This document shows positions 1 through 64,000 of a stretch of 64,000 bases of DNA, piece after piece. The first letter of the stretch is position 1. Each line of letters starts with the position of its first letter. The notes beneath the pieces are model-generated. The model did not search any database. It saw nothing but the letters and a program-made list of their open reading frames with translations, and was not told the origin of the DNA. Both the position numbers and the translations under genes were made by a program. Source of the DNA: Antennarius striatus (lineage: Eukaryota; Chordata; Actinopteri; Lophiiformes; Antennariidae); contig NC_090780.1 in NCBI RefSeq assembly GCF_040054535.1, positions 13,523,501 through 13,587,500 on the forward strand, read 5' to 3'.

Positions 1-1017
1 TGTGTTGTTCCTGCTGTTTGGAGAAATTTGAGAAACAGGTCTTGAGAAATGTTATTGCGACATTTATTATTTAAAAATTTTCAACAATACAGGATGGTTT
101 GCTGTTGAATTTTGAGATGTTATCAATGCACTGCACCTCAAGTATTTGATGCCAAGCAAGAAACAATAATCTGAGGCAATAACAGCATGGATGACAAGAG
201 TGAGACTGAAGTTACCATAAGCAAGAAAAAATAGGTAAACAAATGTCAGATCCTCAAAAGGATAAAATGAACATAGCTTAATTAAATTGTGTTAAAATAG
301 ATACAGCTGAGTTCATTCACACCTCACTAGGTATGAATCATTTACTCATAAGGCAACTACCATAGTTGAAATTAGTGCTGTCAGGCGATTAAAAAAATGT
401 ATCTGATTAATTGCAGGATTTGTATATAATTAATCTAATTAATCACATTTTAATCTCATACCTGCTAAAAGCCCCCAAATAAAGAATTTGAATTCTAGGA
501 CATTCCAAAATTGCAGTGCATGACTAATCAATAGAATACACCAAGAAGAGAAGATTTGAAATCCACATTTTTATTGGTTAAGTGTGCTTTATAAATGAAA
601 TTCAAAAGAAAAAAGGTCAAGCACATCAGCAAACCATTTAGGCCAGGTGCATTTCTCAAAAATGCAATAATAATACAGATAAATAAAATAAATAAAATTC
701 AGAAATAAATTAAGGTTGAGTCTCAAATAGGCCCACAAGCAGACTCGATCAAAATGAATACTAAAGCTTACTCAATACAACAATTCAAAATGAATAGTAT
801 AACATTCCTCTAAATAAGGCAACATCAATAGCAAAATGCCAACAGGGTCTTCCTTTAAAAGGGTAAGCTAACGTTCAACTCTGTGTCCTTAACATGTTTT
901 GCATTTAAATGATGCATTAGGCCGGAGCTGCTTCGGTGATATGAAAATGATCTTTTGCAAACGGTACAAATAATAATAATGATAATAATAATGATAATAA
1001 TAATGATAATAATAATG

Positions 1018-1081
<64 letters not shown>

Positions 1082-1936
1082 CAACACTCTACGCTTTACA
1101 TCGGATCCATTATTCATTCATTATTCATGTACTCATTCATACTTGGTGATGGTAAGCTACGTGTGTAGCCACAGCTGACCTGGGGCAGACTGACGGAGGC
1201 TTCTAGCAGATTGACAGCGCAGAATCACTGCGTTTTTGTTGATAGTCCCGCCCTTGTTCTTTTTATAAATAAATTTTCTGCCCAAAAATCCGAGAGGGCT
1301 TGCCTCGCTCTCCTGTGTCGCGTCCATCTCTGTTGTCAGTCACCCTGCTTTTGACTAGTGGCGCAAGTACGAAGTGACGTGTCACTGCAGCCTACGGGTC
1401 CTTCAATTGGCCAAATCTAAAATGGTTGCGCGTTGACTTCCCACTTGCAATTAATTGCGTTAATTTTTATAGCGCATTAATTTGCAGCGTAATTAATTGA
1501 TCTAATTAATGCCTTAAAGTGACAGCCCGAGTTGAAATGTAAATAAATTCAAAGCATTTTTGGAACATTATTCTGATCTGAGAATAAGATCCAGCACAGG
1601 AATTCCTGTTGGCAGCTTTTTTTTGTTTTTTCCTCTGTGATGTTGTGAAAACTCCATTAATACTGTGTTAATTCAAATTTGCATAGTGAGAAGAAAATTA
1701 GAAGTAAGCTCACAAGTTCAACAATATCAATAATAGTTTTGTTCCATATTGTTTTTTTCTTTGGTATTTTTCATTAAACCTATTTAAAATAATAGTTTTG
1801 GGTTAGGGTTAATTTAAGTTAATTACAAGACTTAATATCCAAAATGCATTTCCCATAAATGTAGTGTGAAAACAGCAATTTTGCAATATATTGTAATATG
1901 TTAAGCAGCTTATTAACTGAAGACATGAAATGACTG
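1..1936. other. AT-rich spacer with a possible non-autonomous DNA element
   Basis: No gene recognised. About 375-1528 is bounded by similar inverted ends (gctgtca near 378 and its complement near 1521, each followed by stretches rich in ATTAATT), suggesting a degenerate non-autonomous DNA transposon of about 1.15 kb. The ATA/ATG trinucleotide tract (964-1079) lies inside it. Confidence 0.35.
964..1079. repeat. Trinucleotide microsatellite (AAT/ATG mixed, then pure AAT)
   Basis: AATAATAATGAT-type units grade into about 17 uninterrupted AAT units. This creates spurious poly-Ile and poly-Leu open frames on both strands. Confidence 0.95.
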
Positions 1937-2835
1937 TAAATCCATCCATCCACCCATCCATCATCTACCATCGTGGGGGCAACAGTCTCAGGAGGGATGC
2001 CCATATTTCCCTCTCCCCAAACACCTCCTCCAGCTCCTCCGGGGGGAGCCCAAGGTGTTCCCAGGCCAGCCGAGAGACATAGTCCCTCCAGCGTGTCCTA
2101 CGTCTTCCTTGAGGTTTCTTCCCAGTAGGACATGCGCGGAACACCTCCCCAGGAGGCATCCAGAACAGATGCCCGAGCTACCTCAGCTGGCTCCACTCGA
2201 AGCGAAGGAGCAGTGGCTCTACTCCAAGCTCCTCCCTGGTGACTGAGCTCCTTACCCTATCTCTAAGGGTGCAGCCAGCCACTCTACGGAGGAAACTAAT
2301 TTCAGCCTTTTGTATCCAGGATCTTGTCCTTTTGACCCAAAGCACATGACCATAGGTGAAAGTAGGAACGTAGATTGACCAGTAAATCGAAAGCTTCGTC
2401 TTGCAACTCAACTCCTTCACCACGAGAGACCTATATAGTGACTGCATCACTGCAGAAGCTGCACCGATCCGTCTGTCACTCTCAAGTTCCATCCTTGCCT
2501 CACTCGTGAACAAGACACATGTGGACTGGTTGGGAAACTCCCATGAACCCTCGAGCACTCGATGGAGAGTGTAGAGCTGGTCCAGTGTTCCGCGACCGGG
2601 ATGAAAGCCGCATGAAAGCCATACCGGGCGACGTCACGGTTCTTGATTTTTTAGCCATCATAGGGGATTTTGTACTGCTCGTCGTCTCCTCCGAGAGCTG
2701 CCACCTAATCATGGTGGGGGAGTTTGAGTGCCTGAATGATCCAAGGAGCTATGTTGTCAGGGGCTTAATGCTCCTGCTGGGGTCTCCCTTGGCACACAAG
2801 ACCTGGGTGACTGGCCAGACAAAGAGCAGTACAAA
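1937..2835 (-). mobile_element. LINE copy A: truncated, internally deleted, inverted 5' end
   Basis: Minus-strand remnant of an APE-endonuclease LINE (RTE-like by its ending GRPRTRWRDYVSRLAWE and tetranucleotide tail). The tail is at 1937-1965 (TGGA/CCAT units). The C-terminal RT region lies at about 1965-2500 in two frames ([50 protein letters not shown]). A jump from the motif LEGSWEF to LFTSE shows that the RT catalytic core is deleted. Bases about 2540-2690 hold the antisense 5'UTR, while 2692-2835 carry the start of the same 5'UTR in sense orientation. Confidence 0.8.
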
Positions 2836-2902
2836 AAAAAATTATATTGTTGTTTCAGCAAACTGGGTTTAAAGCTGTTGAATCTTCTTATGTTGGCTGA
2901 AA

Positions 2903-2912
2903 CATTGTACTT
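2903..2912. repeat. 10-bp target-site duplication, left side of LINE copy B
   Basis: cattgtactt here is repeated at 5053-5062, exactly bounding LINE copy B. Confidence 0.75.
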
Positions 2913-5052
2913 CCATCCATCCATCCATCCATCTTCCTCCGCTTATCCGTAGTCGGGTCGCGGGGCAGCAGCTTCAACAGGGAGCCCCAAACTTCCCTTT
3001 CCCCGGCCACATCCACCAGCTCTGACTGGGGGATCCCTAGGCGTTCCCAGGCCAGTGTTGAGATATAATCCTTCCACCTTGTCATGGGTCTGCCCCGAGG
3101 TCTCCTCACAGCTGGACGTGCCAGAAACACCTCCCTAGGGAGGCGTCCCGGAGGCATCCGCACCAGATGCCCAAACCACCTCAACTGACTCCTTTCCATG
3201 CGAAGGAGCAGCGACTCTACTCTGAGCCCCTCGCGAACAGCAGTGTTTCTCACCTTATCTCTAAGGGAGACACCAGCTATCCGCCTGAGAAAGCCCATTT
3301 CAGCTGCTTGTATCCGCGATCTCGTTCTTTCGGTCATGACCCATCGCTCATGACCATAGGTGAGGGTAGGAACAAAGATTGAATGGTAGATGGAGAGCTT
3401 TGCCTCTCAGCTTAGCTCCCTCTTTGTAACAACAGTGCGGTAAAGTGACTGCAATACCGCTCCTGCTGCCCCAATTCTCCGTCCAATCTCACGCTCCATT
3501 GTTCCCTCACTCGTGAACAGGACCCCAAGATACTTAAACTCCTTCACTCGTGGAAGGACCTCATTCCCCACTCGGAGAAGGCAGTCCACCGGTTTCCTGC
3601 TGAGGACCATTGCCTCAGATTTGGAGGTACTAATCCTCATCCCCGCTGCTTCACACCCGGCTACAAACTGGACCAGTGAGTGCTGCAGGTCACAGGCCGA
3701 TGACGCAAACAGGACCACATCATCTGCAAAATGCAGCGATGCAATCCTCAGGCCACCAAACTGTAAAGCCTCCTAACCATGACTACGCCTTGATATCCTG
3801 TCCATGAAAATCACAAACAGAATTGGTGATAAAGCACAGCCCTGGCGAAGGCCAACAGCTACTCGGAACAAGTTCGACTTACTGCCGAGAACCCGAACGC
3901 AGCTCTCACTTTGGGCGTACATTGGATGGCCCTGAGGAGAGGCCATTTTGAACATCGACCATTCAGGTTCAATGCCCCCAGCCTCCACAGGGATGCACGA
4001 GAAGCTCCTTCAGAGGTTTGAATTGAAGGCCTCACGGACAGAGTCCTCCTCCAGACGTTCCGAGTTCACCCGCACTACTCGTTTGGGCTTACCAGGTCTA
4101 TCCAAAGGTTTCCTCCGCCAACGGACCCAATTCACCACCAGGTGGTGATCAGTTAACAGCTCTGCCCCTCTCTTCACCCGAGTGTCCAAAACACACGGTC
4201 GATGGTCAGATGATACGATCACAAGATCAATCATTGACCTCCAACCCAGGGTGCTCTGGTACCAGGTACACTTATGAGCATCCTTGTGTTCGAACATGGT
4301 GTTAGTTATGAACAATCCGTGACTAGCACAGAAGTCCAACAACATAACACCGCTCGGGTTCAGATCAGGGAGGCCATTCTTCCCAATTACGCCCCTCCAA
4401 GTGTCTCCATCATTGCCGACGTGTGCATTTAAGTCCCCCAGGAGAACAATGGAGTCCCCTGCAGGGATCCCTTCAAGGACCCCATTTAGGGACCCCAAGA
4501 AGACCGAATACTCTGAACTGATATTTGGTGCATATGCACAAATAACAGTCACAGTTTCCCCCCCCACAGCCTTAAGGCGTAGGGAATCGACCCTCTCATG
4601 CACCGGGGTAAACTCCAATACAGTGGCGCTCAGCCGGGGGCTTGTGAGTATCCCAACACCCGCCCTGCGCCTCACGCCTGACGCAACTCCGGAGTAAAAC
4701 AAAGTCCAACCCCTATCCAGGAGTTTGGATCCAGAACCGAGGCTATGCGTGGAGGTAAGCCCCACCAGATCCAACTGGTAACACTCCACTTCCAACACAA
4801 GCTCTGGCTCCTTCCCCGCCAGTGAGGTGACATTCCACGTACCCAAAGCCAACTTCTGCCGCCCGGGTCCGATCCGTCGTGATCCCCTGTCGTCACTGCC
4901 ACCCATATGGCAGTGCACCCAACCCCATCGGTCTGCCCTGCGGGTGGCGGGTCCACAGGGGTGGGAAGAATCCACGTTGCCTTTTCGGGCTGAGCTCGGC
5001 CGGGCCCCGTGGCAGACCCAGCCACTAGATGCTTGCTGACGGGACCTCCGTC
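2913..5052 (-). mobile_element. LINE copy B: RTE-like non-LTR retrotransposon, internally deleted
   Basis: Minus strand, 2.1 kb. The 5' part encodes an APE-type endonuclease (4010-4975, 321 codons open) with [37 protein letters not shown] and IVSSDHRP. Then, after a deletion, comes the RT palm segment (VGLRQGCALSPILFVIFMDRIS), a frameshift near 3770, the FADD motif near 3720, and the C-terminal part (FKYLGVLFTSEG; FLRRIAGVSLRDKVRN; RGRPMTRWKDYISTLAWE). The fingers and front of the RT are missing. The 3' end is a (CCAT/TGGA)n tail at 2913-2931. Flanked by a 10-bp target-site duplication. Not capable of autonomous movement. Confidence 0.88.
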
Positions 5053-5062
5053 CATTGTACTT

Positions 5063-6304
5063 AAGATACTTTAATTAAGCTACAATAGATTAGCATTCAG
5101 TGGGATTATTGTGGTATCCTGACTCTGCCCTTCTATTTTTTTGGGGGGGGCAATGGGTCAGTGGTAGAGCGGGCAGCAGGTTTACCATAAAATGCTGCAC
5201 AAATGTCATCACTTCAAAACTCTGTCAAATTGTGTTGAGGCAGTAAATAACAGGACTAATTGTAGCAGGAGAGAGACTTACTAAACCTACAAAATGGGGT
5301 CACTGAGGAGAGAAATATTTCAAAACAAAACATTCTCAGGCCCCTACTTGTCATGGCCCCAGTTTCAGTTTTCCCTCCAGTCCTTTGTATCCTGAATTTA
5401 CTCCCACTTGATGCACTCATTCCTGTCACTTGTGTCACTGCAGCCACCTGCTTCCCACCTCCAATCAGGCTCCACTCTACTTCATCTCCACTCAGACCTC
5501 AGGTTGCTGCCAGATTGACTTCGACTCATCATACTCTCCAGCTTTCTTGGACTTCCGTACGATTTTGTTTGTTTCCTGGATTTTTTCTGTTTTTCTGATC
5601 CTTGCCTGACCTTCTGACAACCTGTTGTAGGATTTTGATGATTAAAACTATGAATGTGGACTTCTCCCCCGATGTACTGCTTTTGGATCCTAACAATATC
5701 TGTGACATTACTAACAATCATAATTAATTTGTTATTTACGTGTGAATGCAGGCAGCTGTTTTTGTGAGTATGTCTATTAATAACTCCCTGAGCATATCTT
5801 CCCACTAATTTGTCTCTACTCCATAAACTTCGAGTTGTGGCATGAGGATCTGCACAATCTTCCAACCCTATAAAGTCTAAGAATCATGTTCAATTCAAAG
5901 AAGTTAAAATTCAATATATGCATTGCTGAGTTAAATCTTTGCTCAAGAACAAAGAACTCAAGATTCCTCAAAAGGCTTTAGGAGGGAGAATGTAAGGAAA
6001 GCAAAGTATTAAACCATACAAAAATGATTCAACTCTGTTCAGAGCTGGAAGTTCACACTTGATGTTATCTTACCCTTGGAGAAGTTAATTAGAAAAAAAT
6101 AGTGGCTTGCTTTTGGTTTTTCCAGTAGAACTGCCAAAATACATTGAATATAATGAAACTTCAGGAAACTGCTTCCTACATCCCATCCTCATCCCCAAAC
6201 GCCTTTCTCAACCTTGAGCTTCTCAGCTCACATTACACATGCCTGGAAGTATTTTCCTCCCAACATGGAAAGTCCAAACAGAGCATGACAAAGTGTCTCT
6301 GAAA
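5063..6304. other. Intergenic, with a repeat shared with 47.5 kb
   Basis: About 5360-5640 resembles 47530-47760: both contain actcccactyratca..., cctgtgttgctgcagccacct-like and tgcgactcatc-like stretches. This indicates two copies of one interspersed family of unknown class. About 5150-5180 has a short tRNA-like SINE head (gtcagtggtagagcggg). No gene seen. Confidence 0.45.
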
Positions 6305-6912
6305 GTGGTAATTGTTACATCCCGCTTCAAAACGGTGACGTAGTGTAATTGTCAGTGTTCGTGTATTTGTCTGTCTGTCTGTCTGTTTGTCTGTCCGTTC
6401 ATTCGTTTGTCCACTAAATATGTTTGCAACCATTGCAGATAGAAAGATTAAACAAAAAGCACATTACTCGGAAGGCAAAAGGGATCAAATGAGATGATGA
6501 CCTTGACTTCGAAAATACTAGGTAAAGGTCAAATTTCAACTTTTGTACACTTTTGTACACTTTCGCAGACTGAAACACGCAGTGACAGTCCCCGGATTCA
6601 AAATTTTACCCTGACCTAGCTTTGATCTATGGTCTTACTCACAATGGCCTTCTCCCTCATTATCTTATTCGGTTCCTGAGTGTACAAATGTTGAAATTTA
6701 ACTTAACCTAATTTTTTCAAGGTCATCACCTTATTTTCATCCCCTTTGCCACCTGAGTAATGTGCTTTTTGTTTCATCTTTCTATCTGCAACGGTTACAA
6801 AGACATTTGGTGGACATACTAACAGACGAATGGACAAATGAACAAACGTACGAACACAAGAACACTGACAATTACAATACATCACCGCTTTGAAGCAGGA
6901 TGCAATCATCAC
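6305..6912. mobile_element. Fold-back element with about 240-bp inverted arms (MITE-like)
   Basis: The left arm (about 6305-6555) and right arm (about 6675-6912) are imperfect reverse complements over most of their length. Examples are gtaattgtcagtgttcgtg / its complement, gcagatagaaagatnaaac, and aaaagcacattactc. About 120 bases of unique sequence lie between them. There is no protein-coding content. The structure suits a non-autonomous DNA transposon or fold-back element; the arms are clearly diverged, so it is old. Confidence 0.75.
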
Positions 6913-9900
6913 ATAGTGTATAAATTGTGAACACTTCTTGTGAACACTATTTCATCCTGAGTCTTCCATTGCTTTCTGATTGAACTTCACCTTGTCGGAT
7001 GTTCTGTTTTTCTAATGATGTGCATCACTTGTGTAGCATATCACAAGATTACATTTCAGAATTATTATTAAAAATTTCGTATAATTAATATTATTCCACT
7101 ATTTAATAATGTATAATCTCATTTGAGGCATAATTTATCATTTTTATAGCGACTTAATTTGCCTTATAAGCCACAACTCGATTAAAGATCGAGATGTGTC
7201 ATGAAATCATCAAGAAGAAATCTACTTAGTGGTTTTCCACAGGGTATCCTTACTAACATTGTTAGCTGAAATATCTAGAGCCCATCTGGTGATGGTGGCT
7301 GACTCTTTCCCCCTGCATCCAGGAGCAAAATATATTAAGAATCTGTTAACTGCTCTATTCAAGATGTGTCAAACATTTGTGTGACTGTTTAAGGCCAATG
7401 TGTACAGCAAACATTTCAAATATCTCTCAGTCATTCTGTTATTTTGCCTCTGTCAGTCCATGATATCAGCTGCTGTTGTTTCTTAATTAGTAGGACTCCT
7501 ATTATTGGCAATGGTTTCAATCAGCACAACCATGTGCATTCATGCAGATGTGACTGGCATCAAAAATTGTTTGTCATGGTAATTAGCCGGAATAGGACAG
7601 GAAACGGTCTAATAAATCAAATCCAGGTACTGGTGTAGCAGACCCAAGAGCTCTCCATCAGTCAGCAGGAGGAAACCACACAGACTGCTTTGGATCTCCA
7701 TGTCATCAGTGGTGGAAAGTGTGGAAGCACAGAGGAGTGCTATCCCGGGAGGGAAAGTTGCGCCGGGGGGGGGGGGCATTCCGTCCCAGATTCTGAAAAA
7801 ATATATAGTGTTTTTAGGACGGTTAAGGGGTTGTAGTTGTTTTCCATGTGTCTATGTTCACATAACCAGCTAGCGCATATACCCACTGGGAAGGCGTGAT
7901 ACCACAAAGTGTCTAAAACCAGTCTCCAAAGTAACACTAATGTGTCAGCGCTGTTATTGCAACAGTAATATCTATTCTGCAAAATTATGATGATCTCATA
8001 ATTAAAATGTTTTAATGTGGAAATATTACGTGAGTGAGGTAATTTCAATGCCCAATCTAATGCTTGCCGTGTATTTATTTTGTGTAAATGTGTGTAAGTA
8101 TGTGTATTTGTGATTCCAGGCAGAATAAAGCAACAATTAATTTTCTTAAAGGCAACAAAGATTTTGCAAAAATAGTTTTATTCTAAAAAAAATACACAAT
8201 CATCCCTTTAAGCCTCATTAATTGAATAGCTATTAATGATATCTGGGTTGGAATGTGTTTTAGCCCATTTATGCCTGTGTTTCCTTGTGTGCATTACAAG
8301 ATAATGACTGGAAATTTGTGAGAAATTAACCATAGGCACAAGGCATTTGGACTAAGAGGAAAGTTGACATTAATGCAGGATGAAGATAATCCTCTCTCCT
8401 GCTCTTAATGGGGTGCTAGAGATCCAAGTAATAAGCCTAGAAGATTATGTTTTGTTTCAGCTAAATGGGATTATTAATCACTAATTACACACTCTTTGGC
8501 CTTATGCAGGATCATGAGCAAGAGTTCACTTTCATTATTGTCACCCTCTGTCTAACAATAACTTCATTACACTCACAAGTGTTGTTGAATCATGAATCAT
8601 GGTGGTTGAAGAGGTCAAAGGAAACCTTTGCACAACTGTTATACAACGGTCAATGTAATCAATGAAAAATAAAAACTTAACTTCCTCCAAAATCCAAATT
8701 AATGATCAAGAATTCAACAAGAGCATTGTTGAATACAGTTGGCTTTAATGTCCCATCCTTGTATCCAATCCAGTCCAATCCAACTTTATTTGTTAAGCAC
8801 TTTACAACAACCACAGTCGACCAAAGTTCTGTACAGACGAATAAATAAAAAACATTATAGATAAAAGACAAAATGGCTCAAATATTCTAAGTTAAATAAA
8901 TAAATAAAAAACATAGAACATGGGTAAAAGCAAAAGCCATACAATCAGAGCAATAAAATAAGATAAAATAAAATCCAATGTCTAGCTAGGTGTTAAAAGC
9001 CAAGGAGAAGAGGTAGGTTGTTACAAGCGATTTAAAAACAGACAGAGAAGAGGCCTGTCTGATTTGCTGAGGCAGATCATTCCATAATTTAGGAGCCACA
9101 ACAGCAAAGGCACGGTCCCCTCCGAGCTTCCGTTTGGTTTTGAGCACACTCAGGAGCAGCTGATCAGCTGACCTGAGAGAGTGAGCAAGTACGTAAGGGT
9201 GTAGAAGCTCAGAGAGGTAGGGCGGGGCAAGACAGTAGGTAGTACGTATACAAAATAGTCACTCAAGTATTAACCTCCTGGTCTCTGGCATATGTACACA
9301 GTTTGATATGGGTGTTAGAACATTCCCTCCTGCTCATAAGAAAAGCATAAAACATTGTTAATAGTCTGAGATCATTTTGGTTCTAGGCATCCAGTGAAAA
9401 ATACATAAAATACATAAGAGACTCACACACAACAAGGTGAAACGGTCGTTTACTTTGGAATTATGTTTTTTGTGTAGAGGCTGTCTCACCATTCATCTGC
9501 ATATTCAAAATGTATGAGGACTTCTATTCACTCAGAAGAGGCAGATGATTTATAAGTAGTGGATCAGCAATGCAAAATCTCAATGTCAAAGAGTAAAGTT
9601 ATATTCTTAATCTGAACAGTTTGAGTGTTTAATTGTATTGACATTGTTTTCTATATGAAAATTAAGTATCCTATAATGATCCAGATGGCATACTCCAAAT
9701 AACCCAAATGTATGTGTAATGATGGACAATCATCCCTTTCAATCATGGCCACATAGCAGAAAAAGAAGGCATTACAAGAAAGGTGTTTCAAGCTTGTGAA
9801 AATCGTTACAGAGAGAATCACTACAAAATATAAAATAAAAGCACACTCAAATGAGCATTTCACATGACACAAGAGAGTGCGAGGCATTAGCTTGAAGTAC

Positions 9901-10933
9901 ACTGACTCAAAAGGCTCCAAAGCAGTGCTTTGGAGTGCAGAGAATCTAGTAACAACTCCAGGTCCACAACATGAGCTCTCGAACATGAGCCCTGAGTCGC
10001 CGAGTGTCTTTCTGAAGTTGTGCAGTGTGGATATAATCCTCAGAAAAGATGCACTGCCCCAAAAAAACACTTCAGTTGGTGGCTTTCTACCTCTGAAAGC
10101 CGCTGAAGCCATCTTCTATCCAGCTGAGCTTGTTGTCTAAGGACGAGGCCACATCAGGCCCTAGAAAGCAAATCAGGATACACAATCTCTCCCCCAAAGC
10201 AGAGCCAGACCACTGCATCGAGCACTGAACCCATCCACCTGGGCTCAAATATATTCTATATAGCAGCTCAACCCCTGATTCTCTTGCTGAGGAACTTCTA
10301 GAAGTATTTGAGGAAACCATGTAGCCCTCTCACTTCCTGTTTCTGTCATATTGCATCTGTCTCTTATTACAGACGTTTGTGAATGGACAGTCTTTTTCTG
10401 TCCCACTTCCAATTTATTATTCCACCAACAGGAAGCAACTGCTTTTCAGGTTTGCTGTGATTTTCACTGCTGTCGGGGAAGTGAATGAACACTTCACATA
10501 CGTCTCCACATTGTGTGCACCACCAATGCCTATTCTTACGACATTATTATTTCTTTTTGTTGGAGTTTCTCTTTTGGTTTGGCATGCCCTGTAGCTTTCA
10601 CTGACTGATGACCTCTACAAGGTCACAACCACTGACTCACCCGTTTTGCACCTGATGCCACTTTGCAGGTAAAAGCCATCAATGAGTCAAGAGACACTCT
10701 ATGAGCATTGAGCTGCAGCCGTCTTTCTGCCAAGAGGAGTGTGATGATGTGTTTAACACTCAATCGCTGCGTCAGTCGAACTCTCCCCCTTACTCTGATT
10801 GGTGGTTCAGATTCAGACACCGCAGTGGGAGCAGTAGTTGATGCTATAGCTGTCAGAATTCACTGATTATTTGTTTAATGTGGATAAAATGACTGTTTTT
10901 AAAATTATATATTCTACTGAAAATAAAGAATAT
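6913..10933. other. Intergenic; one recognisable teleost interspersed repeat
   Basis: About 8755-9240 is a common teleost interspersed repeat, recognised by ccaactttatttgttaagca, ttctgtacagacgaataaat and ggagcagctgatcagctgac. Its class is uncertain. The rest is AT-rich with no supportable gene. Open frames near 9651-10320 have no recognisable family and no clear splice context. Confidence 0.45.
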
Positions 10934-10945
10934 ACAAGTTATCTG

Positions 10946-11299
10946 GGGCGGCACGGTGGCGCAGTGGTTAGCGCTGCTGCCTCACAACACGGCGGACCCG
11001 GGTTCGAGTCCCGCTCTGTGCGGAGTTCACATGCTCTCCCCGTGTCTGCGTGGGTTCTCTCTGGGTTCTCTGGCTTCCTCCCACCTCCAAAAGCATGCGC
11101 TTCAGGTTGATTGGCCGTTCCAAATTGACCGTGGGAGTGAGTGTGTGTGTGAATGCTTGTTTGTCTCTATGTGGCTCTGCAGTACACTGGCGTCATGCCC
11201 GGAGTGTTCCCTTCCTCACGCCCTGAGACTGCCGGGATAGGCACCGGCTCCCCCGCGACCTGCGTTAGCGGATTAAGCGGGTTAGACAATGACTGACTG
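10946..11299 (+). mobile_element. tRNA-derived SINE, full-length, with target-site duplication
   Basis: The head has RNA polymerase III promoter boxes: A box tggcgcagtggttagcg and B box ggttcgagtcc. The body contains the stretch catgctctccccgtgtctgc common in fish genomes, and the 3' end is cggattaagcgggttagac plus gact repeats. It is flanked by a 12-bp duplication, acaagttatctg, at 10934-10945 and 11300-11311, which shows insertion by retroposition. Confidence 0.88.
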
Positions 11300-11311
11300 A
11301 CAAGTTATCTG

Positions 11312-14300
11312 CTGCAATTTTAAGAAAGAAGGATTAAGTCTGGGCTCTTTCAAAATATACTACATTCTTAACTGCAGACTTATAACCCTGAACATTAGAG
11401 CTAACATGGAACTATGCTAATCACGTCACATTATGACATTCACAGACTTCCCCCAGGAAAATGTGGTTTTAAAGTAAATTACTTTTTTAGTTTTTATTGC
11501 ATAAGGACATTATGCATTTGCTTTTCTGCTGTTAAGCATTTACTTCTGTTTACACATCGAGTATAGTGTATGAATTGTAATAAAAATATTATTTATAAGA
11601 GAACTTATGAATAACCTTGAACATCTGATATTCTCCATTATTGAAAAACTAGCACAGATCTATCACGTCATTCAGAGACTTTAACATGCGCAGGCACATT
11701 CTCCAGAGATGAGTGTGTCAACTTCACTGACAGTAGTTACCAAACAAAAAAATTCACAGTGACCTTGTGTGCCTGATGGTAGAATTAATGAATAATGAAA
11801 AATTGGATAATTCCCTGCTTTTGAAGTTAGAGCCACAGACGGTGGGCAGCTACGACTTCAGTTTTTCAGGTATATACGTAATTGCACCATACACTTAAAA
11901 CGACCAGAGATCACCTCCAACATACACGCACGTGTGCAGGATAACAACTAGTGCAACTTCCAGCCCCTAACTGCTGTATTTGGAGGTAATGATCCAAGAG
12001 GGGGTCTAACACTATTTCAAAAAGCTCTGATCATCCTCCCTCAAGTACAGCTCTGTGCCAAAATCTATGTTTGCTTGAGCAGATTTAATAAAGCAGTGTC
12101 TCTTACCATTCTGTACTAAGATAGTTTTTCCAGCACACAGTTTGCTTTCAGTAAGAGCTGCTCTTGCTTTACCTCAAAAACAGCACAGTTCACTCAAGAA
12201 TTATGAGCAAAGAAATGATTTGTGAGGCACTTGTGTTTACTCGTGGCGCCACAGGAACACGTGTGAGGTCATAATGTTTGAGAGGTGTGAGTCTGACTCC
12301 CGGCTCCACAAACCCATAAAAGCCTCTGTACGACTTTACAATGGGATGATGATGAACTGACAAGTCTACTTCTCCAATACCTATAATCACACGTCCTTTC
12401 CTTTCTTCTCATGTCGTTGAGTTTCACTTGGTTTCAATATGGAAATGGTTCCGTTCTGTTAACTACTGTGACTTTTATGTTATTTTATCAGTTCTTATAT
12501 TTACTTTCTGCATTGGGTCGTTATGTTTATATTCAGTAGGTAATTTATATGTGAGGTTTGAATATCACATGATGTCTAAACAAATAGAAAGAAAGAAAGC
12601 TGGGGGTCCGTGATAAAATAACAATAACAGACAACATCAAGAGGCTTTGTTACGGAAGCATGTGAATAAATGTTGAGTATAATATCTCCCATGAATACAT
12701 ATACCATAAAATCCGCACTATGATTGTCGATCACAGTCCAGTATTGGCATCAGGGAAGAACACACACAAATGAAATGCAAGAATAATGACAATGGAGTTA
12801 TTTATGTACTACTTATCAAAACAAATGTTACAAATTGCTTTACCAACAGCATGAAAAAAGGATAACATATAAAGTCATATTTGATTTAAAAGAAGATGCT
12901 GAGTTAGTCTGCAGGTCACACTCTAAAAAACCCTCAGTCTTTCCTGGATTTTGATTGTGAGCTGAGAGTCTGCAGGTTCCTGTTTATGGATCTCAGACTA
13001 GTTGGTAAAGGCAAAAAGTTCAGATAAATATTCAGGGACCAGGCTGTAGAGGCCTATGAACAAAGAATATTATAACAAGTAAGTAAAGCAAGTGTGAAAA
13101 ATCCCAAATAGTGTCTGTAATCACTGGAACTTGGAATGAAAAGTGATTTAAAATAACAAATCTCTTCTGCCAAGTTTCCAATCTTATTCCATTGTGACAT
13201 GAGTCATCTTTAGCTGCCCATTTATAATTTAATTTGTTGATGTTTTACTTTCTTCAGCCAGCAGGCCAAATGTGATTTATTTAGTATCACACTTTTTCAG
13301 ATCATACCGATGTTTGGACCTGTAAACATCAAAAATGGTTATTAGGTACGGGATATTGTTGAGTTGTTTACTCTCTATCTGTTCAAAATTTGCTGCTGTT
13401 TCCTGTAAATGAGCTCCAGTTTTAGAGTGAGCAAACACAAATATTAGCAGAACTTTTCCAGAAGCACCACAGGAGGCCTCCAATTTTTTTGAAGCAAATG
13501 TCTTAGATTTTGATTAAGAAAAAAAAAAAGCCTAGGCAGAAACTCAGGAAGTTCCTGTAATGAAGGGTGTTCTGTCAGAAGTGAGGCTCCAACTGAAAAA
13601 CGCCGAATGAAATATTGTCAAACATATTTGCTAATTACAATTCTTGAAAATCCAAGCTGACGTGAGATATGTCACACGCTGGTGTGATGAAGATTTTTTT
13701 ACATTCAATCCTGCGGCCCTTTCAAACAATTGATTTTCATCTCAGAAATGACCCGACACCCTGTTCTTTATAAAGCTAATGGTTCTTCATAGTGGTTTAG
13801 TATCAGTGAGTGACAACATCCTGGTGCAACCTGCTGTGCATCAATTCACTTTAAACGTACAGAGCATGTCACAAGATCACCCAGGGGAAGCAGTAGTGGA
13901 ACTGGGAACCTGATGTACCGAGTGATTACATAAGCTTTAAGAACCAAAAGTAATGGTGTCCAGATCCTTTGTATTTAACTGCATTGGGAGACTTGGGCCC
14001 CAACGTTGTCTCTTATTTGATCTGTCAGCTCAAAGCCCAGTGTCTGTGGGAATGGCATAGAGAACTGCTAAGCTGGGATCAGTCAGGAGGTGTGGTGGAA
14101 TAGATACACTGCACAGTATTATTTGGAGAAATAAGGAAAAAATATTATATTTATATAGTACTGGAGTTGATTACCTCAGACAATTGCAGCTTTTAAACAA
14201 GTGCTTTGTCAGTGTCATATTTCCCAAATAATTTAATTTCAATTGTCTTTGGAGTACTGGAAAAAACTCAAAGAGGAGATCTTCAGTCATGCATTTAGTT

Positions 14301-17300
14301 TATTAACATAATGATAATGACAACAAAGAAGAGAAACAAACTGGGGTTATAAAGAACAAGGGGAAACAATGAAAATGAGACATCTCATTAACTATGAAAT
14401 TGTAGAACATTGTATAAATATCTATCTAAAATCAATGCAAGTGAGTATTTAGAATTTAGTATGGTATAGTATAGTATAGTATAGTATAGTATAGTATAGT
14501 ATAGTATAGTATAGTATAGTATAGTATAGTATGGTATGGTATGGTAATGGTGTCTAAATGTATGAGGATATTATGATACAGTGGGATTATAAATTGGAAT
14601 CTAAGTGATGGTGTTAAATCTTTTTACTGTGATCTTGGCCCCAAAATTTTGTTTTTGATCTTTGCTGCAGTCTTTTTTTATAGCATTATATATCTGCAAC
14701 ATTCATTCACAGGCTTGTCTGCACACTAAACGGGTCCTGATACTACACAGAATAAATTCTTTTTTTCAACCTTCTCCAGTGCTGTCATTAATATCAGTAA
14801 AGCCCAGAGCATCATTTTTTCCATCCGCAATCTTTCTTACATTTGCTTTCCTTGATAGTTTAAGCTCACCACAAGGAACCAGGACTTCTATTAATCTTGT
14901 CAACTTCATTTGCTCTCCTCATGGAAAGAAGCTCTTCTCCAAGCCACTTAAGCATTCAGTTGCTGCAGTTCTCAATCCCTAAATCAAGCATCAGAAACTT
15001 CAAAGCAGACCTCATGCCCTTTACCAGAGTGTCCGAATTCGCAATGTTGTGCTAGCAGCTATATCCATCGATAGCACTCCATCTAAACTTTATCTCTGAC
15101 ACCATTACTAAGTCTCTACTAAACCCCGCCCTGATCTAACACAATATCTGCAACTCAAAAGTCTTCAAAGGTGTGAAGTTAAACACACAAACACCAATAT
15201 TTGAGTGTCCAAGGCTTTAATCATATGGTTATCACCAGATGGTAAATATAAGTGATAAGATTAACATTTTGTGATCCAAATTTATCATAAAAACCACATA
15301 AACATTTGGAGACTGTCAACGTAAGGTTGGCTCTTCCTTCCATCATCATGCAATATTCTGTTGTCATTGTATTTAAAAATAACCTGATATGTTTAACTTC
15401 ATGATTCATAAAGAATATGTGAATGCTCATCCAACAACTTCACATAAAGCAAACATCATGTGCTCCAAATTCTGTGGTGCAGACATTAGAGGATCCAGTC
15501 CCTGACAAAAGACACGTCTCATTTCTTACAATAACAGTCTATATACTGAAGATGGCTTTTACTGTAAAAATCCATAAGGTGCTTTATTTTTCATATATGA
15601 GTCTCTTGACTACAGTCTATTTGAGTCTCTTGAATATCACAATATTGTCATGTTCCACCATCATGTATACTCACTGTATAAAAAGGGAGAAAGTCCTGGT
15701 TACCTTTTCAAGGTCTTAAATTGAGGGAATCACTGCTTTATTGCATTTATATAACTTCCATGAACTAGTGAGCCTTGAGCTATTTATTAATTGTTTTCTG
15801 CTGAGCCATAACATATTCTCGTTGGACCAAACTTTCCATTTTCAGGGAAGACTTTGTTACACTGGTCTAGTAGTACTTGTTCTTTTATTGATGCTGTCTG
15901 GTTTAATTTCTCATACTGTATCTCGTGTTAGGAGATTCAACTAAAATATAGCTGTGAGGTTAAATATTTTCATCCAGTGTCAAAAAACAAATCATTTGAT
16001 GTAGTGTGCCATCGTTCTTCTTCTTCTTTGTTCTTTTATTTTCCAGTCAAAGCTAAATCATATTCAGTCTTCTTGTTCTGCTTAGAAAATCTGGGGAGGG
16101 GTGTGTTATTTTCCTAACCTGAAGCCACATAAAGAAACTTTGACATTGATAGGACCTGAGGACTGAAGAGTAAAAGATAAATCCTACGATTCACCATTTA
16201 TATCTAAGACTTTTTGTCTGCTGGAACTTACTGTTAGTCATTATCTAAATAGTTTGTAGTTACATGTAATTTATGGTGACCTATTTCAGCAAGGAGTGAA
16301 AACAGAATCCATAATCAGGAGATTGGCATGAATATGGGGATTGATCAATTAAATGCGTTGAAGGAGAATGAACAACAAAATATGGGGTGTTATTCCTGAC
16401 ATCTTGGAACTTTTTTTGACCACTCATGACGTCAGCAAGATCTTCACATATCTTTGGATTTAGCCAACATTGCACCCTGTATTAAAGCTGTGTAGGAACA
16501 TGTGTGTAACATCCTTTGGATTTGTGCTTGGTTGAAAAGAAATATTATATGTACCAGCATCCTATTTATGAGCAGATGCCACTGAGTCAGACAAAATTAA
16601 AGGCATGATTTATAAAAGGTTGCAACATTTGTCCTCTCATATATTCAGAGAATAATTTTGGTTCCTTTTGGGTTATGCAAGTGACCACAAAATAAAAGAG
16701 TATTTTTCTGTCAATCATTTTGGCATGAATGAATTTGTAGTTGAACATTCACCAACCACTAATTCTCACCAGACTCAAAGACTGATTAAAGCCTTATTGA
16801 CTATGTTTGGTCTCATTGGCCATGAATGTGTGATGACCTTGAATACATTTTGGAGACGTGTGTTGTTTCATTCTAGGTTTGAGTTTTTCCCCATTGTTTA
16901 CTCCTTCTGTAATTCTCTGGTAGGTCTCAGTTTTTCAGAACAAAACTCCTCTGGGATGGGCTGGGTTAAAATAAAATGAGACTCATGAGTCAGAGCAGAT
17001 CTGAGCTGCAGAGCCAGGAGTCTTCTGATGAATGACTCGTCACCACCTGGTGGGCCTGATGGGTAGAACTGTTCCCTGTCACTGAACTGGGGACGTTATA
17101 GGAGTTTATGTGCTGTGGTTCTGGCCATTCCGATTCCTGCCAGAGATGATGATGGAGCTTTCAATTTGTGCAGCATTTTTTCCTCAAAATATTTTTAGAT
17201 TTTATTCTAATTTTGAAGCTCATGTGTATTTTTACCATACAATAATTATTTGAATTTACTCAGACAATTGTTTTTTAATTTGGATTACACTGCCAGTGAG

Positions 17301-17611
17301 GTTACTCTCACGAATTTTGGAGCTTGCTTTTTTTTGTCAAAGCAATTTTCTGCAACATAAGTTCACTTTTTTTTCTTCACGTATTTGAGACAAGTGGAAA
17401 TTTTCTCTCCTTTGCTTGCGCGTCATGAGCATGGGTAATTGAGGTTCATCCAATCCCTGCTCATCACTGAAGCATGTTCTGAGCAACACACTCGTTTGGT
17501 CACCTGTGAGGAAGCAGAGACGACAATCATCTAGGAAGCCTTCAGGTAACTGTTCCAGCCATTGCATGACTTCATAGTCTTGACGCATCGGCGGGGAACA
17601 AGACTGCGACG
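11312..17611. other. Intergenic region upstream of oxtr
   Basis: AT-rich, no recognisable coding exon. It holds a (TATAG)n tract at 14460-14546. The last few hundred bases presumably include oxtr 5'UTR and possibly upstream non-coding exons, as OXTR genes have, but no boundary can be fixed from the sequence. Confidence 0.5.
14460..14546. repeat. Pentanucleotide microsatellite (TATAG)n
   Basis: About 14 uninterrupted tatag units flanked by tatgg variants on both sides. Confidence 0.95.
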
Positions 17612-18539
17612 ATGGAAAGTGTTCCAAGCGAAAGTGACTTTTGGCAATCCAACGATTCCTGGTGGAACGCAAGTCTCACTAACGGGACCGGTTGGATGAA
17701 TAAGACGAACCCTGTGAAGAGGAATGAGGAGGTGGCGAAGGTGGAGGTGATTGTCCTCGCCCTGGTGCTGTTTCTGGCGCTGGCGGGGAACCTCTGCGTC
17801 CTGCTGGCCATCCACACCGCCAAGCACAGCCAGTCCCGCATGTATTACTTCATGAAACATCTGAGCATCGCCGATCTGGTCGTGGCAATATTTCAAGTTC
17901 TACCTCAACTTATCTGGGACATTACATTTCGATTCTATGGACCGGACTTCTTGTGCAGGTTGGTGAAATACTTGCAGGTCGTTGGGATGTTCGCCTCCAC
18001 GTACATGTTAGTGTTGATGTCCCTAGACAGATGCTTGGCGATCTGTCAACCTCTTCGTTCTTTGCACAAGAGAAAAGACCGTATCTACGTAATACTTTCA
18101 TGGGCTCTGAGTCTGCTCTTCAGTGTCCCGCAGATATTCATTTTTTCCCTGAGAGAGGTGGCTCCCATCGGCGCAGGAGTGTATGACTGCTGGGCTGACT
18201 TTGTGAAGCCTTGGGGAGCCAAGGCGTATATCACATGGATCAGCCTCACCATATATATAATTCCGGTGGCTATTCTGAGCAGCTGCTATGGGTTGATCAG
18301 CTTCAAAATATGGCAAAACTTTAAACTGAAAACCAAGCGTGAGCAGTGTATAAATCTGACGCCCAAAACCTCCAAACGCAACACCCTGACTCGTGTAAGC
18401 AGCGTCAAGCTCATCTCCAAGGCGAAAATAACAACAGTGAAAATGACTTTTGTGATCGTCCTGGTCTACATCGTCTGCTGGACCCCGTTTTTCTCTGTTC
18501 AGATGTGGTCTGCGTGGGATCCAGCTGCTCCCCGTGAGG
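17612..18539 (+). CDS. oxtr: oxtr coding exon 1 (N-terminus to TM6)
   Basis: Encodes residues 1-309 plus the first base of codon 310. It ends at GAG G followed by the donor gtacgt. Open reading continues about 40 bases into the intron before an in-frame stop, so the exon can look like a 321-codon ORF that lacks TM7; the true 3' boundary is the donor at 18540. Confidence 0.93.
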
Positions 18540-21500
18540 GTACGTTCATTCTTAACTTTGACGGTGTGCCGACTTGAAGCGAGTGCGCATCAGGTCTCCG
18601 CTTACACCGATTCGTTCACGTTACAAAGCTAATGAAGCATTAATACAAAAACCAAATACACATGTCCCCTCATTTAGCAGATGCACAGTTTACCCAGCAG
18701 AATAGATTAAAAAAGGCGACTGCAAATTTTCAACTGACGCAACCTTTTCGTGCGCAAAGGCGCTCGTTACGCACGGAAGGTGTTTATTTTGGTTTATATA
18801 TTAAAGTGGGTCAGACAAGGGACTTTCAAGTATGACTCATTAAAAGACAAGACCTGCTGTTATCTGGATACATAGCCCAGCCAGAGTAAGAGCGGATGAC
18901 AAAATCTTTCACAGAACAAGTAAGACAATGAAAGAGGAGAGTTTGTAGCGACTGCTGTTGCTGTGGACTCATCGTGCAGAAGGAGGTTCGACGGAAAAAA
19001 TGCAAAACAAACCTTCCTCCAAACAAACCAAAAACACAAGACTATCTATATAAGCTGTCTGTTAAGCCATATGCAGGTATACTGTGAAGTATGTGATATT
19101 TTCGTGATCGTGACACTGAAGTAGAAAAACAAGCCCTACAATCCACTGGGGTTAGATAGAGGTTCATTAGACAAGACCAAGCTGCGTTTTCAGGTGGACT
19201 GACAGCTACCTTATCTAAGGTATCAAGCACATGTTTTTTCTGATGGGGTTAAAGGTTAGTCTGCTAGTATGGAACACATTAAAACGGACCTCTGTTGTAC
19301 TTTCTTCTATGTTCTCAAACTATTTATGCTACTTTGACTGTTTGATAAGAAACACTGGTGGCAAACCCTAGTGCTAAATTACAGACAAAATCTTTTGACC
19401 CTCCATATGTAGTAGGGAGGATTGATGGCTAATCATTAATCAAATTAGTGTGCACCACCACACCTTAAGCGTCTTGTGTTTGTGCCTATGAGGCTCTTTA
19501 GGGTGCATTGTTGACATTTAACCACAACAGGCCCCTAAGCAACCATCTAATGTATATGAGCCCCACTTTTACTGATTTGCTGGGCCATGCCACTCCTTTA
19601 CAGCAGAAGCTTGAATAACATTAACTATTTAGTGTGTTCAATTTAATAACATGTAAAAATGTATTTCCACTGATCTAAAATGACAAAGAAACAAAATCAG
19701 ACAAAAATGGCAGGAAGTATCATGATGAGCAGTCAATGTTCAGGCCTCTGTTCATAATTTTTTTCCCATTCATAGAGCCTGCAGGGCTGAGGTGGTTAAT
19801 CTTTGATGGCTTTCTACACGTGAACAGCACTCAGAAAGGCCAAAATTGGCAATAAGACGTACAAGCATTTGTGTACAAAAGATAGGCTGTCGTGACACCT
19901 GTGTCTGTGCAGATAAAGTGTCCATTAGAGTCATTCTCAGGAAAATGACTCCCCATGTTACAGCCTGGAGCTAAAAGCCCTTATTCAGTGGGCAGAATTT
20001 CTATATTGAAAAATTAGTTTCAGATAGATGGATGGATGGATGGATGGATGGATGGAAGGATAGATAGAAAAAGGAAGAAAATATAAATTGGGTATAGAAG
20101 AGAATTAAGAACAATAGGTTTATATTAATTAGGAGAAAGATATACAGTACTCTAGTATAAACATTACAGATATACAAGAAGTATACACAGTGAAATATAC
20201 AGATAGAAATTACTAATAATTATGAAATGTATTATTTATTTAATTATGAAACATATCTGTGAAAACTGTTTCAAATTGTTGAAGAAAAAAAAGCATGTTA
20301 GCAAGATTATTCATCTGAGTTTGTATTTTCTTGTAGACAATTTTGAAGATACCGGGCTGTAAAAACTGAACACTTATAGAATCAGTGTGTGTGGGTGTGT
20401 GTGCGTGTGCGTGCGTGCGTGTGTGTGTGAGTGTGTGTTTGTGTGTGTTAAAAAGATTAGCGAGCATCAAAGAGTATGACTAATTGTTAATGAGTAATAA
20501 TAGGTAACCTGCAAGCTCAAAGAAAACAGCAGCAGGTATCAAACACAAATTCTGATATTGATGCTGATTGTTCTATGTGACACTTTGAAAAAAGGACTTG
20601 TGAAAATCTTAATGAGACTGAAATCATTATTCAGGGAAATGTTTCCTTTTGATTGGAGTTTGTCTGTGCATGAAAGCTCTGTTGTTTCAGCATTACTGAG
20701 AGTAAATGACTAATGAAATGAATTATGAAAAATGATGACCATGTTTTCCTCAGTTCACCTCATAAACACATTATTTTTTCCATTTTCATCATCGTTCAAG
20801 CTGAGTCACAGAAATAGAGTTTTACAGCTTCAAGGTTATCTGAGTCCATATGTAAACTTCACCTTGAATAATGCTTTGACATTTCAGGTAATGCGCTGTT
20901 ACCTTCTTCTTTTAGCTAGAGTAAGATAGACTAGCGCACTGTTAAAAAATAATGTGGATATCTGAGGACCTTTTTATTCTATGGGCTCTGTAACTTTTGT
21001 TATCCAATCCAGCAGATGACTCCACACAAAAAGGGAAATCCTTTCGCTCATGAATAAGACTTTTTGTTTCATTTGAAAATATTTATATTATTTTAACTGC
21101 TTAGCATCATCGGTATTCTTTGGCAGATGTTGGGTCCTTTGAAAAAAGCCAAGAAAGCTTGGCTTAACCCCTCTGTATCAGCAGAGAGATCCATCCATGT
21201 TCTAATCGCTTTATTCGCTGTAGCGGGTCATGGGGAGCTGGAGCCTATCCCAGCTGGCTTAGGGCGTGAGGCGGGGGAAACTCCGGGCACGACGCCAGTA
21301 CACCGCTGAGCCACACAGAGACAGACAACCATGCACGCACACACTAACACACTACGGGCAATTTGGAACAGCCAATTAACCTGAAGCACATGTTTTTTGG
21401 AGGTAGGAGGAAGCCGGAGAACCTGGAGGGAACCCACGCAGACACTGGAAGAACATGCAAACTCCACACAGAGCGGGACTCGAATCCGCAACCGCCTTAC

Positions 21501-23956
21501 TGTGGGGCGGCTTTTTCCAGAATACTTTCCTAATGCTATGAAATAGAAACAATCAGGTTTGTATTAGGCACTAAAACAAGTTGGGTTAGGTTGAAGAAGA
21601 TTATGGTTTGGCTAATATTGACTTTTAGTCGACACTCAGAAAATGAACAGGGTTATCCAAGGTGAAATTCCTGTAGTTGCTTCATCCATCTAACAAAACC
21701 TTGTCCGTGCACAAGTTTACCTTCCATTTATAAAACAGACCAGACTGGATGGAATACCTAAAGGCTTTCTGGCTAAAATGGCCTAAAAGTAAATATTGAC
21801 TTGTTTAGTCTTAGTACTTATGTAAGCTAATAGCTCCAAGAATGGTGCCAATCCTCTTGTTTCATTTTCTTCATAAGGTGAATAAATGTGTCATAAAAGG
21901 CTACATTTTTTCTAAAGTCTAAATTGAACTGATTATATAGCACTTATATTGTATAGCTACATGCTATAGCTATATGCTATATAGCTATACAATCAGCACT
22001 TGTGAAATGCAATGCCCAAGAGCTGAGTACAAACTAATATGTTGCCTAACTTTTGAGACGTTGCAAATAGTTTCATTTGCTTTCTATTAAAAAACTAATA
22101 TAAACAAATTAAGCATTGTGACCATAATCTAAATTCCCCAGTACTGGAGGTGTCTTATAGATGTCAGTCTCAGTGTCATCCATTTATTATTTAGGTAGAG
22201 TAGTCTCGTTTCTAATGCCATAAGAATTGATCTGGCTCCTTTGGACTGGTGAAAGAGGAAATTAAAAATAAAATAAAAAGTCACTGCCATGTATTCCTGA
22301 CAGCTCACCACTGCATTGTTCACCAGAAAGCTATGGCAAAATTCTGGGACTGCGTAACAAAATGACCACAGTCACAAGAAGGTTGAATTGGATTTGGGTG
22401 CAGAGCTTGAGTCACTGTCAGTTCCAACTATTTTTGAAGGAAGTAAGCAATGAAAATAGAGATATACTATACAGAAGTGATTTTTTTTGGCTTTGGGAAG
22501 AAATTGGTCTTTTTATGTACTCCCATAATGAACTGTGTCTATGGGAGTCCAAAGTCCAACAGGACAGTCTCACCCATATTTGACTGTCAGAGCATCTCAG
22601 CCTCAGTCCAAGGCACACAGCACTTAATCTTTGCCATCTTTGTAGATTCTATTACCACTGACATTGACAACACAACTCTCACTTTGGGCGTACAGGCATT
22701 GATAGCCCCCTCCAGAATCCCTGCAAGAGTTAAGAGCTGGTCCATTGTTCCATGACCAGGAAAAACCCCACATTGTTCCTCCTCAATCTGAGGTTCAACA
22801 ATTGGCCAGACCCTCCTTTCATTGAATATGAACATGAATGCAACATTGAAGAACATGAACATTTTTTTGAACATGGTTTCTCTTGCCTACTTTTTACCGC
22901 CAGAGACCTGGCAGTGTTTCCACTCACACAGCTGAGTCTTATGTACCTTGAGGGAAGAAGCAGTTGAGAACGTCAGTATAGTTTGAAGATAGACATCAGA
23001 AAGTCTACAACTTTACATGGAATTGCTGACGTTCAATGTGGAGAAAAACGTTTTGCACATAAATGTGCTCCCAAAAAGGCACATGGTCCACCTGAACATC
23101 CTGGAAAAAATGAGGAATCTGGTGGTCAATTCTCTCAAAAATGACCCAAGCTTGTCTGCTTTTCCACTCACCTCCCTGAACTTGGCCTTGAAGTCAGAGT
23201 TGCACTGCATGACCAGTTAGCTCCATTTCAAGCACAGAATGGGTATTTTAACATTCGCTAAACATTCATAGGCAACAACACTGGTATTTGTTTGTTTATA
23301 AAGCTTTTATAGATATGCGTCTTGAATACCTCAGAAACTTTCTGTCTGTCAGGGCCTCAACGTACTATCTACGAGCCTCCAAGTGGTTGCTTCTGAATGT
23401 TCTGTGATTCTTAAAATATACGGACAAAACTGTTTTCCAGTTATGCACCATGGTCATTGAAAATCTTCTATGGATACAAACACTTACCCCCTTTAACGAC
23501 TTTAAGAGTAGCATAAAAAATGTAGTGAAAGACGAATATCACTGTTTTTCATGAGGGGAACATTCCAAATATTACAGTTGTTGTTGCTCTGTTTTGCTTG
23601 TTTGTTGCTTTAACATTGTACTGTTTTCTTTTTAACATTTTACTTTCTTAATGTTTAACACATTTATGTATCATTAGTCTGTACCCATTTTATATCCCTT
23701 TTGACTTGTATGGCAGTCACCTTGGACAGGTCTCTCTTGTAAAAGTGATTTCTAATTCTCAATGGAACCTCCTGGTTAAATAAAGGTTAGATAAAAAATA
23801 AAAATATGATATCTCAGGATCACTAACAGTATTACATTCACATCCCGCTCCAGCTACATTATGTCTGAGTATGCTGAACTAGAGCCTGACGAATGTGGTC
23901 ATGAAGCGAAATGGCCCCTATTTCTAATTTTGACTTTATAATGCTCTACTTACTAA

Positions 23957-24018
<62 letters not shown>

Positions 24019-27000
24019 TGTGGCCAGATGTTTACTATAATCAAATTAATTCTTCTTTTAGTTTTTCACACATCTACTCACTTTTTAAACTGCACACCGT
24101 CTTCTAAAACTCATGATCCCAGCAGATTACCTGTTGAGTTTGAGTGCATACATAAATAGACTATTTTTGTGACCATGTACAATTATTGATTGAAATATAT
24201 CAATGTGTCCATTTTTGTTTTTAAATCATAATAAACATAGCAATTATTCACTTGAGTGTCTACTTACCAATATCTTTGAAGACTTCTACTTTCAGAGCTA
24301 CGTATCAATAACGTTATTATAAAAAAGTATAATATTTGCACGCAATGACAATTGTGTAATATTATAAGGAGTAAATACATAACCCCTACAGTGAAACCAA
24401 CCTGTTAAGTGCAACCATGATGTTGATTTGGCATGAGAGTGTGGCAGCACTGGTTTGTAAATGGTATAACAAATTCTGGACAAACATTTGAATTTTTAAA
24501 AAATGTTATTCACAATATTTGATGTAATTTGATGTAAGAAAGAAGCTGTTGTGCATATTCTCATTGTAACTGAATGAGAAGATCTGAACACATTATGGTA
24601 ACTTGCCAATCACAAGAAAGTCCTTAGTGCAGTTCATTTTACAAACAAACAACCTTTTGAGTATGAAATTTTGATGTCAATATGCTACATATCCATCAAG
24701 ACAATTGGTGCAGTTTTTCTAGATGCAAGATTGGCTCATCCCTCAAAGATGTCACTAAAATTGTATAAATAAGATATAAAATTACTTAAGCAATTTGGAT
24801 GTACAGCACGCTCAACATCAATAAATTTAAAATAAACAGAACAACAGGGCTCTGTGCAGTGATAAGGAAGATGACTTATTGATGTAAGTGATGCTGCTGT
24901 GCCTTGCAGCACTGCATCTAAAACCACAAATCCATGTGCTGAGATGATGAGATGAGATGGGATGAGATGAGATGAGAAGGATATTAATTGTCATTGTTAG
25001 GAAACAACAAAACTTCATAAAAAAAGTAGTCTGCAATCAGAATTCTTTAAGAAAATGTTTTGATGTGGCAAAATAGAGAAGAGATTGTCCACGACGCAGA
25101 AAAAAAAGATGCTTCCTTAACCTTTGTCATCAAAAGGCCCCTAACATAGCCTGCCGCCGACATACACTGTGACACAAAGGCATACAACATGAATGAAAAA
25201 TGAGATTATCAATGAGAATTAAAGTTGAAGGTGAAGTATTGAAAGTGATAAAAGCCCACTAAAAGTTCTATGTGTCTAACATACACAGAGTCTGTTGTGA
25301 TTGTTCGTAACATATCAAAACCCCTATGAGGCTAAACACAGACACTCTTAGGGAATTGGCCCACAGAAGTCCAAGATAAGGGCTCAGAATATAAAACATC
25401 AAAGCCCATCTTCATGTCTGTGTTTGCTTTGACCGTCTAATCTTTTCATTCAGGATCTCTTCCTGGAGTTCACAGTTGGAAATTACTGATCTGAAAGCAT
25501 TGGGAGAGCATTATGGCGTTTTTCTATCTTCCTACTGGAGAGACCATGTATGACAATGATTACCAGATGAAAGGAAAAATAATTTATTGTCCTTTAAGAG
25601 TGTTTGGTTTTCTTGTAAGTTGAGAGGGAGCATGTGCGACGCAAACAGTCAGAGAGGTTGAAAACTCCTGGTCGCATAGGGCCTTTTTTTGTTCAATAAA
25701 ACATCACTTCATGAACTTTATGTTGAAGAAAATGCATGGTAAAGTCTTTAATTAAACAACATAGTGCATTATTATTCCTTGTGTCAACTGATCATCGGGA
25801 GATAAAATGGACATGGTCTGCAAAGTGTAACAAACAAGGGCACAGGTGTGGATGTACACTAGGTTCCAAACTGCAGAAATGCCAACAAACACAGCAAGAT
25901 TAGACAAGTTTGATAGTAAACTTGATAAACTCCTGGGCATTGCCGATTAAACAATCTTGTGTCATGTCTATCGAAGAGAGTAGACTCAATCGATACCAAA
26001 CGTGGGCTGCTTACAGGAGAAATGTACTCCCACGCCATCTAATTAAGCACACAGAGGAAATACATCAAAAAACCTCCACCAAGCATTGGAATATATTAAC
26101 ACACTGGAGAACTGACAGTAGGAGAAAAACCTTACACTTCTGAAAATGCCGGAATCAGAGGAAATTGGCAAGGAGATTGTTCGTTATCTGGTGGATTTTA
26201 GCACTCCAGGAGACGGACATTGAGAAGAGACATTGACTAGGTCTACTTCATCAAAATGCACGCTACCCAAGAGGCATCATAGTCCAGGTCCAGAACTTCC
26301 AAACAAAGGTGCAAATCCTGAAAGCTGTCAACACAAGTAAAGCGAACCAGGCTAAACAACCAAGGATGACACTGTGCCAAAGGCCAGTAAGTACAGAATA
26401 ATTTCTGGCATTTTTGTACTAAAACTAAAAAAGAAATGTGATGCATTTGGGCTTCTGAGGGAAAAATTACATGATCTCAATTTTAAAACTGAGATGAGAT
26501 ATCCAGCAGTTCTTCAAATAGCAAATGGAAAAGAAAAACAAGGCTTTCACACCTTTCGCATAGAAGAACATGAGCCATATAAAAAGGTACCCAATGATTG
26601 ATTTGAATGAGGAAACAGGAAAGACCAACCAAGAGAATGAGGGGCAGCCATTGGAGTGACGACAAGGATTCGAACTTCTGTTTGTTCTCCAATTGCTCTT
26701 CCTCTTAATTTGGGATGACTATGGAAGAATAAACAACATTGACTACAAAAATAGAGATAAGGGACACCCAAAAGACTGAACTAAGCTCTCTAAAAAAAGC
26801 TCCGGAAATGGACGGTTTTTCTACAGAATTTTATATCACATTTTGGGTTAAATTTGATTCCTTTTATGTAGTAGTGGTTAATTCAGTGCAAAAAAATCTA
26901 AATTTTATCTGAATCCATCTACCAAGCAACCATATCTGCTATACCAAATCAAGGTATGGCCTGTGAAACACCTTCTGATTATAGGATAATAAGCTTAATA

Positions 27001-30000
27001 AACTGTGATAGGAAGATCATAAATCTTCTTCTTCTTCTTCTTGATAGGAAGCTCATAAATAAAATTTTGAATAATAGACTGATGCACATTTTACCAAGTT
27101 TAAGTGATTATGACCAAGCAGGGTTTATTCAAACTACAGATTTAAGAACTAACATCAGAGCATACCTCTCCCTTACTCAATATGCATAGAAACACAGAAC
27201 TGACTTAACTTTAATGGCATGTGGATGTGGAGAAGGCTTTTGATAGAATAGAATGGGCCTACTTGTTTAAGGTATTAGTAGTATACACATTTCCTATTTG
27301 TTTTATAAATATGATCAGAACATAGTACGGGGCTTCTAAAGCACACATATACAGTATATATACTGTACGTATGTAATTCAAAACCTGTCTCACTATCTAA
27401 AGGTACTGCCCAAGGCTGTCCTCTCATCATTATTGTTTGCATTAGATATTGAACCTTTGGCTCAAAAAGTTAGAGACAGATCGAATAAGAAGTACAGTAT
27501 TGACATAGGAAAGAAACTAGTTAAATTAAGCTTATTTGCAGATGATTTATTACTTTATTTAAATAAAGCAGGGTCTTCAATCCCACACAAAATGAAAATA
27601 ATCACAAGCTTTTCAGAGTTATCAGGTTACAAAATAAACCTTGCAAAAACAGAATTGTACATTATAGACTCTTGCAAAAAGGACTTGCTGAAGTTTGCAG
27701 TATTTCTGATACAAATTTTTTTTTTGTAATTTACATTAGCCATGACCCAGTTATACAAAGATAAATTTCTTCCAACCCCTGCACATGACAACAATGACAA
27801 AACAAAGACTGCAAACAAAACTGTTTGAATTAATGTGTATTGAATTCTTAATTGAAATACAAGGCTTACGTGGTAGCAACCTGTGTTATTGTTGTGTGAT
27901 CTGCACTTAATGTTGTTCAGATTCGTGATCTGTCATGAGGTCTCCTATAGAGTTTCTTGACAAGCTGATGCTGTTAAAAACTTGTGTCTGGGGCAAACCA
28001 CTCACATGCCTTTAGCATACACTACTTCACAAAATGAAAAGCACTTTGAAAATTTCTGTAACCATATGAAAGCTAAAGAAATGAGCGCTGCTCCTGGCAA
28101 TGCTGATATTGAGAAGCTTCAGTGTGCAGGTAACAGACATACTTCTTGGGACATGTAGTTTATGGACACCCTACTTCCATAAAGAAGCGTCGACAAAATT
28201 AGACTCTTTGAAGACTTGTGGGTCATATAAAATATGGAGGATTTGGCTCGCAGGCCTTTAGTTTGACATATGTTCCTTATAACAAACTAAAAAACTTTTT
28301 TTTAAAAGAACATGGGTCTGGTAGCTTATGTCACACATTAATTGAGGTGATAAAATGTTATTTTTAGATTTCAACACAATGTCTAGACTGTATGGCTAAT
28401 AAAGATATCATGATGTGTTTTGTTGAGATTCAAGGGAAGCAAGAAATTGCCAAGCAAATGTTTGACTCTGAAAGGGCATGTTCAGACTGGTCACTACACC
28501 AGTATTTGGAAATGTCAGAGGATGGTAAAATATTCTCATTCCTCTTAAATGTGTCTTAAATACCACTGATTTCACATTTCACAGGTAGAAAGGCTTTTTA
28601 TAAGTAGAAGACAAAAACACAAGGTTAAACTCTCTGTCAGACAGACACACACACATAATGCCTAGATGAGCATGTTGCATGTGGGTTAGGGCTATAGTTA
28701 GGGTATGGGTTAGGGTTAGGTTGTGGTTTAGTGTTAGGGCTAGAATTAGTTTTAGGTAAGTGGCTGCTCACTCATACTCTTTATTCTATGAACTTGAAGT
28801 CAGTGCTTGACTAATTCAGAGACGTTAAATCTTTTTTCATAAGGTTAAGCTCATCTCTCTTTACTTTAGACTATCACTGAATGTTAGGATCAAAAGAAGA
28901 TTTCTGATAGTATGGCAGTATGGCATTTTCACAGTTTAAAGATTACTGTACATATATTTTGCAGTAGTAGTGATATATAACTAATAACTAGTAAAAGGGC
29001 AGTTCAGTGGTTTCCAATCACTATGTTGTGTTTCAAAACATGTGGACCAAAAAATGCAGGATAACAGTTAACAAATACTGTTTTTTAAGAATATGATGTA
29101 ATAAAGAATGATGACCATAGGCAATGAATGGCAGATTAGGTTGAGAGTGAGACAGGCAGCAGGCAGATATCTTCACATCTGACACCAAATGACTCACAAA
29201 CAGACCAACTTTCAGGGGAGGCAGGGAGATGGAGGTGCTGCAGCACAAGAGAAGGTAACAAAAAGGCAAACAAACAGGATAAAATAAATCTCCAAATATA
29301 GGTAAACCACACCCTAGAAATCACACACACAGGCACAGAGGCAGCAAAGACATGGGGAGCAGTGGGGGACAGAGAAATGAGGGAGAGGGAATAAAGAAAC
29401 TTAAAAAGTTGAATTTGTTTGAATTTGTTTGAATTCCATTAATCAACCCCTTCTTGACAAATGATCAATTCTTATTATTCACACACACGTGACTATCGTA
29501 GCCTTCCAGGGGTCATTTGCATAGAACCCTTTTGTTCAGGCTCAAGAACTGTCACTAGAGACAATGTGAGAATAGCAAAGTGCAAATAGTCAGAGAGAAA
29601 GATTACTATTTATAAAGAAGAGTTAAATACAGGGTATAAACCAATCGCATTAATCTGAATCTCATTAGCCAAATGTCAGTTGGTGGTGGACTTGGCGAAT
29701 TGTAAATGTCAGGTCTCCCTGGCAGATTACTTGTCAGTGAATGCGTAAGGGGCGTTTCATCTCCTTTCTGTTCCAATGTGTGTTTTAGCAAGAATAGTCT
29801 TTGTTTAGATTATCACCATCAGAAAATACTTTTCGAGTGTTTTTACTCCGCCTCACAGCTCCAAGGTTCCGGGTTCGATTCCTTTCTGTGCATAGTTTGC
29901 ATGTTCTCCCCATGTCTGCGTGGGCTCTCCAGCTTCCTGTCACCTGAGGTGAATTGGTCATTCTAAATTGCTCAAAGGTGTGAGTGTGTGTGTGAGTGGT

Positions 30001-33000
30001 TGCTAATTTTTGTGTGGCTCTGTGGTGCACTGGCGATGCACTCGGAGTGCCCTCCGCCTCTTGCCTGTAAGGCATCTGTGATAGGCTCCAGCAATCCGAC
30101 TTGCAAAAGCGGTAGAAGCGGATCAAATGAATGAATGAATGAATAAATGGATGGATGAACGGATGAATGAATGAATTTTTCTCTTAAGTAACTATTTTCC
30201 AGGACTGTAAATACCTCCAGCAGTAATCATACAGTTGGAAATGGAATAATTAAAATTTAAAAATGAACAGCCGGTGAGTGGAAACCAGACTACAGTGTGC
30301 CCTTGTTCTTTGTGGTGAATGCGTTTCAGGAACCACACGTGATTAAGGTATCTGCGATTGAGCGACGAACTATTTATCTTATTATTTAAGATCATTTAAA
30401 TGTTTATGAACCCTCCCTTCCCATGGGCTCACCACCTGGGAGGGGCCATAGAGCTTGGGTGCATTGTGAGCTGGGTGGTGGCCAAAGGCGGGGACCTTGG
30501 CGATCCGATCCCCGGCTACAGAAGCTGGCTCTTGGGATGTGGAATGTCATCTCTCTGGCAGGAAAGGAGCCCGAGTTGGTGTGTGAGGTTGAGAAGTTCA
30601 GACTAGATATAGTCGTACTCACATCCACACACAGCTTGGGCTCTGGTACCAGTCCTCTCGAGAGGGGTTGGACACTCTGGAGTTGCCCATGGTGAGAGAC
30701 GCCGAGCAGGTGTGGGTATAGTTATGGCCCCCCGGCTTGGCACCTGTACATTGGGGTTCACCCCGGTGGACGAGAGGGTAGCCTCCCTCCGCCTTCGGGT
30801 GGGGGGATGGGTCCTGACTGTTGTTTGTGCTTATGCACCAAACAGCAGTGAAGAGTAACCGCCCTTTTTGGAGTCCTTGGGGGGGGGGTGCTGGAGAGCG
30901 CTCCCAGCAGGGACTCCATCGTTCTGCTGGGGGACTTCAATGCTCATGTGGGCAATGACAGTGAGACCTGGAAGGGCGTGATTGGGAGGAACAGCCCCCC
31001 CGATCAGAACCTGAGTGGTGTTCTGTTATTGGACTTCTGTGCTCGTCACGGACTGTCCATGACGAACACCATGTTCAGACATAAGGGTGTCTATAAGTGC
31101 ACTTGGCACCAGGACACCCTAGGCCGCAGTTCAATGATGGACATTATGGTCATGTCATCAGACTTGCGGCTGCATGTCTTGGACACTCGGGTGAAGAGAG
31201 GGGCGGAGCTGTCGACCGATCACCACCTGGTGGTGTGTTGGCTCCGATGGTGGGGGAAGATGCCGGTCCGACCTGGCAGACCCAAACGTATTGTGAGGGT
31301 CTGCTGGGAACACCTGGCGGAATTCCTAGTCAGAAGGAGTTTCAACTCCCACCTACGGCAGAACTTCACCCACGTCCCGGGGGAGGCGGGGGACATTCAG
31401 TGTGAGTGGACCATGTTCCGCACCTCCATTGTCGAGGCAGCCGACCACAGGTGTGGCCGTAAGGTGGTCGGTGCCTGTCGTGGCGGCAACCCCAGAACCC
31501 GTTGGTGGACATCGGCAGCAAGGGACGCCGTCAAACTGAAGAAGGAGTCCTATCGGGCCTTTTTGGCCTGTGGGACGACTTCCAGATGGCCTCGAGGAAA
31601 TTCTGATCCACCATCAGAAGTCTCAGGAGGGGGAAGCAGTGCAGCATCAACACTGTGTATAGTGGGGATGGGGCGCTGCTGACCTCAACTCGGGACATTG
31701 TGACTCGGTGGAGAGAATAGTTCGAAGACCTCCTCAATTCCGGCGACACGCCTTCCCATGAGGAAGCAGAGTCTGGTTTCTCTGAGACGGGCTCTACTAT
31801 CTCTGGGGTTGAGGATGAGATCCTGCCCCAAGTGGAGGAGTTCAAGTATCTCGGGGTCTCATTCACGAGTGAGGGTACGATGGAACGGGAGATCGACAGG
31901 CAGATCGGTGCAGCATCTGCAGTGATGCATACTCTGTATCGGTCCGTCATGGTGAAGAAGGAACTGAGCCGAAAGGCAAAGCTCTGGATATAGTGGTCGA
32001 TCTACATTCCTGCCCTCACCCATAGTCACGAGCTGTGGGTCGTGACTGAAAGCACGAGATCCCAACCGGCCGAAATGAGTTTCCTCCGCAGGGTGGAACA
32101 TGTAAACAAACATGTAGGCAACAACATAACTTTTTTTTTTTAATCAATTGTGCTTATGTGTGTGTTAAAGTTTGTATGTGTAAATAATTCTCTGAGACTT
32201 TAAAAATAACCCACTCACTGTTGCTAATTAAATGGTGAACAAGCTAAACTGTAGGTTCATATGTATGTAAATCTGATTATGATGAAATCAGTGCTTCACC
32301 AACCATGAATCTCACTGCACGTCACCGGTAGTACTAAAACATATGACACGTCAGTTTTTTGTTACTGCCATCACTGTCCATATTTTTATGAGTTAATGAG
32401 TAGTTTTGCTAATGAGTTCAGTCAAAGAATGAATTAAACTCATATCTTAAGGTATTACTATGGTCAGTGATGCCAACATGCCAACATGTTAGAACATTTT
32501 CAAGTGAATTAAGGAGATAAGGAGACCAGAAATAAAATCCTTATAACATCCTTTAATAACATGTTGGATTCTCCACATCACTAGCATCCCAGATCAACCA
32601 CATCACTAGCATGGCTAGAAAGCATTCACTGAACACCACAGATACAACAACCCGCATACATGCATTGGAATTATGAAGTCTTTTTTCAGTGTATGCAATG
32701 AATATTACAGTATTTAAACCTATAACACCTTTACTTAACTATGACAAAACACCATTTAATTTTTCTTTTCACAGTCTCTTTTAAATTCCCTCTTACTGTC
32801 TCATATTCTGCAGCCATGCCGTTCATCATCTCCATGCTGCTGGCTAGCCTCAACAGCTGCTGTAACCCCTGGATCTACATGTGCTTTGCCGGACATCTGT
32901 TCCAGGATCTTAGGCAGAACTTTCTGTGCTGCTCCACTCGTTACCTCAAATCCTCCAAATGCCGCTGTGAGCGTGACTTTGACTCCAGTCACAAGAGCAT

Positions 33001-33067
33001 CTCCTCAACCTTTGCTGTTAAAAGCACGAGCAGTCAGAGAAGCATCACACAGACTTCTACAACATAA
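17612..33067 (+). CDS. oxtr: Oxytocin/isotocin receptor (class A GPCR), two coding exons
   Basis: Plasma-membrane receptor for the fish oxytocin homologue isotocin; the family signals mainly through Gq. Coding exons are 17612-18539 (928 nt) and 32814-33067 (254 nt); spliced they give 393 codons plus stop, close to human OXTR (389). Visible features: four N-glycosylation sequons at N14, N19, N24 and N30; TM1 N60; TM2 D88; ECL1 C115 pairing with ECL2 C193; the DRC motif (139-141) typical of vasopressin/oxytocin receptors in place of DRY; CWTP in TM6 (289-292); NPWIY in TM7 (327-331); a Cys pair after helix 8; and a Ser/Thr-rich tail ending near [10 protein letters not shown]. The intron falls between TM6 and TM7 in phase 1 (GAG G|gtacgt ... 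ctgcag|CC ATG), the position known for OXTR. The start ATG is the one giving the usual short N-terminus. It lies tail to tail with cav3, as in human. The vasopressin receptors are the only close alternative; the N-terminal stretch [14 protein letters not shown] favours oxtr. Confidence 0.96.
20383..20450. repeat. GT-rich microsatellite
   Basis: Interrupted (GT)n with GC variants inside the oxtr intron; a GGAT tetranucleotide patch lies nearby at about 20024-20055. Confidence 0.85.
21190..21505 (-). mobile_element. tRNA-derived SINE, same family as 10946-11299, reverse orientation
   Basis: Reverse complement of the SINE body: gagcctatcccagctggctt, gggcgtgaggc, acccacgcagaca and gcgggactcgaatccgcaac (the B box side). 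It lies antisense in the oxtr intron. The A-box end is degenerate. Confidence 0.8.
21948..21993. repeat. Short palindrome
   Basis: attgtatagct and agctatacaat form inverted arms around tacatgctatagctatatgc-like sequence that is itself partly palindromic. It could extrude as a hairpin; function unknown. Confidence 0.6.
22660..22830 (-). mobile_element. LINE RT fragment, same family as copies A-C
   Basis: The minus strand encodes [27 protein letters not shown] and ILEGA, matching the RT finger region of this LINE family. This is the part missing from copies A-C. It is short and broken. Confidence 0.7.
23340..23800 (+). mobile_element. 3' end of an unrelated LINE
   Basis: Contains the tail gaacctcctggttaaataaa followed by gttagataaaaaataaa, a 3' end common to a vertebrate LINE group. 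It is preceded by a degenerate stretch resembling the RT C-terminus. Coding frames are broken. Confidence 0.6.
23965..24013. repeat. (GT)n microsatellite
   Basis: About 24 uninterrupted dinucleotide units in the oxtr intron. A GATGA-rich patch follows at 24944-24978. Confidence 0.95.
26230..27730 (+). mobile_element. L1-clade LINE remnant (ORF1 C-terminus and RT pieces)
   Basis: About 26370-26600 reads as an L1 ORF1p C-terminal domain ([28 protein letters not shown]). About 26790-27730 reads as L1-type RT with several stops and shifts: [52 protein letters not shown] and [12 protein letters not shown]. The polymerase FADD is kept but the frame is broken, and no endonuclease domain was seen. 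It lies sense in the oxtr intron. Confidence 0.75.
28683..28742. repeat. Interstitial telomere-like patch (degenerate TTAGGG)
   Basis: Several ttaggg and near matches (gggttagggc, atgggttagggttagg, gtgttagggc) in about 60 bases. Smaller patches occur near 1798-1812 and 49634-49648. Confidence 0.7.
29845..30175 (+). mobile_element. 5'-truncated SINE with (AATG)n tail
   Basis: Starts near the B box (ccgggttcgattcc), continues with tgcatgttctccccatgtct and the conserved body, then ends in aatgaatgaatg units. The A box is missing or degenerate. Confidence 0.75.
30404..32098 (+). mobile_element. LINE copy C: internally deleted RTE-like LINE in oxtr intron
   Basis: Sense-strand relative of copies A and B. 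Endonuclease pieces: [19 protein letters not shown] (30423-30695); then, after a shift, [32 protein letters not shown] and [19 protein letters not shown] (30888-31400); then [20 protein letters not shown]. After the linker [12 protein letters not shown] the frame jumps directly to [15 protein letters not shown] and ends at EMSFLRRVE, so the RT core is deleted. No tail or target-site duplication was identified. Transcribed with the host intron if that intron is read. Confidence 0.85.
32814..33067 (+). CDS. oxtr: oxtr coding exon 2 (TM7 and C-terminal tail)
   Basis: The exon starts after a strong pyrimidine tract and ctgcag. Its first two bases complete Ala310, giving [16 protein letters not shown], then the TM7 NPWIY motif, a Cys pair and a Ser/Thr-rich tail. 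The stop is TAA at 33065-33067. The exon is phase-compatible with exon 1. Confidence 0.93.
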
Positions 33068-33691
33068 GCAGTCTCCACCATTGCCTTTTTCCAGCTACCC
33101 CCCACCCTCCCTGCTTCTCCTCATGCAGACTAGTCTCACTGGTCAGATGTAAAAAAAAAAAAAAAGGAGAGCGTTTAATTATTTTATTTAAAATACTTGA
33201 TGATGTAAAGTGGAAATTGAATTGTAAAGTCTCAAAACATACAAAGATGTAGATTCTTTTTCACACTGGTGCGAATATGTGAATTTATTCCTGGGAGGGG
33301 TCAGGACCCAGGTGTAATATTGTTAAAGGTGTTGTTATTTTAACTCGTTATTGTTTGGGCGATTTGCATTTTTGTTTCTTTGTTGGTTTTCGTTTGTTTT
33401 TTATTATTAATATACAGTACAATATGTATTAACATACTGTATTTGTAGAGAAACAAAATGAAAAGCAATTTGTTAAGCTGTATTAGTCAACCATACTATT
33501 TATAGAGTTGTCCTCCACAGTTGAAGCGTATGAACCTTATTTGTCTCTTATTATAAATTTTCTCATATGATATACAGTAAATACTGTATTATAAATATCG
33601 TGCGGTGTTGCTCACTTTATTATGTTTGCTATGTTTAGAAATTATGTGAGCTGTTACTTATGATATAGTTTAAAAAAAGGTATCATAAAAT
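33068..33691 (+). other. oxtr 3'UTR and downstream spacer
   Basis: AT-rich sequence with a poly-A run at about 33150 and no other gene. The oxtr 3'UTR must lie here, but no single convincing poly(A) signal could be chosen. Confidence 0.5.
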
Positions 33692-35532
33692 GTGATGAAC
33701 ATTTTTAATCTTCTTCTCCTTTTGGCTTTTCCCTTCAGAGACCGACACAGCAAATCTGTTGCCTCCGTCTAACCCTGTCTTCTGAATCCTACTCTCTCAC
33801 ACCAACTACCTTCATGTCCTCTTTCACTACATCCATAAACCCCCTCTTTGGTCTTCCTCTAGGCCTCCTGCCTGGCAGTTCAAAACTCATCCGTCCACCA
33901 CTAATTCACTATCTCTCCTCTGGACATGTCCAAACCATCTCAGTCTGGCCTCTGACTTTATCTCCAAAACCTCTAACATGTGCTGTCCCTCTGATGTATT
34001 CATTCCTGATTCTATCCTTCCTGGTCACTCCCAAAGAGAACCTCAGCATCTTCATCTCTGCTACCTCCAGCTCTGTCTCCTGTCTTTTCCTCAGTGATAC
34101 TGTCTCTAGACCAAACAACATCGCTGGTCTCACTGCAGTTTTGTACACCTTTCCTTTCATTTTAGCTGAAACTCTTCTATCATACATCACAACTGACTTT
34201 TCTCCACCCATTCCATCCTGCCTGTACACGCTTCTTCACCCCTTTTCCACACTCGTCATTGCTCTGGACTGTTGACCCTAAGTACTTAAAATCCTTCACC
34301 TTCTTGATCTCTTCTCCCTGTAACCTCACTCTTCCACTTGGTTCCCTCTCATTCACACATGTACTCTGTCTTACTGCGGCCAACCTTCATTTCTCTCTTT
34401 TCCAGGACAAACCTCCACCTCTCTAGCTTCTCCTCCACCTCTTCCCTTCTCTCACTACAGATCACAATGTCATCTGCAAACATCATAGTCCATGATTCCT
34501 GTCTAACCTCGTTTGTCAGCCTGTCCGTCACCATAGCGAACAAGAAGGGGCTCAGAGCTGATCCCTGATGCAGTCCCACCTCCACCTTGAACTCCTCTGT
34601 CACACCTACAGCACATCTCACCACTGTCTTACAGTCCTCATACATGTCCTGCACCGCTCTCACATACTTCTCTGCCACTCCAGACTTCCTCATGCCATAC
34701 CACAGTTCCTCTCTGGGCACCCTGTCATAAGCTTTCTCCAGATCTACAAAAACACAATGCAGCTCTGTCAGGCCTTCTCTGTACTTCTCTATCAACATTG
34801 TCAAATCAAATACTGCATCTGTAGTACTCTTTTTTGGCATGAAACCATACTGCTGCTCACAAATGCTCACTTCTGCCCTAAGTCTAGATTCAACTACTCA
34901 GTCCTATAACTTCATTGCATCTTCTCACTATCTAAGATCCTGTTGAACAACCCAATCAGAAACTCTACTGCAACCTCTCCTAGACACTTCCACACCTCCA
35001 CAGGCATATCATCAGGACAGAGTGCCTTTTCCACTCCTCTTCAATGCCCTCCTCACTCTATCCTGACTAATCTTTGCTACTTCCTGGTCCACAACAACCA
35101 CCTCTTCTAGTCTGTGTTTGCTCTCATTTTCCTCGTTCATCAACTTTTCAAAGTACTCTTTCCATCTTCCCATCACACTACTGGCACCTGTCAATAGACT
35201 TCCATCCCTATCCTTAATCACCCTAACCTGCTGCACGTCCTTCCCATCTCTGTCTCTCTGTCTTGCCAACCTGTATAGATCAGTCTCTCCCTCCTTACTG
35301 TCCAACCTAGCATACAAGTCATCATAAGCTCCTTGTTTGGCCTTTGCTACCTCTACTTTCACCTTACCCTGCATCTCCCTGTACTCCTGTCTACTCTCCT
35401 CAGTCTTCTCAGTACATTCCTGTACCTCCTCATTCCACCACCAAGTCTCCTTATCTACTTTCCTTCCCTATGACACACCAAGTACTCTCCTACCTGTCTC
35501 CCTGATCACATTAACTGTAGTGATGAACATTT
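33692..35532 (-). mobile_element. 5'-truncated RTE-type LINE with 13-bp target-site duplication
   Basis: A second LINE family on the minus strand. 35012-35374 encodes the linker before the RT (VMGRWKEYFEKLMNEENE). 34349-34870 is an uninterrupted RT core (FVDLEKAYDRVPREELWYGM, VGLHQGSALSPFLFAMVTD, WTMMFADDIVIC). 34180-34383 and 33909-34229 hold the C-terminal part (VKDFKYLGSTVQ; RMLRF-like core, DRIRNEYIRGTA). The endonuclease is absent, as expected for 5' truncation. gtgatgaacattt occurs at 33692-33704 and 35520-35532, exactly flanking the element. Frames are only mildly broken, so it is fairly young. Confidence 0.9.
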
Positions 35533-38113
35533 GTAATGAGAAACTAAAAAATGAATACATAAATAAATTTAGAATAAAAGAACCTAAAATAAACACAAGG
35601 ATGATTTTTTTTACACCTAGCTGATGCTCATTAGAGCTTTGGCCCTTAATGAACTGAAGACTTGTGTGACACAGTTGCTTGAAATGTATGGTTGGGATGT
35701 TTGCCCGAGCAGATGCAGTTACATCAGAGGTTTCTGTAAATGTTTGGCAACACATAGAAATGTTTGCTGTTGTATTCACCTCAGTCCCAAAAGTTGGTTT
35801 GAGCTCTGATTATTGTGCAAAACAGTAGACATATCTTTAAGCTAAGCTGAAAAAACAGCTAAGAAAGCCTTGATGACTGATCAAGGGTCTGCTGCCTCCA
35901 CCTGTAAGCTGGGATAGGCTGCAGTATAAACCTGTGACCTGGATCCACATAAGAGGATAAAGACAAGAGGATTGTTGTTTGTTTCGTCTTCAAGAAAATG
36001 AATGAATGAATGAATGAATGAATGAATGAATGAATGAATGAATGAATGAATGAATGACTGAATGAATGGCTGAGTGAGTGAGTGAATGAATGAATGGTAA
36101 ATCTACCAAAGGGATTACTTAAGGTATACTCTATGTTCTTTGTTGTGGAGTGGCACTAAAGAACTGTTTAGTTGTTTGTGTTTGTACAATATTTGTGTAT
36201 GCTTTAAGCATATTAAACAAGATATGTACTGCTGTTTCACAGCACTTCAATTAGTTTTGCAAATAATATTTATCAAAAAAGAGTGATCACCTGCGTAGTT
36301 AGAAAATTATTATGTGATGTACAACTTTGTGAAGTTTATATGTTCAGTTTTAGTTGAAACCCTAAGAAATATTTCATATTTAGTGAACTTTCACTTATAA
36401 TGTGACAAAGGACAACAAAGAAAAACAACACGTTTTATTACAACTGCATTAACTGCATAGGGGTTGCTTTAATGTTATCATCATGTGGATTACAGGATGG
36501 ATTTATGAAGCACCAAAATTATGCATTTTTATATTTGACTTAAATCAGTGTATGTGCTATATATTTTAATTGACGTTGTTTTCCTTGAAGTCCTGAAATG
36601 ATTTGATGTGACATTTGACATAACAAGCAGTGTAAAATATTACATCAGCAGACATCATGTAAAACAGCGAGTCTTCTTAAAACAACATTTGAAACTAAAA
36701 ACATTTTTGCTGTGAAGTTTACCAAGAACTTTTACATACATAAAGGTGTGGGCACTTTATGTATACCTGTACATTATGTCTGCAATTGTACAGGTTCAAT
36801 TCAAAATTTACAGAATCAAAAACAGAAATAAATGCATAAATAAAAGCATGAAATCTGTATTTGTGGATAATTTGTTATCTTTGGGTTTCACTAAATATTT
36901 AATGTATTCTATACTGTATATTCATGGAACTCAAAGTTTTTTTTAATAATTCCCTTTGCTGATTTATTAAACTGATGTAATTCTTTAGTCTGACCTTTGC
37001 TTTACTTCTCATACACACCCTAACTTTGAGGTTTACAGCATAATAAAGGGCTTGAAATACTCCGAAAGAAAGATACATGCTGAGATTAAGAGACTCAGAC
37101 ACTGAGCACACAAACAGCTACTGAGGTTATCAAAAGCATCACTGAAACATGGTTACGGTGTTTGATTATTATAAAAAACAAATTTATTATCTCACATGGA
37201 TGTTTTGGGATGTTGGATATAATATTTTTCCAAACACTGAACCAGAAAGACTTATTAAAAGTAAATGTTTCTCCCATAGTAAAGCGTTTTTAAATTAGTT
37301 TTGGCTCATGATCTATAATTTGCTGCAAGTGTACAAGAGCAACAACATGCACTTTTTCTGCAGAATCAAAATAATGGGTCTCTGACAGAGATTTTTAATT
37401 TGCATCAGTATTTAGGTCCATACTTATTTGCACATAATTGACTAAAATATACATACAAGTCTGTGTGGCTCCAGAATTATTTTTTTTACACTCGCAAGTC
37501 TGCAGAATGTCTTTTAGTCCCCATAGTGTCATCATAGATGAAATAGGAAATATCAGAATACATATTAATTATACAGAGAAAACATTCTAAATTAGTTTCT
37601 TTTCAACAGAGAATCTCTATTAATCTTACATATATAATTGCCAAATTCAATTAAATAAGCATAAAAGCGAATTATGCCACACACAACACATTTATATAAC
37701 TGTAAAGAAAGGCCAAATGTAAAGCATGCAGGCAGCATTGTCCACAGGTACAGTATTGGGAGGTGAATTCATTTCATTTTGTGTGAATTATTTGCTTTTT
37801 ATGATGCAAATGAATGCGGCCAGAGAGATCCTTCTTCAGTAGCCCTCTGCTTCCTGTGTGAAGGAGCACTGTGGGCTGCAGGAGTGCCAGAGCTGTCACA
37901 GAACCACGCTGCCTGCTGCAGCTGTCACAGAGCTTCTGGTGGCAAAACGGATATGGGGCATGCCAACACTCAGAGGAGTGAGCATGAGGGTGGAGAAATG
38001 TGACGTGAGGAGACAAGAAAGTATCGAGGAGTAAGCAGGATGCCAAGACTGATCTTCTACTGTAAAAAAGGTTAATGCACTTCATCTGATCATTCTATAA
38101 ACACTGAGAGTAC
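35533..38113. other. Spacer between oxtr and cav3 3' ends
   Basis: No gene. About 35880-35990 resembles the 3' part of the SINE family (gctgggataggctgcag, ggataaagac), followed by an (AATG)n tract at 35996-36096. The rest is AT-rich and presumably includes the cav3 3'UTR next to 38113. Confidence 0.5.
35996..36096. repeat. (AATG)n microsatellite, probably a SINE tail
   Basis: About 15 pure aatg units, then degenerate gactg/gagtg units. Confidence 0.9.
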
Positions 38114-38455
38114 TTAGACTTCTTTGCGCAGTGCGACGCGCACGCTGCTGAAGATCTTGCCGAGGGATTCGAAGAGGGGATCGCAGAATGTCTGGATGCA
38201 GAGAGAGTAGATGCGGCTGATGCACTGTGACTCAATCAGACAGCTCTTGATGCAGGGAACCACAGCCCAGATATGGCAGAAGGAGATGCATGCAAACAGG
38301 AAACCCCAGAGCAGAGCGACAGGGATACCGAAGACCGCAGACAAGATCCGGTAGCACCAGTACTTGGACACAGTGAAGGTGGTGTAGCTGAGCTTCCAAA
38401 CCCCATCCAGACTGTGCGTACCATCAGGCTCTGCAATGACGTCCTCAAACTCCAC
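38114..38455 (-). CDS. cav3: cav3 coding exon 2
   Basis: Begins with GTG (Val40) directly after the acceptor ttag, not with a start codon, and carries the signature, scaffolding domain, membrane hairpin and C-terminus. It ends with GTC TAA at 38114-38119. Confidence 0.94.
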
Positions 38456-39911
38456 CTAATAGAAAAAGTTTTACAGAGAATGTCATTAGTGCACATCCCT
38501 GAAAGCACTTTGCTTTTATCTGTCTGCCTCCACCAGACTGTGGGCTCATAGTAATTTGCACATGCCAATATTAAGTGTAAAGATTATGCTCGTGAAAGTT
38601 GGATAGAGTTAAATTTATGCAGGGGAACCAATTAGCTGTTTCACTTCACAGAAAGGGAAAACATTTTTGTAGTGGCATACAGGGAAAGTTATGGAGTGGC
38701 TTTTAATTCCATTAATGCATTACATTTCAGCACATCCCTCATGTAAAATACCTTAAACAACACTACGAAGGTTCAGTCTGTTTTCAGCATATAGCACCTG
38801 GTCCTTCAATGTCAAATTATACGATTAGCCTGTAAAATGTTAATTAGTCTGTAATCATGTCAGGCGGACTCACAGCACTGCCCAGTCCTCAGTTCCTCAG
38901 GCCATGTGATACGATCAGTGTGGAAAACAATGAGTCTGCCTGTTTCCTGCAAAGATCCTCCTCTGAATAAATGGCTGGGCAGACGCTGTTATATCGTTGC
39001 TGCAAGGACTGGCCTTTCTCAGCTCTTAGCGTGATTGCCAGAGCCAATTTCAGGGCAGCAATTGTGTTTCTTAAGAAGCAATCAATGGACAGTGGAGTGG
39101 TGCAAACAAATCTCATTATGCAGAATATTAAAGTTCCCGGCCACAGAAGCAACTGTTTCAATTGATATTATTGATCAAATTTATTTTGATAGTAAAACCA
39201 AAATGAAATAAGGAAAGAAGAGCCAGAAACTGAAATGTTGGGTAGAAAATAACTACACTACATGGGTTATCAAAGTTATCACATTTCTGGTGACTATTTG
39301 TTAAGTGTGTGCTAGAGTGGACTAATAATTTAATAACAGGGATTAACTAAAATTCCTAGTTTAAAAAGACAAAATGGTTTTCACTTCTTGACTTCTATCT
39401 GCAACAAACATAATCAGGAAATTCAAAACTGAACTGCAGACACTGTTGGCATACGCTGTACTAATGTTTCATCACTTCATTGTCTGTGTCAAAACAAAGT
39501 TTTTGCTTCAAAAAAACTCTAACCTAAATATTTTTCCCATTCCGACCTCACAAATAATATGTCATAATGAGAACATGGCAACAATCGCAGTATAAACAGC
39601 AGTCAACATTTGCCTAAAATAGACCAGGAGATAGTAGTCACTAGTCTATTTAAGGGTTTTCCAGATGGAATAATAATTTGATCGCTTTTATATGCTCCTA
39701 CTAACAACTTTATACATTTTTTTACATGAGCACATTCTAAACATGCCAAAAGAAAGGTTCAGGTCTGAATCCTCTTGCAGGAAACCGCACAAACCTTCAC
39801 CACGTCTTCATTGATCTGCTTGGGATCTCTATTAATTAGATCAATCTCCTTGGTGTGGCTGTCCTTCACAATCTTCTCCTCATTTGTGTTGTACTGGTAC
39901 TGATCCGCCAT
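38114..39911 (-). CDS. cav3: Caveolin-3, two coding exons
   Basis: Muscle caveolin: an integral hairpin membrane protein that oligomerises to form caveolae in sarcolemma and T-tubules. Coding exon 1 is 39795-39911 (39 codons, Kozak ccaccATGG); exon 2 is 38114-38455 (113 codons plus TAA). Together they give 152 residues, against 151 in human CAV3. Donor AAG|gtttgt, acceptor ttag|GTG, phase 0. Features: the caveolin signature FEDVIAEP at 42-49; scaffolding domain from D56 to R75 ([20 protein letters not shown]); the hydrophobic hairpin around [16 protein letters not shown]; conserved C-terminal Cys residues for palmitoylation; and the end ...RKEV. The VSKYWCY and ACISFCHIW forms match caveolin-3 rather than caveolin-1, and the convergent oxtr neighbour is the known CAV3 context. 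Confidence 0.96.
39795..39911 (-). CDS. cav3: cav3 coding exon 1
   Basis: Starts at the ATG at 39909-39911 and encodes a short acidic N-terminus followed by a conserved segment ([20 protein letters not shown]) that matches the caveolin N-terminal block before the FEDVIAEP signature. It ends AAG at 39795 next to the donor gt at 39794-39793. The open frame is short and easily overlooked. Confidence 0.92.
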
Positions 39912-40035
39912 GGTGGGTCTGCAGGTCCAAGACGGGCAGGAGACGGTGAGAGAAAACCTTCCTGGATGAAACTCCTCAGTTCAGTTCTGATTCCCTGTTT
40001 TACCACTGTGGCACTCCCTCTAGCATGCCAGTGGA

Positions 40036-40041
40036 CAGCTG
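40036..40041 (-). promoter_or_regulatory. E-box (CAGCTG) upstream of cav3
   Basis: A palindromic CAGCTG lies about 125 bases upstream of the cav3 start codon. CAGCTG is the E-box form favoured by myogenic bHLH factors, and CAV3 is known to be a muscle gene induced in myogenesis. That this site acts is inference; a six-base match is weak evidence on its own. Confidence 0.3.
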
Positions 40042-43000
40042 CTGCAGACGTCCTGGTAAAAATGGAGTCTCGGCCCCCACCCTGGACACACATATGCACT
40101 ACACACTCACACACAGAGACACATACACAATTTAATGCACAGAGACAGAAAAAGGCATGCTGTAAAGGAGAGCCCAGGGTTGTGTTACATTTCACATAGA
40201 GTTGTGGAGCTAAGTGGGCAGGGTTTGCACAGCAGTACAAACTTCCAGTCTAGAATAAGTCTGAGCACAAACATACACTCCTGATTTAGCTATAGTTGTG
40301 TTTTCAGAACTAATATTTGATTTAATCTAATTTAAAAAGAGATATTTTGTATCTACATCTATACAAACCTAGAAAAAACAATTGTTCAGATCCATTGTGA
40401 ATGCAAGGATGACAGTACTGTGTTCCCTGCTGCCACTGCAGACTGACATTATCACTACAAATACATCAGAGTATCAGTCTAAATGTCTGGTAGTGAGGAG
40501 TGAGCAACAAAATCTGAGCAGATGTCATCCTAATCGCATTTTGCAGTTTAAAAAACTCTTCTGTCACTATAACTGCAGTGTGCAAACACCCTGTACAGTA
40601 ACAATATTGAAAAATTGATTGAGAGAGATTGAGATTTGTGTACAGTTATAGCGTAGTCACAATTATTCTGATGGTTTGAATTTATTTTTAAACTGATCTT
40701 ATCTATTTTGGCACCTTGAGGGTCAGGCATTCAACACTCATGTATCTGAAAATAGCAGTTTCTCGTTGTAGATGCGATGCTACAATTCTTTGAATGATGA
40801 GTGAACTTTATGTTAAATGCATATCAGTTGCTGGGACTGCAGAGGCTCAAAGATCTATCTGTTGCTTTTATAACCATTCCAACAGCATAGAGTTAATGCA
40901 AGTTGGGTCCTGAAATTCCAATTCCAGATATTTCTGATTGGATCAAGGACCAATGCATAAAATTCAATGCAACCCCAAAATAAAACTGTGATTCAGTTTT
41001 AAGCTCTGCAGTTGTTGCCATCAGTCATGGCATTCTATATCAGTAAGTTGCATAAACATACTCCAAAAAGAAGGGGATGAGGAGGAGGTGCACGCTAAAA
41101 CACATAAAAGGACTCGCCCCTAGCTCTCTGGGGTTGTTAATATCAGTTTGTGGGGTGTAAGAACAATTCAGGAAGCGTGACTTCGTTGCTCAAGCTGGCA
41201 TCCTTTTCTCTGGCTCCCTGGTGGCAGAATTATAGACAGGGAGGGAGGGTAGGAATGGGATCATAGTGCATGTGATCACTGGCCAACCCAATTAAAGCAG
41301 TATTTTTGGTCTGCAATGGAGAGAGTAAAGGCCTGTTAGGCACAGAGGCAGAGGGACAGAAATAGCTCAGTAGAGTCATAGTGGGCATACCTTTGATTCT
41401 GGGGGTGTCAATGCAATCAGCTGAGCCTGCACCAGCTCCTGACATGCAGGACAGGGCTCAGACATATATATTTAGAGTTCATACAGTCCAGTAGGTAATC
41501 TGGGTTACAAATATTAGTGGTGTCTCATTTGAAGTGAACAATGCTGTCTTACTAGACCCTACCGAATGATTTCCAAGATCTGTTATTTATAGGTGTGTGT
41601 AATATTCTTATGTATCTGGGCTCCTGGGAGCAGCAGTTTGTCGCTGTATTTTTACCTCTGTTTTTACACATGCATGTGTTTGTTTGGTTTGGAACATGAA
41701 TGAAGGGGAAGATCCAGGTTTTTTTTTTCACCTTGTTCGTTTATAGTAGTTTTTTTTATATCACCCAAAATTATTAAAAGAAGAAAAAAGTATCCTAAAA
41801 TACTTTTTTTTTAACATTCTTTTTATTTATTTATTTTTTTGCTAAACTGAGCTAAAATAGTTAACTCTGGTTTCATGTTAACATGGAAGAAGTAAATGTG
41901 GTGCTATAATCTCTCACTGTTGGAAAGAATAAAGTTGTTTTTTTTTAAATTCCTCAGTTTATTAATGAATGAGCAAACAGTGTTAGAATCCAATTCTTAA
42001 ATCAGTGATGTCAGTCATGTGATCACATATTCTTTTTTGTTTATAATATTGTCATGCTGTTGATTTGCTTGAATGTAAAAATGGTGCATCTTTGTCATGT
42101 ATGTTATCTGATTTGGTTCCTGATCATGAAAAGTACCTTGGAAGATCTTCTTTTACACCACCACCTCAAACTAAGACATGAGTAGCAATCGTCGCACTAA
42201 TTGAAACCACAAACATTATATCAACCCTAATAATACATTATGATGAGAGAAATTTTTTAATGTGACACAATTAGTCTTTTACTTTAGAGGCAAAAATCTT
42301 TGGGTATAGTTGTTTGTGTGGTTTAACTACAATAGTTCTGTAATTGTACTTTAAATGTTTCAGTACCTCACCCATACTGTTGACACAGAGTGGTTTAGGT
42401 CTGTCTATGAAACACAACAACACCATTACAACAGATAAAACTCAAAATACAACATGTAGCAGCAGCTCTGTCCACAAGGAATTGGGTTGGGAACTGGAGT
42501 GTGACCGGTTGTGTGGACCAAAGTCTGGAGTGTGAGCTAGTAGCTACTGAGGTGTTAGTTCACCTCCTGGGCACTGCCGTGGTGCCCCTGATCAAGGCAC
42601 AGCACCTCACAAGCTGCTCATAGGGCGCTGCTACATACCTACCCATCATTCCACAATCTCTCTTTTAACTGCATGTTTACAGGCCTATTCTGTGTGTTTG
42701 TGTGTATGTGTGTGCGTGTATGTGTGTGCGTGCGTGTGTGTGTGTGTGTGCAAGTGCGTGCGTGCGTGCGTGCGTGCATGCATGAGTGTGTGTGCTCCAC
42801 CGTTAATGTGTGAAATGTATATATTGGGTGAAAAAAAAGAATTTCCCTACTGGGGGGACAAAAAAAAGGAACTCTCTTCTTCTAAAAAATTAACAGTCTA
42901 ACACAAAAGGCTATATGAACACAATCAGTTTTGTTAAATTAAGGTTAGCTTAACAGGATTATGTCACTCTTGCTTGTTATTTTTTGTCACGTGACTCTTT

Positions 43001-44108
43001 TAAGGAGGAGCTTAACAGGGCACCTAGAGAGATACAGGTACAACACATGAGCTCATCTCACTGACTTAAAAGAAGGAAGATCCTCCTTTCCACTGTTCTA
43101 AAAAGTTACAGTGGAAACAAAGAGTTACCATCTCTGACTCCTCTATCTTCTGAATTATCTTCACATGTAAAACATCTATTAGTTCATCTGTGAGTCTGCT
43201 TTATGTGGCTTAAACAACAGTCCTACCAGAGCACCAGAGAAGCGAAGCCCTGCCGCCAGCGAGACCGGCACTGCCTGAAGGAGCGAGATGATCTGGAGGT
43301 CCCGCAGCCTGGACGCCTCAAACAGGGTGTGACCCCTCATCAACACTTTACCAAACAGATTTATAAAGACAACAGCATATCTAACGACCCTATGCAGTTT
43401 TAATTGCAACCAATACTTTTTTTTACCACATGTTGTTCTTCTCATCTAAGCATCCACCTGAGGTCAGTATTATGCAGCACTGACTGACTGACATTTATAT
43501 GTGACATATTTAATTACCGCTCCAGAAAGACATTTCTAGATTAAGTTGTAACTAAATTTATCTTTATCTTCATAAATCATTTTCAAAAAACACTCAGTTT
43601 AATAATAAAGACATGTATTATTCTCTGCTTCAGATTACTTTGCATTATGCGTGCACCGTCTGGATCAATGGTGACAGGAGGACTGTTTCTGTATGCAGAG
43701 CATGTACTGTGACTTTGTTTATTCATACCGACTTGTCAAGGTCTCTGTTCCTCCAGACAGAATTGACATACCCCAGTCTGTGGCCTGTGCTGAGTCTTCA
43801 CACTGAAGGTTTATATGTTTCATGCTGATTAAATTCTTTTGACAGTGCACAGCAGTTCCCTTAAAACTCTTGTTGACTCCCTTCGCATTCCTGTTGTTAA
43901 TCAGAGGTTGGGTGTCACTTCAGGTGAAATTTGGGTTTTCAGATCAGACATCGTCTTTCATTTCCATTTTTTCCCCCTGCTGGTCTATCATCTATAATCT
44001 CTGCTCCTCTATTTCCATCAAGTTTAGCTGTGTCTCAGCTTAGTCGGCAAACTGCAGTGATGTCCCAGGAAATTCGGATGAGCAGGGTGCAGAAGGAGAA
44101 TGGCTTAC

Positions 44109-44210
44109 CACCTCTGCAGGCTTGTCACTGGCACCCAGGCGGAACATAGTGGACTGCTGACTGCCTTGCTCCATGTTGTGGAATGCCTTTATTGGCTTTT
44201 GAAGTGCTGC
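44109..44210 (-). other. Exon-like segment, unassigned
   Basis: On the minus strand an acceptor-like gtag precedes 34 open codons (AALQKPIKAFHN-MEQGSQQSTMFRLGASDKPAEV, shown split), ending at a good donor, GTG|gtaagc. Codon choice looks gene-like. The polypyrimidine tract is weak. I do not recognise the family, and no compatible neighbour exon was proven. Confidence 0.25.
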
Positions 44211-44314
44211 CTACAATGATATTTTCCATGCGACACACTACATTGAAAATCCCATTAAGACCTGCATGAGAAATGACCCATTTGGTAATACCGCAGCACA
44301 AAATCTGCCTTCAA

Positions 44315-44524
44315 TTAATCTTGAATCAGTATGTTGACTATGTCATGGTAATACTTGTTTTCATCCTCAGGGTGGAGTTGGAGGTGCTGGTCCATTACAA
44401 ATAAACTCCTGTACACTCCAGCAGCTCCCTGGGAAGAGATTTCCTCCTGATCGCAATCAGAGTCTGACCACGTTTGCAGAAACTGACTGTAGTCTCGCTG
44501 GTGTGTTTCCACTGAGTTGGTCAT
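44315..44524 (-). other. Short open reading frame with coding-like codon use, unassigned
   Basis: 69 codons plus TAA, starting MTNSVETHQRD, with an acidic patch (SDSDCDQEEISS) and a possible helix (HPEDENKYYHDIVNILIQ). Codons favour CAG, GAG, GAC and CTG. No signal peptide or known domain. It could be a terminal exon, a decayed gene or chance. Confidence 0.2.
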
Positions 44525-45080
44525 CTCTGCACACTTTACACCCCATCATTATGTACTAAAAACAACAGCCAGTCTGCAGCAGAAGCAAAACCTATCATGT
44601 CTCTTCATATTTCCCTCTGGAGCTAAAAGCTCCACAAATAATGGAATTGTAGTACCACCCAGTATTTTGGTGCAATGGCAACCAAATACAAACTGACTGC
44701 ATGCACCTGGTGTAAATAAGTACATGAAATTATATTTATTACCACTGTAGCCGTGTATTCCTCAGCTTACTCTTACAGAAATAAGTTGTTGCCCCCCTTC
44801 CTGCCTCTCTCTTGTTCATTTATTCTGTGACTTATATTTGCACCACACTTCCAAATTCATAATTCCATTTCAAAATGCTAGTATTTAAAAGTTGTTTTTT
44901 TCACATTCATAAGATAGCAACATGAACATTCATTTTGAATCATGTTTATAACCTCATTCCAAATGAAGTCTGTTATTTATTCTGGCTATGGCTATCTTCA
45001 AAGGGACAGATGTAACATACTTTTTTTTTTAAATTGTATACACTGTTATAATCCCTGAAGGGAAATTAAGAATGCACACT

Positions 45081-45362
45081 CTAGTTTTTGTTAGTCAACC
45101 ACACGCATGCACATTAGTGTGTACAGGCCCCTGTAATACACACAACCACACACATGGGGACTTGTAAGCATGCAGGGGAGGTAGAGTGGTGGCCAGCTCC
45201 TTTGTGGTGCGCCCAAATGAGCAGCTTGTGAGGGGGGATGGCGCTTTGCTCAAGGGCGCCTCGGCAGTGCTCCGGAGGTGAGCTGACACCTCCCTCTGTC
45301 AGCTCAGAACATTGGACGACCCGCTCTACTTGCCCACTCTACCACTGAGCCACTGCCGCCTA
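45081..45362 (-). mobile_element. Second tRNA-like SINE family, reverse orientation
   Basis: The reverse complement starts gcggcagtggctcagtggta, an A-box-like tRNA head, and includes agcgccatccc and ccttgagcaaagc-type blocks common in fish SINEs. Related scraps lie near 5150, 42550 and 61930. Confidence 0.6.
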
Positions 45363-45389
45363 AAATGTAACTAAATTAACTAAGTTAAG

Positions 45390-45763
45390 GCTATCATGAA
45401 CAACACCAGCCACCCCCTACACACCACCCTCTCCCAGCAGAGAAGCACCTTCACCGGCAGACTGCTGTCACACAGCGCCTCCACAGAGAGGCTGAGGTCC
45501 TCCTTCGTGCCCCGTGCCATCAGTGGGCACAATGACTCTCTCAGGAGGAGCGGGGGGGAGGTGGCGAGGTCAGCACGCAGTTGAATGGATTTAATTTAAT
45601 TTTATACTATTTATATTTTAATTTTATACTGTTTCATATTTTAATTTTATACTGTTTATTTAATTTTATACTGTTTATATTTTAATTTTATACTGTTATA
45701 TTTTTCCTGTGATGTCAGTGTTTTTTTTTCTCCTGGTGTTTATCCAGTATTTATTTGTTATGT
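45390..45763 (+). mobile_element. LINE 3' end with C-terminal coding scrap
   Basis: 45396-45584 encodes a piece (RLLSHSASTERLRSSFVPRA) of the type found at the C-terminus of jockey/Rex-like fish LINEs. Then comes an AT-rich 3'UTR and ctcctggtgtttatccagta, which leads directly into the tetranucleotide tract. Confidence 0.6.
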
Positions 45764-49866
<4,103 letters not shown>

Positions 49867-51123
49867 TCACCCCATTGTGTTGTTTTTGGTTGGTTCAGAG
49901 TTACCACACTTAGGCAGAGTATCAGCTGTGCTGCTGGTTCTCTGGATGAACTGGAGGAAGTTATCCTGAAGAGAACCTTCATGGCTGGATGCCCCGAACT
50001 CCGCCGTCTGTGTCAGGCAACATCGGCGAAACTTTATCAGCTCTTCCCTGATCTGCCTGTTCAGCAGCCCGTAGAAGAATGGATTGACGGCAAAGGAGGA
50101 ATAGGCCAACCAGGTGACTGCCTCCTCCAGGTCCCCGGGGCTCTGCATAGATCCAGTCAGAGACATGTGCAGATGGAAAATGAAGAATGGCAACCAACAA
50201 ATCAAGAACTGGCCCACAATGAAGACCAAAGTTAGGGCAGCTTTTCCTCCACTGAAAGCTCTCTCCGGAGATAGTCTCTGGGGCAGAGTGCGAGTCCTGG
50301 CAATCATTGTGGTCTGACTATGAATGGAGTTTGAGCGAGTCTTAGCAGGGCTCTCATTTGACCGTGTGGGAACAGGAGGGAACTGCTGCAAGGCTGCAGA
50401 ACGTGCGACCTTGTACACAGCGCAGTAAACAGCAAAGATAACCACCGCGGGCGCAAAGAAACAGACTACACTGAAGAGCACAGCAAACACACTCCTCAAA
50501 TGACTGTGGCTGGCATGGAGGGAACAGTGAGCTGCAGCAATAGAGCTCTGATGTCCATAAGAAGGCCATCCAAACAGGGTAATCAAAGCTAAAAGGACTG
50601 ACTTAATCCAGATTAGCAGCATGACACTTATCGCGAGGTTGATGGTCATCTTCACCTCATAACGCATGGGGTGTACGATGTAGAAGTAACGCTCCACACT
50701 GATGGCTGTGATGGTGAGAATTGTTAAACATATGAGGAAAACATTGAGGAAGATGTAGACCTGACACTCCAGAACAGTAAATACCACTGTGCCAAAGAAC
50801 GGTGAGCTGGATATGATGCCCAACGGCATGAGCAGGATGGCACACAGCATATCCACCGCACAAAGATGACACACAAAAGCAAACCTTTTCAAGTGAGGAG
50901 CTCGAGCAATGGCTATCATCACAACAGCGTTGGCCAGCAGCGCAATGAGGTTGAGGGTCACCATGCAGAACAACCCAAATAGGTCTTTGATCTGTGATTG
51001 GGAGCTGGTGACGACACCCACATTTGCAGGGACTGTAGGATTGAGCTCCCATAGGTTAGTGGGGGAATTGATCACAGAGTGGTTTGGGACAGAGTTTATC
51101 ATGGGGCCAGTCTTGTCAGCCAT
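49867..51123 (-). CDS. gpr62: GPR61/GPR62-family orphan class A GPCR, probable gpr62 orthologue
   Basis: Intact single-exon coding region of 418 residues. Seven hydrophobic segments are visible. Class A landmarks: N65 in TM1; D91 in TM2; C120 at the top of TM3; ERY (144-146) in place of DRY; a HPMRYEV stretch in ICL2; CWLPFF in TM6; NPFFYGLLNRQIR in TM7/helix 8. One sequon (N14) lies in the N-terminus. The tail segment EGSLQDNFLQFIQRT resembles the GPR61 tail (EGS..ENFLQFLQ), while VTWLAYSSFAVNPFFYGLL resembles GPR62. By residue resemblance alone GPR61 and GPR62 are hard to separate. The neighbour parp3 on the same strand, as at human 3p21.2, points to gpr62. The start has A at -3 and G at +4. 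A possible 5'UTR intron acceptor (pyrimidine run then cag) lies just upstream, with the exon beginning near 51175. These receptors have no confirmed ligand; family members are reported to signal constitutively. Confidence 0.88.
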   Translation of the reverse strand: MADKTGPMINSVPNHSVINSPTNLWELNPTVPANVGVVTSSQSQIKDLFGLFCMVTLNLIALLANAVVMIAIARAPHLKRFAFVCHLCAVDMLCAILLMPLGIISSSPFFGTVVFTVLECQVYIFLNVFLICLTILTITAISVERYFYIVHPMRYEVKMTINLAISVMLLIWIKSVLLALITLFGWPSYGHQSSIAAAHCSLHASHSHLRSVFAVLFSVVCFFAPAVVIFAVYCAVYKVARSAALQQFPPVPTRSNESPAKTRSNSIHSQTTMIARTRTLPQRLSPERAFSGGKAALTLVFIVGQFLICWLPFFIFHLHMSLTGSMQSPGDLEEAVTWLAYSSFAVNPFFYGLLNRQIREELIKFRRCCLTQTAEFGASSHEGSLQDNFLQFIQRTSSTADTLPKCGNSEPTKNNTMG

Positions 51124-53831
51124 TATTCATCCGAGGCTTTCTTCATTTGGATCTCAGACTTCACATGTGGAGGACCTGTTGAGATGAAAAAGTTATTTCT
51201 GAAGATACGGGAAATAAGGCCTCCTGATCCTTCCTGCTCTATATCACACCTTCCTGTGTAATTTTATGAATAGTGTAACATAGAATAATACAGATGCAGT
51301 GTGAGGTTTGATTACTTTATTTACTGTTAATTAATTAAAAAGCATATCAAGTTTCTCTTGAGTTCTGATCTATAACTTGAAACATGGAAACAGTTGCTGA
51401 CACATTTTAAGCATGAACAGGTACGCTTAGAGGTCAATTAAAAACCGTTTACAGTCAAATATAGCACTAACTCACCCTCTTTAAAACATTAATATTGTAT
51501 TGTATTGTAAACTATTGTATCCACACAGTGGTGACAATAAACAATATAAAGCACTGAAAATGTTAATAGTAACAACTATTTAAAAGTTTTTTTTTCCTTA
51601 TTGATCTGTTTAGATGAGTGGCTTTGAAAAATATTCATACCTGACTTTGACCCTGTCTACCTGATAAATGATGAATAATATTAGAAAAATAAAATAAATA
51701 AGGAGTATCTCTACCTTTGTACGTGTGCAACTAAAAATACTTTTATTGCTTTGAAATCAAAATTGCATGCAAATTTTTATATCTAAATAATAAATGAAAA
51801 ACATACAACACCTACCCATGATCCACAGTTTAGTTCGTCCACAACAAGCACACTGATAAAGGTCAGACAGTTTCTTGATGAAAACCTTCAAATATTTCTT
51901 TGGGTCCAAATCAGAGAAAACCCAGATTTTTCATTTACTGCTTCCAAGTAGTAAAAAAAAAAAGAGGTCATCATACATCTCCTAATCCATAGAGTTTCAT
52001 CCAGGTAATTCAGTGTCTGCAGAGCTTCTAACTAACAATGTCACACATGTAAATTTTCTAACAAAGAAGAGCTGGTCACTGATTCCATGACTTTAATTGG
52101 TAAATGATGCTTTCTCTCCCTCCGCAGTCCTGTCCTGTGTGTGGCACTGACTGTCACACATTGTATTGTTTTGGGGGTTTTTTTGCTTTCTAATAAACAC
52201 AAACTCCACTGTTCCACTTGTTGAGCCTTTTGTTCACTGGGTCCTAATGCCCACCAAACTAACTGGAAAACAGATGTTATTTGCATTCAAATTGGAAGGA
52301 ACTACTTCAATGCAATCCAATAAGGAAAGGTTTAACTTTTTCCATCTTAAATATTTAATGAACTGCATTACAATTTGTGCTGTTATATCTACAGCTGAAA
52401 TTGTGTTCTTATACCCCAGCCATTTGTACTGCACAGGAGAGGCTCCTTGTCCTTTCTTAATTAGTGTGGCCCAAAACAATTTCTTAAATTTTTAACATCT
52501 CAAACACCATATGAATACTTTTCCTCAAAAGAAAAATTGTCTCGGTGCATAAGTATAAAATGAAATAGTTTAGATTTCATTTGTCCTAATAAGATTGGTC
52601 GGAGAGCAGATTTATTATTCAAACCCCGAGCAGGGAATAAATATGCATATCAAAGCCATGACTATTTGATGATGTGCATGTCCAGTTGTTGTTTCTCTTT
52701 GACTAAATTATTGATTCCGTTTGTAAACATTCCTCAGGGGTATTCCTCTTTGCATCTGACCCACGCCTGATGAGCAGTGAATAGCCCCCGCAGCCCCTAT
52801 GGAGCAAGCTGAGGTCAACATCAGCACATAGACCAGGAGGACTGGGCTAGAACCAGTGGTAATCAGAATTATTAGAGTACATGCCATAAGAGTTTGATTA
52901 GGTACAATTAAAGTTTTAATCACAAGAAGCCCACCAGAATCCTGACAATGTCATATGTCATCTTAGAATATTTGCAAATCATGAGTACCATCTACACTGT
53001 CGCAATGGAAATCACCTAAAATAGTGAGAATAAAAAAACAGCTTTGATCAAAATTCAAAGGAAAACACTGGTACAAGATAGAGGGGCACTTACTTTATTA
53101 ATTACATGTCCATTCAAGTAATGTTCTAGTGCAAAACGTGCTGGGGCAATTACATTACAGAGGATTTCCCATTACTGCCACCAAGTGGTCACATAGTTGG
53201 TCCTCTGGGTAAATACTGTACCTGTATGTGCCTAGGTACTCGTAAACAGAGATGTTCTTTCTGAGTCTTATTTAAGAGCTCAACAGTGCATTACATTTGT
53301 GGAGGTGGTTGAATAGTAGCCATAAATTGCACTTCATACATCTGCCTTTAAACATGTCTCTAAATAGAATAATATAGCAGCAACGTACAGTAAGTCTAAG
53401 TGGCCAAATGACTGCAAAATTCCTCCTACATATCACTGATTTATGTAGTTGACTTTCTTCATGAGTGACATGCCTAGGGGTACCACTTTGATTAAATGGA
53501 GCAATATGTTAAAAAGTGAGCTAAATAACTGCAATTGAGTTGCCACATAGAAAACAAGGTGCAGCGTGCAGTTGGAAAAATCAAACGGTGCAAATTATCA
53601 AAGGTCTTTGGAAAGTTTACAAAGCAAGATCAAGTATGAAGTGGCACAACTCATTTTAAAATCCGTTTTACTATATGCAAAGAATAAGGCACAGAAGTAT
53701 GAGTCATTTATGCATTATAACAGGAATATCTGCACAATAACAGTAAGACCATATCAATATACGATAACAGCATAGCTTAGCTTCATAGGAACCGCCTTAT
53801 ATAGAGGGAAAGCTTTTCTCCTTTAGGTATA
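51124..53831. other. Between gpr62 and parp3
   Basis: Presumably holds the gpr62 5'UTR and promoter (possible untranslated-exon acceptor near 51176) and the parp3 3'UTR. About 52740-52860 has a SINE-like scrap (gagcagtgaatagcccccgc). No other gene seen. Confidence 0.45.
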
Positions 53832-56800
53832 TTAGTTCATGTGCAGCTCCAGCAGGTAGCGAAGGCGACACTGGCTCTCTTTGTAGATCAGATATTCACT
53901 GTTGCAGAAGTGGCTACCTGAAAACTGTGGCTGACTTATAGGCTTACCCTGAGGCACAGCAATTTTCTTGCCCTCCAAGGTGATGAAAGTGTCCTGGGAC
54001 GGATCTGGAAATGCAGGTGATAAAAACACGACACAAGATATCAGTTAACACAGTCGTTCTTAAATTCTTTCATTTTGATTGGTATTGAAGAGTCATACAA
54101 TGAGCTGATTATATTTTTATTGAAATAGCACTACCTTAAACATGCATGCTTTATGTTACTTTTAAACACTGATGTTTTTTTTGCAGAAATACTTTTACTG
54201 TGTGCTAACAGTACCGTACCTGGTTCCACTGAACCTCGCGCCACCACGCTATCAAAGCCCGGGGGAGCAGATTTCAAGGAACTGTTGTCTTTGGTGATGG
54301 TCTTCTCTTGGCCAAGGGCCACCTCACAAAGGAACATTACTCCAGTGTTTTTGGAAGTGCGCACTAAAAAATTCATGGTGCACCAGATGTGATAGGTTAC
54401 CAATGACATGTCCTTTGTATCTTGTTCACTCTTAGTTTCTTCATATAGCCTTACCATAACATGCAGACTTGCTGTTTTCAGACGCAAAATATATGCCGCG
54501 ACCAACACGCCCCCCTGAATGGGGCATTATCCTCAGACCACTCTTCAGGATGGCTGCAACCACTGCTATGTTTGTACCATGCCACAGCAGACGGCGGTTC
54601 TCCAGCTTGTCATTTTCATTGAACCGTGTTCCCTGTTATGTGCAACGTATGTGTTAGGTTACACGACTTCTGATTTTTTTTATGTCACATGAAAACAACA
54701 CTGCCATTCCCACCTCTGTATCTCGATCAACTTCCCAAACATTGACAATTTTTGGTTTACGATATCCATCTGAAGTCGCTTTCAGGTATTTTTCAATGAT
54801 CTTGAACAGAAAAACCAGTTAAACACCTTCATTATAAGGACAATATGAATGAAAGATTTGTGATCAATCACGACAAATGGTCTGTGCCTATTGAATGTTA
54901 TTGTACCTTAAATATTTCTGAATTTGTGTCCATTAGGCTGAGCCTGCAATGGAGAGAATTATAGTCTTGGTCCAGCGGGTGGGGAACTGTCTCGACCATC
55001 TCTTGAGCCTTTTCAGTTTCTGACTTTAGAGTTTGGGCGAGCTCAATGTCAGCCAGCACCTAAAGAAAGCATGGAGTAACGAGAGTAACTCTAAAAAGCA
55101 GGAAACATATAAGGAGAGTTCATTGCAGTATAAAGCATTCAAAACCTCACCATGAGCATCTCTTTCTTCTGCTCCACAACCTCCTTGTTGTCGATAGCTG
55201 GGGGTCTGTTGCGGCCAAAGTTATGTGGAATGACAGTGAAGAACTTTGAGGAAAGTTCTTCTAAACGTGCCTTTCCCCTTTTTTGGTTCATGGCAGCCTC
55301 AATCTCCTCCAACACCTCAAATCCCTTAGCAATCTGTATCTTACTGAGTTTCCCCAAAGGCATCTTCTTGATGTCTGTAAGACACACATTCATACACCAA
55401 AAAACAATATTTTAACCATCCAGAGTAGATATTGTATTTTTTGCCAAGAAAAGGAATGTCATACATTATACATTGCCAGGTTTTACGAACTGTTCTGTAC
55501 GTAATCCCAAAGAACTAAGAAAAACAATCCGATATCTTCAAACAGCTAAAATTAAAGAATGTGTTTTTTAAATGCATCTTCATTATAAAAAACAAACAAA
55601 GAAAAACAGAGACTTCAGAACTGAATCCTTCTTAGAGACGCACACACTTTAGTGAAACAGATATGCTACTGAACCGGTATCTGTGTACACTGAAGTTGCA
55701 TAAACTGGTTTGTATTTAGACTGAGACACAATAGACACACCTAGGTTCATGCATTCCATCGCTTCTTTGAACATATCATTGCTGAAAATGAGCTCAATGA
55801 GTTTCTTCATAGCTGTATCGAGTGTGCAGGACAGGACGTTTTTGGTGACTTTGACAGACTTTCCATCGACACTGTCCACCTGTAAATACAGCCAAAGAGA
55901 TTCTGCTGAGAATTATCCAAAAATGTCCAACGAGTTACTCCAGTTCCTCATCAGGCTTTGTTCTTATGAGATGAGCACTGACGTTTACCTTGACCTCGGC
56001 ATTCTCGTCTCCATCCACCTCAATCAGGGTGTACTTTCCAGGGTGAGATACAAAATTCAACCGATCACTCCAGTTGTTCTTTGTCTTGTCCTTAAACTTT
56101 TTCTCAAAGTCCTTGATAGCATTCTCCACGTTATTAAACTCGCTAAGTTTGTTTTGTCCCACTTCCCCCTGAATTCAGATTAGACATGAGGCAGTCAGTA
56201 ACAATTGCGCAATATGAGTGGTATGGACTGTGGAAGGTCAACATATTATCACCATACTGAGGAAGACCTCCACTTATGTTGATCATATAACTGATGAAGG
56301 TAGTCAGTTCATGAGTCACAAAAAACAGCTGATTCTGAAGATGATTGTTTGCATAAATGCTCTGATACATTCTATGGCAAAGATTATATGCAAATTTAAA
56401 AAGTATTTGCAGGTATTAAAAATCCTACATAAATAAGCAAGAGCAGAATAACAGGTATGTAACTCAGGTTAAACTTACCACTCTGCCCCATCTGTTCCAG
56501 GAATAATAACTGGAGCCAGATTTGATAACTTGGACAACATAAAACTTATTATTATTATTATTGTTTCCAATGTTTGTTTGGTTGAGCATGCAGTCATAGT
56601 CCTCATGCACCTGGTGGAGGAAACAGAACAATTTTCAACATTTCTTTTAAATGTTACTGCACAAAATCTAATTTTACGTGAAAGGATTCCTGTAAAGCAC
56701 CTGAAGGCACCTGGCTGACGTCATACAGCATCTTTCTTACCTCTCCATTGCTTGACAGTGGGCAGTGCTCATCCACCTTCTTCTTTCCTTTCACCTGTGG

Positions 56801-56920
56801 CCCTGCAGCCAGGAGGGCCTCTTTCGCAGAGGTAAAAGCATTCTTGGGCTTTGGTGTCTCCTCTTTTGCCTTCTTGCCACCTGCCTTTGTACCAGAAGCT
56901 GCTCTTCTCTTAGGGGCCAT
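53832..56920 (-). CDS. parp3: Poly/mono(ADP-ribose) polymerase 3, ten coding exons
   Basis: Nuclear DNA-break-activated ADP-ribosyltransferase. Exons, 5' to 3': 56741-56920, 56479-56610, 55989-56168, 55741-55879, 55151-55374, 54907-55059, 54714-54800, 54455-54632, 54220-54363, 53832-54004. All have GT-AG borders; total 1,590 nt = 529 residues plus stop (human about 533). Domains: Lys-rich N-terminus (1-50) starting MAPKRRA; WGR domain about 60-165 with NRWGRVGEVGQ; helical regulatory domain about 170-300 with KKMPLGKLSK; ART catalytic domain about 305-529. The H-Y-E triad is complete: H383 (LWHGTN), Y413 (GRGIYF) and E509 (NSEYLIY). Codons upstream of MAPKRRA stay open for 49 residues, but the family start is the MAPK Met. 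A copy of exons 3-5 lies upstream at 58163-59216. Whether the enzyme is active is inferred from the intact triad. Confidence 0.95.
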
Positions 56921-57299
56921 TGTGCGGACTGAAGACCCTGCACACAAACTTACCGTATTCATCATCTGGACTCTGTGACGGGACAAGCCCAGACACGACC
57001 ACGATGATAAGCTATCGAGCATCAACCCAAATGAAGCCGTCGACATGTACTTACCGAGTAATAACACATCAGTTAGTGTTAGCGGCTACAAAGACTAGAA
57101 AGTCACCATTACGGCTGAGTTGTTTGGAGATGAACAGGGTCAGTGGACGCTTCACCCAACCTGCTTTATTGATCACAGGACCTGAATTCCCCTCAGCTGT
57201 TAACTCACCTCTTAACTTTGACTCGTTCCGTCGGGGTGGGAAAGCGGTAACAAAGCCAGAGATTCCCCTTGGCAACGTCGATACCCCTGCAGCCAACTG

Positions 57300-57560
57300 A
57301 GGTGACTGACAGTGATTATCGTGAAGTTTACGTTCACTTTCTGGTCACCGGAAGAGGCGGAGCTTCACTGTAGCCGCTGTGGAGGTGGAGTACATTCACA
57401 CGCAAATTTTTCTCTCCTGATATGATGAAGGTAAGACCCGCCTTACAATACCTGTGATTGGCTAGTGTTGTTGTTGAGTTGGGGTAACGATTGGTTAAAT
57501 GTGAGTGACAATATAATTTTAAGCTAATCAGAGGCTGAGGAAGGCGGGTTATGGCGCCTT
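57300..57560 (-). promoter_or_regulatory. Probable TATA-less promoter region 5' of parp3
   Basis: The block upstream of parp3 is richer in GC than its surroundings. It contains an ETS-type CCGGAAG (57348-57354), an adjoining GAGGCGG GC-box-like site, and two ATTGG (reverse CCAAT) boxes at 57457-57461 and 57490-57494. No TATA box was seen. On the + strand a start-like ATGATGAAG runs into a consensus donor gtaaga (about 57422-57435), which would fit a divergent first exon. Assignment is by motif only. Confidence 0.45.
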
Positions 57561-58082
57561 CATAGTAGGATTAGCACCGTACGTTCGTCCTGCAAATTAA
57601 TGGCTATACGTGACCTGATATAACCTGAAGAGTCAGAGTTCTACTAAAGGGTGTTGATATCCCCTGTCGAACCCGTAGCTTTACGATAAAGGATATCCGG
57701 CACTTATGTTAATTTAAATAATTCATTTTGGAATAGGAAAAATAAGATATAAAAATACTTAAGTAGAAGGGCACGCAATTGTGAAGACCGAGGCTCAACA
57801 GTCCCTTTAATTCAATAAAAAAAAAACATTATTACAGGAAATAATTTTATTTATTTTCATACCTAAATGTACACATTCATAGCATATTTTTATTTATATT
57901 AACACTAAACTGTATTAGATTTATCCATCAGGGTCCTTATATCATTTCCTGAGAGATTAACTAAAATACTAAAATAAAAAACCAGGAACATCTAGGTGAA
58001 TGAAAGAATTTAACAAAGTAAACTATTGATAATCAAAGCCTGTTGTCCTACCTCTAACACAGCAGCATCAAGGCAAAGATTA

Positions 58083-58151
58083 TTTAAAATACATTTATTA
58101 CTGAATAAGATTTTTTTACTTTGATATACCCTAATTAATACATTACTTTTA
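58083..58151. repeat. 69-bp direct repeat, left flank of the parp3 duplicate
   Basis: Identical to 59219-59287 except for one T/C difference. An 11-base filler (58152-58162) separates it from the duplicated parp3 block. The pair looks like an unusually long target-site duplication. Confidence 0.93.
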
Positions 58152-58162
58152 CCAAACAGGGT

Positions 58163-59216
58163 AATCTCCTCCAACACCTCAAATCCCTTAGCAATCTGTA
58201 TCTTACTGAGTTTCCCCAAAGGCATCTTCTTGATGTCTGTAAGACACACATTCATACACCAAAAAACAATATTTTAACCATCCAGAGTAGATATTGTATT
58301 TTTTGCCAAGAAAAGGAATGTCATACATTATACATTGCCAGGTTTTACGAACTGTTCTGTACGTACTCCCAAAGAACTAAGAAAAACAATCCGATATCTT
58401 CAAACAGCTAAAATTAAAGAATGTGTTTTTTAAATGCATCTTCATTATAAAAAACAAACAAAGAAAAACAGAGACTTCAGAACTGAATCCTTCTTAGAGA
58501 CGCACACACTTTAGTGAAACAGATATGCTACTGAACCGGTATCTGTGTACTCTGAAGTTGCATAAACTGGTTTATATTTAGACTGAGACACAACACACAC
58601 ACCTAGGTTCATGCATTCCATCGCTTCTTTGAACATATCATTGCTGAAAATGAGCTCAATGAGTTTCTTCATAGCTGTATCGAGTGTGCAGGACAGGACG
58701 TTTTTGGTGACTTTGACAGACTTTCCATCGACACTGTCCACCTGTAAATACAGCCAAAGAGATTCTGCTGAGAATTATCCAAAAATGTCCAACGAGTTAC
58801 TCCAGTTCCTCATCAGGCTTTGTTCTTATGAGATGAGCACTGACGTTTACCTTGACCTCGGCATTCTCGTCTCCATCCACCTCAATCAGGGTGTACTTTC
58901 CAGGGTGAGATACAAAATTCAACCGATCACTCCAGTTGTTCTTTGTCTTGTCCTTAAACTTTTTCTCAAAGTCCTTGATAGCATTCTCCACGTTATTAAA
59001 CTCGCTAAGTTTGTTTTGTCCCACTTCCCCCTGAATTCAGATTAGACATGAGGCAGTCAGTAACAATTGCGCAATATGAGTGGTATGGACTGTGGAAGGT
59101 CAAGATATTATCACCATACTGAGGAAGACCTCCACTTATGTTGATCATATAACTGATGAAGGTAGTCAGTTCATGAGTCACAAAAAACAGCTGATTCTGA
59201 AGATGATTGTTTGCAT
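58163..59216 (-). pseudogene. Partial duplicate of parp3 (exons 3, 4 and part of 5)
   Basis: This 1,054-bp block is collinear with 55301-56354 at a constant offset of 2,862 bases, with no indels. I count six substitutions (99.4 % identity), all in intron sequence. It carries a complete exon 3 (58851-59030), a complete exon 4 (58603-58741) with splice sites, and the first 74 bases of exon 5 (58163-58236). It lacks exons 1-2, the rest of exon 5 and the whole catalytic domain, so it cannot encode PARP3 alone. It lies 1.2 kb 5' of parp3 in the same orientation. Direct repeats of 69 bp flank it (58083-58151 and 59219-59287). The source is the copy inside the intact gene; this one is the insert. 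Confidence 0.95.
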
Positions 59217-59218
59217 TG

Positions 59219-59287
59219 TTTAAAATACATTTATTACTGAACAAGATTTTTTTACTTTGATATACCCTAATTAATACATTACTTTTA
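59219..59287. repeat. 69-bp direct repeat, right flank of the parp3 duplicate
   Basis: Partner of 58083-58151, separated by two bases from the right end of the parp3-derived insert. After it the two flanks diverge at once. Confidence 0.93.
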
Positions 59288-59963
59288 ACTAAACCCCTCG
59301 CTTGATGATGCGTGCCTGAAGGTATTTGAGAGGATTTTCTATGTCATGAAAATGCATTTAGCAGTTTTTGCATTATTAAATAAGCATTACAGTCACTCTG
59401 GCTAGCACAGGGGCCATAACTGGTTATAGAAAAAGGAAAGAAGACAGACGTTACGTTTATTTATACTTTCATAGTACAGATTGTGTTATATCCATTCTAA
59501 CATCAGAAACCATTTCAAAATGTAATGCAAATGGAAAGTCAAGATGTCTAGAACTTTGAAAAATTCTGTTAAAAGAAGGGAGGAACACATGCTGCATCAT
59601 CAATGTATATCAGAGGATATTGGACACAAGAAAGGTAAATGCATGCAAAAAAAAAATAGACTCTTAACTGATCTTTTATCCTACAGACATTTCCTTAGTA
59701 GACTATTGTGAAGCTTCGCATTGAATGTTAGGGCTGCCTTTTTCCCTGTTCTGATCCCTCAGTACTGTTGTCTCTCCTGCTTTCTATTTCTACAGGTAAA
59801 AAATATATGTGTAAAGCAATCACAAAACTCACAATAGAAAGTAAGAAGAATGGGCCTGTTCTTAGCATGGGACTAGATAGCTAGCCATCTTGGTAACTTT
59901 ATTTATTCAATTTATTTTTTTCTTTCCAGACATGTTATTACATTTAACTTTAACTACTATGCT
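59288..59963. other. Intergenic spacer, nothing recognised
   Basis: AT-rich single-copy-looking sequence between the parp3 duplicate and the chimeric retroelement. No open frame with family resemblance. Confidence 0.6.
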
Positions 59964-60277
59964 TGACTCCTCCGAGAGCTGCCACCTTATCGTGGTGGGG
60001 GAGTTTGAGTGCCCAGGAGCTATGTTGTCAGGGACTTTATGCTCCTGCTAGGGTCTCCCTTGGCAAACAGGTCCTGGGTGACGGGCCAAAGAGCAGTGCA
60101 AAAACCACTGTGGCAAGAAAAACATCAAGGACTGTGACTTCGCCCGGTATGGCGCAACCGGGGCCCCACCCTGGAGCCAGGCCCGGGGTTTTTTTTCTCC
60201 TGGTGTTTGTCCAGTATTTATTCATCATGTAATGCCTGAGCAGTGGATATGTGGAATTTCCTGCGGGATTAATAAAG
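59964..60277 (+). mobile_element. Short retroelement: LINE 5'UTR joined to a different LINE 3' end
   Basis: 59967-60185 matches the 5'UTR found at 2692-2835 (gagagctgccacctta, gagctatgttgtcaggg, gggtctcccttggca) and continues past it (cgcccggtatggcgcaa). From 60190 it switches to ttctcctggtgtttgtccag, the 3' end seen at 45725, then cgggattaataaagtatcta and a TATC tail. There is no coding sequence. It resembles a SINE-like deletion or template-switch product. Confidence 0.7.
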
Positions 60278-60431
<154 letters not shown>

Positions 60432-62420
60432 CAATGGCCTGTAATTAATCTGACACCATCAGAAAACATTACAGTACAAAAGGGTTTGATTTTAAGGAAC
60501 AGTATTTATTCCTTGCTGGCTGGTTCAATATAAAGTGTGAACTAGAGGAAGACAGAACTGTTTGGGACAAGTCCACAACCCCCTTGTAGTATTGTGTCTC
60601 TAAACCTGTGTGTTCCTGTACAATCAACAACTGAATATTTCTCCCTGCATATAAAAATTGTATAGCTCTCAGAGAAGAGTTTTAAAAGTGGCGGAACATC
60701 ATAAGTTTTTTGTATAATAATCTGCCACTGCAACATTTGCATTGTTGAATAGAGAATGTGCAAAAGTGATCCAGAATCTGAACTTTTCAGCAACTCTATG
60801 TTGATCCAAATCCACTTTTCAGTCAAACATGAGTGATTATCTAACATCTCCCAGCTGTGACTGCTGGTGGAATCTAACTCCTTACATGCTATTGCAAAAT
60901 AATAGATTTCATGTACAAACCATAATGATTAAGAAAAAAATAATATTACTTGTGTACTTTGAAGTAAATCATTTTATAAATGCTGTTGGTTGACAACAAT
61001 TTCCATCCTTGCCTATTTGATCACAACATTGTCGCTCTCTTTCAGTACCAGAACTGCTGTAGATTTCTCATCATCTTATAAACATGTCTCTAAATATTTC
61101 TCTTAAATGTGGTGAGGCTCTTTTCCTAACCTTTACATTGTAAAGTGACAAAGATAATTTTGCATTGCAAGCTGTAGCTGATTTATATAATAACAGTAAT
61201 TTGATGGTGGCCATTTAGCAGATCAAGTAAAGTAAGACTATATAATATACTGTATTTACAAGCCCTTGAAGCTGCCTGCATGTATCCAGTAATTTGGACA
61301 CAAGATGGCAGTGTTAATTCACAAATACTGTGTTGGTCGATTTTTCTAAAGCATCTGTCACCTGACAGATGAAACAGGGGGACAACAGTAAATGCTGTCT
61401 GTATTCCTTGCAGAGCTTTGGTGGATTTTATCTGCTATTGGCAGATGATAATATTTGCGCTGGTTATTTTCATTTAATGGCTGTTTGGTCATGGCAGATG
61501 GTGTAGATTTGAAAGTAATAATCATTATGCAGCTGAGATTTGTATGCCAGACTGGTTAAAAATGTAATTTGCATTTATATCAATATCATCATATAATTTA
61601 AATTAGTCACATCAACTTGCCAATACGAATCGCACCACTTGCCTGCAAACTTATTTTGACTCCATTTCTATCCCTCTTACTCACTGGTCTCACTGGTCTC
61701 AATGGTCTCACCGGTCAGGTCAGATGAACTTCACTGGACAAAGTCTGTTTTGCCATTGCACATTAAAAAGCAGGTTTTCCTCTCCCTTGCCACCTCGTGC
61801 TTTCTCATGTTGAAGTTGGTGAACCTCTGTGACATAAGCTGCTCTTTGACAATATCATTGGATAACTTTTTCTGTGATTTGGCACCATTTATTTGATTTA
61901 TACCACAAGCTTAGAAATGATTTCCTGTTGGGGCTGTGACTCAAGAGGTGGAGCAGGATGTCCATTCATCACAGGATTGATGGTTTATCCCCAGCTCTCT
62001 GTCCACATGCTTAAGTGTCCTTGAGTGTGACACTAAACCCATGCATGGCAGCTCTGTCATAAACACTGCATCTGTGCTGTGAATGATGAAATGGGCGGTA
62101 AATAAATATAAAGCAATCTGCCTAAGAAGGTTGAAAAATAATACAGATGAAGTTACTTCAGCACAATAGGGATATTTAACCGTCTGCAATTGTTGGCAAA
62201 GATGTAAATTGCATTTAGGAATGTAGTACGACAACATATTTGTCAGGATTATGGAGGTTACTAAGACAGTAAGGTTTATTCCATAGTATTCAGTGTTTAT
62301 AGTATCAAACTAAGTAAATTTACCCCTCAAGCACTTTTCAATAGACATTCTTCTGAATGTGAATTTTGTGATGTGCCAGGAAACAGACATCAGTAATGTT
62401 GGTATTAATAAAAAACACAT
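60432..62420. other. Intergenic between the retroelement and grm2 3' end
   Basis: About 61930-62110 looks like a tRNA-like SINE (ggctgtgactcaagaggtgg head, ccttgagtgtgacactaaac body). The rest is AT-rich spacer. No gene recognised; no rrp9 exon was seen. Confidence 0.45.
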
Positions 62421-62752
62421 TTTATTTACATAAATTACAAGAAAGCACAAACTGGTTCACCAAAACCTACGTTAAAAACGTTGTATATATATTACATTGA
62501 ACAGATTTACTATAATTTACTCCATCGTTGCAAGTAGAATCTTCAATAAAAACAAGGGCTGTACGTATGCGACGTCATCAGCATCTCATTTAAAGAACAA
62601 AATAGAATAATTGGGACATTGTACTCACAGCACTTTGAGGACAACAAAGTCAGAACAATCGTCTGTGACCTCTTTAATATTTGAGACACCTGATTCAGGA
62701 CTAGTGATTATATAATTGTTTACATAGCTTGGCAGAGGAACTCAATTAATCT

Positions 62753-63200
62753 TCACAAGGAGGACGTTGTGGAGTCCACCACCTCTCGTCCGTTACATAC
62801 CGTAGGAACAACATTGGAGACCGATGCTGAAAAGCATGAGAAAGGGTTCTTTAGAGGATCTGCTGGAGTGTACATGAAAGAAATAAGACTTCTGATTGTC
62901 AATAAAGTAAACACAATATAGATAATGTCATGATGTTGCATTTCAATGGAGTTATGAGGTACATAATACCTACTTTCTATTAAGAGATTAATAAGATTGT
63001 GTTGTTGTGTATGACATGCTACCTTGAGAGAAACTGGAGCCTGGCCCGGTGGTGACGCTGAAGCGAGTGGTGGCCACTCTGAGATTGCAGACATTCTTCT
63101 GTGGCTGGAACAGAATGATGTGGACCTTGGGAGCAAAGAGGCAGCCCAACACCACCGATCCACTCAGACTGACAGAGATACACATGGTAGTAGTCTGAAC
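62753..63200 (-). CDS. grm2: Metabotropic glutamate receptor 2, last two coding exons (partial)
   Basis: Group II mGluR C-terminal end; the receptor is a presynaptic Gi/o-coupled glutamate sensor. Penultimate exon 63023-63200 (178 nt) starts at a phase-0 acceptor (ctttcag|GTT) and encodes the end of TM6, all of TM7 ([20 protein letters not shown]) and the conserved [15 protein letters not shown]. The last exon 62753-62826 (74 nt) completes an Ala codon and ends [18 protein letters not shown], then TGA. The VVDSTTSSL ending matches GRM2; GRM3 ends VLDSTTSSL. Together they give 83 residues. The ligand-binding domain, Cys-rich domain and TM1 to most of TM6 must lie past the right edge of the window. 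A candidate poly(A) signal (AATAAA on the minus strand) is at 62421-62426, giving a 3'UTR of about 330 bases. Same-strand order grm2-parp3-gpr62 agrees with human 3p21.2. Confidence 0.94.
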
Positions 63201-64000
63201 CTGAAAGACAAGCGAGAAGCACGTCTCTCTCGGTAAATCATAGTTAGTCTGGCTGGAGTAGGAGTTTCAAAACAACCGCAAATAGTGCAATTAATTCCAC
63301 CCTGTTGGGCTCATATAACCAGTGGTGTGGGGTTGAGGATCATTTCCCTATATAACTGAATTCATGTTAAAGAGAAACAATAAAGACTCCCTGTCATAAT
63401 TCAGAATCAAAGCCAGGTGCTTTGAGGAGGAAAGAGAGCGTGCAGTTCGCTAAAGAGAGGTGTTAAGTTATCTGTTTATTTGCTTGTCAATCAACTGCTC
63501 ATCTCGCGCTCTATTTCCCCCTTCACCTAGCCCACATCATGCTGTGTCATTGGTCTGCGCCTTTCCCATCTCTTCACAGCTTTCTTTTTTTCCCTCCTTG
63601 AGCAACATGCAATCCAGCATTATGTTATGTGGCAGGTGCATCCCCTTTTTCACAAGGCACAGCAGGTATCACCCTGTCATAATGTTGGTATTGAGATAAT
63701 TTGGGAAACAAGTATTGGTCGATCTGCACACAGAAAAAAAACACTCCAAAGGCTCCTGTTAGTTTAGGCAGGAATATAGATGATACAGTGGTCAGTTAAA
63801 TTTTATTTTCAGGACTGTGTTTTATCTTTTTACCCTTTTTTTTTTTTTTACTAATTATCATAACCATTTAAAAACTAATAATAAATTGTATTAGAGATGG
63901 ACTACTTGAAAAAAAAATCTGTTTGAATTAATTTAATATCAACACATTTGATTTACATGTTTTTCAGTATAGTAGTTAATAAGGTTGTTGCGTATCAAGT
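63201..64000 (-). other. Intron of grm2 (partial); no exon seen
   Basis: Between the penultimate grm2 exon and the window edge there is AT-rich sequence with short poly-T runs and no reading frame resembling an mGluR. It is read as the 3' part of the preceding intron. Confidence 0.7.

Follow-up and report, generated by a model that had tools for sequence, protein, structure and literature searches.

A recent insertion of parp3 sequence in Antennarius striatus, probably formed by serial template switching

How did a fragment of parp3, introns included, come to lie a short way upstream of the gene from which it was copied, between two copies of a long direct repeat? The question was addressed in a window of 64,000 nucleotides, the whole stretch of DNA analysed, which corresponds to positions 13523501-13587500 of contig C5 (26.65 Mb) in an assembly of 548 Mb and 42 contigs. 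The first-pass annotation, made from the sequence alone, had read the locus as a patch of parp3 captured at a staggered double-strand break. The features concerned are the following, in window positions.

49867-51126, minus strand: open frame of a single-exon, rhodopsin-type GPCR, 419 codons from stop to stop (Pfam 7tm_1)
50570-50584, plus strand: source of the junction insert, an exact 15-mer match inside the GPCR gene (gene on the minus strand)
55301-56354, minus strand: source of the main insert, in parp3 (exon 3, 55989-56168; exon 4, 55741-55879; exon 5 from 55374 downwards)
56376-56387, plus strand: 12-mer GGCAAAGATTAT, 21 bp past the source end, recurring at 58072-58083 near the re-entry point
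58079-58151, plus strand: left flanking direct repeat (one mismatch over the 69 bp from 58083, two over the 73 bp from 58079)
58152-58162, plus strand: junction insert of 11 bases, templated from 50570-50580 (15-mer match)
58163-59216, plus strand (gene sense on the minus strand): copy of parp3, 1,054 bp (alignment)
59217-59218, plus strand: either two filler bases (TG) or, following a 2-bp microhomology (AT), target ATTA with one mismatch (ATTG; alignment)
59219-59287, plus strand: right copy of the 69-bp repeat (alignment and genome search)

The insert and its source in parp3

The gene on the minus strand has WGR, PARP regulatory and PARP catalytic domains (Pfam) and was identified as parp3. 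The closest solved structure to its exon-3 frame is that of PARP3 (2eoc, E 3.5e-20), compared with 3.1e-10 for PARP2; the exon-4 frame alone had no match among the solved structures, and the identity of the gene therefore rests on the other frames. Counting exons from the one with the start codon (56920), exon 2 is found at 56479-56610 and exons 3 to 5 at the positions listed above. The GPCR frame lies downstream of parp3 on the same strand. GPR62 neighbours PARP3 in mammals, and the frame is labelled here gpr62-like by synteny. On the right side of the insertion site, eight open frames between 59526 and 63699 had no Pfam match above a curated cut-off.

Alignment of the two blocks bore out the first-pass description of the insert, 58163-59216 being an ungapped copy of parp3 55301-56354 with six substitutions and no indels in 1,054 bp. 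The donor segment is still in place, as in a templated insertion. A plain tandem duplication, in which the copies are directly adjacent, was rejected, as 1,808 bp separate source and copy. The copy contains 74 bp of exon 5, intron 4, exon 4, intron 3, exon 3 and part of intron 2. Exon 3 (180 bp) and exon 4 (139 bp) are intact with complete splice sites, as had been annotated, exon 5 is cut after 74 bp, and the three exonic pieces share one open frame of 393 bases. A processed pseudogene was rejected, introns 3 and 4 being complete in the copy, and the retained introns and few differences agree with the earlier view of a recent, DNA-like copy and not a processed retrocopy.

All six substitutions fall in introns when placed on the parp3 exon map, again as annotated. 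With 661 of the 1,054 bp intronic, this has a chance probability of P = 0.061; the pattern is weak evidence of anything, and neither purifying selection nor gene conversion is claimed from it. Three of the six lie within 23 bp (55712, 55732 and 55734 in the source; 58574, 58594 and 58596 in the copy), and two of these convert AATAGACACAC to a perfect CA run in the copy. The cluster is perhaps one multinucleotide event or a microsatellite change.

In a genome search which ignores very common words and scores the best candidates (two of two scored for each query), the 1,205-bp block matched itself and its source alone, and the 69-mer its two copies alone. This search of the 548-Mb assembly and its 42 contigs revealed no additional copy of the parp3 segment, either processed or unprocessed. 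Among non-overlapping pairs in 344 kb of contiguous sequence, including 5,000 bases of N and with overlapping tandem-array pairs dropped, insert and source alone reach a length of 300 bp with an identity of 95 % or higher, the next pair being 270 bp long, and their similarity is far beyond chance. Since the 69-mer was matched nowhere else, the repeat does not resemble the terminus of a dispersed element. A mobile element with 69-bp terminal repeats was rejected for the same result, neither repeat nor block having matches elsewhere in the genome search, and a DNA transposon or LTR-like element carrying a gene fragment was rejected on finding no terminal inverted repeats and no dispersed repeats. 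None of the four inverted pairs found (at least 12 nt) joins the two ends of the insert.

That the duplicate is an assembly artefact or a false haplotype duplication appears extremely improbable. The divergence between the blocks, 0.57 %, does lie within the range of heterozygosity of many fishes. Against this, the block ends in mid-exon and mid-intron, with joints that carry templated filler and a re-copied 69-mer, and the window, without a single N, is part of a contig of 26.65 Mb; no alternative haplotype was found on another contig in the genome search with the 1,205-bp block.

The flanking repeat and the two joints

The direct repeats at 58083-58151 and 59219-59287 are 69 bp long and differ by one mismatch (T/C) in an ungapped alignment with an offset of 1,136, which agrees with the earlier annotation. 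The repeat can be extended leftward to 58079 (ATTA/ATTG), giving 73 bp with two mismatches, an AT microhomology and zero filler. At the right joint the source reads TTTGCAT/AAATG, the slash marking the end of the copied part, and the copy reads TTTGCATTGTTTAAAATAC; the alternative reading is an AT microhomology into target ATTATTTAAAA with one mismatch (ATTG). At the left joint, the 11-base filler (58152-58162) together with the first four bases of the copy (AATC) forms the 15-mer CCAAACAGGGTAATC (58152-58166), which recurs on the same strand 7.6 kb away, at 50570-50584 inside the gpr62-like GPCR gene. Fillers of 11 and 2 bases had been annotated at the joints; these lengths were right, but the 11 bases are templated and the 2 bases are readable as target. 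The four bases AATC constitute a microhomology between donor one (CCAAACAGGGT-AATC-AAAG) and donor two (CCTC-AATC-TCCTCC).

A genome-wide exact pattern search found the 15-mer in exactly two places in the 548-Mb assembly, and its backwards control pattern in three. Arithmetic from the control count gives about 5e-5 as the probability that the 15-mer would by chance recur on the same strand less than 10 kb away. When 20,000 fillers were simulated with a Markov model, seven had an equally full match in the 64-kb window, and a lenient rule raised the number to 88; as the 15-mer had been noticed by scanning the window, the lenient figure (88/20,000, 0.4 %) is the fairer, cautious one. On the exact match, the simulation and the genome-wide pattern search, a non-templated filler was rejected. 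Two other candidates, an origin of part of the filler in the right flank (ACCAAAC aligned with AACTAAAC at the cost of a gap and a mismatch) and a 12-mer across the joint of repeat and filler that recurs at 43347, were judged weaker than the exact 15-mer.

Near the right joint, the two copies of the 12-mer GGCAAAGATTAT are offset from the exact breakpoints. A 12-bp match was equalled in 25 of 19,875 random pairs of 100-bp sequences, in 54 of 19,863 AT-rich pairs and in 34 of 39,747 random 70-bp pairs, and of the four breakpoint pairs compared, the other three share just 6-7 bases. The 12-mer is possibly an aid to the jump at re-entry, for which it is suggestive only.

The 69-bp repeat ends at a TTTT/A boundary, the type of site cut by LINE endonuclease, which was also found at 326 of 63,800 random window boundaries and 270 of 30,746 AT-rich ones (0.5-0.9 %). 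This boundary suits an RNA-templated origin, in which a nascent read-through pre-mRNA from parp3 into the GPCR gene would have been reverse transcribed into the site, and so do the donors, both of which are in minus-strand genes, the insert corresponding to antisense cDNA in the right order. Poly(A) or poly(T) is missing and the introns are retained, however, a random retro-insertion is not expected to land 2-3 kb from its source, and a repeat of 69 bp is long for target-primed insertion, so that we regard this origin as very improbable. An equally remote variant is copying in cis from the nascent parp3/GPCR read-through RNA at the TTTT/A nick, which would be a case of natural germline RNA-templated repair beside a transcribed gene; order, orientation and target site agree with it, the absence of poly(A) does not. 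The templated sequence insertion polymorphisms (TSIPs), as presented in the available portion of PMC5110952, comprise a class 1 with target duplication and TTTT/A and a class 2 with repair-type joints and without target duplications. The present insertion resembles class 1 in its target duplication and TTTT/A and class 2 in its joints, but it differs from class 1 in having no poly(A), from class 2 in the presence of a target duplication, and from both in its donor not being distant. With no poly-T after the TTTT/A boundary and a 69-bp duplication present, neither class 1, or LINE-mediated insertion, nor class 2 was accepted.

Origin of the rearrangement

The product reads, all on the plus strand, target to 58151, 50570-50584, 55301-56354, and target from 58079 or 58083. 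The copied pieces (50570-50584, 55301-56354 and 58083-58151) are thus in ascending order and one orientation, within one stretch of 7.6 kb. We consider the probable origin to be serial microhomology-mediated template switching during repair or replication, of the MMBIR/FoSTeS or polymerase-theta type, yielding a structure of the kind called a 'cycle of templated insertions' or DUP-NML-DUP. DNA synthesis would have left the target after 58151 and jumped back to 50570, where about 15 bases of the neighbouring GPCR gene would have been copied. It would then have slipped forward on the 4-base match AATC to 55301 in parp3. Once 1,054 bases of genomic DNA had been copied there, a 2-base match would have brought synthesis back to the target at about 58079-58083, and 69-73 bases would have been copied a second time. 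Comparison of the joints revealed no microhomology at the first jump, from 58151 to 50570; the joints carry the 4-bp AATC, the 2-bp AT and the templated 11-mer, as in microhomology-mediated and templated insertion. We infer a single event, the direction of synthesis and the enzyme.

Serial template switching would explain jointly the proximity of the donors, their orientation and order, the microhomology and the filler. If synthesis jumps back and rejoins the target 69 bases upstream of its exit, 69-bp repeats are expected without a staggered cut, and the host segment duplicated at the return is here the 69-bp repeat, as in a cycle or DUP-NML-DUP. An origin related to repair, at a break as proposed in the first-pass annotation or in replication, is supported. 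Its statement that a tandem duplication cannot give flanking repeats fails, as a partly retained second copy or a returning polymerase gives exactly this structure; the product could formally be described as a tandem duplication of 50570-58151 (7.6 kb) whose second copy keeps three parts. Judged as sequence, the observed pieces, with their order, orientation, rarity and microhomologies, would be compatible with either one event or two, and with either re-replication or the fill-in of a 69-base overhang.

The origin suggested at first, a staggered double-strand break whose overhangs of about 69 nt were filled in on both sides around a captured patch of locally copied parp3, appears doubtful. 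It yields the 69-bp flanking repeats directly, and the repair of breaks with protruding ends into small duplications is documented in the accessible parts of PMC8355091 and PMC5730883. Patch-mediated break repair with duplications was also proposed in rice (Vaughn and Bennetzen 2014, in the summary given by a review), with insertions of 10-1000 bp, the non-tandem ones being derived from sequence no more than 200 bp from the break and the short ones from ectopic donors. The rice insertions are similar in their duplicated flank and local donors, but the donors here are 1.7 and 7.6 kb away. A captured patch by itself predicts neither a donor in the same orientation less than 3 kb away nor a collinear second donor of 15 bp, and explains the flanking repeats only; the 69-base overhang is compatible with the repeats but unnecessary, and the collinear filler donor on the same strand at 7.6 kb was left unpredicted.

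Two successive steps, a 2.85-kb tandem duplication (55301-58151) with templated filler at the joint and a later 1,728-bp deletion (56355-58082) in the second copy, would fit the coordinates exactly, and ordinary events would account for orientation, proximity and flanking repeats. According to the available portions of PMC7368036 and PMC8654963, C. elegans repair mutants (brc-1/brd-1, helq-1) accumulate tandem duplications and templated insertions in their germline. This sequence of events explains everything at the cost of an added event; two events are required in a short time (0.57 % divergence), and the intermediate was not found in the genome search of this single assembly. We regard it as unlikely. 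All these models share the same empty site, and a single 69-bp site in outgroups would therefore not separate them.

Serial template switching has parallels in other systems. In the PCAWG scheme, as far as covered by the available text of PMC7025897, strings of templated insertions that return to re-replicate a host segment are termed 'cycles', and most templated-insertion events have two junctions only. The likeness is in the inserted templated segment and in the return which re-replicates the host segment; the PCAWG cycles are from tumours, with donors typically on other chromosomes, whereas here the rearrangement is inherited, the donors are less than 8 kb away and the re-copied segment is just 69-73 bp. 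DUP-NML-DUP rearrangements in human genomic disorders, in the accessible account of PMC6902434, consist of a normal interval with a direct duplication on either side, and show microhomology. The insertion shares with them the two same-direction duplications, the unduplicated interval between these and short homology at many joints, but is of kilobase and not array-detectable scale, and has a third piece of 15 bp at one joint. In the germline of C. elegans repair mutants, polymerase theta produces patchwork insertions and tandem duplications, in the excerpts available from PMC8654963 and PMC7368036. The present rearrangement is taken to be inherited through the germline because it is present in the reference assembly. 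On the favoured reading it is a young, clean germline example of an already known kind of rearrangement, local template switching in an animal, with a scar so well preserved and recent that the order of jumps can be read from the sequence, and it cautions that flanking repeats are not always target-site duplications from a staggered cut. A limited literature search, too narrow for the locus to be called unpublished, found nothing on partial duplication of parp3 in fish.

Age, possible effect and neighbouring repeats

Seven differences in 1,123 aligned bases (six in 1,054 and one in 69) correspond to a divergence of 0.62 %, or about 0.3 % per copy. Germline mutation rates in fish are a few 1e-9 per site per generation. 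Together these give the insertion an age of roughly half a million to one million generations, an estimate that would be biased by gene conversion or by an allelic difference at the origin.

The copied exons have the same orientation as parp3 and lie 1.2 to 2.1 kb upstream of its start codon; their use by an upstream transcript (exonisation) is possible. That the donor is a PARP gene is, as the first-pass annotation stated, probably a coincidence; under a local mechanism the donor would simply be the neighbouring gene.

Several other repeats were observed in the window. A direct pair, 59967-60104 and 2686-2837, is 84 % identical and probably a dispersed repeat; its former member is just to the right of the insertion site. 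An array of short tandem units at 60278-60431 resembles another at 45766-45988, and its last 142 bp (60290-60431) recur with 100 % identity about 37.6 kb further along the contig. Directly to the right of the window are exactly 5,000 N (64001-69000 relative to the window, on the same contig), which are either an assembly gap or withheld sequence. An inverted pair of about 765 bp with 75 % identity, 4110-4874 and 30502-31258, is probably an old transposable element.
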